Positions 1 through 51,268 of a stretch of 51,268 nucleotides of DNA are shown one piece after another (within the stretch, counting starts at the first letter, position 1; each line of letters begins with the position of its first letter). The stretch is taken from positions 1-51,268 of IMG/VR virus record IMGVR_UViG_3300011116_001156. One strand, 5' to 3'. A model generated the notes under the pieces. That model did not search any database and had not been told where the DNA came from. It saw nothing but the letters and a program-made list of their open reading frames with translations. The position numbers and the translations under genes are program-made. Source of the stretch: a virus.

Positions 1-27
1 GCCCCCACGACTCGGGGGCATTTCTTT
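1..27 (+). terminator. Rho-independent terminator (wraps to 51141)
   Basis: GCCCCC, a 7-base loop, then GGGGGC and TTTCTTT form a G+C-rich hairpin with a U-rich tail. With the T at 51141 the stem is 7 bp. It ends the early gene at 50866-51114 on the joined molecule. Confidence 0.8.
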
Positions 28-93
28 GCGAGTCAATTGCGAATGCCTATCACTCACATTCGCATTGCAATTGCAACTTACTCGCACTCGCAA
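26..93. repeat. Nested inverted repeats, possible cruciform
   Basis: TTGCGAGT (26-33) pairs with ACTCGCAA (86-93). Inside it, TGCGAATG (38-45) pairs with CATTCGCA (57-64), and TTGCAATTGCAA (65-76) is a perfect 12-bp palindrome. Together they could fold into a three-arm structure. Confidence 0.7.
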
Positions 94-295
94 CGGTGCC
101 ACCACCAGGCGGACAAGCCGGGGGGACTGGCCGGACTTGGGTGGGTTTCCTTGCTTGGTGCACCAGGAGCCATACTTTCCCCAAAAAATACCTGGGCCAT
201 CTTTGGCAGAATGCCCAAACTGAATTTGCTAATTTTCACAAAATCTACCCAGCCCACCTTTCGCGGCCCCGCGCCCGATCCCACTGCAACATTCC

Positions 296-323
296 TTGAC
301 CGCCGCGCACCATACTATAGAGT
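296..323 (+). promoter_or_regulatory. Promoter-like motif upstream of small terminase
   Basis: TTGACC at 296 is followed after 14 bases by TATAGAGT at 316-323. The TATAGAGT (or AATAGAGT) octamer recurs at 3905 and 20978 ahead of other plus-strand genes. The spacing is short for sigma70, so the boxes are tentative. Confidence 0.4.
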
Positions 324-362
324 CAACCATACATTGTAATTCCACTCTCACCAGCCAGTCCC

Positions 363-1010
363 GTGAACCAGGCATTGCCCCAGCCAGTCCTACTTCCAGA
401 GTTAGATCTCGGGTCTGCCAGGGGTGGCAAGGCCGGAGTCAACAAGCTGCCCCTTTCTGTCAGCATTGTACGCCCGCTGGACCAGTCTGACCTGCCCGCC
501 ATTCTGAATCCGCCAGCAGTGGCAGCGCCAGCACAAACTGTCAAGTCCATCCGGCATTCCCATCACAGGCTGGCACAACTGATCGCGGAAGGCAAGCCGG
601 GGACTGAGATAGCACTGGCAACTGGCTATTCGCAAGCATACATCAGCACCCTCCAGGGCGATCCCGCGTTCGAAGAGCTGATCGCGTACTACGCTGAGCA
701 GAGAAAAGAAATCTTCGTCGATGCGCAGCAGAGGCTGAAAGCCCTTGGCCTGGATGCCACTGAGAAGCTCCACGAACGCCTCGATGACCCGACCATCGTC
801 TGGAGCAATAACCAACTGATGGACCTGATCCAGATGACTGGAATCACCCAGGTCGGGGCCAAGGGGCAACCGTTGCAAGGCCCGCCCGGTTCTGGTGCTG
901 CCGTCTCCCTCGAGATCAAGTTTGTCGGAGCGACTCCAGTTGTCTCCACCTCTGTCGATGGGCAGTTCACTGATGTGACCCCGAACTCTGGAGCCTCCAT
1001 TGTCGAGTGA
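363..1010 (+). CDS. Terminase small subunit-like protein
   Basis: A 215-residue protein with an unstructured N-terminus. It has a helix-turn-helix-like segment at about residues 62-95 (LAQLIAEGKPGTEIALATGY, then AYIS), followed by a helical region with YYAEQRKEI and a flexible C-terminus. Phage small terminases have this arrangement: they bind the packaging site and recruit the large subunit. The GTG start is the only reasonable initiator before the helix-turn-helix, but no clear ribosome site precedes it, so the N-terminus is uncertain. It sits 7 kb upstream of the large terminase, separated by lysis and fibre genes, whereas the two are usually neighbours. Another DNA-binding role cannot be excluded. 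Confidence 0.65.
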   Translation: MNQALPQPVLLPELDLGSARGGKAGVNKLPLSVSIVRPLDQSDLPAILNPPAVAAPAQTVKSIRHSHHRLAQLIAEGKPGTEIALATGYSQAYISTLQGDPAFEELIAYYAEQRKEIFVDAQQRLKALGLDATEKLHERLDDPTIVWSNNQLMDLIQMTGITQVGAKGQPLQGPPGSGAAVSLEIKFVGATPVVSTSVDGQFTDVTPNSGASIVE

Positions 1011-1227
1011 TCCGATCAACCTCCTCCGCGATAGAATTGATACAGTCGAATCAAACGCGGAGGATACCAAGCATTTGCTAAGGCAGCACGTGAGTGAGTG
1101 TACCGCGTTGCAGAAGAAGGGGATGTTACTGAGCGGGGCCATTTTGGTCTGGATGCTGACCCATTCCATTGAGGCCGAGCATGTGATTGCTATATTGCTG
1201 AAAGTTGCAAAGTTTTTAGGGCTCTAG
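1000..1227 (+). CDS. Small coiled-coil membrane protein, lysis-associated
   Basis: A 75-residue protein with a charged heptad-like N-terminal half (LLRDRIDTVESNAEDTKHLL) and one hydrophobic helix at about residues 42-58. It starts with TTG and overlaps the end of the preceding gene by 11 bases, which suggests translational coupling; a later in-frame ATG at 1123 would remove the coiled coil. The coil-then-membrane-segment layout resembles XhlA-type proteins that work with holins. Its place immediately before the endolysin supports a lysis role, but the family assignment is inference. Confidence 0.55.
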   Translation: MSSDPINLLRDRIDTVESNAEDTKHLLRQHVSECTALQKKGMLLSGAILVWMLTHSIEAEHVIAILLKVAKFLGL

Positions 1228-1229
1228 CT

Positions 1230-1604
1230 ATGCCAATGTTCAGTGAAAAAAGCAAAGAACGGTTGCAGAGTTGCCACAGCGACTTGCAGAAGCTTTTCTT
1301 CGATGTAATCCAGATGGCTGACTGCGCCATTCTCTGCGGGCACAGGGATGAGGCGGACCAGGCTGCAGCTTGCGCGAAGGGGAACAGTAATACGCCGTGG
1401 CCTACCAGCAAGCACAATTCATGCCCAAGCCTCGCTGTTGATGTTGCCCCATATCCGATTGACTGGAACGACATCCAGCGCTTTAAGGACTTCGCCACGT
1501 TGGTCAAAGAACGAGCCTCCGCACTTGGCATCGCGATTCGCTGGGGTGGAGACTTTCGCACACTCGCTGACTATGACCATTTTGAACTAGTGGAGTCTGT
1601 CTGA
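1230..1604 (+). CDS. Endolysin, M15-family peptidase
   Basis: This 124-residue single-domain enzyme matches phage L-alanyl-D-glutamate endopeptidases of the VanY/M15 zinc peptidase group, which cut the peptide stems of murein. The zinc ligands are visible as H62, D71 (in AVDVAP) and H117 (in DHFEL). The general acid/base would be D114, three residues before the last ligand. RWGGDF at 104-109 is also characteristic. It has no signal peptide, so it needs a holin to reach the wall, and the next gene encodes a holin candidate. The gene starts 2 bases after the preceding stop. Confidence 0.88.
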   Translation: MPMFSEKSKERLQSCHSDLQKLFFDVIQMADCAILCGHRDEADQAAACAKGNSNTPWPTSKHNSCPSLAVDVAPYPIDWNDIQRFKDFATLVKERASALGIAIRWGGDFRTLADYDHFELVESV

Positions 1605-1897
1605 TGGAAAACCGCCGACGGAGAGGTCAGTTCTTTGCCGTTTTCCTGCTGGTGGTCATTGTGGCGCTGTTCGCAGCGATTCTTGGCGCGATCACGCTGC
1701 GCCAGCCAAGTCCAGAGGTCACGACTGCGCTCGTTGGCTGGGGTGGGACACTCATTGGCGCGCTGGGCACCGCGATTAGCTATGAATGGGGCAGCAGCAA
1801 AGGATCGGCCATGAAAGACGAGCTGATGGCCGCGCCACGTCCAGATGGTACTTCGCCAGCAACTCCTGCCACCACAACTGAAGGGGCCAAGCCGTGA
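1604..1897 (+). CDS. Putative holin
   Basis: A 97-residue protein with a basic N-terminus, a strong membrane helix at about residues 10-32 (FFAVFLLVVIVALFAAILGA), and a weaker second hydrophobic stretch at about 42-62. The tail is Pro/Thr-rich and hydrophilic. The start ATG shares one base with the endolysin stop (TGATG). Size, topology and position between endolysin and spanins fit a class II holin, which opens the inner membrane to release endolysin. No family signature is specific enough to prove it. Confidence 0.65.
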   Translation: MENRRRRGQFFAVFLLVVIVALFAAILGAITLRQPSPEVTTALVGWGGTLIGALGTAISYEWGSSKGSAMKDELMAAPRPDGTSPATPATTTEGAKP

Positions 1898-2235
1898 AGC
1901 ACCAGATAGCAGCACTCGCCATCGCAGCAGGCCTGGCTAGTTGCGCCACTGGCCCTGGAACTGGTTCCTCTGCCCAGGCTGACTTCGACCGTGCTTGCAA
2001 GTACGCGAATGGAGTTCTCTCCGCTGCCGAGCCCATCATCCCCATCGCGCAGGGGCTGATCCAGGCAAAGTTCGGGAATGACAGCTCGCTAGCATTTCAG
2101 TCCTTTGTCAGCACTGTAAAGACCACTTGCGGCAAGCCGCTTGATCTGGCCAATGCCGCTGCTATCACCCAACGAATCTACGATGCTGGCGGGCATATCG
2201 TCGCGCTGATCGTCCAGTCACAGGCTGGTCAATGA
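1894..2235 (+). CDS. Predicted lipoprotein in lysis cassette
   Basis: A 113-residue protein starting with GTG that overlaps the holin stop (GTGA). The N-terminus is a lipoprotein signal: basic MKHQ, a hydrophobic run, then the lipobox LASC with C17 as the acylated residue. The mature part holds C33 and C78, which may form a disulphide. It should sit in the inner or outer membrane facing the periplasm. I do not recognise its family. It may be an accessory lysis or exclusion factor, since the true outer spanin appears to be the next but one gene. Confidence 0.7.
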   Translation: MKHQIAALAIAAGLASCATGPGTGSSAQADFDRACKYANGVLSAAEPIIPIAQGLIQAKFGNDSSLAFQSFVSTVKTTCGKPLDLANAAAITQRIYDAGGHIVALIVQSQAGQ

Positions 2236-2435
2236 TCGGGCAGATTCTCACCCTTTTGAAGGGCCTCGCTGTCGCGATTGGCTGGGTAAAGCAGGCATCG
2301 GATGAACACACTGGGGCTGAGTTGGAGAAGGGAAATGCTGCGACTGAAGTGCTATCAACTGTACAGCGTAGTGCTGATGCTGTATCTGATCCTGGAAACC
2401 TTAGTCGCGTGCAGCAACAGTCCTTCCGTGATTGA
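2232..2435 (+). CDS. Putative inner-membrane spanin (Rz-like)
   Basis: A 67-residue protein with one N-terminal hydrophobic helix (about residues 4-19) followed by a helical, charged periplasmic-type segment. It starts at an ATGA overlap with the previous stop. A second gene, a lipoprotein, is embedded in its 3' half in another frame. This Rz/Rz1-style nesting is the main reason for the call. Inner spanins join the outer-membrane lipoprotein to fuse the two membranes at the end of lysis. It is shorter than Rz of lambda, as many small phage spanins are. Confidence 0.6.
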   Translation: MIGQILTLLKGLAVAIGWVKQASDEHTGAELEKGNAATEVLSTVQRSADAVSDPGNLSRVQQQSFRD

Positions 2436-2568
2436 GGCAAGATGTTTGACTGACAGATGGATGTGCGCGAGCCATTCTGATAGCGAAGCTACCATTGACC
2501 AGATTGTAGCACACAATGCTAGCTTTGCTGCTGTTTGCCCAACATCGCCACAGAAGTGTAAGGAATGA
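2335..2568 (+). CDS. Putative outer-membrane spanin (Rz1-like lipoprotein)
   Basis: A 77-residue protein read in a different frame from the inner spanin and starting inside it. I chose the ATG at 2335 because GGAG lies 7 bases upstream and because it puts a basic MLRLK ahead of a hydrophobic run ending in the lipobox LVAC (C26). The mature protein carries DRWMCASHS and a C-terminal segment DQIVAHNASF followed by three cysteines, a pattern I associate with phage outer spanins. The out-of-frame overlap and the lipobox support each other. Confidence 0.72.
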   Translation: MLRLKCYQLYSVVLMLYLILETLVACSNSPSVIEARCLTDRWMCASHSDSEATIDQIVAHNASFAAVCPTSPQKCKE

Positions 2569-2572
2569 TCAG

Positions 2573-2968
2573 ATGAAATTTAGCAAGGTTGCTCTTCTCT
2601 CCGCAATCTGGGTCGCGTGTCTGCCCAAACTGGCCGCCGCGACTCCCCCAGCCCAGGCGCTGTTTGGCACGATCAATGGGCAGTCGGTGGCAATCTATGC
2701 CAGCAACTCTAGCTTCGGCGTGTGCTTCCAGGGCGAGGCTCAGCAGCCCGGTCAGCCGTGGACCTCGTTCATGACGTTTGACTGCGGGATTGATCAGGGC
2801 AAGCTGGATGCTCACGGTGGCGCGGCAGGGTATATTACCTACATGCTGCCGGACATTAATGCGCGAATCAGTGGTTACTTTGGAGGGGGAAGTGGAATTG
2901 AAGCTCAATTGGATGAGGCGTTTAACGCCAGCTTTAAGTTTGTTGGTGCTAGCTTGCAGCCTAAGTAA
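2573..2968 (+). CDS. Secreted protein of unknown function
   Basis: A 131-residue protein that begins right after the outer spanin, with AAGGA about 8 bases before the ATG. The first 22 residues form a Sec signal peptide (MKFSKVALLSAIWVACLPKL, ending in an Ala-X-Ala site). The mature part has a cysteine pair (in FGVCFQGE and TFDCGIDQ) and Gly-rich stretches. It is expected in the periplasm or outside the cell. I recognise no family. Its position at the end of the lysis cassette suggests a role in lysis or in protecting the infected cell, but there is no direct evidence. Confidence 0.65.
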   Translation: MKFSKVALLSAIWVACLPKLAAATPPAQALFGTINGQSVAIYASNSSFGVCFQGEAQQPGQPWTSFMTFDCGIDQGKLDAHGGAAGYITYMLPDINARISGYFGGGSGIEAQLDEAFNASFKFVGASLQPK

Positions 2969-3080
2969 CTGCGGAAGCACGGGTGGTGCCATTGCAGTGC
3001 CGCTTTCGGTGGAAACTCAGCTAAATTCAGCCCTGCAAGGCTATGCATTGGGGCAAACTGGGCTGTACTTAAGTGACTAA
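2913..3080 (+). CDS. Small predicted lipoprotein overlapping previous gene
   Basis: A 55-residue frame that starts inside the preceding gene and overlaps it by 56 bases. It reads as a lipoprotein precursor: MRR, a hydrophobic run, and the lipobox LSNC with C20 acylated, followed by GSTGG and a short hydrophilic chain. The Shine-Dalgarno sequence is weak. The clean lipoprotein signal in an overlapping frame, repeating the spanin arrangement just upstream, makes it worth keeping. It could be chance, since Ala/Leu-rich frames are common in G+C-rich DNA. Confidence 0.45.
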   Translation: MRRLTPALSLLVLACSLSNCGSTGGAIAVPLSVETQLNSALQGYALGQTGLYLSD

Positions 3081-3116
3081 AGGCGCAGTCTTTAATTCTG
3101 GAAAGAGAAAATTAAA

Positions 3117-3380
3117 ATGACTGGTAAAAAAGGTGTATCCCTGAGTGTTGGCCGAGGCGAGAAATTGTCAGTCAGCAAAGGCGCGGGATTGACAGCTAAA
3201 GGTCGCGAGAAATACAATCGCGCGACTGGGTCTAATCTAAAAGCTCCCGCGCCAAGCCCTAAAACAAGTGCTGATAAAGGCCGAAAGGCTAGTTTCTGCG
3301 CTCGTATGAAGGGAGTTGTTGATCATGCTAGCGGCCCTGCCGAGCGCGCCAAGGCATCGCTCAAACGGTGGAAATGTTAG
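3117..3380 (+). CDS. DUF6321-like small basic protein
   Basis: An 87-residue, Lys/Arg-rich soluble protein. The pattern MTGKKGVSLSVGRGEKLS, GLTAKGREKYNRATGSNL, KAP, FCARM and a Trp/Cys-containing end matches what I recall of the DUF6321 family. That family is common in phages and has no established function. The basic charge suggests nucleic-acid or phosphate contact. GGAAAGAG precedes the start, and the gene lies between the lysis cassette and a nuclease gene. Confidence 0.7.
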   Translation: MTGKKGVSLSVGRGEKLSVSKGAGLTAKGREKYNRATGSNLKAPAPSPKTSADKGRKASFCARMKGVVDHASGPAERAKASLKRWKC

Positions 3381-3393
3381 GCAGGGCTTGCAA

Positions 3394-3909
3394 ATGAGCC
3401 GGGTCATTTCTGGGCTCAAGTGGGCGAGAGTTGCGGATAGGCCGGGCTTCGCGCGCCAGTCTCGAGCTAAAGGCTCCAAATACCAGGGGCTGAAGTACGA
3501 GCGGCAGCTGTCTCTGGCTATTCCTGCGGCCAAGCATGGGCAGTGGTTCCAATTTGAGGACCGGAATGGGCCAGGTTGGTGTCAGACTGACCTGATCTTC
3601 GGCGCGCTAGGCAGGGTTGTCTGCCTAGAGGCAAAGTACACCTGGACCTCCGCCGGACACCATCAGATAAACAAGCTGTACCGCCCTATCCTCGAGGCTG
3701 TTTATGGTCGGGCTGTTGCTGGGATCGTGGTCTGCAAGACTCTGACGACGGAAACCCCCAGACTCTGGGTCTGTCCCGACCTGGAAACGGCTGTCTGCCG
3801 TGCAGCCTCGGGCGAGTACTCCGTGCTGCACTGGCTTGGCACCGGGCTCGGGCCATTGCAGACAAAATCTCCCTCTCTCCCACTTGCATCTTCCCTCGCA
3901 CAATTATAG
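3394..3909 (+). CDS. PD-(D/E)XK nuclease-like protein
   Basis: A 171-residue protein. I set the start at ATG 3394 because the conserved part begins soon after it. The core has E36 in a helix, QTDLIF with D66, and CLEAKYTW with E79 and K81, which together form an E-D-ExK metal site of PD-(D/E)XK nucleases. Small phage nucleases of this type may resolve branched DNA before packaging or nick host DNA. It lies in the late operon between terminase subunits, which favours a packaging or junction role; that is inference. The last 25 residues are low complexity. Confidence 0.65.
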   Translation: MSRVISGLKWARVADRPGFARQSRAKGSKYQGLKYERQLSLAIPAAKHGQWFQFEDRNGPGWCQTDLIFGALGRVVCLEAKYTWTSAGHHQINKLYRPILEAVYGRAVAGIVVCKTLTTETPRLWVCPDLETAVCRAASGEYSVLHWLGTGLGPLQTKSPSLPLASSLAQL

Positions 3910-3912
3910 AGT
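3884..3912 (+). promoter_or_regulatory. Promoter-like motif TATAGAGT
   Basis: TTGCAT (3884-3889) is followed after 15 bases by TATAGAGT (3905-3912). The preceding CTCCCACTTG is shared with the element at 20958-20985. It lies at the very end of the nuclease gene and 74 bases ahead of the next gene. Confidence 0.4.
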
Positions 3913-3985
3913 CCAATTATTCAATCTCTCCCCGGCTGGGGGTTCCAGCCAGCACAGCAGGGGCATCGCCCCAGGAGCCAGAATT

Positions 3986-4240
3986 ATGATGAAACCCACT
4001 GGTGGCGATGCCACCCAGGCGAAACAGGCCGCTGTCATCAACGACGCGCAGAACTACCAGCCCAAAGGCGCGGTGAATCCGATGAACAGCAGCAATAGTT
4101 CCAAGGTCGGTCCTGGTGGGCTGTCAGGTGCGGTCGCTGAGCTGAAGACTCAGCATCCGATCGAGCACTATGACCACGGCCCGCATCATGGGACTAGCTC
4201 TCACATCCGCCACGAGCCAGTCGGTAAAGTCTACCGCTAG
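3986..4240 (+). CDS. Hypothetical small late protein
   Basis: An 84-residue hydrophilic protein starting at ATG 3986 with AGGAG 8 bases upstream. It is rich in Gly, Ser, Asn and His near its C-terminus (HYDHGPHHG). There are no membrane segments or known motifs. It follows a promoter-like motif and precedes the fibre-like genes, so a minor virion component or assembly helper is possible. No family recognised. Confidence 0.65.
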   Translation: MMKPTGGDATQAKQAAVINDAQNYQPKGAVNPMNSSNSSKVGPGGLSGAVAELKTQHPIEHYDHGPHHGTSSHIRHEPVGKVYR

Positions 4241-4269
4241 CGCGCGCTCTGGTCCCAGGAGGACAGCAA

Positions 4270-4482
4270 ATGGCTAGACTCAACGATACCACTGCCCTCT
4301 CTCGCCAGGGCATTAGGAAGGCTGGATTTGAAACTGCTGATGAGCCGTTTCATGTCCTACCAGCGGCGGCTGCATCCGCTGATGCTGCTGTCTGCGGCCC
4401 TCAGCCGGGTAAGTTCCGTCGCGAAACTGGGGCAGGGAATGAGTCCCTGGCTGAGGCGACAAAGTGCATGGAGTATTGCTAG
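4270..4482 (+). CDS. Hypothetical small protein
   Basis: A 70-residue soluble protein with a strong ribosome site (AGGAGG, 6 bases before ATG). The middle is Ala-rich, and cysteines lie in AVCGPQ and at the C-terminal MEYC. It ends immediately before the next start, so the two are probably co-translated. No family recognised. Confidence 0.65.
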   Translation: MARLNDTTALSRQGIRKAGFETADEPFHVLPAAAASADAAVCGPQPGKFRRETGAGNESLAEATKCMEYC

Positions 4483-5031
4483 ATGTTGACCCTTCGCGAG
4501 ACCCTCGGCCTTCCCCCGCATAAGGGTACTCTGCGTGGGTCGCGCTCCCAGAGTTGGCGTGGCATGGCGCTGGCTCTGGGAGTTCTTTTCGGCCTAGGCG
4601 CTAGCGCCCCGGCGAGTGCTCAGCCAGCGAATGGATTGTTCTGGCAGTGTGTGGTCCCGAGTACTGCTAGCCCGAGTGGCGGATACTGCCCGGTGAGCAT
4701 GGGGTATCCGTTGCCAGTGGGGCAGGAAATTCGCGGCTGGCTGCCGGTGGTAGGTACTCAGCGAGGACTGAGCATTGCCACCTCGACTGCCCTGACTATC
4801 CCGACTGGTGCGACCATTGCGATGGTACAGGCTCAGGGAACAGGGGCCACCGTTGGCGGCCAGTGCGCGTTTTTCCAGGACGATGGTACTGCCCCGACGG
4901 CGACAGCGGGGCAGATTCTGGTCCCGAATCAGACGATTGTACTCAGCGGAACTTCGCTAACAGCATTCCGAGTGATCGCTGCCTCCGGTGTTGGTGCGAG
5001 CTGCACCCTGACCGCTAGCTACTACAAATAG
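4483..5031 (+). CDS. Secreted or virion protein with signal peptide
   Basis: A 182-residue protein starting directly after the preceding stop. Residues about 26-47 form a hydrophobic signal-like segment (GMALALGVLFGLGASAPASA) preceded by a long basic region with MLTLRETLG. The mature part is Gly/Thr/Ala-rich beta-type sequence with four cysteines that may form two disulphides. It opens a run of four fibre-like genes. A Sec signal on a virion protein is unusual, so it may instead be an exported protein that modifies the cell surface. The start could be the internal ATG at residue 28. Confidence 0.6.
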   Translation: MLTLRETLGLPPHKGTLRGSRSQSWRGMALALGVLFGLGASAPASAQPANGLFWQCVVPSTASPSGGYCPVSMGYPLPVGQEIRGWLPVVGTQRGLSIATSTALTIPTGATIAMVQAQGTGATVGGQCAFFQDDGTAPTATAGQILVPNQTIVLSGTSLTAFRVIAASGVGASCTLTASYYK

Positions 5032-5043
5032 CCTGGTGCTGGT

Positions 5044-5307
5044 ATGACTGCCCTGCTCCCGAACGCGCAACAGCAATTCTGTGATGCCAATGGAAAGCCG
5101 CTGGCGGGAGGGTATGTTTACTTCTACGAGGTCGGGACGACTACTCCAAAGGCGACGTATCAGGACCTCGCGCTCAGTGTCGCGAATGCAAATCCCGTGA
5201 TCCTGGACTCAGCTGGTCGCGCTACCATCTGGGGAAGCGGGAACTACCGGCAGATGCTGTACGATGTCTTCAACAATCTGATCTGGGATGGGACAACCTC
5301 AGGATGA
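5044..5307 (+). CDS. Tail fibre/spike N-terminal-like protein
   Basis: An 87-residue protein that is almost entirely one well-known phage module: PNAQQQFCDANGKPLAGG, then YVYFYEVGTTTPK, LDSAGRATIWGSGNYRQ and NLIWDGTTSG. This module normally forms the N-terminal virion-attachment end of tail fibres and spikes. Here it stands alone, and its stop overlaps the start of the next, longer fibre-like gene (ATGA). The two products may therefore form one fibre, with this part as adaptor. There is no frameshift signal that I can see between them. Confidence 0.8.
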   Translation: MTALLPNAQQQFCDANGKPLAGGYVYFYEVGTTTPKATYQDLALSVANANPVILDSAGRATIWGSGNYRQMLYDVFNNLIWDGTTSG

Positions 5308-6749
5308 AGCCATTTCATTTCCCAGTCCTGGGAGCAGCGCTGCTCCTTGCGACCAGCGCTCTTGCTCAACCGCAGACCCAGTGTGTCAGCAATGCCATCG
5401 CTGGCGGGACTGTTGACAATATCACCATCCCGCTGCAGCCCTGCGGACTCAGTACAAACATTCTGATCCTAACTGCTGCTGGCGCGAATACAATCGCGCA
5501 GCCGACGTTGCAGATGGCGGGGTATCCGAGGCAGAATATTTATACCTCGACTGGAACTGCCCCTGGGATCGGGATTATTCCTGGTGCTGGAGCCACCATT
5601 CTGCTGACTAGCACTGGGACTGCCTGGAAGATTGTCTCTGGCAATGCGAGTACGACATTCTCTGGTGTCCTAACCGTCCCGAATGGCGGGACTGGTGTTG
5701 CAACCATCGGTTCCAATGGGCTGATGGTCGGGCAGGGTACGGGCGCAGTCACGACTGTCACTGCCGGGACGACTGGGCAGATTCTGAATGGGAACACTGG
5801 CAGCCCGCCCAGTTGGGTTACAGCTGGTGCAACTGGCACGTTCCTTGGCGGAAACACTGGCGCCGCCCCGAGCTTTAAGACAATTAGCAGCAACTTGGTT
5901 TCGAGTATCTCCTTCGGAAGCACTGGGCTGACGCCGAACAGTGCGACGACAGGGGCGGTTACTGTTGCAGGCACGCTGGGAGTCGCGAATGGCGGGACGG
6001 GACTGACGACGGGGTACATCAATGGCGCGCTGCCGATAGGCAATGGTACTGGGTTTACCCTGGCAAGGTTGACCGCTGGGGTGAATACTATCATCACCAA
6101 TGGCGCTGGCAGCATCACCATCGACACGACGGGGAGCACGACTGCCTGCGGTGGCGGGAGTGTTGCGACACAGGTGCTGACTGATAATGGATCGAATGGC
6201 TGTACTTCCAATCCAGGGCTGAAGTTTACTTCCAATACGCTGAGCATCGCTGGCAGCACGTCCGGGACGCTGGGATTGAAGGCGGCTGCGATTGCTGGGA
6301 GCAATACCCTGACCCTTCCCGCTGGCACGACGGATTTCTCCGCGACCGGCGGGACGAGTCAGGTGGTCAAGCAGACGACCTCTGGTGGCGCTCTGACAGT
6401 TGGGCAGCTGGCCTGCTCCGATCTCTCCAACGCGAGTTCTGGTTGTTCTGGTGCAGCTTCTCTGACAGAGGGCGGAGCGAAGACAACTAGCTTCAACGCG
6501 GCGAGCAATACTACCTACTGTATTGACACAGTGACTGGGGTGGCCACTCTGACTGCGACTCTCCCTGCCAGTCCGAGCAATAACGATACTATCGAGTTTG
6601 TCTCCTGCGCAAACTACGCGACTTACAACTTCATTGTTGCCAGGAATGGGAACAATCTACAGGGACTGGCGCAGGACATGACTGTCAATACGAATAATGC
6701 GAGTTTCACTGTTAAGTTCTACACTACCTACGGCTGGAGGATGAAATAA
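5304..6749 (+). CDS. Tail fibre-like protein with signal peptide
   Basis: A 481-residue protein. The first 22 residues read as a Sec signal (MKPFHFPVLGAALLLATSAL). The rest is Gly/Thr/Ser-rich beta repeat of the kind seen in fibre shafts, with recurring VxNGGTG blocks (residues about 130 and 228) and long stretches of hydrophobic-polar alternation. Two pairs of cysteines lie in the C-terminal third. The likely role is host-surface binding. The signal peptide conflicts with cytoplasmic virion assembly unless it is not processed. It couples to its neighbours by an ATGA overlap upstream and a TAATG overlap downstream. Confidence 0.7.
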   Translation: MKPFHFPVLGAALLLATSALAQPQTQCVSNAIAGGTVDNITIPLQPCGLSTNILILTAAGANTIAQPTLQMAGYPRQNIYTSTGTAPGIGIIPGAGATILLTSTGTAWKIVSGNASTTFSGVLTVPNGGTGVATIGSNGLMVGQGTGAVTTVTAGTTGQILNGNTGSPPSWVTAGATGTFLGGNTGAAPSFKTISSNLVSSISFGSTGLTPNSATTGAVTVAGTLGVANGGTGLTTGYINGALPIGNGTGFTLARLTAGVNTIITNGAGSITIDTTGSTTACGGGSVATQVLTDNGSNGCTSNPGLKFTSNTLSIAGSTSGTLGLKAAAIAGSNTLTLPAGTTDFSATGGTSQVVKQTTSGGALTVGQLACSDLSNASSGCSGAASLTEGGAKTTSFNAASNTTYCIDTVTGVATLTATLPASPSNNDTIEFVSCANYATYNFIVARNGNNLQGLAQDMTVNTNNASFTVKFYTTYGWRMK

Positions 6750-7984
6750 TGTCTAAGCTCTTCCGAGGAACTCTCGCGCTAGTTCTCTGCTCATTGCTGA
6801 GCCTTGGCTCCGCCGATGCGAGCACGTTCCAACAGTTCTTCCTCAATGGGAACCAGTCCAACCTGCTGGAATGGCGTGCAGCGAGTGCGACTTGGACAGT
6901 CCCGGCAGGGATTACTTCTGTCCGTGTTGGTGTCTGCGGACCTGGAGGCGGTGGTGCTGGGAGCAATACTAGCACTGACCGCGTTGTCGGTGGCGGAGGT
7001 GGCGGTTACGCTGAGGCACTGAAGGCTGTCATTCCTGGTGAGACGATCACTATCACGCTTGGCGCTGGCGGAGCGGGCGGTGCAAATGCTAGCGGCTCGG
7101 CTGGCAGTAATGCGACTGTTGTTGCTGGAACTTCTGCCTGGACGTTGACGGGGACTGCTGGGGCTGGTGGCACCAAGGGCGCTGGGACAATCACTGGTGC
7201 TGCTGGTGGCATTCCGACCGGTGGAGACATCAACTCAACTGGTGGTGCTTCTGGGACTGTAAGTGCTAACTCTGGAGCGTCCGGCGGCGGTGCGCCTGGG
7301 CATCCAGCAGGTACGGGCGCGGCATCGGGGTTGATCTCTGCTGCCGGTCCCGCCGCAACGGGTGGTGCGGGGCTTCGCGGAGCATCTGGCGCGATTACAG
7401 CCGTGACGACCTCTGCCGCGACCGGTGGAGGCGGTGCCGGGTTTGCGAGTGGTGCAGTTAGTTCGGGGACAAGCACTTACAGTTCGGGCGGCGGAACGAT
7501 TACCGCGAGTCCCGCAAACGGTAACAATACGATTGGTGGCGGTGGCTTCACCGGAATGCAAGTTAGCGGTTCCACACTCGCTGCTTCTTCGACTGGGAAT
7601 GCTGCGTTTTACGTTGGGGCGCAGCCACTAATTTACGCCGCGCTTACATCTCTTGGGTCCGGCGCAAATGGCGGTGTGAATCCAGGAGAACCGGGCGGCG
7701 GGGGGTCTGGAAATACGGCGAGCACTTCGGCGGCAGGTGGCGGTGGGCTTGGCGCAGGTAGCGGCGGATCGGCCAATGCTGGCGGCAACGCAACGGGGGG
7801 TCCTGGCTCGGCTTATGGCAGCGTCAAGTTGCCTGGGCCTTTCGGCGGCGGCGGCGGGGCGGCTTCGTCAAGCGGCACAGCAGTTGGCGGCCCAGGTGGA
7901 CTCTGTGCAGGCGGTGGCGGCGCTGTGGGGACTACAGGGACCGGCGGCGACGGAGGACCTAGCTATTCGTGGGTTAAGTATTAG
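6749..7984 (+). CDS. Glycine-rich adhesin-like protein with signal peptide
   Basis: A 411-residue protein with an N-terminal Sec-like signal (MSKLFRGTLALVLCSLLSLG, then SADAS). WTVPAGITSVRVGVCGPGGG follows, the typical entry to a Gly-rich domain. From there to the C-terminus the chain is dominated by GGGG and GGAGG runs, as in phage adhesins that fold into polyglycine-helix sandwiches at the fibre tip. I infer the receptor-binding tip of the fibre encoded upstream. Its start overlaps the previous stop by one base. After its stop comes a copy of the dispersed 20-bp element, then the large terminase. Confidence 0.7.
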   Translation: MSKLFRGTLALVLCSLLSLGSADASTFQQFFLNGNQSNLLEWRAASATWTVPAGITSVRVGVCGPGGGGAGSNTSTDRVVGGGGGGYAEALKAVIPGETITITLGAGGAGGANASGSAGSNATVVAGTSAWTLTGTAGAGGTKGAGTITGAAGGIPTGGDINSTGGASGTVSANSGASGGGAPGHPAGTGAASGLISAAGPAATGGAGLRGASGAITAVTTSAATGGGGAGFASGAVSSGTSTYSSGGGTITASPANGNNTIGGGGFTGMQVSGSTLAASSTGNAAFYVGAQPLIYAALTSLGSGANGGVNPGEPGGGGSGNTASTSAAGGGGLGAGSGGSANAGGNATGGPGSAYGSVKLPGPFGGGGGAASSSGTAVGGPGGLCAGGGGAVGTTGTGGDGGPSYSWVKY

Positions 7985-8002
7985 GGAATAACCATCCACT
8001 CC

Positions 8003-8022
8003 TCCCACCTTTGCAAAGCAAA
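8003..8022 (-). repeat. Dispersed 20-bp element, copy 1
   Basis: Read on the minus strand it is TTTGCTTTGCAAAGGTGGGA. It matches copies at 27557, 41342 and 49179 at 16 invariant positions of 20. It lies in the gap before the large terminase start. Confidence 0.8.
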
Positions 8023-8028
8023 CTCTCC

Positions 8029-9465
8029 ATGTCTACCCAGCTTCAATTTCCCGAACATGCCCAGGTACTTTTCAAGCCCAAGCGCTTTAAGGTGCTGTGG
8101 GGCGGGAGAGGTGCGGGGAGAAGCTGGAATATTGCTCGCGCATTGCTGGTGATGGGGACACAGCGGTCAATCAGAGTTCTCTGCTGCCGCGAGTTGCAAA
8201 AGTCGATCAGTGAGTCAGTGCATAAGGTGCTCTCGGATCAGATCGAGTTCCTCGGGCTCAGCTCATGTTACAGAATTGAAGTTGCCAAGATTTATGGCAT
8301 CGGCCCGGCGCTGGGAACGGTCTTCTCCTTCGAGGGGATTAAGAATAACACCACTGCGATCAAGTCGTATGAGGGTATTGACTATTGCTGGGTTGAGGAA
8401 GCGAATAAGGTCAGCAAGGCGAGCTGGGCCATTCTGATCCCGACAGTCAGAAAGGAGACTCCCCTCGACTGGCGCGAACGGGGAATGGAGAAGCCAGACT
8501 TTCAATCTGAGATCTGGATCAGCTTTAACCCAGAGCTTGAGACTGACTACACCTACACTCGTTTTGTCAAGGACTCGCGGCTGAAGACTGTCCAGATGCA
8601 AGGCTCCAATGGTCTGCCCTGGACGTACAAGGAGTCCCCGGACAGCTTCGTCGTGAAGATGACCTACGCGGATAATCCCTGGTTCCCAGAAGTGCTCCGG
8701 ACAGAGATGCTGACGGAGAAAGAACGCGATTATGACAATTACCTAAACGTCTGGGAAGGGCATACCATTCTCCAGCTGGAGGGGGCGGTCTTTAAGAAGG
8801 AGCTGCGGAAGGCTCGGGAAGAGGATCGGATTTGTACTGTCCCCTGGGAGCGGGAGGTTCCGGTGGATACCTTCTGGGACTTGGGACGGAGAGACTCCAC
8901 TGGTATCTGGTTCGGCCAATTTGTCAGCTTTCAGTTCCGCGTGCTGGAGTACTTCGAGGACCAGGGCGAGGACATTACCCATTATATCAAAGCCTTGCAG
9001 AACAAGGAATATACTCTTGGCCACCACTTCCTCCCCCATGACGCGAAGCATAAGAAGCTGGTGTACAAACACTCAATCGAGCAGATTGTGAAAAACGCCT
9101 TCGGGAGTGACAATGTGACAGTTCTGCCCAGGGTCCCGGCGAAGTTCGACTCTATCAACGCTGCGCGTATGTTCTTCCCGAAGTGTTACTTTGATGAGGT
9201 TGGCTGCGCGGATGGGCTGGCGCATCTTAATCGGTACAGGTTTAAGGTTGTAGATAGTCAGTTCAGTAAGGAACCCCACCATGATGATGAGGGGCATTCG
9301 GACTGCGCTGACGCGTTTATGGAAATGGCCAGGGCCGCACAAATGCCCCGTGCTAAGCGAGGGCTCCTCGCCCGGATCGGACTCCCTGCGAGCGCTCGTC
9401 AGGGCAAAAATCGTATTACTGGTACTGCTGGCGTTCGCGCTGACGGTACTGGTTGGATGAGGTAG
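8029..9465 (+). CDS. terL: Terminase large subunit
   Basis: A 478-residue packaging motor ATPase and nuclease. The ATPase domain starts early: the Walker A-like GGRGAGRS lies at residues 25-32, with Arg where Lys is usual, and the Walker B-like YCWVEEANK at about 123-131. The C-terminal nuclease domain opens at TFWDLGRRDSTGIWFG, whose Asp is the expected metal ligand, and later acidic residues occur in DCADAFMEMA. The organisation resembles PBSX/XtmB-type terminases. I chose ATG 8029 over the TTG 18 bases earlier because the conserved fold begins there; neither has a good ribosome site. The portal gene follows 5 bases after the stop. Confidence 0.93.
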   Translation: MSTQLQFPEHAQVLFKPKRFKVLWGGRGAGRSWNIARALLVMGTQRSIRVLCCRELQKSISESVHKVLSDQIEFLGLSSCYRIEVAKIYGIGPALGTVFSFEGIKNNTTAIKSYEGIDYCWVEEANKVSKASWAILIPTVRKETPLDWRERGMEKPDFQSEIWISFNPELETDYTYTRFVKDSRLKTVQMQGSNGLPWTYKESPDSFVVKMTYADNPWFPEVLRTEMLTEKERDYDNYLNVWEGHTILQLEGAVFKKELRKAREEDRICTVPWEREVPVDTFWDLGRRDSTGIWFGQFVSFQFRVLEYFEDQGEDITHYIKALQNKEYTLGHHFLPHDAKHKKLVYKHSIEQIVKNAFGSDNVTVLPRVPAKFDSINAARMFFPKCYFDEVGCADGLAHLNRYRFKVVDSQFSKEPHHDDEGHSDCADAFMEMARAAQMPRAKRGLLARIGLPASARQGKNRITGTAGVRADGTGWMR

Positions 9466-9470
9466 ACCAG

Positions 9471-11573
9471 ATGGCAGCTGATCCCGAACTCGCCTCGTTG
9501 ACCCTGAGCAACGATCCAATTGTCGCGGAGGCGACGAAGAGATTCCGTCGGTGCTCGGAGTGGGAAGCGACGGCAAGGCAGAACTTTCTGTCGGATTATA
9601 AGTTCGCTCATGGGGACTCGGATAATGGGTTCCAGTGGCCCAATCGTATCCGCAACAATCGGGACCTGGACGCGCGCCCCTGCCTGACGATGAATGTCGT
9701 TCGTCAGCACAACCTGCAGATCATTAACGAGGCGAAGCAGAATAAGTCTAGCGTGGCTTTCAAAGCGACTGGTGGCGGGGCGAGCAAGGACTCGGCGGAT
9801 ATGCTCCAGGCGATGTTCCGGAGGGAAGAGTATCTCTCGAATGCACAAACCGCGTATGAGACAGCTTGTGAGTTTCAAGTGGCTGGCGGCTGGGGCTGGT
9901 GGAGAGTTGTGCTGGAGTACGAGGACAACAAGACCTTCAACCAGGGCTTTCGGATTAAACGAGTCTGGGACCCGCTGAGCGTCTACATGGATATGGACTG
10001 TCAGGAGAAAGATTGCTCTGACGCCAGGTATGGGTTTGTCTTCGATCTAGTCCCGGATGAACAACTGGAGGAAGCCTATCCTGGGATGAAGGAGCTGATG
10101 ACCCAGGCACCGCTGGGCAGCGCGACCACTGATGACTCCTGGAACATCAAGGATCATACCAGGGTCTGCGAGTACTTCCGCAAAGTCCCGAAGAAGGACA
10201 AGCTGGTGAGCTTCATCAACCCGAATGATGGGCGGAGAGTCCAGTTGAAGAAGTCTGGTATGCCACCAGAAGTCTACAAAGAGGTTCGACTGCTGCCGCT
10301 GACCAAAGAGCGTGATATTGTGAATTGGGAAATCCAGTGGTATCTGATCGTCGGCCAACAGATTGTGGATGAGACAATCTTTCCTGGGAAGTACATTCCG
10401 CTAATCCGAGTGCTGGGGGAGGAAACCATCATCGAGGGGATCATGGACCGGAAGGGCCATACTCGCGGGATGAAAGACGCGCAGAGAATGTATAACTACA
10501 ACGCCTCAGCGCAGATTGAATTTGGTGCTCTGCAGAGCAAGACTCCCTGGATCGTCGCGGCGAAGGCGATTGAAGAGTATGAGTCGATGTGGAATAGCGC
10601 GAATACGGTCAATCACTCGGTGCTGGTGTGGAACCATATCTCTGACGATGGTGGAGATGGGAAAGTTCCACCTCCTCAGCGCGTCGAGCCCCCGACGGCA
10701 TCCCCTGCCTATGCCTCTGGAATGGAAACTGCTTTCAACCAGATGATGATGACCTCTGGGCAATGGCAGAACCAGATGGGCATGGGCGGGAATGAGAGAA
10801 CTGGCGTGGCCATCGAAAGACGCCAGGACCAGGGATACACCGCTGTTTATCATTTTCAGAACAACTATGCGGAAGCGCTGAGGTTCACGGGAAAAATCTA
10901 CCTGGACGTGTTCCCGATAATCTACGACCGGCCACGACTGCTCAAGCTTCAGCTTGACAATGGCGAGGACTTCGACCTGCAGCTCGACCCGAACGCGAAG
11001 AGCGCCTACCAACAGCAACTGGACAAGGACAACCAGATTATCTCGCGGGTGCTAAATCCGACTGTTGGGGAGCATGATGTGCAGGCGGATGTGGGACCGG
11101 CGTACGGGACGAGGAAGGAGCAGACGGTGCAGGCGATGACACTGTTGCTGACGCAGAGCAAGGAACTGTCTCCGATCATTGCGGACCTGTTGCTCTCTGC
11201 TATGGACTTCCCGGAGGCGAGCGAGGCCGCACGGAGGCTGAAACGGATGGTTCCCCCGCAGGCCCTGGGCTTCGGTCCGAGCCAGAAGGAGCAGGAACTG
11301 CAACAGCAAGTCGCGGCGTTGCAAGACGCGCTTACGAAGTCGCTGCAAAAGCAAGGCGAGCAGAAGATCAAGATGCTCAGCAAGGAAGAGCTGCGGGATG
11401 TACAGGTCTTCGACGCAGAGACAAAGCGGATGGTCGCGCTGAAGGACTACCTGGGGCTGAATCCAGAAGGTGTCAAGGCGCTGCTCAAGGACCTGGAGAT
11501 GCAGAGTCTCCAGACAAGTATTGTTCAAATCGCAAACAGCGAAGTCGGGCAAGGCTCGACTGGAGGGAGCTGA
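9471..11573 (+). CDS. Portal protein, P22-like
   Basis: A 700-residue protein that forms the dodecameric ring at the capsid vertex through which DNA is packed and ejected. Features of the P22-type portal family are the N-terminal RFRRCSEWEATARQNFLSDY region, GDSDNGFQWP, RPCLTMNVVRQHNLQIIN, GGWGWWRV, and the long C-terminal helical barrel after NERTGVAIERRQDQGY. The length is close to that of P22 gp1. ATG 9471 is preceded by GAGG at a good distance; a TTG 18 bases earlier also exists. It lies between large terminase and scaffold, the normal order for this head type. Confidence 0.93.
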   Translation: MAADPELASLTLSNDPIVAEATKRFRRCSEWEATARQNFLSDYKFAHGDSDNGFQWPNRIRNNRDLDARPCLTMNVVRQHNLQIINEAKQNKSSVAFKATGGGASKDSADMLQAMFRREEYLSNAQTAYETACEFQVAGGWGWWRVVLEYEDNKTFNQGFRIKRVWDPLSVYMDMDCQEKDCSDARYGFVFDLVPDEQLEEAYPGMKELMTQAPLGSATTDDSWNIKDHTRVCEYFRKVPKKDKLVSFINPNDGRRVQLKKSGMPPEVYKEVRLLPLTKERDIVNWEIQWYLIVGQQIVDETIFPGKYIPLIRVLGEETIIEGIMDRKGHTRGMKDAQRMYNYNASAQIEFGALQSKTPWIVAAKAIEEYESMWNSANTVNHSVLVWNHISDDGGDGKVPPPQRVEPPTASPAYASGMETAFNQMMMTSGQWQNQMGMGGNERTGVAIERRQDQGYTAVYHFQNNYAEALRFTGKIYLDVFPIIYDRPRLLKLQLDNGEDFDLQLDPNAKSAYQQQLDKDNQIISRVLNPTVGEHDVQADVGPAYGTRKEQTVQAMTLLLTQSKELSPIIADLLLSAMDFPEASEAARRLKRMVPPQALGFGPSQKEQELQQQVAALQDALTKSLQKQGEQKIKMLSKEELRDVQVFDAETKRMVALKDYLGLNPEGVKALLKDLEMQSLQTSIVQIANSEVGQGSTGGS

Positions 11574-11574
11574 G

Positions 11575-11919
11575 ATGGCACAATCTAGCGCACACTGCCA
11601 TAAACAAATCGCGAAGGTGGCGAAGGAAGCGGCCAGGGCTAGCTATGCTGAACTCATGGCGAGCAGCAATTTGACCTACCAACTCTGGAAGAAAATTCAC
11701 CCCGGCCTGAATGCGAAGCGCCTGGAGCAAGCCTGGGTCAACAAAAAATGGGGACTGTACATCCCGGTGGCTCGTACCACCCTAGGCCTACTCCTCTCCC
11801 AGCCCATTGACGAGAAGCTCAAGGATGAGATAGTAGAGATACTGGCCCTGGATCAGACACTTGTCCGGGGACGAGCCAACCCAGCGACCATCGCTGGAAC
11901 CCTAGCAACCCCGAAATAG
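11575..11919 (+). CDS. Hypothetical protein between portal and scaffold
   Basis: A 114-residue basic protein that begins at ATG 11575, overlapping the portal stop region by spacing of one base. It is mainly helical, with KQIAKVAKEAARASYAELMA and NKKWGLYIPVARTTLGLLLS. No family recognised. Similar small genes in this place in podoviruses are often assembly helpers or host-interaction factors, but nothing in the sequence shows that. Confidence 0.7.
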   Translation: MAQSSAHCHKQIAKVAKEAARASYAELMASSNLTYQLWKKIHPGLNAKRLEQAWVNKKWGLYIPVARTTLGLLLSQPIDEKLKDEIVEILALDQTLVRGRANPATIAGTLATPK

Positions 11920-11927
11920 GAGGCGTC

Positions 11928-12740
11928 ATGCACCTCAGAGAGCGATTCCTCGGTCAGACTAAGTTCTACTCCCCGGACGAACCGGCAGGGACATCTGCGC
12001 CGACTCCAGAACCAGCAGTGGCAGCGACTCCTGCTCCGACGCCAGCACCTACCCCGGACCCGGCTGCTGCCGCTGCTCCCACTCCTGCCCCGACTCCTGC
12101 TGAGGACTGGCGTGACAAACGAATTGCTGAGCTGACGTTCAAGCTCAATGAGGAGAAGAAAAAGCACCCGCCGGTCGCGGCAGTTACTCCTCCCCCGACT
12201 CCCTCCCAGGCCCCTGGTGAGTCCGAGGCCTCGTTCAACCAGAGGGTTGCCGATACTGCCGCTGAAATGGTTCGGATTGATAGCTGGAATAAGCAATGTA
12301 ACGAAGTCGCGGCAGCTGGATCGAAGGAGTTTACAGACTTTGGAACCAGGCTGGCTGGTGTCCGAACTGTTGTGAATAATGCCGACATGGCAGAGGTGCA
12401 AGCGTACAACGATGTCCTGGCCGCGACGTTTGAAGCGGCGGAAGGGAACTCGCATAAGCTGCTTTACTCCCTGACCGAGAATCCGGGCGAGTTTCGGAAG
12501 CTGATGGAAATGAGCCCTACCAAGCGAGCGGTCGAGTTGACCCGGAAAGCGGATAAGCTGGGGCAGGCTCCGACTGAGCCGGACCCGAGCGGCGCGCCGA
12601 GGCCGATCACTGCAGTGTCGAGCCGAGGACTCCACTACGACGGGATCAAGCCTGACGATGCTGTCAATGGCGCGAAGTTGCCAATTGGTCAGTGGATGGC
12701 AGAGAGAGAGAAACAAGCTGCTGAGAGAGGGATTCAATAA
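11928..12740 (+). CDS. Scaffolding protein
   Basis: A 270-residue acidic, helix-rich protein. Residues about 20-60 form a Pro/Ala/Thr linker with repeated APTP units. Then follow charged helices (DKRIAELTFKLNEEKKKH and later segments) and a C-terminus rich in charged residues (AEREKQAAERG). Its place directly before the coat gene, its composition and its length are those of podovirus scaffolds, which template the procapsid and leave before or during packaging. AGGAGG lies 6 bases before the ATG. There is no sequence hallmark, so the call rests on context and composition. Confidence 0.75.
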   Translation: MHLRERFLGQTKFYSPDEPAGTSAPTPEPAVAATPAPTPAPTPDPAAAAAPTPAPTPAEDWRDKRIAELTFKLNEEKKKHPPVAAVTPPPTPSQAPGESEASFNQRVADTAAEMVRIDSWNKQCNEVAAAGSKEFTDFGTRLAGVRTVVNNADMAEVQAYNDVLAATFEAAEGNSHKLLYSLTENPGEFRKLMEMSPTKRAVELTRKADKLGQAPTEPDPSGAPRPITAVSSRGLHYDGIKPDDAVNGAKLPIGQWMAEREKQAAERGIQ

Positions 12741-12976
12741 TGCGAGTTCGCCATGCTAACGGGAAGGTTTCTGAAGGCTCGATGACTCACCACGACTCTA
12801 AGCGTGGAGTTGGTCGCGGCTTTGTGAGCAAAGAGACTCAGGCACACGAACGTAGCGAGGCTGACAAACGCAGTGAATATACTCGAGAAGCCGTCGGTCC
12901 TCATCGCGAACTTCCTGACGAAGACTACAGTGCTCCACTTGAACGGGATAAAGTTCCTCACGGATACGGTCGTTAA
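12740..12976 (+). CDS. Small hydrophilic protein before coat gene
   Basis: A 78-residue, very hydrophilic protein rich in Arg, His, Glu and Asp, with no hydrophobic core to speak of. It starts at a TAATG overlap with the scaffold stop, so it is translated with the scaffold. It could be a head-associated or decoration factor, but I recognise no family. Confidence 0.65.
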   Translation: MRVRHANGKVSEGSMTHHDSKRGVGRGFVSKETQAHERSEADKRSEYTREAVGPHRELPDEDYSAPLERDKVPHGYGR

Positions 12977-13189
12977 GCCCGCAAGGGCTGGGTCCCAGGC
13001 CCGCTTCCTGGTGTTCGTGACTTCAGGCACGGAGTTACCTGATGCTCGGGAGGCAGGCCCGTAAACCTGCCCCAGTCTTGGCCTGGACTGCTGCCCTGCC
13101 TGCCCTACCATTGAGCTTGGGCAACTCGAACCCAGACCGGCTGGAGGCCGGTCACTGCAATAACATAGGGCTCAGGAGGCCCACGAACA
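12977..13189. other. 213-bp leader of the coat gene with tRNA-like pieces
   Basis: No gene is visible. The stretch is G+C-rich with several hairpins, for example GGCAGG/CCTGCC at 13051-13070. On the minus strand it contains GGTTCGAGT followed directly by GCTCAATGGTAGGGC, which look like a T-arm and a D-arm in the wrong order. It does not fold into a normal cloverleaf. AGGAGG for the coat gene is at its right end. Confidence 0.5.
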
Positions 13190-14413
13190 ATGGCAAATTC
13201 GCTTCTTACAATCGACATGATTACTCGAGAGGCCGTGCGCCTCTGGAAGAACTCCAACGCGTTCATTCAGAACGTGGATATGCAGTATGATGAGAGCTTT
13301 GCTCAGGGCGGGGCCAAGATCGGTGACTCGCTTCGTATCCGGCTGCCGAGCGACTTTACCGTCGCGACTGGGCCGAGCTTGCAGGTGCAGGACACGACGG
13401 AACAGAGCACCACCCTCGTCCTCGCGACTCAGAAACACGTCGATGTGAGCTACTCGACCCAGCAGCGCACGATGCAGCTGGATGACTACTCTCGCCGTGT
13501 GCTCGCCCCGATGGTGAACAATCTGACGGGTGCGGTCGCTGTGGACATCATGTCTGGCTCCGAGGGCGGCATCTGTAACTTCGTCGCGAACCAGGATGTC
13601 AACAACGTCATCCTCAGCCCGATCGCCAGCACGTACCTGAATGCCGGTGCTTCGCTCGACATCAACTCGTCCCCGATTGCCAATCGTAAGATTGTTAACT
13701 CCCCGCGTACTGAGGCTCGCGTTGTGGCAGCCCTCAGTGGTTTGCTGAATCCTGCTCCGAGTATCTCCCGCCAGTATGTGACTGGCCGGATGTACGACGC
13801 GCTGGGTTTCATCTGGATGAAAGACCAGACGACGATCACGCACACCAATGGTACTGCGGCGCAGGGTGCGAACAGTGTAAACGGCGCGAGTCAAACCGGG
13901 CTGAGCATTACTGTCACTGCGACCTCAGGTACATTCAACATCGGTGATATTATCACCATTGCTGGCGTGACCTCGGTCAACCGCATCACCAAGCAGACGA
14001 CTGGTGAACTTCGCCAGTTCGCTGTCACGGCGAATGTGGCTGCGGGTAGCACGAGCATTCCGATCTACCCGGCGATTGTTCCGGCCTCCGGCGGTAATCA
14101 GGTCCAGTACCAGACTGTCGTGGCGAGTCCCGCGAACGGCGCGCTGATCAACCAGACGAACACCCTGGCTGCCAGTGCTGTTTATCGGAAAAACTTCGCT
14201 TACGCGCCGGAGGCAGTCACCCTCGCGACTGCCGATCTGGAAATGCCCAAGAGTGTGCATGAAGTCGCCCGTGAGCAGTTCGATGGCGTGTCCATGCGGA
14301 TGGTTACTGACTACTTCATCGGTACTGACCAGCTGATCACCCGCCTCGATGTCCTCTACGGCTATCTCTGGATTCGCCCGGAGTGGGCTGTGGTCGTTGC
14401 TGACATCGTTTAG
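13190..14413 (+). CDS. Major capsid protein, P22 coat-like
   Basis: A 407-residue protein of the P22 gp5-type coat family with an HK97-like fold. Diagnostic stretches are NSLLTIDMITREAVRLWKNS at the N-terminus, GDSLRIRLPSDF, the VLATQKHVDVSYST region, and the C-terminal AREQFDGVSMRMVTDYFIGT. An insertion-like Ala/Thr/Gly-rich segment at about 220-330 corresponds to the extra domain of this family. AGGAGG precedes the start, and a strong terminator follows the gene. Codon choice (many GCG, CTC, ACC) is consistent with high expression. Confidence 0.93.
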   Translation: MANSLLTIDMITREAVRLWKNSNAFIQNVDMQYDESFAQGGAKIGDSLRIRLPSDFTVATGPSLQVQDTTEQSTTLVLATQKHVDVSYSTQQRTMQLDDYSRRVLAPMVNNLTGAVAVDIMSGSEGGICNFVANQDVNNVILSPIASTYLNAGASLDINSSPIANRKIVNSPRTEARVVAALSGLLNPAPSISRQYVTGRMYDALGFIWMKDQTTITHTNGTAAQGANSVNGASQTGLSITVTATSGTFNIGDIITIAGVTSVNRITKQTTGELRQFAVTANVAAGSTSIPIYPAIVPASGGNQVQYQTVVASPANGALINQTNTLAASAVYRKNFAYAPEAVTLATADLEMPKSVHEVAREQFDGVSMRMVTDYFIGTDQLITRLDVLYGYLWIRPEWAVVVADIV

Positions 14414-14446
14414 CTAGTCCCCGCAACCCCACCTAGCTGAGCGGAC

Positions 14447-14485
14447 AGACCCGGAGAGCAGAAATATTCTCCGGGTCTTTCTGCC
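14447..14485 (+). terminator. Hairpin terminator after the coat gene
   Basis: An 11-bp perfect stem, AGACCCGGAGA (14447-14457) with TCTCCGGGTCT (14468-14478), and a 10-base loop. It is followed by TTCTG. The U tract is short, so termination may be partial and act to set coat protein levels against downstream genes. Confidence 0.75.
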
Positions 14486-14518
14486 TCTAGTAGAAACCCC
14501 ATGCAAGAGGAACCGGTC

Positions 14519-14812
14519 ATGACCACCTGGACAGAAATGAAGATCGCGATTACAGAGCTGATGAATACTAGGCCGCAACCAGCGACGCTGGCAATTCGCG
14601 CGGCGCAGGGAGTAGAGGATGGACTCGCATTTTTGGCGAGTCAGGGTTATAATTTTGAAATCGCCCCGAGGGGGACACTGGGGGAACTGCAAGAGCTGAA
14701 AGACCTGCAGATGTCACTGCCGCTGTCGATTGCTGATGCGAGCAAGCTGGTGACTGCCCCGAAGGCTCCGATGACGAGCAAGTTCGAGGCGATGACGAAG
14801 AGAGTGAGCTAG
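14519..14812 (+). CDS. Hypothetical protein after coat
   Basis: A 97-residue soluble, mainly helical protein. I chose ATG 14519 because GAGGA lies 7 bases upstream; an ATG 18 bases earlier is in frame. It has segments TEMKIAITELMNTR and LGELQELKDLQMSLPLS. No family recognised. It is the first gene after the coat terminator. Confidence 0.68.
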   Translation: MTTWTEMKIAITELMNTRPQPATLAIRAAQGVEDGLAFLASQGYNFEIAPRGTLGELQELKDLQMSLPLSIADASKLVTAPKAPMTSKFEAMTKRVS

Positions 14813-14839
14813 TTTTAACAATAGCAAAGGAATGACCTG

Positions 14840-15442
14840 ATGGCGATGAATCCGATGATGCCTGACTATGGCAAGCCCGATCCGATGGGAAGTGTCTCCT
14901 CTGGTCCGATGAACCAGTCTAATCCTTCTCCGGGTGGGATTGGGCCACTACAGACTGTCAATATGCGCGCAACGGGCGAGCCTCCATTTACTACACGCGA
15001 AACGGGCGGGCCTTCGGTAGGTGTAAAAGGGCCGGGAGAATGGGGATACGTCGCGCCGCCTATGCCTGATAATATAAGCAAGTCCAACTCTGGTCCGTTC
15101 CCTGTCGGACAGCAGATAGGTGGTGATACTGGCACTATGCCGATGGGGATTATTGGTAGGACTGCTGACGGCTTTGGTGGCGGGCAGCCGAGTGCACTAC
15201 AGCAGCTGCCAGGAGGATTCCTGGGTGGCACTCCGAGGACGCCGCTGGGCGGTCAAGCTGGCGTCGGTGGGATGGCACAGGTTGGAGCACAGATTCAAGA
15301 CGCGGCAGCAAGGCAACGCGCTGGCATGGTTTCCAGTCCATCGAATCCACCAATGACTGCTGTCCGAGGCGAGGGTGCGGCGACTGGATACTCTGCCCCT
15401 GACTACGCGACCGCGCCGGGTCAGAATTTTTACGGACGCTAG
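14840..15442 (+). CDS. Pro/Gly/Met-rich virion-type protein
   Basis: A 200-residue, low-complexity protein rich in Gly, Pro and Met (PMMPDYGKPDPMGSVSS and many PGG, GGQ and PPM units), with few charged residues. It is likely disordered. Such proteins occur among the structural genes of podoviruses and may be minor head or tail components. No enzymatic motif is seen. AAGGA is 10 bases before the ATG. Confidence 0.65.
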   Translation: MAMNPMMPDYGKPDPMGSVSSGPMNQSNPSPGGIGPLQTVNMRATGEPPFTTRETGGPSVGVKGPGEWGYVAPPMPDNISKSNSGPFPVGQQIGGDTGTMPMGIIGRTADGFGGGQPSALQQLPGGFLGGTPRTPLGGQAGVGGMAQVGAQIQDAAARQRAGMVSSPSNPPMTAVRGEGAATGYSAPDYATAPGQNFYGR

Positions 15443-15487
15443 CCCTCAACCAGGGGGTCCATGCCCCCGTAACCTGGAGCACTACCA

Positions 15488-16012
15488 ATGTCTCGAAAAG
15501 TAAAGTTCACAATCTACGATGCGATGCAGGAGAAAGGGGTCTTCGACACCAATCCTGCGAACGCATTCTCTCGCGATCCGACTGATGGGCACACTCTCTA
15601 CAAAGGGCCAGTGCAGTATCCGAAGATGCTCTATCATCCAAAGGGGGAGCAGAGGATCACTGTCCCAGGGACAGTTGAGGTGGATAAAGCTGGCGGTCGG
15701 ATGATCGTTGGAGAGCAGCGTGAGTTGATCTACATGACTGTCGAGAACGAGGCGGAGGAGAAAGCTGCTGTTGCCAAGGGTTGGCATGTGCAGGCAGCTG
15801 GTGCGATCCGCGCGCGGGTGAACCAGATCATCTCCTCCAACCCGAACATCTCGGACGAGGAGAAAGAACTGCTCCTCGCGAGTGTTCCGATGATCCAGGC
15901 TGATCGGGTGAAAGAACTGGAGGCTGAAATTGCCAAGCTCCAGTCCGAGAAAGCCAAACCAGTCGCTGGTGCTGTTGCGAAGCCTGCGACTGCCACTGCA
16001 ACTGCTGCTTAA
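15488..16012 (+). CDS. Hypothetical structural-region protein
   Basis: A 174-residue protein with a globular N-terminus (MSRKVKFTIYDAMQEKG, then LYHPKGEQRITVPGTVEVDK) and a helical C-terminus ending in an Ala/Thr/Pro tail. YPKMLYHPKGEQR is the kind of motif seen in small phage proteins near head-completion genes, but its role is not known to me. It may be a head-tail connection or decoration factor. TGGAG precedes the start, and its stop lies inside the ribosome site of the next gene. Confidence 0.68.
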   Translation: MSRKVKFTIYDAMQEKGVFDTNPANAFSRDPTDGHTLYKGPVQYPKMLYHPKGEQRITVPGTVEVDKAGGRMIVGEQRELIYMTVENEAEEKAAVAKGWHVQAAGAIRARVNQIISSNPNISDEEKELLLASVPMIQADRVKELEAEIAKLQSEKAKPVAGAVAKPATATATAA

Positions 16013-16016
16013 GGAG
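16011..16016 (+). promoter_or_regulatory. Ribosome site that fixes a CTG start
   Basis: AAGGAG lies 8 bases ahead of CTG 16025. No ATG, GTG or TTG occurs in frame until 16079, which is inside the conserved domain, so this site points to CTG as the initiator. Confidence 0.6.
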
Positions 16017-16024
16017 TACTCCCC

Positions 16025-17434
16025 CTGTCTGTCCTGGACCCAAACAATATCACCCTTGGCGATCTCTGCACCGCTGCGATGCAGGAATGCGGGCGGCTTG
16101 GGACTGGACAGACAGCCTCCGGCGAGGACATGTCCAAGGCCTGGGCGCGGCTCCAGTTCATGCTGCAACAGTGGCAGCAGAAGCGGTGGCTGGTTTACCA
16201 CCTGGTGACTTATACTATTGTCTCCACTGGCGCGACCAGCTATACCTTCGGTCCTGGGGGAGAGATTAACACGAACCAGGCATCTGCCTGGCAACTCACC
16301 GAGCTTGGGGTGCTCTCCGGGAGCGAAGGCTCTGGGTATGCTCCTGGGGACATTCTGACGCTAGCGGCCAACCCAGCCTCTGGGAATCCGACAACTGCCC
16401 AACTCGTGCAGGTGCTTACCGCTGACAGCTCTGGCGGGATTACGAGTATCCAGACTGACGTAGCGGCGATCGGGAGCATCCAGTTCTTCGCGAATCCAAT
16501 CGCCAGCGAGACGATCACCCTCAATGGAACTACCTGGACCTTTGTCGCCGCTGGCGCAACTGGGAACCAGACGAATATCCAGGCAACTGCGGACTTGACG
16601 CTCGCGCAGTTGGTCACGGACCTAAACGCGAGTACGAATGCTGTAATCTCCACCGCGAGCTATTCCGTAACTGGAACGCTGGCCGCGACGACGTTGAAGC
16701 TTCAGGTTCTGTTCGACACGACGGGAACGCTCGGGAACAGCTTTACTCTCGCTGCCAGCACAGCCACTGTGTCCGGAACGACACTGACTTCCGGGCTGGA
16801 CAACGCGACGAGTTATCCTGGCCCGCTTCCGAACACCTGGAGCATCAATTCCTCTACCGGAACTGGGTTTAATGCAGTCCTCGGCTTTCCGACCTGGACC
16901 AAGGTCACAAGTATCGCCACCGTGTCTGGCTCCCAGCGTCCGGCCAAGGTCGAGTCCGCGTTCCTCCGCCAAATCCAAGTCTCGGGCTCAAACCAAGTAG
17001 ACTACCCGCTGCGGATTCTCCAGGCCCATGAGGACTATGACAAGATCGGGCTGAAGACTCTCCAAGGGTTCTCCGGGACAGTTTTCCTCGACTCTGACTT
17101 TCCCCTGGGCAACGTCTTCTGCAATCCGGTGCCGAACTCGGGTCAGTACTCGATCAATCTGACAGTCAAGCAACCGCTCCAGACCCAGTTCGCGAGCTAC
17201 GCGACGGCGATTAACCTGCCGGAGGAATACTATGCGGCGATTATGTACAACCTGGCGATTAGACTGCGCCCGACGTTCCAGATTCCGACGTTCCCTGGGG
17301 ACCCGCTGCCTGGGCTGGCAAACGATGCCCTCGCAGTCGTTCGGGGTCCGAATACCCAGATTGCGAGTCTGGTGATGCCTGCGCAGCTAACTCGACCGGG
17401 AGTCTACAATATCTTCTCGGACCAAAATTACTAA
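16025..17434 (+). CDS. P22 gp4-like tail accessory protein with inserted domain
   Basis: A 469-residue protein if it starts at CTG 16025; the first ATG (16079) would remove 18 residues (SVLDPNNITLGDLCTAAMQE region) that belong to the fold. The N-terminal helices (WARLQFMLQQWQQKRWLVYH) and the C-terminal part (VDYPLRILQAHEDYDKIGLK, LPEEYYAAIMYNLAIRLRP) match the gp4 type of head-completion proteins, which close the portal and dock the tail. Between them lie about 200 extra residues. Part of that, starting at FFANPIASETITLNGTTWTF, is the same domain as in the gene at 18760. Confidence 0.72.
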   Translation: MSVLDPNNITLGDLCTAAMQECGRLGTGQTASGEDMSKAWARLQFMLQQWQQKRWLVYHLVTYTIVSTGATSYTFGPGGEINTNQASAWQLTELGVLSGSEGSGYAPGDILTLAANPASGNPTTAQLVQVLTADSSGGITSIQTDVAAIGSIQFFANPIASETITLNGTTWTFVAAGATGNQTNIQATADLTLAQLVTDLNASTNAVISTASYSVTGTLAATTLKLQVLFDTTGTLGNSFTLAASTATVSGTTLTSGLDNATSYPGPLPNTWSINSSTGTGFNAVLGFPTWTKVTSIATVSGSQRPAKVESAFLRQIQVSGSNQVDYPLRILQAHEDYDKIGLKTLQGFSGTVFLDSDFPLGNVFCNPVPNSGQYSINLTVKQPLQTQFASYATAINLPEEYYAAIMYNLAIRLRPTFQIPTFPGDPLPGLANDALAVVRGPNTQIASLVMPAQLTRPGVYNIFSDQNY

Positions 17435-17535
17435 TCCCCGCCCCGTTGGGGCTGTTCCGCAGGGTGGCTGGTCACTGACCCTGGGTCCTAAATCTTCACC
17501 GACCACGGAGGTCCAGTAAAAATGGATAACTGCTC

Positions 17536-17979
17536 ATGATTGTAACTACAACTTTCATCCCTGGGCCTCGGCTCATTGATGGACAAGACCTGAACAACGC
17601 GTTCCAGCAAGCGATGGGCCTCGCGCCCGCGAAGTTCACGACGGCAGCACTGACGGCGGGGACGATCCCGGCGGCCAGTATTGTCGGCGCGGAACATTGC
17701 ATCTGGCAGAACACGGGAGCGACTCCTGGCGCGCAAACCTTTCCGACTGCAGCGACTCTCTACGCTGCAATTACTGGAGCGTATGTTGGCCTGGTGACTA
17801 TCTTCCGTGTGGTGAACACTGGTGCTGGTACACTGACGCTGACAGCTGATGCTGGTACGACAGTCACCATCACTGGCACTGCGACTATCGCGACGAACGT
17901 CTGGAGGGAATACACTATCACATTTACCTCCGCGACCGCCGCGACAGTCCAGTCCATTGGCTCTGGTGTCTCGCCGTAG
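17536..17979 (+). CDS. Virion-type protein
   Basis: A 147-residue protein. PRLIDGQDLNNAFQQA at residues 11-26 is a motif I associate with phage structural proteins beside tail genes. The rest is Thr/Ala/Gly-rich beta sequence. The start ATG overlaps the stop of a five-codon frame that begins at 17522 (M-D-N-C-S), which may act as a leader for re-initiation. No clear ribosome site is otherwise seen. Confidence 0.68.
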   Translation: MIVTTTFIPGPRLIDGQDLNNAFQQAMGLAPAKFTTAALTAGTIPAASIVGAEHCIWQNTGATPGAQTFPTAATLYAAITGAYVGLVTIFRVVNTGAGTLTLTADAGTTVTITGTATIATNVWREYTITFTSATAATVQSIGSGVSP

Positions 17980-18031
17980 TCTCGTCCTCGTCCTCTCCAT
18001 CAATCTTTCTCTCTGAAAAGGAACTACCTCA

Positions 18032-18673
18032 ATGCCTGGCTTTATTGACAATGGCTTGCCCAATGTTGCCACGTTCAACGGCCTCGAGCTGTTCAACGCC
18101 GATGGTTCATCGACCACTGGTGTGAACCCGATCTCTACCTCGTTCCAACTGTACAAGCTCGCGCTGGTGATGACCACCATGCTGAACAGTCTGAACAAGA
18201 CCATGGTTGCTGGAACGATCTACTACACCCAGTACCAGATCGGCAACACCTATACCCCGACGCCGAGAGGCTCTGCCGCGAGTACGCAGTCGTTCAGCAT
18301 CACTGGCGTCAACGTCCCGGTCGGGAGCACGGGTGGTACTGACACCTGGCACGTAGGTGTCTGGAACTCTGCTGGCGTGCTCGTCGCCCGAAGCATCACT
18401 GCGGGTGTGACCGCCAGTACGGCGCTGACCATTCAGCAGTTCCCGTTGTATGCGACTGATGGCAGCACCATTGGTCCGGTGACGCTGACCTCTGGTAACT
18501 ACTACATCGGGTTGCAGAGCAACGGCACGACCGCAAACTTCAAGTCGATCAACACTCCGATCTGGGGTGTTCCGACTGGCTCGCAGACTGGCACGGCGGG
18601 AACTTTGCCCGCGATCAGCTCCATCGCGACTACGTTCACCGCGAACCTGGGTCCGCAGGTCAGCCTTTACTAA
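18032..18673 (+). CDS. Virion-type protein
   Basis: A 213-residue protein beginning PGFIDNGLPNVATFNGLE, with AAAAGGA upstream. It is beta-rich with many Thr, Ser and Gly and has no cysteine. A distant likeness in the opening (GLPNVATFNGLELF with DG) to its neighbour at 17536 suggests that both are copies of one structural theme. It is followed by a strong terminator. A decoration or tail role is likely from context only. Confidence 0.68.
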   Translation: MPGFIDNGLPNVATFNGLELFNADGSSTTGVNPISTSFQLYKLALVMTTMLNSLNKTMVAGTIYYTQYQIGNTYTPTPRGSAASTQSFSITGVNVPVGSTGGTDTWHVGVWNSAGVLVARSITAGVTASTALTIQQFPLYATDGSTIGPVTLTSGNYYIGLQSNGTTANFKSINTPIWGVPTGSQTGTAGTLPAISSIATTFTANLGPQVSLY

Positions 18674-18699
18674 CAGTAGTTTCTACTGAGGACCAACTG

Positions 18700-18730
18700 G
18701 GAGGGGGCAGCAATGTCCCCTCCTTTTTTT
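18700..18730 (+). terminator. Rho-independent terminator
   Basis: GGAGGGG (18700-18706) pairs with CCCCTCC (18717-18723), followed by seven Ts. A second small hairpin, CAGTAG/CTACTG with a TTT loop (18674-18688), lies just before it. It separates two parts of the tail operon. Confidence 0.88.
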
Positions 18731-18759
18731 GAGTACACCCTTTGCTAGGTTGAAATCTG

Positions 18760-20628
18760 GTGCAAGTCCTTCCCCTCATCGGCGGTAGTTACTCCGCGCG
18801 CAGCATTGTCGCGAACGGACAGAGATGCATCAATCTCTTTCCCGAGCCGAACAGATCTGACTCCCCCACCAAAATGACCCACTACCAGCGACCAGGACTT
18901 GTCCCGCTGGTCTCTCCATCTGCTCCTGCTGCCGGTCGCGGAATCTACCGGGCGAGCAATGGCGACGGCTACGCTGTAATCGGATCGGCGCTGTATTATA
19001 TCTCTCCCACCTGGACACTGACATCTCTGGGCTCTATCATTTCTGCCTGGTCTAATGAAACCAATCCAGTCTCAATGGTGGACAACGGTATTCAGTTGAT
19101 GATTGTCGATGGCGTGCTGGGGGCAGGGGGAGTATCTGGGACTGTTACCTTCGCCGCGAACCCGAGCAATGGTGACACTGTCACCCTGAACGGGGTTGTC
19201 TGGACTTTTAAGACTGTGCCAGTGAACCCGACTGATGTGCTTATTGGTGGAACGACTGCGATCACCATCACGACCCTGCGTCTCGCCCTGCTTGCGAGTA
19301 CCAACCCACTGCTGACTGTCGCGACGTACTCCAGCATTGTTGGAGTGCTCCAGATTGTTTATCTGGAGACTGGGGCTGCCGGAGTCGGGTATACTCTCGC
19401 TGCAAGTGTCGGCACCCCAAGCGCGGCTCATCTGGTGGCTGGAACTGTGACCCAGGTCGGCGGTGGGTTCTATGTCGATCTGAACCAGGCGACTGCCGCA
19501 AGTGCTGTCGCGATGACTGATCTGTCTTGGACCGGAGCGGACTTGCTCACGTACAATGACTCTTACATTATCTGGAACGTACCAGGGACAAACCAGTTCG
19601 GTTGCACGCTGTCAAACCAGATTGAGCCTCTCGACGCGACATACTTTGCCAGCAAGACTACCTGGCCCGATCCGATTCAGGGGTTGATCGTTGCCAACTC
19701 AAACTTGTTCCTCTACGGGCAGCTGAAAGGGGAAATGTGGTATAACTCTGGTGCCGCTGCCTTCCCATTTGCGAGGCAGCCGGGGACCTCTGTCGAGCAC
19801 GGAATGGTCGCGAAGTTCAGCATCTGCTGCGCGGATGTTAACATATACTTTCTCTCGCAGGACTTGCAAGGCCAGGGATATGTCATGCGCGCGAGAGGGA
19901 ATGATATCAAACGGATTTCCAACTTCGCTATCGAATACGCGATGAGCCAGATGTCCACGCTCTCTGACGCTGTGGCATACTGCTACCAAGTCGCGGGACA
20001 TATGTACTATGTCCTCTCCTTCCCGACGGCGAATCAGACCTGGGTCTGGGACGAGTCTGTCGGTGAACCGAATGACGGCTGGTCACAGCGCGCTTGGACG
20101 GACTCAGACGGGACACTCAATCGGGATCGGGGGGCGTTCGGCGCGTTTCTCTATGGAAAGAATGTCTGCCTGGACTGGGAGAACGGGACAATCTATGAGC
20201 AGTCCCATTCCACCTACACCGACACGATTCAGACAATCAACTTTGGGACGACGACTAGTCAGAGCTACCCAATCAGCTATATCCGGACGTTCCCCCACCT
20301 GATGATGGGCAAGGACCCGAACAGCGGGCAGCCGACTCTCTCCAACGGGCATCTGGTGAAGCACGAACGCTTCGCTATCGACGCTGATCTGGGGAATGTC
20401 GCCGCTGGAGTCTCGCCCGTGTTCTCCCTCCAGTACTCCGATGACCGTGGCAAGACCTGGAGTGGGAAGACCACACTGGTGGCTGGTAAACAGGGCGAGT
20501 ATGGCACTCGACCTGACGCTCGGGCGCTGGGCATGGCGATGGATCGGGTGTATGAACTCTCCTGGACTTTCCCCGGCAAGGTTGCCCTGAATGGGGCCTG
20601 GGTCGAGGGAACAGTACTTAACCAATAA
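18760..20628 (+). CDS. P22 gp10-like packaged-DNA stabilisation/tail protein
   Basis: A 622-residue protein with a GTG start. The opening (PLIGGSYSARSIVANGQRCI, NLFPEPN) and the later beta-propeller-like part (VAYCYQVAGHMYYVLSFP, SQRAW, PHLMMGKDPNSGQP) match the phage stabilisation family of P22 gp10, which plugs the portal with gp4. Residues about 127-233 (from VTFAANPSNGDTVTLNGVVW) are an insert shared with the gene at 16025. The start has only a weak ribosome site, just after a terminator, so its own promoter or read-through must supply expression. Confidence 0.82.
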   Translation: MQVLPLIGGSYSARSIVANGQRCINLFPEPNRSDSPTKMTHYQRPGLVPLVSPSAPAAGRGIYRASNGDGYAVIGSALYYISPTWTLTSLGSIISAWSNETNPVSMVDNGIQLMIVDGVLGAGGVSGTVTFAANPSNGDTVTLNGVVWTFKTVPVNPTDVLIGGTTAITITTLRLALLASTNPLLTVATYSSIVGVLQIVYLETGAAGVGYTLAASVGTPSAAHLVAGTVTQVGGGFYVDLNQATAASAVAMTDLSWTGADLLTYNDSYIIWNVPGTNQFGCTLSNQIEPLDATYFASKTTWPDPIQGLIVANSNLFLYGQLKGEMWYNSGAAAFPFARQPGTSVEHGMVAKFSICCADVNIYFLSQDLQGQGYVMRARGNDIKRISNFAIEYAMSQMSTLSDAVAYCYQVAGHMYYVLSFPTANQTWVWDESVGEPNDGWSQRAWTDSDGTLNRDRGAFGAFLYGKNVCLDWENGTIYEQSHSTYTDTIQTINFGTTTSQSYPISYIRTFPHLMMGKDPNSGQPTLSNGHLVKHERFAIDADLGNVAAGVSPVFSLQYSDDRGKTWSGKTTLVAGKQGEYGTRPDARALGMAMDRVYELSWTFPGKVALNGAWVEGTVLNQ

Positions 20629-20640
20629 AGGAACACTGCT

Positions 20641-20922
20641 ATGGCTGATGGCGCGGGGCAACAGCAGGGAATGCCTTCACTGGACATTCCGTTCTTAAAC
20701 CCAGATGGGACGGTGAGTATAACCTGGTACAGGTTTCTCAACAATCTGTGGAAGGGCTGTGGACTGGGTACGCCCAATATTGCGGTCGGGCAGAATCAAG
20801 ACGCGAGTCTTGGTCCAGTGTCAGTGGCGCTGATCATGAATACTCACCTGGGCTTCCACTACATCCAGGTGCTGGATCAGGTGACTGGGCAGAGCTATGG
20901 TTATGTAGGTCCGGTGGTGTAA
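20641..20922 (+). CDS. Small virion-region protein
   Basis: A 93-residue protein with PSLDIPFLNPDGTVSITWYR, FLNNLW near its start, a pattern common in small phage proteins encoded after tail hub genes. AAAGGA precedes the ATG. The function is not known. It ends ahead of a 75-base gap containing a promoter-like motif. Confidence 0.7.
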   Translation: MADGAGQQQGMPSLDIPFLNPDGTVSITWYRFLNNLWKGCGLGTPNIAVGQNQDASLGPVSVALIMNTHLGFHYIQVLDQVTGQSYGYVGPVV

Positions 20923-20957
20923 GGTTCTCCTCCCATGGATTCCATTCCCTCCCCGCT

Positions 20958-20985
20958 CCCACTTGACTTCCAACCAGAATAGAGT
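20958..20985 (+). promoter_or_regulatory. Promoter-like motif AATAGAGT
   Basis: CTCCCACTTG followed after a short spacer by AATAGAGT (20978-20985). It resembles the elements at 316 and 3905. The TTGACT box at 20963 is too close for sigma70, so the AATAGAGT part may be the recognised piece. The next gene starts 13 bases later. Confidence 0.35.
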
Positions 20986-20997
20986 TACCCCAGTCCT

Positions 20998-21447
20998 ATG
21001 CTCGACATCGCACCGATATCACAGCTAACTGAGTTCCCAATCCCCCATGAGGTGATTGTGGCAGTCGAGCAACTGCTCGGAGAGGCAATAGGTACTGGAC
21101 TGACAACTGAACTGCGCGATGAAATCCCGCTCCACCACGAGTTCATCCAGGGCGCGTATGCTCGCGGGATGAGAGCGCCAGCGGGGACTCTCCTAGTGGG
21201 GAAAATTCACCGCCGAGCTTGCTTTAACTTCATCCTCTCTGGTGCCTGTGTTGTCTTCGACGAGGGCGGGAGGAAGGACATTGTTGCGCCGCTGTTCTTT
21301 GTCTCTCCACCAGGGATCAAGCGAGTGATATACGCTATCGAAGACCTGATCTGGTACAATGTCCATGGGACTGAGGAGACAGATTTGGACAAGCTTGAAG
21401 TTCAACTAATCGCTCCTGATTACTCTGACTTGGCTAAGGAAATCTAA
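20998..21447 (+). CDS. Cupin-like virion-region protein
   Basis: A 149-residue protein resembling a family of phage cupin-fold proteins: GAYARGMRAPAGTLLVGKIH, then FNFILSGACVVF, APLFFVSPPGIKRVIYAIED, and TDLDKLEVQLIAP at the end. These are found among tail and ejection genes in many podoviruses. Their role is unsettled; some may bind metal or form part of the tail. The H in VGKIH sits where cupins place a metal ligand. The start has little ribosome site. Its stop overlaps the next start (TAATG). Confidence 0.75.
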   Translation: MLDIAPISQLTEFPIPHEVIVAVEQLLGEAIGTGLTTELRDEIPLHHEFIQGAYARGMRAPAGTLLVGKIHRRACFNFILSGACVVFDEGGRKDIVAPLFFVSPPGIKRVIYAIEDLIWYNVHGTEETDLDKLEVQLIAPDYSDLAKEI

Positions 21448-22931
21448 TGGCTTGGATTGCAACAGCGATCATTGGCTCGGCGATACTTGGAGCCGGGGCA
21501 AGTATCATCGGCGGGAACAAGGCTGCGAATGCGGCGCAGCAGAGCGCGCAGATGCAGGCAGATGCCGCACGGTATTCGGCTGATGTTCAGCGCGATATGT
21601 ATAATACGACTCGAAATGACCTGCGTCCATTCGTGACTGCGGGCACCGCCGGACTGGCCAACTACGCGGGGCTGCTGAACGGTGGAGTGTCCGTTCCGAA
21701 TGCGGACACGATCAATCTGCCCGCGAACACGAGTTTCGTCGAGGGGACCGGGTATGTAACTCAGAATGAGGATGGGTCTGTCTCTGTCTCCCAGACTCCG
21801 CCGGAAGGCTCGGTGACGAAGAACGCCCCGACACAGCTGGGGGCCACTCCTGACAATTCGCTTGCTGCTGTCAACAAGTTCATGCCAGGGAGCTACAGCT
21901 CCGCTGAGGAGAACATCCTTCGCTCGCTGACTCCGGGGGCAATCGACCCGAACTCTTTGATGACAGCAGCCAACAGCTTTGTCCCTGGGGCAAACAATTC
22001 CCCGAATGCTCTGTTGAAGAATCTGGAGAGCTTCTCTGGGAACTCCGCGACACCAGATGCGAGTCTCTCCGCACTACGAAACTTCACCGCTGGTGGCTCT
22101 GCCACTCCTGACGCGAGCCTCACTGCGCTTCGCTCCTTCGTCCCTGGTGGCGGGACGGAGAACAATCTGCTGAAGAAGTACGAGGCCCTGCTGGGAGTGG
22201 GCAAAGACGGGACCTTCGATCCAAAGGCGATCCAGGCAGCGCTGGAGGCAACTCCCGGCTACCAGTTCACTCGCGATCAAGGTCTGAAAGCTGTGCAAAA
22301 TGGCTTTGCCGCGAAGGGGCTCGGTAGCTCTGGCGCTGCCATGCGCGGAGCAGCGGATTATGCTACTGGGCTGTCGAATCAGACTTATGAGCAAAGGCTC
22401 CAAGACTATCTCTCTGGCTACAACAACGAGTTTACGAATACTTACAACGCGTACACTGGGCAGGCCACCAACGCGCAGAACACTTACTCCAACCTCTCCT
22501 CCAACGCGCTTAATTCCTACAACATCGCTGGGAATCTGGCCTACAACACCTGGGGCCAGGGTGCGACACAGGCGCTTAATCAGTACAGCACAAAGCTGAC
22601 TGGAGCGCAGAATACCTACGAGCAGCGAGTCAGGGCTGCGAACAATTTGCTCTCGCTTGGTGAGAATGCTGGCGCGCAGACGGGTGTGATTGGAGCGACG
22701 ACTGGTGGGAACATTGCCAACACGCTAACCTCTGGTGCCGCTGCCCAGGCCGCTGGAATCGTCGGCGCGGCGAATGCACAGACTGGGGCACTGACCAATG
22801 TTGCGAACTCGATTGGCAATGCTGGCGTGAGTGCAGCACTATTAAGCCAAAATGGGAATAATTTGTCTATAAATTCTAACAGTCCATATACCAATCAAAT
22901 TGATCCGAAACTGTCAGGATTGTTCCGATGA
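21447..22931 (+). CDS. Internal virion/ejection-type protein
   Basis: A 494-residue protein. The N-terminal hydrophobic helix (IATAIIGSAILGAGASIIGG) is followed by an Ala/Gln helix and RDMYNTTRNDLRPFVTAGT, and later by PGYQFTRDQGLKAVQNGFAA with KGLGSSG and YATGLSNQTYEQRLQDYLSG. These motifs are shared by a broad group of phage internal or tail proteins that leave the head with DNA. Residues about 152-240 hold degenerate repeats of ATPDASL-x-ALR-x-F-xx-GG. The C-terminus is Asn/Ala-rich. The function is inferred from the family and from its place before two long coiled-coil genes. Confidence 0.75.
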   Translation: MAWIATAIIGSAILGAGASIIGGNKAANAAQQSAQMQADAARYSADVQRDMYNTTRNDLRPFVTAGTAGLANYAGLLNGGVSVPNADTINLPANTSFVEGTGYVTQNEDGSVSVSQTPPEGSVTKNAPTQLGATPDNSLAAVNKFMPGSYSSAEENILRSLTPGAIDPNSLMTAANSFVPGANNSPNALLKNLESFSGNSATPDASLSALRNFTAGGSATPDASLTALRSFVPGGGTENNLLKKYEALLGVGKDGTFDPKAIQAALEATPGYQFTRDQGLKAVQNGFAAKGLGSSGAAMRGAADYATGLSNQTYEQRLQDYLSGYNNEFTNTYNAYTGQATNAQNTYSNLSSNALNSYNIAGNLAYNTWGQGATQALNQYSTKLTGAQNTYEQRVRAANNLLSLGENAGAQTGVIGATTGGNIANTLTSGAAAQAAGIVGAANAQTGALTNVANSIGNAGVSAALLSQNGNNLSINSNSPYTNQIDPKLSGLFR

Positions 22932-23506
22932 GCAATAATATGCTGGCCCCCGGCGCGGGGCAACTACCAGCGGCAAGCCCGGATGACGACAAGGCTGTGC
23001 AGCCTGGCAGCACGTCGAGTGCTCCGCAGGCAAGCCCCCCAGGGGCTACTCCCCCGCTGGCGATGGCTCCTCCTGGCCTCGGTGATATGCAGAAGTACTT
23101 CACCTCGCAGGAGGATAAAATGGCCCAGCAATATGGTAAGATGAAACAGGCTGTCGGGGCTCTCCAAGTCATGCGGAACGGCTGGGATAAACTGGCGGCG
23201 CTGGGTGATACAATTACTGCTGATGCTGTCATCGATGTGGCTGGTGATATGGTCGCTGGGGGAATCCCGGCAGTCAGGCTGGCTGGGCTCCTTGCTGATA
23301 TGCCAGAGCAATCGGCTCAGCTGCAACAATGGGTCGCGCAGCAGTCGCAGGAACTGGCTCCGAAAGAAGCCCAGGCAGAGAAGGCCCTCGTCGCCGCGAG
23401 GTACTCCCTCGGCATGGCTGCATTCCAGTCGATGCTATCACACGGCGCTGAGGAACACTTCGCGCGCAAGCGCTTCGCTGAAATGCCTGTACAGGGGAAT
23501 GCCTGA
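22928..23506 (+). CDS. Hypothetical ejection-region protein
   Basis: A 192-residue protein starting at an ATGA overlap. It has a Pro/Ser/Ala-rich first 60 residues, then helices (KMAQQYGKMKQAVGALQVMR and later QQWVAQQSQELAPKEAQAEK). The stop overlaps the next start. No known motif is present. It may assemble with the internal proteins on each side. Confidence 0.68.
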   Translation: MSNNMLAPGAGQLPAASPDDDKAVQPGSTSSAPQASPPGATPPLAMAPPGLGDMQKYFTSQEDKMAQQYGKMKQAVGALQVMRNGWDKLAALGDTITADAVIDVAGDMVAGGIPAVRLAGLLADMPEQSAQLQQWVAQQSQELAPKEAQAEKALVAARYSLGMAAFQSMLSHGAEEHFARKRFAEMPVQGNA

Positions 23507-25149
23507 TGCCACTTGACCCGACGATCTCCCTGGGGGTGAAGCCTCCCGCTGCTCCGACCAATCCGATGGAACTGCTCGGGTCAATTGGCGAGGTCCAGAA
23601 AAAGCTGACCGAGGCCCGCTTCATACAGGCCAAGTTCAAGGCCCAGCAACAAGCGGGGACGATCATCGCCGCTGCGCCGAGTCTGGCTGATGGCATTGCC
23701 GCTATTAACAAAGTCCCTGAAATCGCGATGTTTCCAGAGATTGCCAACTCAGTTGCAGAGGGTAGGGACTCACTGCTCGCTTGGCAAGGGAATGTCAGCA
23801 AGCAGGCAAATGATACAACTGGGAAGTTCTTGGACAGCATGGCTGGTGCTGTTGTTCACAAAGACTATGCTAAGGCTTCCGCTGACGCTTTGGTCAGCAC
23901 TATCATGAGTCCTGAGGTCAGGAAAGCAGCAATGGCATCAATAGATCGCTGGAACACCTACACCAACGATGGACTGTCTGGCGATCCTGCAAAAGACGAG
24001 CAAGAAAGACTGCAGAGAATTTCAGCGGTCGGTGTCGGTGCTGGTGCTATGGACACCATCGCGAAGCTGCATGGAACTTCCAGCCTTATTGATCGCGGGC
24101 CGGGGGTTCAGTCAGCTGTCACAAGTCCAACAATCCCGACTCGACTGGGTGGGACTCCTGGACAGACCAACTTCATTGGTTCTCTCATGCCGAAGGACTT
24201 GCCGCCTTCAGTTACTGACCCAAGAGGTATGCCAGTTAATACTGGTAGGCTTACTGGTGGTGGTAATGCACTGTCTCCTACGCCAGCAGCGAGTGCTGGT
24301 GCTAATCCTCTCGCGATGCCTTCGCCAAAGGCTGCCAAGAGTGCTGAATCTGTTACTGGCAATGAATTTTCCGCTGAAGACGCTGGTGATGGCACACCAC
24401 TGTATCCTAAAGGATACAAAATCCCTGCTGTCAAAGAACCTAAGAATATGTCTGGAGGCCCGGCCAATCCTCAGTCAGAACAGCGTTCTACCGACTTGAT
24501 GAAAAAGTTCACCGACTCGAAAGCCATGGAGCACGGTCAGGCGGCGCTGGGCAATCTTGCTGAGATGGACGCGAACTTTGACACGATGCAGAAAGAGGGC
24601 GGATTCTTGACTCCTGGTGCTGGCGGAGAGCAAAGACTGGCGATTGGTAAGATCATAAACGCTACATCAGCGGTGTTTGGTGGAGGCCCCGTTTTCGCGC
24701 CTACGGCTCTGGCAGCTGGTGAAGACGCGATGAAAGACACCCAGCGAATGGTTGGCTCGCTTGTCAACCAGATGTATGGCAATCAACGAGAAGCTGCTGA
24801 AACTATTAAAAACGCGACCTCTGCAGTCCCGACTATCAACAATACTTATCTGGGTGGTAAGCTGGTGACAGCTCTGCTCCGCGCTGCCACTCAGCGAAGC
24901 ATGGCTGAGTGGAAGTTTAATAACGAGTGGGCAGCAAAGCATCACGATGACCTTCGCGGAGCAGAGGCTGAGTTCGCGCGACTCCATCCAATGTCAAACT
25001 ACACCGATCCGGTGCTCAAAGGTTTTGGCATGACTCAGAATGGTTTTGAAAGCGCGAAAATGCTTCGCGAGCAAATGAACAAGGGTTTGCTTACCCCGGA
25101 GCAAGCGATGCAAATTGCCAAAGAAAAGAAGCTGAAGTTGGAGGATTAG
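23506..25149 (+). CDS. Large internal virion protein
   Basis: A 547-residue, helix-rich soluble protein. SLGVKPPAAPTNPMELLG at the start and the long Ala/Lys/Glu-rich region are typical of podovirus internal core proteins. The middle (about 200-310) is Pro/Gly/Ser-rich and likely flexible. I see no lytic transglycosylase or other enzyme motif. Such proteins are usually ejected to form a conduit across the periplasm. It is coupled to the gene before it by an ATGC overlap and lies 5 bases before the next start. Confidence 0.7.
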   Translation: MPLDPTISLGVKPPAAPTNPMELLGSIGEVQKKLTEARFIQAKFKAQQQAGTIIAAAPSLADGIAAINKVPEIAMFPEIANSVAEGRDSLLAWQGNVSKQANDTTGKFLDSMAGAVVHKDYAKASADALVSTIMSPEVRKAAMASIDRWNTYTNDGLSGDPAKDEQERLQRISAVGVGAGAMDTIAKLHGTSSLIDRGPGVQSAVTSPTIPTRLGGTPGQTNFIGSLMPKDLPPSVTDPRGMPVNTGRLTGGGNALSPTPAASAGANPLAMPSPKAAKSAESVTGNEFSAEDAGDGTPLYPKGYKIPAVKEPKNMSGGPANPQSEQRSTDLMKKFTDSKAMEHGQAALGNLAEMDANFDTMQKEGGFLTPGAGGEQRLAIGKIINATSAVFGGGPVFAPTALAAGEDAMKDTQRMVGSLVNQMYGNQREAAETIKNATSAVPTINNTYLGGKLVTALLRAATQRSMAEWKFNNEWAAKHHDDLRGAEAEFARLHPMSNYTDPVLKGFGMTQNGFESAKMLREQMNKGLLTPEQAMQIAKEKKLKLED

Positions 25150-25153
25150 TACC

Positions 25154-27442
25154 ATGGCTGAGGAAAAGGACAAATACTCAGATAATGACTATGCTAAGTT
25201 CTTCTCTGCTCCAGTGGAAGAGCCTGCACCGCATAGCGATGAAGAGTATGCGAAGTTCTTCAGTGCTGAGCCAGGCCAGCCGAAGGCTGCCGAAGGTCCG
25301 GTGAAGCAGCTGACTGGCTGGAAGCGGGAAGTTCAGCTTCCGCTGGAAGCGCTCGCGACTGGAACACAGCATCTTATCACTCAACGGGGGGATATTAACT
25401 CTATGCTGCCGGAATCTTTCCAGGCAGGCAATCCGAAGAATCTGAAAAAGAACGCGAACGGGCTGAGCGATTTCCTCGACACTAATCTGCCGGAGACTTT
25501 CAAAAACTGGTACAACGCTCCTCCGCCGAGTGGAGCGGACATCGCGAAGGTGACGGGACTGGGGCTGGAAAATCGACCGGATTTGACACCGCAGTCAGCG
25601 AGAGAAAGGTATGAAGTTGTTGGTGTTGCCGCGCTGCCGCAGATTCCCCAGTTGATGATGACTGGGACGGCTGCGTTGCCCGCGCTTACTGCGACGCTTG
25701 GCGGGGCTTTCTTGGCCCAGGGCGCGCATGACGTATTCCCAAACTCTAAAATTGCCCCCATCGCTGGAGGAATTGTTGGAAGTATCCTTGGTGGCTGGGG
25801 TGGCGGAGCGGTGAAGGTAAAGCTTGATCTTCGCGATGCGACGAAGGAGCTGAACGACGCGCAACAAGGACTATCGCAAGCGATTGAGAATGCAGAAAAA
25901 CTCCGCGCTAACAAGGCGTCCAATAATCTCCAACTTGGCTACCAAGCAACGCTGGACAAGCACCAGTCACGAATGGCTGCGGATCAGATAATCAAGGATA
26001 GTGAGGCGAGTCTGGCTGCGACGCAGAAGGTTGGAGAACAGACTCTGCAAAAAGCAACTCAGGCGACAGAGGATTCTTTCAAGAGAACTGGGAGTTTGCT
26101 GGGCAAAGCGGCAGACTACGAGGATGCTGGTGTTGCCCTTCAGGCTGGGGGAAATGGGTGGCTGAAAGCCATGCCAGGGCAGTTGAAAAAGCTCGGAAAG
26201 GAACTGGAAGCAGTCATTCCCGAAGACGCTCCGCTGACACTGAAGAACCTGCGCGGTTATCTGGGCGAGCTGAACAAGAATGCGGGAACCCTTCAGCCTG
26301 TCGCGGATGTAGTTCGGCCAGAGCTGGTGAAAAGGCTCTCCGACGCTGTGGCGAAGATGGATGCCAGAGCTGGAGCGGCGGAAGAGCTAGGAATGGCTGG
26401 GAACTCTCCCACCGCGACTTGGAAGGATGGAAGAGTTCTGAGAACTATGATTGGCGATATGCTTGCTGATCCGTCTACCATTCGCGGGATGAGCCAACAG
26501 CAGGTCGCTGGTATCTACCGCGCTTTGCACGAGGACTTGAGCGAAGTCGCGAGAAGGATAGACCAGAATGGGGCTCTCCGTGCGGCTGAGTCTGGTACTC
26601 CGCTGACTGCGCCTTCGGCAGTGGAGACCTGGAACAATTACAATACCAAGACGAGCAGGTTGTATGACATCGCTAGCGGCCCGATGGCGGAAATCACGAC
26701 GACTGGGAAGGAAGGGCTCAAGCCGGGACAGGTGGCGAAGAAACTGATCACCGATGGCGCGACTGACTCTACCACACTTCGGATTCTGAGAGAAGAAATC
26801 CCGGATTCGCTGAATGAACTTGCTGCCGCGCATTTGAAGACCCAAGGCTCAGCTGGCTGGACTAGTCTGTCCCAGAAAAGCAAAGACGCGCTGGTAACTG
26901 GGGACTCAGAAGTGTCGGGGAAGCTGCTTGACCGGATGCTGGAAGAGCGGGCAGAGCTGCAGGCACGGACTCAGGCAAAGCTGGCGGAAGAAACTGAGGC
27001 TCACGCTGCTATGGTTAGCTCGGCTAATGAAGGGGCTCAGGCAGGTAACTTCAAGATCGCGAAAAAGCTGCAAGAGACTAGAATTGCAAAGTCTCGTGAG
27101 ATGGAAGCGGCACGGGCGGCTGAGCGGGAGGCCAAAAAGCGAGTCGCGGAGGCGCAGGCAAAGGTTCCAGAAAAGCCTGACTCTGCCCAGTCTCTGGCTG
27201 GGACTATCCGAGCCTGGGGTGCGCCACTCCTGGCTGCGATGGAAGGCCCTGCGATAGCGAATGCACTGCGCATCAACCATCTGATGCCGGGAGTCGGAAC
27301 AGCACTTGGCGGGGCAATCCTTGGTGGAAAGGCACTGAAAGCTGGGGTGACTGCTCTAATGGAGCGTCCGTCTAGAGTCGTCGTCCCCCTCGCTGGCGCG
27401 ACTTCCGGGCAGAACGCTCTTTCGATCCCGGCGGGGAAATAA
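25154..27442 (+). CDS. Largest internal virion/ejection protein
   Basis: A 762-residue protein, the last of the plus-strand structural operon. It begins with two copies of an 11-residue unit (SDNDYAKFFSA and SDEEYAKFFSA, residues about 9-19 and 28-38). A hydrophobic Ala/Gly segment (about 151-195) could cross a membrane. The rest is charged coiled coil (for example ELNDAQQGLSQAIENAEKLR and EMEAARAAEREAKKRVAEAQ). A second Gly-rich hydrophobic stretch lies near the C-terminus. This is the profile of an ejection protein. No enzyme motif is visible. The last 71 bases are overlapped by a small minus-strand frame. Confidence 0.72.
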   Translation: MAEEKDKYSDNDYAKFFSAPVEEPAPHSDEEYAKFFSAEPGQPKAAEGPVKQLTGWKREVQLPLEALATGTQHLITQRGDINSMLPESFQAGNPKNLKKNANGLSDFLDTNLPETFKNWYNAPPPSGADIAKVTGLGLENRPDLTPQSARERYEVVGVAALPQIPQLMMTGTAALPALTATLGGAFLAQGAHDVFPNSKIAPIAGGIVGSILGGWGGGAVKVKLDLRDATKELNDAQQGLSQAIENAEKLRANKASNNLQLGYQATLDKHQSRMAADQIIKDSEASLAATQKVGEQTLQKATQATEDSFKRTGSLLGKAADYEDAGVALQAGGNGWLKAMPGQLKKLGKELEAVIPEDAPLTLKNLRGYLGELNKNAGTLQPVADVVRPELVKRLSDAVAKMDARAGAAEELGMAGNSPTATWKDGRVLRTMIGDMLADPSTIRGMSQQQVAGIYRALHEDLSEVARRIDQNGALRAAESGTPLTAPSAVETWNNYNTKTSRLYDIASGPMAEITTTGKEGLKPGQVAKKLITDGATDSTTLRILREEIPDSLNELAAAHLKTQGSAGWTSLSQKSKDALVTGDSEVSGKLLDRMLEERAELQARTQAKLAEETEAHAAMVSSANEGAQAGNFKIAKKLQETRIAKSREMEAARAAEREAKKRVAEAQAKVPEKPDSAQSLAGTIRAWGAPLLAAMEGPAIANALRINHLMPGVGTALGGAILGGKALKAGVTALMERPSRVVVPLAGATSGQNALSIPAGK

Positions 27443-27539
27443 GATCGGCCAAGGCATCTGCTTGCCACTGGAAGAATTGGCAGAGCAGGAAAATCAGGGC
27501 TATTAGTAGGGCTAGAGCTAGGATGATGGGGAGGCTCAT
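27372..27539 (-). CDS. Possible small membrane protein, antisense to gene end
   Basis: A 55-residue frame that reads MSLPIILALALLIALIFLLC, then FFQWQADALADL and a very basic tail. It thus has one strong membrane helix and a cationic end inside the cell. AAGG lies about 7 bases before the start. Its 3' 71 bases overlap the end of the 762-residue plus-strand gene. It would be the last gene of the minus-strand operon. The clean helix supports it, but the overlap and the coding demands of the opposite strand leave doubt. Confidence 0.42.
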   Translation of the reverse strand: MSLPIILALALLIALIFLLCQFFQWQADALADLISPPGSKERSARKSRQRGGRRL

Positions 27540-27751
27540 GCTGGGGCCTTGCGGGGTTTGTTCTGCAAAGGTGGGATCAGGGTGGGATTGGTTAGCACTC
27601 AAGGAGTGGCGGGTGTCGGTGTACCGGGGAAAGGGTGGTAGGGCATCACATGGCCATTATATGCCCCGTCCCTTACCACCCCTAGTACCTTCTTCCCGTC
27701 ATCACCCCCTACATATAGTGTCTCCCTCCCCACCTGTCAAGACACTCCCAC
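27443..27751. other. Convergent intergenic region
   Basis: Plus-strand structural genes end on the left and minus-strand genes end on the right. Apart from the possible small membrane gene, it holds one copy of the 20-bp element, a C-rich run (27661-27735) and an inverted repeat AGTGTCT/AGACACT (27717-27723 and 27740-27746) that might act as a terminator, though it lacks a T tract. Confidence 0.55.
27557..27576 (+). repeat. Dispersed 20-bp element, copy 2
   Basis: TTTGTTCTGCAAAGGTGGGA, followed by TCAGGG. The preceding GGGG is shared with the copy at 41342. Confidence 0.8.
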
Positions 27752-28012
27752 TCAGTATTTCCTATTCAACGATTCCAAATTTGCTCCTTTTTCCATTCTT
27801 GCCTCGTTTATTCTTTGCAGAACAGTAATTAAATCATGTAATGCACAGAAAGGGATTTCTGTTCCAACTTTATCACAGTAATTTCTTATTTCCACATAAC
27901 CTAAACCCTCACCATATGAATCAACTGTGATAATAACCTCGTCAAATCCATCTTTGATAAAGGCCAGCTTTGTTTCAACTAACTCGATTTCATAAACATC
28001 CAGCATAGACAT
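27752..28012 (-). CDS. Hypothetical protein at the end of the minus-strand operon
   Basis: An 86-residue acidic protein (DVYEIELVETKLAFIKDGFD, VIITVDSYGEGLGYVEIRNY) with two cysteines and a basic end. Its A+T content is clearly higher than that of neighbouring genes, which hints at a different origin. A second ATG lies 6 bases into the gene. No family recognised. Confidence 0.62.
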   Translation of the reverse strand: MSMLDVYEIELVETKLAFIKDGFDEVIITVDSYGEGLGYVEIRNYCDKVGTEIPFCALHDLITVLQRINEARMEKGANLESLNRKY

Positions 28013-28049
28013 TTGTTTTCTTCTTTGTTGCTGTTAAGTTTAAACGACC

Positions 28050-30305
28050 TTACCCACAGGAGCTGAAGCCGCAGCTATCGCAAGTCTTGCAGCCTTCCTT
28101 TCGGATCAGGGTGGGGGAGGAGCATTTGGGGCAGACCTCGCCTCGCCCTAGCAGCGCCATGACAGCGGGGCCTTCGCCAGATTCTGGCTTGCCGATTGGC
28201 TCGGGGACAGCGATTGGCGGTTCTGGAGTCTTCACTCCAATTCGCTGCAGTTGATCCCGAAGCTTCTGACCGATCAGGGCGACTAGGCTGGGGACGTACT
28301 TGCCCCCGATCCAGGCACCGCCATTCGGATCAGTCACTTGCATGAGTTGCTCGGCTACGAATGCCACATCTCCACCCCTGCGGAAGATACCAGTCATGAG
28401 TCTGGTCACTGCCGCGATCCATTGGGAGTGGACAGTGGACTTGCTATTGATGAACACTTCGTATGGCTGACCGTCAAGTTCATTGACAGTTAGATAGTAT
28501 GTCGGGTCGTCGTTCCATTTGATGCTGGCGGTAGTCCCGGGTAACTCTGACGGACGGACCAGCAAACTGGTATCGCGGGTCAGCACTGCTGCTGGCTCAG
28601 CTTTCGTGGCTCCAGCCACTTCCAGCACGCTCCCTCTAATCCCGCTTGGCCGGTACGTCGTGCACCCTTTACAGCCCATTTCGTAGGCTTTCAGGTAAAT
28701 CTGGCTGAAATCGTCGAAGGGGTAGTCAGCCGGGACGTTGATGGTCTTGGAGATGGAGCTGTCCACATATTGCTGCACCGCTGCTTGCATCGCGAGATGT
28801 GCCTCAACCTTGAGGTCCTGCGCTGTCACGAAGACTGGCGGGAGCGGCTGACCGTTGCTGACCTTTCGCCAGAGCCGGACAGCATAATCCGTGATTGTCT
28901 CCTCCTTCCGCGATCCATCTGGTTGCAGGGTCTTGCGGGTGTATTCCAGGGCGAAGATTGGTTCAATACCGCTGCTGATGTTGTCAGCGAACAGGGAGAT
29001 CGTTCCGGTCGGCGCGATGGAGGTGACTAGGGAGTTCCTGATCCCGTGGCCCTGAATGGCAATCTGCAACTCCCTCGGCAGGTCCAGTATGGTCTTACTC
29101 GCTGTGTATTTCTGTACGTCGAACAGCGGGAACGGGCCTTTCTCCTTTGCCAGTTCGATGCTGGTCCCATACGCTGCATTGCGGAAAGCGTTCATCCACT
29201 CCTTCGTGACTGAGACCGCGCGAGGGCTGCCATAGACCAGCCCGCACATTGCGAGGGCATCGGCGAGGCCTGTCACCCCCAGCCCAATCCGCCGTTTGCT
29301 GGTGGCTTCCTCCTGCTGGCGCGGGACAGGGTACTTACTCGCCTCTACCACATTGTCCATCATTCGGACAGCGGACCCAATTGTTTCCCTCATCAGTTTG
29401 ATGTCGAGTTGCGCATTTTCTGTAAACGGCTTCCTGACAAGAGCGGCAAAATTGATTGATCCAAGCAGACATGTACCGTAGGGTGGGAGCGGTTGCTCTC
29501 CACAGGGATTTGTGGCGGCGATAGACTCACAGTAATATAAATTGTTCCTTTTGTTGATCTGGTCAATAAAGATAACACCTGGTTCAGCAACATCATAGGT
29601 CGTGCGAATGATGAGGTCCCAAAGCTCGCGAGCTTGGACAGTTCGGTAGACTTTCCCTTTGAACTGGAGGTCCCACGGGCCATTAGATTTCACTGCCTCC
29701 ATGAATGGGTCAGTCACCAGGACTGACAGGTTGAAATTGGTGAGCCTACCGGGGGTCCGTTTCGCGACGATGAAGTCCTCGATGTCCGGGTGATCGCAGC
29801 GCATGGTCGCCATCATCGCGCCACGGCGGGAGCCAGCAGACATGATGGTTCTGCACATGCTGTCCCAGACTTCCATGAAGGACAGTGGGCCAGAGGCGTC
29901 GGCATCAACGCCAGCGACTAGGGCACCTTTGGGCCGAAGGGTGCTGAAATCGTACCCGATCCCACCCCCTGCTTGCATGGTCACAGCTGCCTCTTTGAGT
30001 CCCTGGAAGATACCTGCCAGATCATCCTCGATGGTGCCCATGACGAAGCAGTTGTGTAGGGTGACTTTGCGTCCAGTCCCCGCGCCAGCGATAATCCTCC
30101 CCGCTGGAAGGAACTTGAAATCCTTCAGCGCCTGGTAGAACTTGTCCTCGTAAATATGCGCGAGCGGACCTTCGACTGTTGCCAGTGCTGTCGCGATTCG
30201 CCGCCAGGTGTCCTGGATGGATTTGTCGGGAGTCGGACCACTGGTGAACCTGTACTTGTTATTCCAGGTCTGGTCTGCGATGGGAAGTCTCGGAATGCTG
30301 GCCAT
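28050..30305 (-). CDS. nrdJ: B12-dependent (class II) ribonucleotide reductase
   Basis: A 751-residue enzyme that converts ribonucleotides to deoxyribonucleotides using adenosylcobalamin. The active-site motif N266-P-C268-G-E270 carries the thiyl cysteine and the catalytic Asn and Glu. C86 (in LHNCFVMG) and C279 (in YGTCLLGSIN) fit the redox pair. The C-terminus has CPKC, CDSCG and a final SSCG, which serve as zinc-finger-like and thioredoxin-accessible cysteines. It needs no small subunit and works with or without oxygen, so a single gene suffices. It is near the distal end of the replication operon and starts after AAAGGAA. Confidence 0.93.
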   Translation of the reverse strand: MASIPRLPIADQTWNNKYRFTSGPTPDKSIQDTWRRIATALATVEGPLAHIYEDKFYQALKDFKFLPAGRIIAGAGTGRKVTLHNCFVMGTIEDDLAGIFQGLKEAAVTMQAGGGIGYDFSTLRPKGALVAGVDADASGPLSFMEVWDSMCRTIMSAGSRRGAMMATMRCDHPDIEDFIVAKRTPGRLTNFNLSVLVTDPFMEAVKSNGPWDLQFKGKVYRTVQARELWDLIIRTTYDVAEPGVIFIDQINKRNNLYYCESIAATNPCGEQPLPPYGTCLLGSINFAALVRKPFTENAQLDIKLMRETIGSAVRMMDNVVEASKYPVPRQQEEATSKRRIGLGVTGLADALAMCGLVYGSPRAVSVTKEWMNAFRNAAYGTSIELAKEKGPFPLFDVQKYTASKTILDLPRELQIAIQGHGIRNSLVTSIAPTGTISLFADNISSGIEPIFALEYTRKTLQPDGSRKEETITDYAVRLWRKVSNGQPLPPVFVTAQDLKVEAHLAMQAAVQQYVDSSISKTINVPADYPFDDFSQIYLKAYEMGCKGCTTYRPSGIRGSVLEVAGATKAEPAAVLTRDTSLLVRPSELPGTTASIKWNDDPTYYLTVNELDGQPYEVFINSKSTVHSQWIAAVTRLMTGIFRRGGDVAFVAEQLMQVTDPNGGAWIGGKYVPSLVALIGQKLRDQLQRIGVKTPEPPIAVPEPIGKPESGEGPAVMALLGRGEVCPKCSSPTLIRKEGCKTCDSCGFSSCG

Positions 30306-30331
30306 TAGTCTTTTCCTTTCAGTTGAATTAA

Positions 30332-31564
30332 TTACTCGACGCCACGAACGCCAGTTATCGGCTTTGCCAGCCAGAGATCGGCAGCGCCACCTGGATGGGC
30401 GATCACGCCAGACCGCTCCGCTGACAACATGATTTTCTCAATCTTTTCGCTGGGAACTCGCTGTCGCAGGAACTCCCAGAGGGCACTCGTCGGTAGCGCC
30501 TTAGGCGCGCCTTTGCTCTTTGACTGCTCTTGTACCATCATGTAGTGCAGTTCGTCGATTATTTGACTATCGCTCTTTCCGATCATTTCTCGGAAGACAT
30601 CTGGCATCCGCTCCTCAGCCTTGAGTAGCCAAGTCAGGGCTCGGCGGACATCATACTCACTGATGACGATCTCCCCAGTCCGAGATACAGCACTCACAAT
30701 CGCGAGCTTAATCGCGAACATGGTCCGAGAGTTATTGTAGTGGACTAGTTTGCTGTGCGTCGGCGTTGGCGGACCCTTCGCACGATGCCAATTGGCCAGC
30801 ATGTCGGCACCCGCCTGTTCCCAGGAGCATTGCCCGTACATCGCGCTGATATGACTGAGTTGTGCCCTGAGCACAATCCATTCCCCAGTGTCTCGTGGGT
30901 CCTGCGCGTCCTGGAACAAGTCTTGAAACTTCCCTTCTGCTGCATAGATCATCAGAATCCGCCTCGCGAATCCGGTGGCCCAGGCTTCCTCCGGGAAAGT
31001 GGCGACGAAATAGCTGGGCTGGACGCCGCCAAGTATGTTGAGTTGGGGGTTCTCGATACTGATCTCGCGGACACTGCCAGTCCGGCGGTGTTCCTGGTAT
31101 GGAACGTCTGGGTTGTTGAAAATGGTATTGAGCGTCGCGATGTACTCCACATCATAGGTCGGGAGGAGCACCTGGAACTCCTCCGCCGCGATCAGAAGGG
31201 AGTGATAGCTGACATTCACCCCTTTCAGCATCTTGAACTGCTTGCTCTTCCCGATAACGTCCACCAGCGATGCCTTCGTCATCTGGCTGGGCGCGACTTT
31301 GAACGCTTTGATATTCTGCCCCGGCTCGGTGGTCTGGCTCCATAGTTGCTCCGCCAATGAAATGACTTGCTTCCCCACACCGGGAGCAGCGGTGAGCAGG
31401 GTGTACAGATTAGGAAAAGTCTGGGCCCTGGCTGCTCTGGCCCAAACTCGGCGCTCACACGCGCCCGCGACCAGACTGATCCCGGACCAGAGCCGGAATT
31501 GATCAGGACTGCTGACACCATCTGTCACCTCCATCCAATTCTCGATAAAATCTTTCCAGGCCAC
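30332..31564 (-). CDS. DUF3987-like replicative helicase/ATPase
   Basis: A 410-residue protein. FIENWMEVTDGVSSPDQFRL, WSG near the start, then YTLLTAAPGVGKQVISLAEQ (P-loop at about 60-66) and later EEFQVLLPTYD and LNILGGVQPSYF, resemble the DUF3987/AAA helicase group often found in phage replication modules. The usual Ser/Thr after the P-loop Lys is Gln here. I chose GTG 31564 because conserved sequence starts there and GGGGGACC precedes it; ATG 31534 is an alternative. No primase domain is visible in it. Confidence 0.72.
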   Translation of the reverse strand: MAWKDFIENWMEVTDGVSSPDQFRLWSGISLVAGACERRVWARAARAQTFPNLYTLLTAAPGVGKQVISLAEQLWSQTTEPGQNIKAFKVAPSQMTKASLVDVIGKSKQFKMLKGVNVSYHSLLIAAEEFQVLLPTYDVEYIATLNTIFNNPDVPYQEHRRTGSVREISIENPQLNILGGVQPSYFVATFPEEAWATGFARRILMIYAAEGKFQDLFQDAQDPRDTGEWIVLRAQLSHISAMYGQCSWEQAGADMLANWHRAKGPPTPTHSKLVHYNNSRTMFAIKLAIVSAVSRTGEIVISEYDVRRALTWLLKAEERMPDVFREMIGKSDSQIIDELHYMMVQEQSKSKGAPKALPTSALWEFLRQRVPSEKIEKIMLSAERSGVIAHPGGAADLWLAKPITGVRGVE

Positions 31565-31605
31565 AGGCCAGGTCCCCCAAACAGTAGTTAATAGGCACGA
31601 AGAAG

Positions 31606-31776
31606 TTAAGTGTTTGGGGAGTTGATTATGAAGTCTAGGAACTTTTTTGCCTGTTCTGGGGAGATTACTTTCCACTCATCAGTGATGATATAGTAAATGC
31701 AAGGCGCTTGTTTTTCGGTATAGAAACGGGTGCTCGCACTGAGAAAACGCTTTACCATTTCGTCTGTGATTTCCAT
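31606..31776 (-). CDS. Small hypothetical protein after polymerase
   Basis: A 56-residue protein (starts MEITDEMVKRFLSASTRFYT; later IYYIITDEWKVISPEQAKKF) lying 6 bases after the polymerase stop on the minus strand. It has a coherent amphipathic composition and no low complexity. No family recognised. Its position between polymerase and helicase suggests expression with the replication genes. Confidence 0.6.
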   Translation of the reverse strand: MEITDEMVKRFLSASTRFYTEKQAPCIYYIITDEWKVISPEQAKKFLDFIINSPNT

Positions 31777-31782
31777 AACTTT

Positions 31783-33336
31783 CTATCCGAGCATCGGGCG
31801 AGAGAATCCAGTAAGTCTAGTGCGAGTGTCAGGGCGGCCAAGTTTCCATTTGAGCAGTCCCTCGGGATTTGGCCGGGACTGCTTGCGAGTCCCGCGATCT
31901 TGCCGAGGAGGCTCAACTGCGACTGCCGGTCCCCAGTTCCAGCCAACTTTCGCTTCTCCTGGAACGACATACTTCCGTCCTTTGTGCTCGAGTTCCACTC
32001 GGATGAGCTGGAGGGCCTCGGAGATAATGTCGTCCTCGTTCTCAGTCTCGCGATACTGGAACGTGATTGAGTCATACGTTTGAGCGAGCAACTGGACGTG
32101 AGGCATTTTCTTCCAGACTCTCCAAAGGCCCAAGTTCATTCGGTCGGCAGTGGTACTCTGCGGGAGAAAGGCAATCGCCTCGCGAAGAGTCGTATCATCG
32201 CCCGGTCGCCCGAAGAAATGCCGCTCACGTCCAAACGGTGTAACCAGCTTATTAGTCGTTTGTAGTTGCTCGGCAATCCATTGCCAGTACCGGCTGTGTG
32301 CCGGGTACGCACAGGACTCTCCCTTGCAATAGCGTTGCTGGAACTCCTCAGCCACTTTGGGGGGAATTTTGAGACTCCGAGCCATGGTCCAGGCAGTGCC
32401 CATGTAGTTACTCAGATGCCCGCCACGTTTGGACATATCGCGATAACTGAACTCGCGATAGAACTGCCCGTCAGCGATCTCTCGGTCTTTCTTTGCATCG
32501 CCAGTCCAGCGAAGCTCGGGCCAGATGAGTCGGCAGTTGGTCGTGTGCAAATCGCCGCCTTCGCAGGCGTTCAGGAACTTCCAGTCGTTGAACAGCACTC
32601 CTTCAAACCATCCGACATCTCTGGCCTCTACCTGCTCCAAATCTATGACGCAGAGCTTGTATCCAGCATCTGCGACAAAAACGTAACGCAGCCACTGATT
32701 AATGTTCTGCGCATTGCCGCCTGTTCCGAAGGCGTTGGAAGAGCTGCTGGGGCGTCCAGTTTCAGTTCCAGCAATGTTATAGCTTGTCCTATATCGTCCA
32801 TCAGGGTCAATTTCAGTCTCAAAGACTTCGCGCTGCTTGGAGAGATCGCGAATGGTGAGGATGCAGGAAATGAATGGTCGGGCATAGAGATAGCGCTCCT
32901 CGAGCTTTTCTAGGGTTTCACGATTTGTGGAGAGCTTGCGTTCCCCCTTTTGGTTGATCCAGATTTCTGGCAGCTGGAGCGCGCGGTAGAAGAAGTCTTT
33001 GAGCTGTGCGGGAGAGCGAGGGTTGAGTCCTTTGCCCCAGACTGCCTGGGCATACTCGTTGAGGATGGAGTTGAGTTGGTCGATCCGGGCTCCAAGCTCC
33101 CGTGAAGCCACCTGGCGACCAAGCTGGTCCACAGCGAATCCACGTTGCATTATCTCCAGATAAGGGCCTTGCAGGGCGCGCTCGAATGAGTAGACTGGGG
33201 GCGGCTGGTTGAACAGTCGGTTCAGCTCCGAATGGACCTCGAAGGTGACACAGGTGTCCAATCCGCAGTAGACCTGGTGCTGGACCTCAGCTGACAGTTG
33301 GTGAGGCAACAAACTCTCTGTCTGAATGTACGGCAT
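31783..33336 (-). CDS. DNA polymerase A, polymerase subunit
   Basis: A 517-residue family A polymerase that lacks most of its exonuclease domain. Its first residues contain only the third exonuclease motif, Y23-C-G-L-D27. The polymerase motifs are motif A IDLEQVEARDVGW, a motif B-like region DMSKRGGHLSNYMGTAWTMA and motif C TYDSITFQY. Motif A replaces the usual DYSQIELR with DLEQVEAR, and motif C has YDS in place of HDE. The start overlaps the stop of the DUF7768-like gene (TAATG), beyond which lies the gene with exonuclease motifs I and II. The two chains probably assemble. Confidence 0.9.
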   Translation of the reverse strand: MPYIQTESLLPHQLSAEVQHQVYCGLDTCVTFEVHSELNRLFNQPPPVYSFERALQGPYLEIMQRGFAVDQLGRQVASRELGARIDQLNSILNEYAQAVWGKGLNPRSPAQLKDFFYRALQLPEIWINQKGERKLSTNRETLEKLEERYLYARPFISCILTIRDLSKQREVFETEIDPDGRYRTSYNIAGTETGRPSSSSNAFGTGGNAQNINQWLRYVFVADAGYKLCVIDLEQVEARDVGWFEGVLFNDWKFLNACEGGDLHTTNCRLIWPELRWTGDAKKDREIADGQFYREFSYRDMSKRGGHLSNYMGTAWTMARSLKIPPKVAEEFQQRYCKGESCAYPAHSRYWQWIAEQLQTTNKLVTPFGRERHFFGRPGDDTTLREAIAFLPQSTTADRMNLGLWRVWKKMPHVQLLAQTYDSITFQYRETENEDDIISEALQLIRVELEHKGRKYVVPGEAKVGWNWGPAVAVEPPRQDRGTRKQSRPNPEGLLKWKLGRPDTRTRLTGFSRPMLG

Positions 33337-33749
33337 TATACTCTCTCGAATACTTGTTCCCAGAGATAATCAAACATAGCCTTGTCCTTGGTCAGAGGCA
33401 GGCGAACAGCTCCGTCCAAGGCGCGGAGTTCAATCGGCCTGCTCTCGCGGATCGCTTGCTCCAGCGCTGCCACCATTCCCTTACTCCACCCTCGGTCAGT
33501 ATAAAACACCTGCAGTTCTGCTACCTTCCTCCAGGCCAACCCGGCGGCAATTCCAAGTTCCCTCTCACTAGCCTTACTATCATCCAGGACTCCCGATTGA
33601 GTATACAGCAAATGGCTAGCAATCGGTGCCTCGCCGAGAGCGAGACAATCTGCAAGCGCGCGTCTGGCGTAGGTAACATTAGCCTCGATCTCCCCGGCGT
33701 ATGGACTTTCTACAATGACTCGGCGCATAGTGGCTCTCCCTTCACTCAT
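33336..33749 (-). CDS. DUF7768-like (nucleoside deoxyribosyltransferase-fold) protein
   Basis: A 137-residue protein with RRVIVESPYAGEIEANVTYA, RRALADCLALGEAPIASHLL and LYTQSGVLDD near its start, and ELGIAAGLAWRKVAELQVFY later. This is the pattern of small phage proteins related to DUF4406 and nucleoside 2-deoxyribosyltransferases (now DUF7768, as I recall). A role in nucleotide metabolism is plausible. Its place is striking: it sits between two pieces of the DNA polymerase, overlapping both (8 bases upstream, TAATG downstream). An alternative start is at residue 8. Confidence 0.75.
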   Translation of the reverse strand: MSEGRATMRRVIVESPYAGEIEANVTYARRALADCLALGEAPIASHLLYTQSGVLDDSKASERELGIAAGLAWRKVAELQVFYTDRGWSKGMVAALEQAIRESRPIELRALDGAVRLPLTKDKAMFDYLWEQVFERV

Positions 33750-35064
33750 CTTTCTTCTCCGTGTCAGCCTTCCGTTTGCGCATCAACTTCCAGGAACTTT
33801 CGTTGGTATAGATACTGCCGAGAAAGCCTAGTCCCTTCTGCATCTCAGGGAAGATAGAATGGTGCAGCAGCATGGTATCGGCCAAGTTCTGTCTTGGCTG
33901 GATAGCATACTTTGTCAGATACTGCAGATCGTACACCCCGTTCTGCCAAATCTTGGGGATGGGGGACTCAAGCAGCACTGCTGTCGCGTTCCATGCCCGA
34001 CGCTCGGACTGGTGATCGGGCCAGAAGTTATACCCAGGCTTGCTCCGGTCCCAGAACGGGATGACCATCGCTTCGGACGGGGACCTCGCGAAGCCGATGC
34101 AGGTGATCTGGCCCTGCGCTGTCTCGATGTCAGGTGCCAGCCATTCGATCTTGCCTTTGGCGAAGAGCTGGAGCGTCTGGTCTGTCCACGACTCCATCTC
34201 CTCCAATGTCGGGGAGACGAGAATGGAACGGCTGGGACGGCGAATGTCGGGAAAGTCTGCCTCCCTATTCGCCTTCATCAAGTCCGCGACTACAATCGGT
34301 CTCCAGGCCCATTGGCGGAGGACTCCGCTGGGATGGTAGGTTGGGAGGACTTTGAAAGGCTGAATTCGTTCGGAAGTCTGATTCTGAGCGTATCCCCGAT
34401 CTTGGCTGGCCATTGAGTTCCTAGGGCAAACTCCGAGTCCTTTGTCCAGCACAGTTCCATTTTCTGCTCCAGAATTGCTACCGACTGCCGAGTTAACTCC
34501 TGCAACCGTAACATCTCTGGGCTCAACTGAACTCGTGATGGCTCCTCGAATGGAGCCGATATTCGTGGCACGGAGAAGAGCCCAGCACGCAGTATTTCCA
34601 AGGGCAACAACCAGGTTTGGTCGCCAATGGTTAAGCTCAGTCCAGAGCCGGTCAAGCTCAGGGAGGTAATCTCCTCGTAGATATTTTCCTCTAGCAAGCG
34701 GCGGAAACGTGCCCGCGAGTTGCGAGACTTCGGTTTTTTTCTCACAGAGTTCCTCCAGTTTATTTCCAGGTGGTCGGAAGGCGAGCACGTTTGTCATCGC
34801 GATGCCTGCGGCAGCAAGCCATTCCTCGCGGGGGCGAATCCAGGCCGCGCCGTAGGTGTGCTGGGTGCAGATTTCAGCATGAAGCTCCGGGGCAATGCTG
34901 GGCATGGCCTCTCCAAGCATTCGGAACAGCTCTTTGCCGCTTTCTCCAGCGAATGGCTTGTGGCACTGGTCTTCTGTCTCGCCCCAGGCATCACCGACTA
35001 GGACAATTCGCGGAGTCTGGCTTCCTGCTGTGGCGGCAAATGGCGGGCGTGCTTGGTGGATCAT
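33742..35064 (-). CDS. Uracil-DNA glycosylase fused to exonuclease part of DNA polymerase
   Basis: A 440-residue protein. Residues about 17-260 resemble family 4/5 uracil-DNA glycosylases: VLVGDAWGETED (22-32), KPFAGESGKEL (36-46), LVVALGNTA (151-159) and PTYHPSGVLR (241-250). About 60 low-complexity residues (about 176-236) interrupt the domain. Residues 309-440 are the start of a DnaQ-like exonuclease: D312-I-E314-T (motif I), N375-G-V-Y-D379 (motif II), DTMLLHHSIFPEMQKGLGFL. Motif III is in the separate polymerase gene. It would remove uracil and proofread. It starts at an ATGA overlap. Confidence 0.85.
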   Translation of the reverse strand: MIHQARPPFAATAGSQTPRIVLVGDAWGETEDQCHKPFAGESGKELFRMLGEAMPSIAPELHAEICTQHTYGAAWIRPREEWLAAAGIAMTNVLAFRPPGNKLEELCEKKTEVSQLAGTFPPLARGKYLRGDYLPELDRLWTELNHWRPNLVVALGNTACWALLRATNIGSIRGAITSSVEPRDVTVAGVNSAVGSNSGAENGTVLDKGLGVCPRNSMASQDRGYAQNQTSERIQPFKVLPTYHPSGVLRQWAWRPIVVADLMKANREADFPDIRRPSRSILVSPTLEEMESWTDQTLQLFAKGKIEWLAPDIETAQGQITCIGFARSPSEAMVIPFWDRSKPGYNFWPDHQSERRAWNATAVLLESPIPKIWQNGVYDLQYLTKYAIQPRQNLADTMLLHHSIFPEMQKGLGFLGSIYTNESSWKLMRKRKADTEKKDE

Positions 35065-35339
35065 TTGTCTGCCAACAGCATATGCGCATTCGAGCTGATG
35101 ATGCTGAGCTTCAGCTCTTCCAATGAAGTGACTGCTGCGGTGTAGACAATCTTCCCCCTCGTCCCGTTCATGTAGTTCCCCTGAGAGTCCAACCCGATGT
35201 AGATAATCCCAGCCATACGGCCAGACCGGGCTTCTTCCAGCAAAGTCTCCAGCACGTCGATCACATCTGGCTGAACTGGCAGTCCTGCCGCAGTTGCTGT
35301 ATGCTCGAACAACGGGACAACCTTTGGTCCCTCGCTCAC
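35061..35339 (-). CDS. Hypothetical phage protein
   Basis: A 92-residue soluble protein with VIDVLETLLEEARSGRMAGI, IYIGLDSQGN and a C-terminal helix. Small proteins with this LLEEARSG-x-x-x-GI motif are frequent in phage replication modules; no function is established that I know of. It begins with GTG overlapping the methyltransferase stop (GTGA) and ends in an ATGA overlap with the glycosylase gene, so all three are translated together. Confidence 0.7.
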   Translation of the reverse strand: MSEGPKVVPLFEHTATAAGLPVQPDVIDVLETLLEEARSGRMAGIIYIGLDSQGNYMNGTRGKIVYTAAVTSLEELKLSIISSNAHMLLADK

Positions 35340-36796
35340 AGCCCGAGGCTCCCACCGGTTCTCTCCGCTGCCCGTTTCATTCGGGCCTGCTTCAGCGCGA
35401 GCCGCGCCGGGTCCACATATTGTTTATCGATCTCCAGCCCGAGGACATGACTCGCCCCGAGACTTTCAGCCGCACGTAGACTCGCACCGCTGCCGCAGGT
35501 GGGGTCCAGCATAATGGTGGTGTCATCCACCAGCATTTCCATGAAGTGCCGCAGCATAGGTTCGGGTTTCGTGCTCGGGTGGAGTTTTTTATCCGTCGGA
35601 GCGGAGTAGGCATCGCCTTTGACTCGGGCGATGTTGCGGTTGCCCCTGGATGCCAGCAGACAGGCCTCGTATACATGGCGGGCTCCTCGCTTCGGGTCTG
35701 ATGCAATCCCAGCATTGTCATTTTTGAACCAAATGAGCGGAAACTTCGCGAATTGGAGACTCGGGGCAAGTTCGTTGAAAAGGGCGACAGTGTTGCTGAT
35801 AATTCGGTAGTCGGCGGAGAGCCAGAACATCATGTGGGCAGAGACAGACATCACTCGGTCGAGGTTGGTGCAGAGAGACTTGATGAGTGTCTGGTACACA
35901 TCCACGCTGTCTTTGTAACCTAGCTTGCCGTTCTGGCCCAGTTCCGCTCCCCGGCCCTGTGGGCCAGAGAACAACTCGACCCCGTACGGAAAGTCACAAT
36001 GGATAAAGTTAAACTTCGGGCCAGAGTACTGGGGTGCCCAGTCGAGGAAGGAGATGTTGAGAATTGACTCTGGGTCAGGTTTGGGCGCAGGCTTGGACTG
36101 GCGAATGACTGGCGGTGCGCGAAGCTCTGGAGGCAGGGGCTCGCCTAGCTTTTTCAACTCCACCGCCCGCGCCTGATCAGCCTCGCTCAGCCCGGTGGCC
36201 ACCTGCTCGGGCTCGGTCTCTGCCGGGATGTCCTCGCCAGAGAGTAGGGCCTCCAGCTCCGCTCCCGCGTTCCGGTTCTCCCGGCGCTTGAGCATGTTGT
36301 ACGCTTCCCTCGCGGTGCCTGCACTTGCAACTCGCTCGTTCTCCATCTCTTTATAAACCGAGATGAGCAAACTGACATGGCTGAGTTCCATCGCGCACTG
36401 GGCAGCGGTCTCACCCATGGTCCAGTCAGGGTCGAGTTGGAGCTGCAGCTTATGCATTCCCCCCACCGCTCGGACAGTGTCTTGCCAGCAGAGGTCTTCC
36501 CGATGGGCGTTCTCGACGAACTCGATTAGTTGCTGTTCGACGGGGGTGAGCTGACTGATCTTCCTGGCGAGGATTTTCTCCCAGCCGAGATTTCGGCAGG
36601 CGGTCAATCGACGCTCTCCAGCCTGAAGGATAAAATCATCCGAGATCAGAATGGGACTCAACAGCCCGTGCTGTGCGATTGACTTCTGCAGCCAGGCTAC
36701 CTCCAGGGCTTCCTTCCCCGGCTCGCGCTGGCGCTGGTCGCGGAGGACTTTAATCTTGCTGATCTCGATGAGAGAGACTGACTGCTGTAGCTTCAT
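35336..36796 (-). CDS. ParB-like domain fused to DNA methyltransferase
   Basis: A 486-residue fusion. Residues 1-115 are a ParB/Spo0J-like domain with QAGERRLTACRNLG (58-71) and the box ENAHRED (95-101). A helical linker follows, then an amino-methyltransferase with D268-F-P-Y-G, HPSTKPEPMLRHFM (406-419) and DPTCGSG (431-437). The catalytic motif before the cofactor motif indicates the beta class, methylating adenine N6 or cytosine N4. Phe in place of the first Pro of DPPY is unusual. The ParB part may give DNA binding. Its job could be protection from host restriction or marking the phage origin. Confidence 0.87.
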   Translation of the reverse strand: MKLQQSVSLIEISKIKVLRDQRQREPGKEALEVAWLQKSIAQHGLLSPILISDDFILQAGERRLTACRNLGWEKILARKISQLTPVEQQLIEFVENAHREDLCWQDTVRAVGGMHKLQLQLDPDWTMGETAAQCAMELSHVSLLISVYKEMENERVASAGTAREAYNMLKRRENRNAGAELEALLSGEDIPAETEPEQVATGLSEADQARAVELKKLGEPLPPELRAPPVIRQSKPAPKPDPESILNISFLDWAPQYSGPKFNFIHCDFPYGVELFSGPQGRGAELGQNGKLGYKDSVDVYQTLIKSLCTNLDRVMSVSAHMMFWLSADYRIISNTVALFNELAPSLQFAKFPLIWFKNDNAGIASDPKRGARHVYEACLLASRGNRNIARVKGDAYSAPTDKKLHPSTKPEPMLRHFMEMLVDDTTIMLDPTCGSGASLRAAESLGASHVLGLEIDKQYVDPARLALKQARMKRAAERTGGSLGL

Positions 36797-36887
36797 GGAC
36801 TGGTGTCCCCCAGAATGGCGATGGTGATGGAAAGTGTCTGGGGAGGGAGGCATGGTTCCCTCCCCAGATTGGTCAGCAGAATGGAGG

Positions 36888-37352
36888 CTACTTGCCCCCA
36901 GCCTCGCCCACCAAGTTACCGATCTCGTTCCCGAACTCGTTGGTGTTCTGGTTCAGGTACTGCTTCACTTCGGCAATAACCTGCGACCCGACCAACTCGG
37001 GCAGGACCTCCTCATAGCTTCGACCGTTCGGCTCGATACCGCAGCTGCGGATCAGTTCGTCCAGACGGAACAGGCTCGAGTCGTAGAAATCCCGACGGAG
37101 CTGTTTCTTGGACAGGTCGATGCTGGTGACTACACCCGTCGGCATGGTGACAGTCTTCTCATCTTCCGGCACATTCGCGCCCCAACCGGTGATTCCCAGC
37201 TGAAACCGAATAATGGCAGAGTAGTTCTTGCCAGCAGGGGCCGGGAGGATTTCCCAACCCTTAATAACTGCCGGGTAGTTGTCCGGGTAGAGGGCCTTCG
37301 GCTTGGGGGCTTGCCCTGCCGGGGCCTTGAGCAGTCCGCTGAAATCAGGCAT
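36888..37352 (-). CDS. SSB-like protein (inferred)
   Basis: A 154-residue protein with a Pro/Lys-rich start (LLKAPAGQAPKPKALYPDNY), beta-like middle (YSAIIRFQLGITGW) and a helical C-terminus with a terminal Gly/Lys. I do not see a certain OB-fold signature. The position beside a Sak4-like ATPase and a Cas4-like nuclease, where phages often carry a single-strand-binding protein, is the main argument. Expression is probably strong: AAAGGAA lies before the ATG. Confidence 0.5.
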   Translation of the reverse strand: MPDFSGLLKAPAGQAPKPKALYPDNYPAVIKGWEILPAPAGKNYSAIIRFQLGITGWGANVPEDEKTVTMPTGVVTSIDLSKKQLRRDFYDSSLFRLDELIRSCGIEPNGRSYEEVLPELVGSQVIAEVKQYLNQNTNEFGNEIGNLVGEAGGK

Positions 37353-37445
37353 ATTGTAGTTCCTTTGGTTTGAGTTGAGTGAAGTAGAAGTGACAGTAAG
37401 TACAACCCCCAGGGAGTCACAAGCGGCTGAGTGAGGAAAGGGAAT

Positions 37446-38327
37446 TTACGGTTTGAGCGGAGTGGCTGGTGCTGGCAGTGGCCCACGGCCAAGGACGGCC
37501 TGGAAGTATTCCGCCAGTCCAGTCTCCAGATCATACTCTGGCTTGACTTTCAGTGGCGCGGCGGTTTTCAGATCAATCTGGCCGGTGGTCTGGGTTACGA
37601 TTTTGTGCTTCTTGCCAGAGCCTTGGCCCTGGGACCGGGCTAGCAACGTGTGATTAAAATGCTGCCCGATCTTCGGACTCAGCGCCTTTCCAACTGCCTG
37701 CGGCATTCCGCGAATGGTCTTATCATCCTTCTCGATGTAATCGACATGGCAGATCAGGATGACGTGACAATTGACAGCTTTGGAGACTAGGAGTTCAAGT
37801 GTTCTCTCGATATGGTTCTGCACTTTGAAGTAATCCTGCAGCTGAGGTCCCTCTGTTGCCCGTGCATTGAGAACTAACTCTAGGTAAACGCGAGCGTCAC
37901 AGTATCGGCTGAAGGAGTCAATGGCCAGCACGTCGTTCGGTCCCCAAGCCTCCAGCTTCCCGTACGATTTCTCCCCGTCTTTCCACTCGGTCAACTGGGC
38001 CATGATCTTGTTCCAGGCATCGCCTTTGGGAACTGCTCGACCGTTGATGTTCTGCATCGTTTCCTGGATGGTGACGTAGTTCATCCGCTTGGCCACGTCC
38101 TTCACTTGATCCGCTGTCCACAACCCAGGGAAGGGTTTCTTATAAACTGACGCTGGGTTGGTCAGGTAGTCTTTCAAAATCTGGGCACCCTTGTCCAGGT
38201 CCATGACTCGGACATTATACCCAGCGGCGGCGAGAGAACAGAGACTGCCGGTCTTGCCACTGCCGGAGTCCCCCATGTAAAGCATTTTGATGAAGTCATT
38301 GTCTGGATACTGGTCAATATCGGGCAT
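37446..38327 (-). CDS. Sak4-like RecA-fold ATPase
   Basis: A 293-residue P-loop ATPase. Walker A is GDSGSGKTGS (19-28); RVMDLDKGAQIL follows, and a Walker B-like LAIDSFSRYC lies near 113-122, with VILICHVDYI further on. This arrangement is that of the AAA_24/Sak4 group of phage recombination ATPases, which load on single-stranded DNA and promote annealing or strand exchange. The C-terminal part ends in a Pro-rich tail. It lies between the SSB-like and Cas4-like genes, consistent with a recombination-replication unit. Confidence 0.82.
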   Translation of the reverse strand: MPDIDQYPDNDFIKMLYMGDSGSGKTGSLCSLAAAGYNVRVMDLDKGAQILKDYLTNPASVYKKPFPGLWTADQVKDVAKRMNYVTIQETMQNINGRAVPKGDAWNKIMAQLTEWKDGEKSYGKLEAWGPNDVLAIDSFSRYCDARVYLELVLNARATEGPQLQDYFKVQNHIERTLELLVSKAVNCHVILICHVDYIEKDDKTIRGMPQAVGKALSPKIGQHFNHTLLARSQGQGSGKKHKIVTQTTGQIDLKTAAPLKVKPEYDLETGLAEYFQAVLGRGPLPAPATPLKP

Positions 38328-38357
38328 GGAAAGTTTCCTGAGTAAGTTGTTAATAGT

Positions 38358-39341
38358 TCAGATATCGCCACGGCGTTGGAGCGGGTCCCAGGTCCGTTTC
38401 TTAAATCCCGTGTCCAGCCATTGCTGGCGCGAGCCAGGGGAGCGAGAGCAAATAGACTGAAAGTCACACCCGTTGTACTTGCTGCAGGACTCTTCATTCA
38501 TTTCATAGGCAGAGATGGGGTCGCTGCTAGCAGCTGCCTCCTCCGCGCTGTCTTCCATCTTGGATAGCCAACGGCCAGTCCCAGCATAGTACTCATCCAT
38601 CTGGAATTGATCCTTCGTGATCAGGTGCCGGTCAAAGCGACTGTCATTCACCAGCACCTGACACCCGTCGATGATCAGCCCCTTTACCGACTGCTTGTAA
38701 ACAATCTCCCCCGCCAGCAAATACATCCCGAATTGGGTGCTGGGGTTAAAGCTGTTCCAGAATCTCGCGTTCAGCTCGGACTTGGAGGTCTTAATGTCTG
38801 GGATGTACGCATCGCCGTTGAGGGTGGCTAGGCGGTCGAGGTGGCCGCAGAAGAAGAATGGTTCTTTGGTGGTTCGGGTGCTGAACCCAGAGTGAAAGCT
38901 GAACGACAACTCGACCGCTGGTTTGCCATTCGCGAGGATGACTGTCTCGAGGCTGTCCTTCTCCCCATACCGATCCAAATACCAAACCGCTGTCCGAATG
39001 GCTGTGTAGCGATTTTTATAGCTGTCGCCGGAGTCCCAGGGCTTGCCGAGGGCCTTGTTCCAGGTCTGGCGAAGGAGCCAGTCCAGGGTCCAGTCGAGGG
39101 CGTCCTCATGGCTCTTCCCCTGGCTTTTCCCATGCTGGTATCTCTCCGCTGCCCCGTGCATCAGGAGCCCGAAGGTCAGGTGAATGGACTCGCTGCGCGG
39201 CTGATACCCTAGAATAATACTGTAATAATAATACCTCGGGCAGTTCTTATACCCCTTCAAGCTGGTGCTGTCCACGGCCAACTGAAGCCATGGGTTGACC
39301 TTGCTGAAGCTGGTGTTGCTGTTCTCAAACTGGACTGGCAT
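38358..39341 (-). CDS. Cas4/RecB-like PD-(D/E)XK exonuclease
   Basis: A 327-residue protein. TSLKGYKNCPRYYYYS carries the first Cys, LTFGLLMHGAAERY the His motif, DAYIPDIKTSKSEL the Asp and D-x-K of the nuclease, and CSKYNGCDFQSIC near the C-terminus three more cysteines. Four cysteines placed this way suggest a 4Fe-4S cluster as in Cas4 and AddB nucleases. It probably resects DNA ends for the Sak4-like ATPase. ATG 39341 is preceded by GGAG at 7 bases. There is no CRISPR array in the window. Confidence 0.83.
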   Translation of the reverse strand: MPVQFENSNTSFSKVNPWLQLAVDSTSLKGYKNCPRYYYYSIILGYQPRSESIHLTFGLLMHGAAERYQHGKSQGKSHEDALDWTLDWLLRQTWNKALGKPWDSGDSYKNRYTAIRTAVWYLDRYGEKDSLETVILANGKPAVELSFSFHSGFSTRTTKEPFFFCGHLDRLATLNGDAYIPDIKTSKSELNARFWNSFNPSTQFGMYLLAGEIVYKQSVKGLIIDGCQVLVNDSRFDRHLITKDQFQMDEYYAGTGRWLSKMEDSAEEAAASSDPISAYEMNEESCSKYNGCDFQSICSRSPGSRQQWLDTGFKKRTWDPLQRRGDI

Positions 39342-39365
39342 GGGAGGCTCCAAATGGAATGGCTG

Positions 39366-39611
39366 CTAAAGGTCCATATCCGACAGGTCTTTCTTGGCCG
39401 AGCTGCTCAATGGCAACTTCGGAGTCCCTGCCGCCCTGATTGCTGGCTTGACCTTATCCGTTGCCTCGATCCGCGCGCGCTGGGCGCGAAGGAACTCAAT
39501 AATCCGGTCACGATCCTGGCGCTTGAGCCCTTCTGGGTCGCGAGAGAACAGCTCGGTGATGGAGTCAGTTGTGGCTTCAGCCAGGGCGTTGCTTTGGGGA
39601 ATCTCTGACAT
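39366..39611 (-). CDS. Hypothetical protein
   Basis: An 81-residue hydrophilic protein with LFSRDPEGLKRQDRDRIIEF in its middle and a Lys/Ser-rich end. Small proteins with LFSRDP-x-x-L-x-x-x-DRD-x-I-I occur widely in phages infecting Gram-negative bacteria; their role is unknown. It precedes the Cas4-like gene in the operon. Confidence 0.68.
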   Translation of the reverse strand: MSEIPQSNALAEATTDSITELFSRDPEGLKRQDRDRIIEFLRAQRARIEATDKVKPAIRAAGTPKLPLSSSAKKDLSDMDL

Positions 39612-39617
39612 GACTGT

Positions 39618-39860
39618 CTACGCCTCCTCAGGACCGGACTCAGGCGGCCGGGACTGCAGGTCCCGAAGTCTGTCCAACTCTCCATTCGCCTTGGCCCGCA
39701 TCCCGCGAATCCGCTGGTTCACCACATTCTTAATAAACCCGCTGATGCCCAGCGCTGCTCCATGACTCCCGACTCCATAGTTCTGGACGAGCCAAGTCCA
39801 GTCCTCGTCATATATCATGACGTGCCGTCGCGTCTGTGGAAATGGTGCTTTCTTGGACAC
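39618..39860 (-). CDS. Possible ribbon-helix-helix-like protein
   Basis: An 80-residue protein with a GTG start. RRHVMIYDEDWTWLVQNYG followed by GISGFIKNVVNQRIRGMRAK suggests a beta strand and two helices, as in ribbon-helix-helix DNA binders. The C-terminus is charged and disordered. It could be a small regulator of the minus-strand operon. This is a reading of pattern only. Confidence 0.55.
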   Translation of the reverse strand: MSKKAPFPQTRRHVMIYDEDWTWLVQNYGVGSHGAALGISGFIKNVVNQRIRGMRAKANGELDRLRDLQSRPPESGPEEA

Positions 39861-39871
39861 TGGAAGTCCCC

Positions 39872-40144
39872 CTAAAGAGTTATAAGTGAGTTATCGGTTG
39901 GAGTCTCTGGTTCAGTGGCTGGTGCCACTGGCTGTAACTTTTGATTAATAATCAACAACTCCCCGCCGTCAATCCCTGGACTTGCGCGGAACTGAAGTCC
40001 AGCGAGTTCGGGGTCCCCGGTCTCTGCTCTTGCTCGGTAGAATGCTGCCCGTGCTCGGGCGAAGTCATTTGTCGAGACGAGAAGTCCGATTGGCTCGGCC
40101 AGGGCTTGGTACATAATCGCACGAAGTTGGTCCCCTTGGTTCAC
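39872..40144 (-). CDS. Hypothetical protein
   Basis: A 90-residue protein starting with GTG that overlaps the stop of the preceding gene (GTGA). FARARAAFYRARAETGDPEL and GGELLIINQK are its best-defined parts; similar small phage proteins carry a comparable RARAE-x-G-D-P-x-L motif. It has a flexible Pro/Thr-rich C-terminus. Function unknown. Confidence 0.66.
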   Translation of the reverse strand: MNQGDQLRAIMYQALAEPIGLLVSTNDFARARAAFYRARAETGDPELAGLQFRASPGIDGGELLIINQKLQPVAPATEPETPTDNSLITL

Positions 40145-40434
40145 AGCTTGACTGCCCCCTCAATCTTCTTGCTCCAGAGGGCAAATAACTGGCGAATGTC
40201 CCATTTTGTCCAGACAGCCTTTTGCCCGCGAATCTGGAGGGTGAGCAACTTATTCACAATCTCCATAGGAAGGAGCTTCTCCTCCAGGGCAGAACTAATG
40301 GCTCCTGCCATTGCAAAAGCAATCTCATCTGGGTGAAGCTCGCCGGGGGCTTGCCCCGGAGCCTTCGGCTCTTCTACAACCTGAGGCCGACCATCGACAA
40401 TGATCTCCCCGTTGTGGATGACAACATCAGCCAT
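40141..40434 (-). CDS. Hypothetical protein
   Basis: A 97-residue protein with a beta-type N-terminus (DVVIHNGEIIVDGRP), a Pro linker and a helical C-terminus (ALEEKLLPMEIVNKLLTLQI, WDIRQLFALWSKK). No family recognised. Coupled to the next gene by GTGA. Confidence 0.66.
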   Translation of the reverse strand: MADVVIHNGEIIVDGRPQVVEEPKAPGQAPGELHPDEIAFAMAGAISSALEEKLLPMEIVNKLLTLQIRGQKAVWTKWDIRQLFALWSKKIEGAVKL

Positions 40435-40442
40435 GCTGGGAC

Positions 40443-40916
40443 CTAAAGGTCTGAAAGGCTAAGCGCGCTTCGTCGAGCTTGAACTCTCTGTCTCGCCTCT
40501 TCAATCACTGCTGGCAGCTCTGCATACTGGTTCACCTGGAACTCAATCTGTTCCTCGGTCCAGCTGGCTCCGCCAAGCTCGTCTCGGTTGAGTTCGATCT
40601 GCACTCGTTCTCTGGCGATGACGCGGGCTTCCTCTTCGATGTCTCCCAGCCTGCTCCTTGGCTGCTTCTTCTCCGCGAACTGGTACGCGAGGTCATACTC
40701 GGTCAGCTTGGCCTGAATCTCGACCAGGGTCTCAGTTGGAATCAACTCATTCGGCCCGAGGCCAGCACCGGCTTTCTCCACCATGCTCCGCAAGTTGTTC
40801 TGGATGTTCTCGGAGCGCAGGGAATTGAGTGCCTGGGCCTCAGCCTTGTTGATCACTGTCCCGGCCTGGAACGGCTCGGAGAGGGTAAAAGTGTACCCTT
40901 TAATTCTGATTTTCAT
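40443..40916 (-). CDS. Conserved-type phage protein, helical
   Basis: A 157-residue protein starting MKIRIKGYTFTLSEPFQAGT, continuing with KAEAQALNSLRSENIQNNLR and a long helical C-terminus with EEARVIARERVQ. The FxLSEPFQAGxVINxAEAQALN pattern is one I associate with a family common in podoviruses, often next to DNA metabolism genes. Function unknown; nucleic-acid binding is possible. Confidence 0.7.
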   Translation of the reverse strand: MKIRIKGYTFTLSEPFQAGTVINKAEAQALNSLRSENIQNNLRSMVEKAGAGLGPNELIPTETLVEIQAKLTEYDLAYQFAEKKQPRSRLGDIEEEARVIARERVQIELNRDELGGASWTEEQIEFQVNQYAELPAVIEEARQRVQARRSALSLSDL

Positions 40917-40918
40917 CT

Positions 40919-41176
40919 CTAAGCTACCTTCACAAACTCGAAGCTGTCGTGGACAACAGCTGTGACTACATAAACGTCGGCAAAGTCTTGACCTGGTAAA
41001 GTAAAGTTCATAAAGTCACCTACCACCAATCCGGTGGATGGAAAAGTCTTCACTAACTGTGGCCCTGCCACAAGTGCTGGCTTAATCGGCATCAGCACTC
41101 CCGCGCTCCGCACGATCAATGGTGCCGCCGCGCTGGAGATGATCCCAGCGAGAAATCCTCTGCGAGCAATGTTCAT
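40919..41176 (-). CDS. Protein with twin-arginine signal
   Basis: An 85-residue protein starting MNIARRGFLAGIISSAAAPL, a twin-arginine (Tat) export signal, followed by IVRSAGVLMPIKP. The mature part is about 55 residues of mixed beta sequence. Small phage proteins with ARRGFLAG signals and a following LMPVK segment are known from phages of Proteobacteria. Tat export carries folded proteins to the periplasm, which is odd within a replication operon. AGGAAG is upstream of the start. Confidence 0.72.
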   Translation of the reverse strand: MNIARRGFLAGIISSAAAPLIVRSAGVLMPIKPALVAGPQLVKTFPSTGLVVGDFMNFTLPGQDFADVYVVTAVVHDSFEFVKVA

Positions 41177-41386
41177 GGTGAAGGCTTCCTGTGCATGGCC
41201 CGTTATCGTAACGGGGGAAGATGGGAGATTGTAATGGAGGCTGTGGGTTGAGGGAAGGAATTGTTCCGTGGGTCGGATGATGGTATGCCCTACCGTGGGA
41301 CGAGGGAAGGCAAGGGAATGGTCAGCTGGGAATGACGGGGGTTTGTTGTGCAAACGTGGGACGAGGGGACCGTTCCGGTCCCATTC
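41177..41386. promoter_or_regulatory. Intergenic control region within the minus-strand operon
   Basis: This 210-bp gap holds a perfect hairpin CCCGTTA/TAACGGG (41199-41215), a second hairpin GGGACC/GGTCCC (41366-41382 region), one copy of the 20-bp element and two GTGGGACGAGGG cores (41295 and 41356). It is the largest gap inside the minus-strand operon and may hold an internal promoter or terminator. Confidence 0.5.
41342..41361 (+). repeat. Dispersed 20-bp element, copy 3
   Basis: TTTGTTGTGCAAACGTGGGA, continued by CGAGGG as in the copy at 49179. A shortened form (TATGCCCTACC then GTGGGACGAGGG) lies 61 bases to the left. Confidence 0.8.
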
Positions 41387-41728
41387 TCACAATCCCAAAT
41401 CCTCCAGAGTCTGGGTTGACTTCACCGTCACTGCCACTGTCCGCCTCCTCTCCGCTGCCTCCTCTCGCTGGAGCTGGTCCAACTCCTGTGCCGCGATTAC
41501 CAATGCGCGGAATCCCTCCGGCTCCAGGTTGGTAACAATCACTGGTGCTGGTGCCTTCCCAAACCAGATGGCCCAGTTGCCAGAGCTGAGCACAGCAATC
41601 CTGGTCTGGCAACTGTATTGAATGCTGAGGGCCTCTTGAAGGTCGGGAGGGATTGCTCCCTCCCCCTTCACTTCTTCCTCGAACGGATCACCCTCATCCC
41701 CAGGAAACTTCGGCGCGAGTTCAGTCAT
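41387..41728 (-). CDS. Hypothetical acidic protein
   Basis: A 113-residue protein, acidic at its N-terminus (FPGDEGDPFEEEVKGEGAIP), then IQYSCQTRIAVLSSGNWAIW, and a C-terminal helix AAQELDQLQREEAAERRRTV ending LEDLGL. The start overlaps the preceding gene by 8 bases. The ending resembles that of the gene at 46827 (SLEELGL). No family recognised. Confidence 0.66.
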   Translation of the reverse strand: MTELAPKFPGDEGDPFEEEVKGEGAIPPDLQEALSIQYSCQTRIAVLSSGNWAIWFGKAPAPVIVTNLEPEGFRALVIAAQELDQLQREEAAERRRTVAVTVKSTQTLEDLGL

Positions 41729-41915
41729 TGGCTTGCTCTCTGTGTCCCTGCCGAGACTTCCAACTGACAAGCGCGTCCCAGACCTCAGGTTCGAGATACA
41801 CTCGCTCAGACTCCCGAACGCCGGTACTGGTCCAGATCGCGACCTGCCCATACTCCATCTCGACGTAGACTCCATCCCCTAGGTAGGCTCGAGTGTTATT
41901 AGTAAGGGATTTCAT
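41721..41915 (-). CDS. Small conserved-type phage protein
   Basis: A 64-residue protein: RAYLGDGVYVEMEYGQVAIW, then TSTGVRESERVYLEPEVWDA. This beta-hairpin pattern YLGDGVYVE...GQ-x-x-x-WT occurs in many phage genomes and has no assigned function. It overlaps both neighbours by short stretches. Confidence 0.75.
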   Translation of the reverse strand: MKSLTNNTRAYLGDGVYVEMEYGQVAIWTSTGVRESERVYLEPEVWDALVSWKSRQGHREQAND

Positions 41916-42372
41916 CAGACTTCTCCTTCTGCTGCTGGTAGGTGATTAAATTCCCGCTCATCTCGTCGCGAACTGCTAGCAACCGCTGGTGGATCATCTT
42001 ACCAACCGCTGTCTGCATGGTAAATCCTTCGATCATCCCGCTGAGCTGCTGGACCCCGAACCGGAGTTCTCTCTCATCTCGTCGCATACAGCTGATGAGA
42101 CTCTCCCAGACCTCTTTGTTGATCTCGTCCCAGCTACTCCCCTGCTTGAAGCTGATCAACGAGGACAGCTCCCCGACTTTTTTGGTATAGTCTACTCCTT
42201 TCTGGAAATCGTCCGAGCCAGTCAGATAAATACTTCCTCTATCCTCGCTCTTCCAGCTGAACTCGACCAGGATACCTCGGTTATAGCCTAGCTCGTTCTT
42301 GATATACCCTTCCCAGGTATTAATCGCGCCGATCACGTCGAGCTGGGAGATGTCGGTCATAGTAATTGGCAT
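41899..42372 (-). CDS. Hypothetical protein
   Basis: A 157-residue soluble protein (TDISQLDVIGAINTWEGYIK; RGILVEFSWKSEDRGSIYLT) with a long helical C-terminus containing a single Cys (in SCMRRDERELRFGVQQ). AAAGGAA precedes the start. No family recognised. A tandem GAGTGA-type repeat lies just upstream. Confidence 0.66.
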   Translation of the reverse strand: MPITMTDISQLDVIGAINTWEGYIKNELGYNRGILVEFSWKSEDRGSIYLTGSDDFQKGVDYTKKVGELSSLISFKQGSSWDEINKEVWESLISCMRRDERELRFGVQQLSGMIEGFTMQTAVGKMIHQRLLAVRDEMSGNLITYQQQKEKSDEIPY

Positions 42373-42385
42373 GGTAGTGGTTCCT

Positions 42386-42408
42386 TTGAGTGAGAGTGAG
42401 AGTGAGAG
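42386..42408. repeat. Short tandem repeat (GAGTGA type)
   Basis: TGAGTGAGAGTGAGAGTGAG and a few further bases: about four copies of a 6-base unit in the gap before the gene at 41899-42372. Confidence 0.75.
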
Positions 42409-42609
42409 TTAAGCGAATGGCCAGCAATTTGTTCCTGTTTTCATGTCCCAGGTAGAGGCTGGCCTTGCCCCTATCTGTCCAACTATGCCCTCAACAATGC
42501 TTGCGATGGACTGGGCCTCCTTGAATATCCGAGTCCGGCGACCGGCAAAGGCACCTTCGGCAATGGCCTTGGCCGAGTTGTAGATCGCGATGTATTGGTC
42601 TCTAGTCAT
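42409..42609 (-). CDS. Hypothetical small protein
   Basis: A 66-residue helical protein (MTRDQYIAIYNSAKAIAEGA; FKEAQSIASIVEGIVGQIGA). The start overlaps the helicase stop by 8 bases, so the two are coupled. No family recognised; it might be a helicase partner. Confidence 0.66.
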   Translation of the reverse strand: MTRDQYIAIYNSAKAIAEGAFAGRRTRIFKEAQSIASIVEGIVGQIGARPASTWDMKTGTNCWPFA

Positions 42610-44173
42610 TGCTGAAATCCTCCAGATTCGCCTCGATATAAGTATGCTTCGTCCGAGTCTCAATCACATACTTGAGATTATACTCCTGCGCCAGCTGCCG
42701 GTGATCCCCAGCCTTGGCAGCCTCGCGGGCGTACTTGCTCGGGATGCGGAATGGGTCGAGGTGTAGTATCACATCCGCCTCCAGCCCTTTCCACCGATGG
42801 CCAGAGCCCAGGATTACCTGCCCGGACTCGCGTGCGAAGAGCTTGGACAGCATCTGGCGAAGTTCTCCCGCGTTATTGCACCCGGACTCAATGACTGCCA
42901 GCAAGCACTCCCCTCTATCCGTGATCCCAGCGACTTTCTCCTCCTGCCCGTTCGCGCGGGCGAGGCTAGACTCCGAGGTCATCCACTCGTTAATCTTCCC
43001 TGCGCAGAGGTCGCGGGACATTCCATCCTCTGGGCAGATTTTCTTGCTGAGGGCGATCAGTCCCTTCCCCATCTCCCGGCCAAGCATATAGCAGCCAATG
43101 CCAGCCCGAATCAGTCCGAAGGCGAGTGCCAGCAGTGGCCCATTGTTCCGGCAGATCACCCCGACAGTGGCTTGGCTGTGTGGAACCAATGCCTGCACAT
43201 GCTTCCAGTTCCAGCCTTCATCCAGCAGAATCCCGTTGGTTCCCGGCTTGAGCATCGCGATGTGCCCTTCGGTGTTAGTATGCCAGGCTTTGTACCCTGG
43301 GACGTGACCCTGCTGCCGCTCGACAATCAACTTCGGGCAGCGGAAAGTTGTCGCGAGTGTCCGATCAACCCAGCTTTGCTTGATCAGGCGGATTTTGCTG
43401 CTCGCCTCGCTGTCTGCGCCACGAAAGGCATAAATGCTCTGCCTATCATCCCCCACCGCAGTGATCTTTCCGTCGGGGCGGACTGACTTCGCCAGCATCG
43501 CGAGATTGAGCGGGCTCAGGTCCTGTTTCTCATCCACAAAGACGACTGGGAATTGTGGAAACTGCCCGCGAATACAGGCTGAGTAATACACCTGATCGTC
43601 GAAGGAGATGATGCCGGATTGCTCGAGTAGGTTAATGTTCCGCTCCAGGACCTCTCGCGCGAGGTCATACTCAAACTCGAATGCTTCCTGGGTAATCCAA
43701 CGATTGAAGGCAATATCCTCCCAGTTACTCTTGGTGTCTTCCAGCAATGGCGTTCCTCTGTCCCCTGGTGTTATCCCCGCTTGCATCACCCCCTCGACCA
43801 GCGCCTTAATCTCACTCCACTGCTCGCTGCTAAGGTCCACCTTTCGATCCTTCGCCACCTCGCTGACTAACTTGCCGAGCTTCTTCGGCTCGAGCTTGAG
43901 TGGTGTGTTGATGACTCGTGCGACTGCCCCATGGCCCAGCCCGTTGAAAGTTTTGCAGTCGAAGTTGGAGGGCATCTTTTCCTTCAGATCGGTGGCGATT
44001 TTCTTATTAAACGCGATGGCCATTGCAGGCACCTTGACCCTTGGTGCTGCCATCTCGAGGGTTGTGCTTTTCGCACAACCCGCATACGCGTCCACCATCA
44101 CGGAGTCTGGTCCGCTGACCGCTTCAATAACTGCCTGCTGTTCTTCTGTCGGGGGATGGGAGATTTTAGACAA
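42602..44173 (-). CDS. SF1 (UvrD/Rep-like) DNA helicase
   Basis: A 523-residue helicase. The Q-motif-like PPTEEQQAVIEA is at 7-18, the Walker A variant AYAGCAKSTT at 29-38, and Walker B FVDEKQDLSPLNL at 212-224. Motif III/IV is VGDDRQSIYAFRGAD at 240-254; a later arginine-finger region contains TTFRCPK. The GDDRQSIYAFRGA signature is typical of UvrD/Rep enzymes, which unwind DNA 3'-5'. It lacks the large accessory domains of cellular UvrD. Neighbour to a HIRAN protein, a domain elsewhere fused to helicases. Confidence 0.87.
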   Translation of the reverse strand: MSKISHPPTEEQQAVIEAVSGPDSVMVDAYAGCAKSTTLEMAAPRVKVPAMAIAFNKKIATDLKEKMPSNFDCKTFNGLGHGAVARVINTPLKLEPKKLGKLVSEVAKDRKVDLSSEQWSEIKALVEGVMQAGITPGDRGTPLLEDTKSNWEDIAFNRWITQEAFEFEYDLAREVLERNINLLEQSGIISFDDQVYYSACIRGQFPQFPVVFVDEKQDLSPLNLAMLAKSVRPDGKITAVGDDRQSIYAFRGADSEASSKIRLIKQSWVDRTLATTFRCPKLIVERQQGHVPGYKAWHTNTEGHIAMLKPGTNGILLDEGWNWKHVQALVPHSQATVGVICRNNGPLLALAFGLIRAGIGCYMLGREMGKGLIALSKKICPEDGMSRDLCAGKINEWMTSESSLARANGQEEKVAGITDRGECLLAVIESGCNNAGELRQMLSKLFARESGQVILGSGHRWKGLEADVILHLDPFRIPSKYAREAAKAGDHRQLAQEYNLKYVIETRTKHTYIEANLEDFSND

Positions 44174-44266
44174 AACTGTTACTCCTGTTGCATGGAAGGG
44201 AATGGCGAGTGGGAAGATGACAACCAGTAGGGGGACCCCGACTGCGGGCTACTGGTTGCCATCTTG

Positions 44267-44722
44267 CTACTCAGTCACGTCGATGGCAAGTCTGGGGGCT
44301 CCGTCAAGGCCGAAGGCCAGAGTTGGGAAGTATCTGGCTGCTCCAACCTCCCCGTTCCCCATGATCTCCCGGACCTGGACATTGCCGAGCAGGTCTGGCT
44401 CGGACTGTCGCGCCTTGGCGAGTGGCTTTCCATCCTGGGCCGGAATAAACCCTAGTTGAACTGGGCCGGTGGACATGACCTGTTCCAGCGTCATCCCGAC
44501 GTTAGGCAGTTCTTGCTCCAATTCTGCCATTTGGGCTTCGGTCAACAGTGGCTTAAGCCCTACCGGATCGACTAGTTCCAGCACCACCTTCACCGCTGCT
44601 GCATCATACGCATTCTCGTTATCCTCGATCAGCTGGAGCCGGTGCCCTGGCGGCAGCACTGCTAGCAACTGCTTCGCTGGGGGCCGGAAGTGAGCCCCGA
44701 CTATGAGTGTCTGATATTGCAT
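44267..44722 (-). CDS. HIRAN-domain protein
   Basis: A 151-residue protein. LIVGAHFRPPAKQLLAVLPP and HRLQLIEDNENAYDAAAVKV followed later by VQLGFIPAQDGKPLA match the HIRAN fold, which recognises DNA ends or damaged DNA in helicases such as HLTF. Here it is separate and lies directly before the SF1 helicase gene in the operon (94 bases apart), so it may guide that helicase. A stretch of about 40 residues (LTEAQMAELEQELPNVGMTL region) is inserted before the LGF part. Confidence 0.75.
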   Translation of the reverse strand: MQYQTLIVGAHFRPPAKQLLAVLPPGHRLQLIEDNENAYDAAAVKVVLELVDPVGLKPLLTEAQMAELEQELPNVGMTLEQVMSTGPVQLGFIPAQDGKPLAKARQSEPDLLGNVQVREIMGNGEVGAARYFPTLAFGLDGAPRLAIDVTE

Positions 44723-44747
44723 GGATTTTTTCCTTTGAATGGACTGA

Positions 44748-44939
44748 CTAACCTAACACTGTACGAGTGGCATCGCGAAGGGCGATGTCAGCAGCCTGGT
44801 ATCTGGCCTTGCACTTGTCCCGCAACTCCTGAGTCCGCGCCAATGCCCGCTCCGCTGCCTGCCATTCCTTTTGACTGACCTCGAACTCTTGCTGGGCTTG
44901 GCCCAGGTCGACTGACTTGCTGGTGTTCTTCTTCGCCAT
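44748..44939 (-). CDS. Small coiled-coil protein
   Basis: A 63-residue protein, Lys-rich at the start (MAKKNTSKSVDLGQ), then one long helix (AQQEFEVSQKEWQAAERALA). AAGGAG is 8 bases before the ATG. It is likely to dimerise. No family recognised. Confidence 0.66.
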   Translation of the reverse strand: MAKKNTSKSVDLGQAQQEFEVSQKEWQAAERALARTQELRDKCKARYQAADIALRDATRTVLG

Positions 44940-45008
44940 TGGTAGTTTCTCCTTTGTTAGCAAGGGAATGCTCCCGTGCTGGTGTCCAGGTTCCCCCTGG
45001 TTGGGTAG

Positions 45009-45530
45009 TTAATCTTTGTCAGTGGCTGCTGCCAACTCCGCCCACCTTTGCTCATCCTCGCTCGGGGTGGTGGGAACGCATGGTTCAGACAACTCCACTT
45101 CCGCTTTTCCACAACGGCGGCAAAGCCCGAGCGCGACCGCGCCATTGCCGTCTTGGATCACGCGTGGCGCGTCTGCATCGCCGGTTTTGTATAGGTCATG
45201 CTCCCGTGTCGGGGTGGTGGGAACGGGGTCCATCTTGGCGCACGCGCTTTTGCATTCCGGGCAGCACTGTTTCACGGGGAAGCCTTGCCACACCTCCAAC
45301 TGCGTCTCTTGCCACTCGCGGTTGCAGTTCACGCAGCGATGCGTCGGGGTGGGCGTTCCTGGCAGGCGGAAACCGGCGGAGAGGATGGCGTCGGCTTCTT
45401 CACGCCATATTTTGCGCGTTCCCTCGCTGTGATATCGCGTGTCGTACAAATCCTTTATTCGATGAAGCGACAATCTGCTAAACAACAGCCGCGCCAGTTG
45501 CTCACGCTCGTCTGGGGATGGGGTGGTCAT
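45009..45530 (-). CDS. Zinc-ribbon protein with two or three metal sites
   Basis: A 173-residue protein. Cysteine pairs occur in HRCVNCNREW, QCCPECKSAC and LCRRCGKAEV, likely to bind zinc. Three similar linkers (TTPSPDEREQ, PTTPTREHD, PTTPSEDEQRW) separate them; the DNA copies share CGGGGTGGTGGGAACG at two places. This suggests growth by duplication. The first 60 residues (EADAILSAGF) are helical. It starts at an ATGA overlap. Zinc-ribbon proteins of this type can bind nucleic acids or host proteins. Confidence 0.68.
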   Translation of the reverse strand: MTTPSPDEREQLARLLFSRLSLHRIKDLYDTRYHSEGTRKIWREEADAILSAGFRLPGTPTPTHRCVNCNREWQETQLEVWQGFPVKQCCPECKSACAKMDPVPTTPTREHDLYKTGDADAPRVIQDGNGAVALGLCRRCGKAEVELSEPCVPTTPSEDEQRWAELAAATDKD

Positions 45531-45721
45531 AGATAAGCCCCCTCGTCTAATTGCTTATCTCTCTGCTCATCATCCATGCAGTTCAGGCAAAGCATGTGCG
45601 GGTTGAACCAAGTTGGACGCGCTGTATAGGACCGCTCACGAAGCCCCGACTTGCCATACGTGCAGTCGCGATTGGCGCACAGTGGATTGGGCACGTCGAT
45701 TTGATCTGGAAGATGTGTCAT
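45527..45721 (-). CDS. Small Cys-rich protein
   Basis: A 64-residue protein starting MTHLPDQIDVP, with CANRDC and CLNCMDDEQ, giving four cysteines for one zinc site. Coupled by ATGA to the next gene. No family recognised. Confidence 0.67.
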   Translation of the reverse strand: MTHLPDQIDVPNPLCANRDCTYGKSGLRERSYTARPTWFNPHMLCLNCMDDEQRDKQLDEGAYL

Positions 45722-45725
45722 TCTC

Positions 45726-45896
45726 TCACTCCATGTCCTGTGATGTAGGAGAAGGCTTGCCATCCCCTGGTTCAGTTTTTACCTCAGCAACTGTTTGCTC
45801 CTCTCGAGCCTGCTTCCGTCTGGTGTCTGATGCCTCGAACAGCTGTTCCAGTCTTCTCTCCCAGCTGTCTGGGAACTCCCTGCTGAGCCTGCTCAT
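45726..45896 (-). CDS. Small charged protein
   Basis: A 56-residue protein (MSRLSREFPDSWERRLEQLF, EASDTRRKQAREEQ), highly charged and helical with a Pro/Ser-rich end. The ATGA overlap with the gene upstream and the tight fit before the next gene support it as real although it is very short. No family recognised. Confidence 0.6.
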   Translation of the reverse strand: MSRLSREFPDSWERRLEQLFEASDTRRKQAREEQTVAEVKTEPGDGKPSPTSQDME

Positions 45897-46144
45897 GGCT
45901 GCGGCTCCACCCGGAGCCCTGCTGCTTCCAGGACTGCAACTGCTGTCGGCGCTGCCACCTTAGCTGCTTTCGCGATGGACTCGAGCTTGGGCCAGGAAAT
46001 CGGCCCTGCCAGGGCAGTTGCTCGGCTTTGCTTTTCCAGATGGTAACTGACCCGGCACCCGCTGCTGCAAAACCGCTTATGCGGCGCGCTGGGCCTGGGC
46101 GAGATTGGACGACCACAGTGGTCGCACTGCTTGCTAGGCGTCAT
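45893..46144 (-). CDS. Zinc-finger protein (MYM/DUF2116-like)
   Basis: An 83-residue protein. CDHCGRPISPRPSAPHKRFC followed by SSGCRVSYH forms a C-x2-C...C-x3-C zinc site like that of DUF2116 and MYM-type fingers. The C-terminal half is an Ala-rich helix. Start at ATG 46144, with 11 bases overlapping the preceding gene. A DNA- or protein-binding role is likely. Confidence 0.72.
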   Translation of the reverse strand: MTPSKQCDHCGRPISPRPSAPHKRFCSSGCRVSYHLEKQSRATALAGPISWPKLESIAKAAKVAAPTAVAVLEAAGLRVEPQP

Positions 46145-46397
46145 AGGATTCCTCCCTGCGAAGGGTCTCAAAGTCTACACTGAACTGGTCCCGCGTGAGT
46201 TCGTGGAAGTGATGGATATGCCCCTCCAGTTTGATCTGGAGATCATAATACTCAAGCCTGCCGAAGGTCCGCCCGCTGATCCGACAGCGGAGTCCTTTGT
46301 AAAGGACTGGAGCCCAGAGAGGCAGCCTGGGATGGTCGAAGGAGCTGAGCCCTGGACTGGCCCGGTCAAATCGGAGCTGGAGCTGGTGCTGAATCAT
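46134..46397 (-). CDS. Hypothetical protein
   Basis: An 87-residue protein (MIQHQLQLRFDRASPGLSSF; GRLEYYDLQIKLEGHIHHFH) with beta-strand character and many His. It starts 2 bases after the small membrane gene stop. No family recognised. Confidence 0.64.
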   Translation of the reverse strand: MIQHQLQLRFDRASPGLSSFDHPRLPLWAPVLYKGLRCRISGRTFGRLEYYDLQIKLEGHIHHFHELTRDQFSVDFETLRREESYDA

Positions 46398-46399
46398 GG

Positions 46400-46573
46400 C
46401 TAAAGCGTCTCCTTGTAGATTCGATAACAGATATAAAGCGCGGCCCAGAATCCAAGCCAGGCTGAGATGGCAAAAATCAACTGGAGCACTGCCCACCAAT
46501 CGAGCCCGCTGTCGCAGAGGGCTACCAGTTGGCAGGACTTGGAACTGGCTGCTGTGGCTGGTGCTGGTGTCAT
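46400..46573 (-). CDS. Small membrane protein
   Basis: A 57-residue protein: MTPAPATAASSKSCQLVALC, a short DSGLDWW, and one hydrophobic helix (AVLQLIFAISAWLGFWAALY) ending in basic residues. The ATGA overlap with the preceding gene and the close fit with the next one argue that it is real. It would span the inner membrane once. A role in superinfection exclusion or membrane control is possible but unproven. Confidence 0.66.
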   Translation of the reverse strand: MTPAPATAASSKSCQLVALCDSGLDWWAVLQLIFAISAWLGFWAALYICYRIYKETL

Positions 46574-46830
46574 ACTGGGAGGCTCCTGAGCTTCTTATAC
46601 GTGAGCGGGCTGGTGCCGCCGATAGCTTTCCAGGCCCTGCGGGCGACTGCGCTGTCCAGGTTCCAGGTGCTCGCCTGGGTCTCGATGGTTACTCGAACTG
46701 AGGTCATGAACCGCTCGAGCCTAGTGCTGTCCCGTGCCCAGTGATACTCTGGCTCGGCCTGGAGAAGTTCGCGATAGACTCGCAGGAACTCCGCCTTGGT
46801 CTTAAACCTGGCTGGTGCTGGTGCTGTCAC
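46570..46830 (-). CDS. Hypothetical protein
   Basis: An 86-residue helical protein starting with GTG, which overlaps the preceding stop (GTGA); GAGGAG lies about 10 bases before the start. Motifs are KTKAEFLRVYRELLQAEPEY and AVARRAWKAIGGTSPLTYKK. The AWKAIG-x-x-S-P-T-Y-K-x-L-x-x-L ending is a pattern I have seen in other phage small proteins. Function unknown. Confidence 0.67.
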   Translation of the reverse strand: MTAPAPARFKTKAEFLRVYRELLQAEPEYHWARDSTRLERFMTSVRVTIETQASTWNLDSAVARRAWKAIGGTSPLTYKKLRSLPV

Positions 46831-47144
46831 AGCCCTAGCTCCTCGAGAGACTTCTGGCTCTTGTCCTGCTTGATCTGAGGGTCGCGGGCAAGTACGCGGG
46901 TAACTGGCAACTGCTCCCTGATCTCCACCTGCGGGTGCTTGGCAATAAGCCTCCAATCTGGCTGTTTCCAGGTTCTGGTGCTGATCTGCTCGTTTTTAAT
47001 CTTCCGAGCTTGCTCGGAGAGAATCCGGTGGAGTGTCCGGCCAGCGTTGGCTTGTGACAATGGGACAATCTTGCGACCGGGGAGTTCTATCTGCAGCTCT
47101 CCATCTGGGGAGAGAGTTACCAATGCCTGTGGTATGTTATTCAT
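46827..47144 (-). CDS. Hypothetical protein
   Basis: A 105-residue protein (MNNIPQALVTLSPDGELQIE; LHRILSEQARKIKNEQISTR), with a beta N-terminus and a basic helical middle, ending SQKSLEELGL. The start overlaps the gene upstream by 8 bases. No family recognised. Confidence 0.66.
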   Translation of the reverse strand: MNNIPQALVTLSPDGELQIELPGRKIVPLSQANAGRTLHRILSEQARKIKNEQISTRTWKQPDWRLIAKHPQVEIREQLPVTRVLARDPQIKQDKSQKSLEELGL

Positions 47145-47406
47145 CTTCGCTGTCCTCCTCGCTGACCACTCTGGTGACTGTGCGGACCAGCAACCTGCTG
47201 GCGACGGCACAATGGCGGCAGGCTTTGCCGGAGAGGAGTGCTGCGAGGAACTGGGCTTGCCCCTCCGCAAATGCTGGTGAACCGATGCTCTGGACTCTGC
47301 TGGCCCGGTTGTTACTGAGCTGGCGGTTGCAGACTGGCCGAATGCCAAGGCTTTCAATGCCTGACTCTCCGCCTGTTAAAAGTGGAAGGTGCAATTTGCT
47401 TGCCAT
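47137..47406 (-). CDS. Small Cys-containing protein
   Basis: An 89-residue protein with one Cys at position 26 (PVCNRQL), GSPAFAEGQAQFLAALLSGK, a C-x2-C pair in ACRHCAVASR and an acidic end (VSEEDSEDE). It may bind one zinc. No family recognised. Confidence 0.65.
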   Translation of the reverse strand: MASKLHLPLLTGGESGIESLGIRPVCNRQLSNNRASRVQSIGSPAFAEGQAQFLAALLSGKACRHCAVASRLLVRTVTRVVSEEDSEDE

Positions 47407-47407
47407 T

Positions 47408-47644
47408 TCAGTTAACCTTTTCTGGGATGATTTCAGCGACGATTCCCCCGTCCGGGGTAATGCAGTATTCCTTCCCCAATTCGCGAAGGGCTTGCAGCAT
47501 TTTCGGAATGGCGATGACCAACTCTGGGCAGTCTACCCCGTCAGGTGCAAGGTTTGCTTTCACTGATTCGGCTGTGGCGATTAATTCGCGCAGGATGGTT
47601 TCGTTGAAAAGGTAGGCAGGGATTGAAAGGTGAACGTGCGACAT
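47408..47644 (-). CDS. Hypothetical protein
   Basis: A 78-residue protein starting MSHVHLSIPAYLFNETILRE, then TAESVKANLAPDGVDCPELV and a C-terminal KEYCITPDGG. A possible promoter, TTGCAT-N17-TACCCT, precedes it on the minus strand in a 139-base gap. No family recognised. Confidence 0.65.
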   Translation of the reverse strand: MSHVHLSIPAYLFNETILRELIATAESVKANLAPDGVDCPELVIAIPKMLQALRELGKEYCITPDGGIVAEIIPEKVN

Positions 47645-47783
47645 GGTACACCATAGGTTGGAGTTGTGGAATGGATAGGGTATCAAAATGGCCGAAATGA
47701 TGCAAGAAATGGTTTGGAACAAACGTGGAACAAAACATTACAAACTTGTCAGACAATTCAGCACAATTTCACCCGCGACTGTG
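47645..47783 (-). promoter_or_regulatory. Possible internal promoter region
   Basis: The gap between two minus-strand genes is A+T-richer than its surroundings. It contains TTGCAT-N17-TACCCT on the minus strand and two direct copies of TGGAACAAA (47713-47734) on the plus strand. This may start transcription of the genes to the left. The evidence is only the base pattern. Confidence 0.35.
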
Positions 47784-48440
47784 TTATTCAAACGAATCTA
47801 GCTGGCTATTCGCGTCAATCTGCTGTGCATCTGCCATTGCCTCTTGCTCTACAACTGTCAACGGCTCGGCCAGCTGGGCTTCCACCTTCATCCTTGCCCG
47901 TTGCTGCTGGTCAAATCTCTCTGCCGCGTCAATGGACTCCTGGGAGATAAATCGCGGGGCGGAGAGATCAGGGGATGGCGAGAATGGCTGGTGGGAATGG
48001 CTGGCTGGCGCTGGTAAATGGACTGCTGTTCCTGCTGTCGCACTAATGTCTGGTGTGATGTTCAGTGCCGCTGTTCCTGCTCCGTGGCCTCCCTTCCAGC
48101 CGTGGTCCCCTCCCTTTCCCCGATCTGGGGTTGGCAGTCCCATCGCAGCGTTTACGCGATTCTCGCGCAGTTTCTGTTTCTTCCGATCATTCCGCCTGCG
48201 TTCCTTCGCGAAGTGCTTCACTTCGAGTCTAATGACTGATGGCGAGTCGTATGGGAACTGGAGCAAGAACTCTGGTCGCGCGTTGAGGGCGAGAGACTGA
48301 ATCGCGGTGGATGGGTCGAGCTGGCCAGTGAGAACTAAGTCTCTGGTGTTCTGGATTGTTTGAAAGAACCTCTCAAATGTGGTCTGGTAATCCTGCGCTG
48401 CGGCAAGCAGAGACAACATTCTGTCCTGAGTAATCGGCAT
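47784..48440 (-). CDS. Hypothetical protein with basic helix
   Basis: A 218-residue protein. The N-terminal helical part (LSLLAAAQDYQTTFERFFQT) is followed by a strongly basic stretch (KHFAKERRRNDRKKQKLREN) and a long Gly/His/Pro-rich flexible region, then a final helix (FDQQQRARMKVEAQLAEPLT). The basic stretch could bind nucleic acid. It is one of the first genes of the minus-strand operon, where early regulators are often found. No family recognised. Confidence 0.68.
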   Translation of the reverse strand: MPITQDRMLSLLAAAQDYQTTFERFFQTIQNTRDLVLTGQLDPSTAIQSLALNARPEFLLQFPYDSPSVIRLEVKHFAKERRRNDRKKQKLRENRVNAAMGLPTPDRGKGGDHGWKGGHGAGTAALNITPDISATAGTAVHLPAPASHSHQPFSPSPDLSAPRFISQESIDAAERFDQQQRARMKVEAQLAEPLTVVEQEAMADAQQIDANSQLDSFE

Positions 48441-48445
48441 GATGG

Positions 48446-48826
48446 CTAATCCTCGAATGAGAGCAAATGTGCTAGCAAGGACTCGGCGGACTGTGGAGAG
48501 TCTGGTGGGGGAGATTTTGGCTTATGAGACTGCAATGGACTGGACTGGACTGGCTGGTGTTGCCCCCATTCAGTTGGATTGTAATGCTGTTCCAGGGGCA
48601 ATGGCAGACCGACTGCTTCGCCCCAGAAATCTCCGAGCGGTCTGTGATAGCGTCTGTACTGCTCTAGGTCTTTCTTCCCCTTGAGTCTCTTACAAAAGCA
48701 GCAGCAAGGGATCGGGCCGAGGTCTGGAGTGGTGATCCAGTCTGTCGCGGGCTGGAGGCCGTCAAACCAGCACCAACCTCTGGTAAGCCAAAGGAGGTGG
48801 GTGCGGGAGACTGGAGGGGTGGGCAT
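48446..48826 (-). CDS. First gene of the minus-strand operon, Cys-rich hypothetical
   Basis: A 126-residue protein. I chose ATG 48826 because AGGAG lies 9 bases upstream. TRGWCWFDGLQPATDW and CCCFCKRLKGKKD, with four cysteines close together, suggest a metal site; the C-terminus is Pro/Ser-rich. Its place directly after the divergent control region suggests an early function such as host takeover. No family recognised. Confidence 0.65.
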   Translation of the reverse strand: MPTPPVSRTHLLWLTRGWCWFDGLQPATDWITTPDLGPIPCCCFCKRLKGKKDLEQYRRYHRPLGDFWGEAVGLPLPLEQHYNPTEWGQHQPVQSSPLQSHKPKSPPPDSPQSAESLLAHLLSFED

Positions 48827-48875
48827 GGTATGGGGCTCCTGAGGAGTTGGTGGCGCGCGGGGGATATGGGTGGGG

Positions 48876-48881
48876 ATTATA
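48876..48881 (-). promoter_or_regulatory. Minus-strand -10 box
   Basis: TATAAT on the minus strand, 50 bases before the start of the first minus-strand gene. The -35 box at the right distance is poor (TATACA), so an activator may be needed; the inverted repeat arm covers that site. Confidence 0.4.
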
Positions 48882-48890
48882 ATGGATTGA

Positions 48891-48918
48891 GGCACGGTTG
48901 TATACCGGGGGCGGCATA
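48891..48918 (-). repeat. Left arm of outward-facing inverted repeat
   Basis: On the minus strand it reads TATGCCGCCCCCGGTA, four bases, then ACCGTGCC. The right arm at 49056-49083 has the same 24 bases in the opposite direction with a different four-base spacer. Confidence 0.92.
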
Positions 48919-48930
48919 GAGTTATGCTCC

Positions 48931-48942
48931 GTGGGACGAGGG
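48931..48942 (+). repeat. GTGGGACGAGGG core
   Basis: The 12-mer also occurs at 41295, 41356 and 49193. It lacks the left half of the full 20-bp element and is preceded by TATGCTCC, like the copy at 41295 (TATGCCCTACC). Confidence 0.75.
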
Positions 48943-48969
48943 GGTGCCCATGCTTTTCTGTACTGTCTT

Positions 48970-48981
48970 AAAAAAAAAAAA
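48970..48981. repeat. A12 tract
   Basis: Twelve consecutive A residues followed by TTTGAG and a purine-rich run. It is the longest homopolymer in the window and a likely site of bending or easy melting. Its exact length is open to sequencing error. Confidence 0.8.
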
Positions 48982-49000
48982 TTTGAGTAAGAAAAAGAGA

Positions 49001-49140
49001 AGACTGCAACACAGTGCTGGGGAGGGACAAGACTGCACCCCTGGGTGTAAATACATATGCCGCCCCCGGTACGTTACCGTGCCACGAGACTGCAGAATGG
49101 CCTGGAACAAGACTGCAAGAGGGCAAGACTGCAGACTGCA
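49001..49140 (+). repeat. Six AGACTGCA direct repeats (iteron-like)
   Basis: AGACTGCA starts at 49001, 49030, 49087, 49110, 49126 and 49133, all on the plus strand. The last two overlap by one base. A further copy lies at 50350, just before an early gene. They resemble binding sites for a replication initiator. Confidence 0.75.
49056..49083 (+). repeat. Right arm of outward-facing inverted repeat
   Basis: TATGCCGCCCCCGGTA (49056-49071), CGTT, ACCGTGCC (49076-49083). It mirrors 48918-48891. The arms are 137 bp apart and both point outward to the genes they precede. Confidence 0.92.
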
Positions 49141-49178
49141 GCCACATCATTCCATTCCCCAGCTGGGGGATTGGTCAC

Positions 49179-49198
49179 TTTGCCTTGCAAAGGTGGGA
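49179..49198 (+). repeat. Dispersed 20-bp element, copy 4
   Basis: TTTGCCTTGCAAAGGTGGGA, continued by CGAGGG. A degenerate copy, TTTGCACTGCAAACTGGAC, follows at 49214. Confidence 0.8.
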
Positions 49199-49300
49199 CG
49201 AGGGACCATTCCCTTTGCACTGCAAACTGGACTGCAGTGGCTTGCGTCAGGGAGAAAGGTGATACGTGAATAATGCAATGGTGATATATGGGATTGTTGG

Positions 49301-49306
49301 TACAAT
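49301..49306 (+). promoter_or_regulatory. Possible -10 box of first early gene
   Basis: TACAAT lies 40 bases ahead of the early gene at 49346. No good -35 box is at the standard distance (GCAATG or ATGGTG), so the call is weak. Confidence 0.3.
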
Positions 49307-49345
49307 GGCCGGGTGGCAATGACGCCACATATAAGGAGTCGCAAA

Positions 49346-49528
49346 ATGACGAAAGCAAAACGAGTCGCCTTTTCCCCGGAACTCATGGCGGAACAAGTGG
49401 TCGCATTGTTGGAATGGTACACGCGCCCAATGGGGGAATATGACTTGACCTTGGTACGTGACGTCATGGGTGAATTGCGGCCCGCGATTGCCCAATGGGA
49501 AGACAATGTTTTGGGGATTGAAAAGTAG
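49346..49528 (+). CDS. Small early protein
   Basis: A 60-residue protein starting MTKAKRVAFSPELMAEQVVA and then LLEWYTRPMGEYDLTLVRDV. AAGGAG lies 7 bases before the ATG, a near-perfect ribosome site. Mostly helical, near neutral. First plus-strand gene after the divergent region, so probably made at once after infection. No family recognised. Confidence 0.72.
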   Translation: MTKAKRVAFSPELMAEQVVALLEWYTRPMGEYDLTLVRDVMGELRPAIAQWEDNVLGIEK

Positions 49529-49543
49529 ACTCCGTTACAATCT

Positions 49544-49587
49544 GTTACAATTATCTCGTTGAAAATTCCCCCGGCACCAATTATCTT
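49544..49587 (+). promoter_or_regulatory. Sigma70-like promoter with upstream element
   Basis: TTGAAA (49559-49564), 17 bases, TATCTT (49582-49587). The stretch GTTACAATTATCTCGTTGA (49544-49562) recurs with two changes at 50788. The gene at 49662 follows. Confidence 0.6.
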
Positions 49588-49661
49588 GTCTTTGCGAGTC
49601 GGGAATGGTTCCCGATTGTGCCGGGGGAAATCCCCCATACCATGTAAAAGGAAGTTCTACC

Positions 49662-50282
49662 ATGTCGGAAGCCACCAATCCCCTTTCCATTCAATATGGC
49701 GATATCGTGTTAGACTTCGCGACGTTGCCGCAATCATCGTTGACGGCGATGCTTCGTCGTGGGGTGTCGCATTATTTCGGAAGTGAACAGGCATCGAAAG
49801 TCACCGGCCAATTCAAGGTCGATGCCGAAGGAAATAAAAAGACCGATCTCCAAGACACCGCCGAAAACCGTGCGACCATGTTGTCCGAATATCAGGCGAA
49901 GGCGCACGATGCGCTTTTGGCCGGGACCGTCGGCGTGTCGGTACGCGGACCTACCCTTGATCCAATCGCGACCATTGTGGCACGACTCGCCAAAGCCGAA
50001 ATCAAAACTATCCTTGCGAAAAATGGCGTGAAGTTCCCGGCGAAGGCGGAAGACACGATCGAAATGCCTGATGGTTCCAAGGTCACGGGTGCCCAATTGG
50101 TCGCGCGCCGACTCGACCCGACACTTGCATCCGGCGTTGACGCCAAGGGCGCATATGGCCCGGTTGGTATGACTCACACCGACCGCCTTACCAAGGAAGC
50201 GAAAAAGATTGCCGATGATCAGGCAAAGAAGGCAAAGAAGGCCGAAGATGCCGCGAAGGAAGATGGTCTTTCCGGCCTTTAA
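49662..50282 (+). CDS. Early protein of unknown function
   Basis: A 206-residue protein, the largest in the early region. It starts at ATG 49662 with AAGGAAG upstream. The N-terminal part (NPLSIQYGDIVLDFATLPQS, LTAMLRRGVSHYFG) and the middle (AEDTIEMPDGSKVTGAQLVA) are globular. The C-terminus (AKKIADDQAKKAKKAEDAAK) is a Lys/Ala coil. It is abundant-looking in codon use and has its own promoter. A DNA-binding or structural role is possible. No family recognised. Confidence 0.75.
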   Translation: MSEATNPLSIQYGDIVLDFATLPQSSLTAMLRRGVSHYFGSEQASKVTGQFKVDAEGNKKTDLQDTAENRATMLSEYQAKAHDALLAGTVGVSVRGPTLDPIATIVARLAKAEIKTILAKNGVKFPAKAEDTIEMPDGSKVTGAQLVARRLDPTLASGVDAKGAYGPVGMTHTDRLTKEAKKIADDQAKKAKKAEDAAKEDGLSGL

Positions 50283-50291
50283 TCTAACGGT

Positions 50292-50319
50292 TTGACTTTG
50301 TGGCGCGGGTTGGTAAAAT
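50292..50319 (+). promoter_or_regulatory. Sigma70-like promoter
   Basis: TTGACT (50292-50297), 16 bases, TAAAAT (50314-50319). It lies 10 bases after the stop of the previous gene and 40 bases before the next start. Confidence 0.7.
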
Positions 50320-50359
50320 GACTCGCGCCACATCTTTTTCAAACAAGGGAGACTGCAAG

Positions 50360-50578
50360 ATGCAATATTATGACGTGTTCGACGCGGAAAATTCTAACTT
50401 CATAATGCGCGCACCGTTGAAAATTATCGGTGCGTTTTACAAGTTGCACGTTGAAGCGGAAAAACGAGTCATTCAATCGGGACCGGGTACAACCACACTT
50501 TATGGCAATGGAAAGCATAAGGATATAATCCTTATCCCGGTTATGTATTGGACCGCACCGATACATGAATACGTTTAA
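50360..50578 (+). CDS. Small early protein
   Basis: A 72-residue protein starting MQYYDVFDAENSNFIMRAPL. ATG 50360 is preceded by AGGGAG. A mix of beta strand and helix (LKIIGAFYKLHVEAEKRVIQ), then TTLYGNGKHKDIILIPVMYW. The AGACTGCA repeat overlaps its ribosome site, so an initiator or repressor could act there. No family recognised. Confidence 0.72.
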   Translation: MQYYDVFDAENSNFIMRAPLKIIGAFYKLHVEAEKRVIQSGPGTTTLYGNGKHKDIILIPVMYWTAPIHEYV

Positions 50579-50600
50579 CCAACCCACGACTCGCGAAGGG

Positions 50601-50632
50601 AAGGCCCGGTTCATTCCGGGCCTTTTCTTTTG
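50601..50632 (+). terminator. Rho-independent terminator
   Basis: AAGGCCCGG (50601-50609) pairs perfectly with CCGGGCCTT (50616-50624) around TTCATT and runs into TTTTCTTTT. The next bases, TGCGAGTC, are the same as those after the terminator at 51141. Confidence 0.92.
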
Positions 50633-50787
50633 CGAGTCATGCGTCCCGTGCATATGCCCCGTAAAGGCGATTAGACGCCCGTGGGCGCGCGTGAGTCGAT
50701 TGGCTACCCTAATGCCTTCCGACTCGTACTTGCGATTTGTTCCCAGTCTGTTCTAAAAATAGATATGATCGGAATACTCGATAGTTG

Positions 50788-50830
50788 GTTACAATTATTT
50801 CTTTGACTCACGCGCCCAATGCTTTAAAGT
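50788..50830 (+). promoter_or_regulatory. Sigma70-like promoter with upstream element
   Basis: TTGACT (50803-50808), 16 bases, TAAAGT (50825-50830). The upstream GTTACAATTATTTCTTTGA matches the element at 49544 at 17 of 19 bases. The gene at 50866 follows. Confidence 0.65.
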
Positions 50831-50865
50831 CGGAATTGTCGAAACCAACCCGAATGGAGTCACCC

Positions 50866-51114
50866 ATGCAAACCAAATACACTCTCCGTCGTGCCGATCT
50901 TACCCGCGAGCAATCCACTATGGTTCGGAAGATGTTAGACGAAAAACTTTCTACTATTAAAAACCACATCGTTAGTGCGGTTGATTGTGGCGAAGACACT
51001 TACGCCACAACCGGGCTGTCGGGATATGCTTATGCACGCAAGCTTTGCCGCGAATTGCATGAATATCAGGCGCTTTGCCAAATCTTCCCACCTGACGATA
51101 TGTGGGAAGAATAA
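50866..51114 (+). CDS. Small early protein
   Basis: An 82-residue protein starting MQTKYTLRRADLTREQSTMV, then RKMLDEKLSTIKNHIVSAVD. GGAGT precedes the ATG. It is helical with a C-terminal acidic PPDDMWEE and cysteines in VDCGED, RKLCREL and ALCQIF. A family of unknown small phage proteins has a similar RRADLT opening, as far as I can judge. It is followed by the terminator at the contig end. Confidence 0.72.
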   Translation: MQTKYTLRRADLTREQSTMVRKMLDEKLSTIKNHIVSAVDCGEDTYATTGLSGYAYARKLCRELHEYQALCQIFPPDDMWEE

Positions 51115-51140
51115 CCAACCCGACTCCCCACCCTTCCCAA

Positions 51141-51168
51141 TGCCCCCACGACTCGGGGGCATTTCTTT
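51141..51168 (+). terminator. Rho-independent terminator (same locus as 1-27)
   Basis: TGCCCCC, loop ACGACTC, GGGGGCA and TTTCTTT. It ends the last early gene. Confidence 0.85.
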
Positions 51169-51268
51169 GCGAGTCAATTGCGAATGCCTATCACTCACAT
51201 TCGCATTGCAATTGCAACTTACTCGCACTCGCAACGGTGCCACCACCAGGCGGACAAGCCGGGGGGAC
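51142..51268. repeat. Right copy of the 127-bp terminal redundancy
   Basis: Identical to bases 1-127; see the entry there. Confidence 0.97.

Follow-up and report, generated by a model that had tools for sequence, protein, structure and literature searches.

A putative podovirus replication origin with iterons, an AT-rich core and paired inverted arms at the early/late gene boundary

The primary origin of phage T7 consists of a promoter and an AT-rich stretch, and the phage has a family-A polymerase and a primase-like protein. In phage lambda, iterons adjoin an AT-rich region and an activating early promoter (PMC5043065; PMC7466680), and the iterons of plasmids are generally helically phased (PMC5043065). 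The element described here is intergenic and lies at the early/late gene boundary of an IMG/VR virus record (IMGVR_UViG_3300011116_001156, positions 1 to 51,268; this whole stretch of 51,268 nt is referred to as the window). It resembles the lambda origin in having repeats that adjoin an A+T-rich region with an early promoter nearby, but in lambda the iterons lie within the O gene and are near-perfect inverted repeats of 19 bp, whereas the repeats here are direct octamers, intergenic and arranged around two outward arms; the element is not embedded in an O-like initiator gene, and the window proteins yielded no O/P homologue. As in the iteron plasmid origins of RK2, P1 and R6K, short direct repeats stand beside an A+T-rich region, although their spacing is irregular here and neither a Rep family nor a DnaA box was found. 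The promoter, the AT-rich stretch, the family-A polymerase and the primase-like protein all recall the T7 primary origin, which differs in that it is not known to have iterons or paired arms, and no phage RNA polymerase was identified in the window. Finally, the isolated Caulobacter phage Kuura (OQ067476) has related replication genes, an A12 as its only long A/T run and 30-nt arms at the same distance, but its arm and repeat sequences differ and its genome end has been mapped within the element.

The ends of the window share a 127-nt repeat, and for this reason it is read as a closed podovirus genome of 51,141 bp. Late genes (TerL, P22-like portal, coat, head closure, ejection) point rightwards from the element, and leftwards of it are the early and replication genes, encoding a UvrD-like helicase, an exonuclease, Sak4, a ParB-methylase fusion, a UDG-exonuclease, a family-A polymerase, a DUF3987 primase-like protein and ribonucleotide reductase. 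The polymerase is split (31783-35355): one protein combines a UDG with a 3'-5' exonuclease (33742-35355), a second is a DUF7768 protein (33336-33749), and the polymerase domain is separate (31783-33336). At 35336-36853 a ParB N-domain is fused to an N6/N4 DNA methylase. Beside the element on the replication side lies a 218-aa gene (47784..48440, minus strand) of the M-x-I-T-Q-x-R-M family, whose product is helical with a basic second helix (the predicted model is helical, with a mean pLDDT of 70.8). On the other side is a 206-aa early gene (49662..50282, plus strand; 225 aa if read from its first start at 49605), which has conserved counterparts in about a dozen relatives, mostly across the element from the replication side; the fold of the 225-aa protein gave no structural match. 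Scans that used the protein of each flanking gene by itself returned no matches, and none were found in a search for DNA similarity to phage records or in a host search of bacterial genomes via polA.

A sequence-only reading of this DNA had described outward 28-nt arms with all 24 specified bases equal, an A12 tract between them and six AGACTGCA repeats. All three are present, and both the arms and the repeats exceed chance. The left arm (GGCACGGTTGTATACCGGGGGCGGCATA, 48891..48918, minus strand) and the right arm (TATGCCGCCCCCGGTACGTTACCGTGCC, 49056..49083, plus strand) have 24 matches over 28 nt, with the four mismatches falling exactly on the N4; no inverted repeat in the genome scores higher than theirs, at 20 (the runner-up scores 14), and none of 60 random genomes attained that score. 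The AT-rich core between them (48966..48998, plus strand), a proposed unwinding element, contains the A12 at 48970-48981, which is the longest A/T run of the genome and its sole A/T run of at least 9 nt, and AT content there reaches the genome maximum (most AT-rich 40-mer region; rank fraction 0.0002). The six iterons, all on the plus strand, occupy 49001..49008, 49030..49037, 49087..49094, 49110..49117, 49126..49133 and 49133..49140, the last two having one base in common; spacings of 29, 57, 23, 16 and 7 show no helical phasing. There are nine copies of AGACTGCA genome-wide, again all on the plus strand, the other three being at 24007, 48527 and 50350, so that eight of the nine are within 1.5 kb of the centre. 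No other non-homopolymer octamer exceeds four copies per 160 nt anywhere in the genome, nor did the octamer maximum ever exceed four in 20 random genomes matched in dinucleotide composition. An Rfam search gave no match.

Several other motifs were seen in passing. A dispersed palindromic motif, TTTGYNNTGCAAA(G/C)G, occurs at 7999-8022 (minus), 27557-27580 (plus), 41342-41365 (plus), 49179-49202 (plus) and 49211-49225 (minus), in or near intergenic places and followed by GTGGGA at four of the five, and it looks like a phage regulator site. GTGGGACGAG lies at -56 from the dyad centre in the window and at -59 in G018, and a 20-nt repeat, GCGAGCAAGGACTCGGCGGA, is found with 19 of 20 bases identical at 9780-9799 and 48471-48490, 38.7 kb apart.

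We think it rather likely, judging from the sequence, that the region is the replication origin of the phage, of the theta type with iterons and an AT-rich unwinding element. Such origins have an unwinding element of about 20-40 bp, for which the AT content at the A12 provides a putative counterpart, and multiple adjoining repeats, here the six AGACTGCA copies within 160 nt as putative initiator sites. A phage-encoded initiator would bind the iterons, the paired arms or both, and once bound might bend the DNA and open the A-tract; negative supercoiling could come, as in phage lambda, from transcription that starts at the early promoter alongside, and the phage primase/DUF3987 protein and the family-A polymerase would then start forks. 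By its position and basic residues, the 218-aa helical protein encoded beside the element is our leading guess for the reader of the arms or iterons. Against an origin stand the absence of AGACTGCA from most relatives, its distance of 1.7 kb from the A-tract in G004, its unphased spacing, the lack of any known initiator family (Rep/O/DnaA-like) among the window proteins tested and the lack of DnaA boxes, no exact TTATNCACA being present up to 700 nt away from any of the 25 sites scanned.

One argument comes from relatives, which were found via the 225-aa gene to the right; their intergenic regions were compared and whole records then scanned, with one scoring scheme throughout and with most of the relatives being metagenome contigs. 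Most of these intergenic regions have an A or T tract at the same place, usually the only one that long, sitting inside inverted repeats whose sequence differs from phage to phage. The layout of AT-rich core, inverted arms and early/late boundary is present in 18 of 24 related records and in the cultured Kuura. In 14 genomes (G000, G006, G011, G018, G019, G022, G023, G025, G027, G028, G031, G032, G033 and G040) the strongest inverted repeat encloses the extreme AT-rich stretch, and in G004, G007, G010, G013 and Kuura an A/T tract has weaker arms; the cores of G011, G019, G033 and L135 are AT-rich without a homopolymer. Seven of a first set of 12 had their strongest inverted repeat on the extreme AT peak, and G018 was added by circular re-joining. 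In a second set, which had no part in forming the idea, G023, G040, G025, G027, G028 and G031 were positive, and the element was not found in the other six records, which are probably incomplete since they are only 28-47 kb long. The inverted-repeat score at each genome's longest A/T run, a prespecified comparison over 17 genomes, gave a Fisher p of 7e-14 with G019, G025 and Tiera, whose longest run is elsewhere, counted against the layout. A/T runs of at least 9 nt number 13 in 1.6 Mb of related DNA, and 10 of them are at the element. Inner arm edges are mostly 50-100 nt from the centre. The 218-aa family is on the replication side of the element in all 18 related element-bearing records and is usually the nearest conserved gene on that side, within about 0.7 kb, the exceptions being G004, G006, G019, G031 and G033, where its start is 1.1-3.3 kb away. 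No match to either the 218-aa or the 225-aa family was found in Kuura. In the two cultured phages, Kuura (L246:43208-43450) and Tiera (L250:43900-44120), tandem duplications of about 75 nt are present on the late-gene side of the core.

What recurs is not the arm sequence. The exact arm pattern of the window had no match in viral contigs, and the close relatives G027 and G028 have the same core, including TTGACATTCGATTTTTAAAAAAAAATATATA, but unrelated arms, each arm matching its partner; the conserved feature, as far as sequence comparison can tell, is therefore the pairing of the arms. The expectation that the arms would be conserved in related phages thus holds for their layout and fails for their sequence. 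The iterons are similarly uneven: AGACTGCA is near the centre in G022 (five of seven copies, as CAGACTGCACACC) and G040 (five of five), adjoining the A-tract in both, and four copies are found near the left-operon start of G004, 1.7 kb from the tract. When 2.9 million viral contigs were scanned, without regard to homology, for three spaced AGACTGCA, 11 non-periodic matches emerged, three of which are these same relatives; 62 of 73 triple matches were set aside, their spacings being divisible by three in the manner of repetitive coding sequence. A perfect hairpin, TTTTGGAGTAAACC-AAA-GGTTTACTCCAAAA, lies between two CAGACTGCACACC repeats of G022 (L169:19861-19891), and the last 400 nt of the reverse strand of L195, an unrelated AT-rich phage fragment without polA homology, contain five copies of AAGACTGCA.

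Strand composition adds a further, indirect line of evidence. When 300 nt at the site were masked, 13 of 18 genomes had their AT-skew minimum no farther from it than 2.5% of genome length, against about 1 of 18 for random placement, the site positions having been set by hand from earlier results. The AT skew keeps its sign, whereas the GC skew has an extremum near the site in many genomes but of either sign, and a simple GC-skew minimum was rejected as a marker, its sign flipping between relatives. The predicted skew change is thus borne out for AT skew, which switches at the site, but not for GC skew, whose minimum in the window is 2.9 kb away and whose sign is opposite in several relatives. 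Because the gene-strand switch coincides with the site in all genomes, skew does not separate replication from transcription. The origin that the sequence-only reading proposed accordingly draws indirect support from recurrence, from linkage to the replication module (below), from the AT-skew minimum and from AGACTGCA in three relatives, and loses some to the unconserved arms and the displaced GC-skew minimum. From the same layout with differing arms in about twenty related phages, DNA copying probably starts there.

An unlikely alternative is that the region is regulatory only, with no origin, the arms being paired operators through which a single repressor or activator would control divergent early promoters and the A-tract a bend or UP-like element. 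A predicted sigma-70 promoter, TATACA-N17-TATAAT (48876..48904, minus strand), reads towards the replication genes, its -35 region overlapped by the left arm; its score exceeds the 99.99th percentile of the genome-wide background, and it belongs with the genome's best promoter-like sites. The 149-aa ORF at 48446-48895 would have to use a start codon within the leftward transcript, the ATG at 48826 being one option. In G006, G013 and G032, too, the replication-side arm is overlapped by, or close to, a strong outward sigma-70 promoter, and sequences on that side include TTGACA-N17-TACAAT in G032 and G040 and TTGACA-N17-TAGTCT in G006. The arms of G027 and G028 change as a pair, like operators of different immunity groups, and the right arm of the window has an internal dyad, CGGTA-CGT-TACCG. 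Yet the second arm has no consistent promoter, and outward sigma-70 promoters at both arms, as at OL/OR, were not seen: a scan for the sigma-70 type found none comparable from the right arm of the window, so that of the suggested two-way early promoter the leftward half is supported, and the arms were rejected as two mirror-image promoters. Moreover, in G004 and L133 the 225-aa gene stands between the element and the divergent start region; many arms, at 50-90 nt, are above the usual operator length; internal palindromes are generally not significant and are not supported as a general arm property; and operators leave the AT-rich core unexplained.

At the T7 concatemer junction, a hairpin or terminase-site role has been proposed. 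By analogy, the element might be a genome-end or concatemer-processing site at which the inverted repeat, as a hairpin or as a site recognised by terminase, determines the packaged end, which we consider quite improbable. The window strand folds unusually well (z=-5), and the arms have the length, the imperfections and the freedom of sequence that a need for base-pairing would allow. Kuura has 606-bp direct terminal repeats, mapped by PhageTerm (PMC9959647), and the start of its terminal repeat falls between the core and the right arm, 61 nt from the centre of the A-tract. This fits a packaging role and so counts against an origin, although it could also reflect an origin and an end sharing the early/late boundary. 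However, a hairpin would need neither direct repeats nor an AT-rich core, and the genes themselves point the other way. Kuura shares polA (39%), primase (32%), exonuclease (36%), Sak4 (30%) and UDG-exonuclease (34%) with the window, none of its TerL, portal or coat (MCP) proteins matches, and it has both the A12 and the arms; PAE2 and phiAX1 have TerL, portal and MCP in common with the window but no replication gene, and neither an A/T tract of at least 9 nt nor an inverted repeat at the AT peak was found in them. The comparison, which rests on three phages, points to an element that goes with the replication genes and not with the packaging genes, and it favours an origin over a genome-end site. 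Homopolymers and inverted repeats can break assemblies, and the G018 contig ends at its A23, but a chance arrangement or assembly artefact around an intergenic homopolymer is barely credible for an element carried by about 20 records, a cultured isolate among them, and with the Fisher result given above.

Returning to the origin, it is tempting to speculate, as a doubtful but real possibility, that these phages represent an origin class in which close relatives swap the two arms together as a matched pair but keep the core and inner repeats, so that specificity would switch as phage immunity does, read by the new helical 218-aa family. Why the arms change as a pair is a puzzle that the comparison raises, and Kuura offers a cultured test system for the element. 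Few origins are known for podoviruses seen only in metagenomes, and a layout recognisable even where sequences are dissimilar would allow origins to be called across a large uncultured group.
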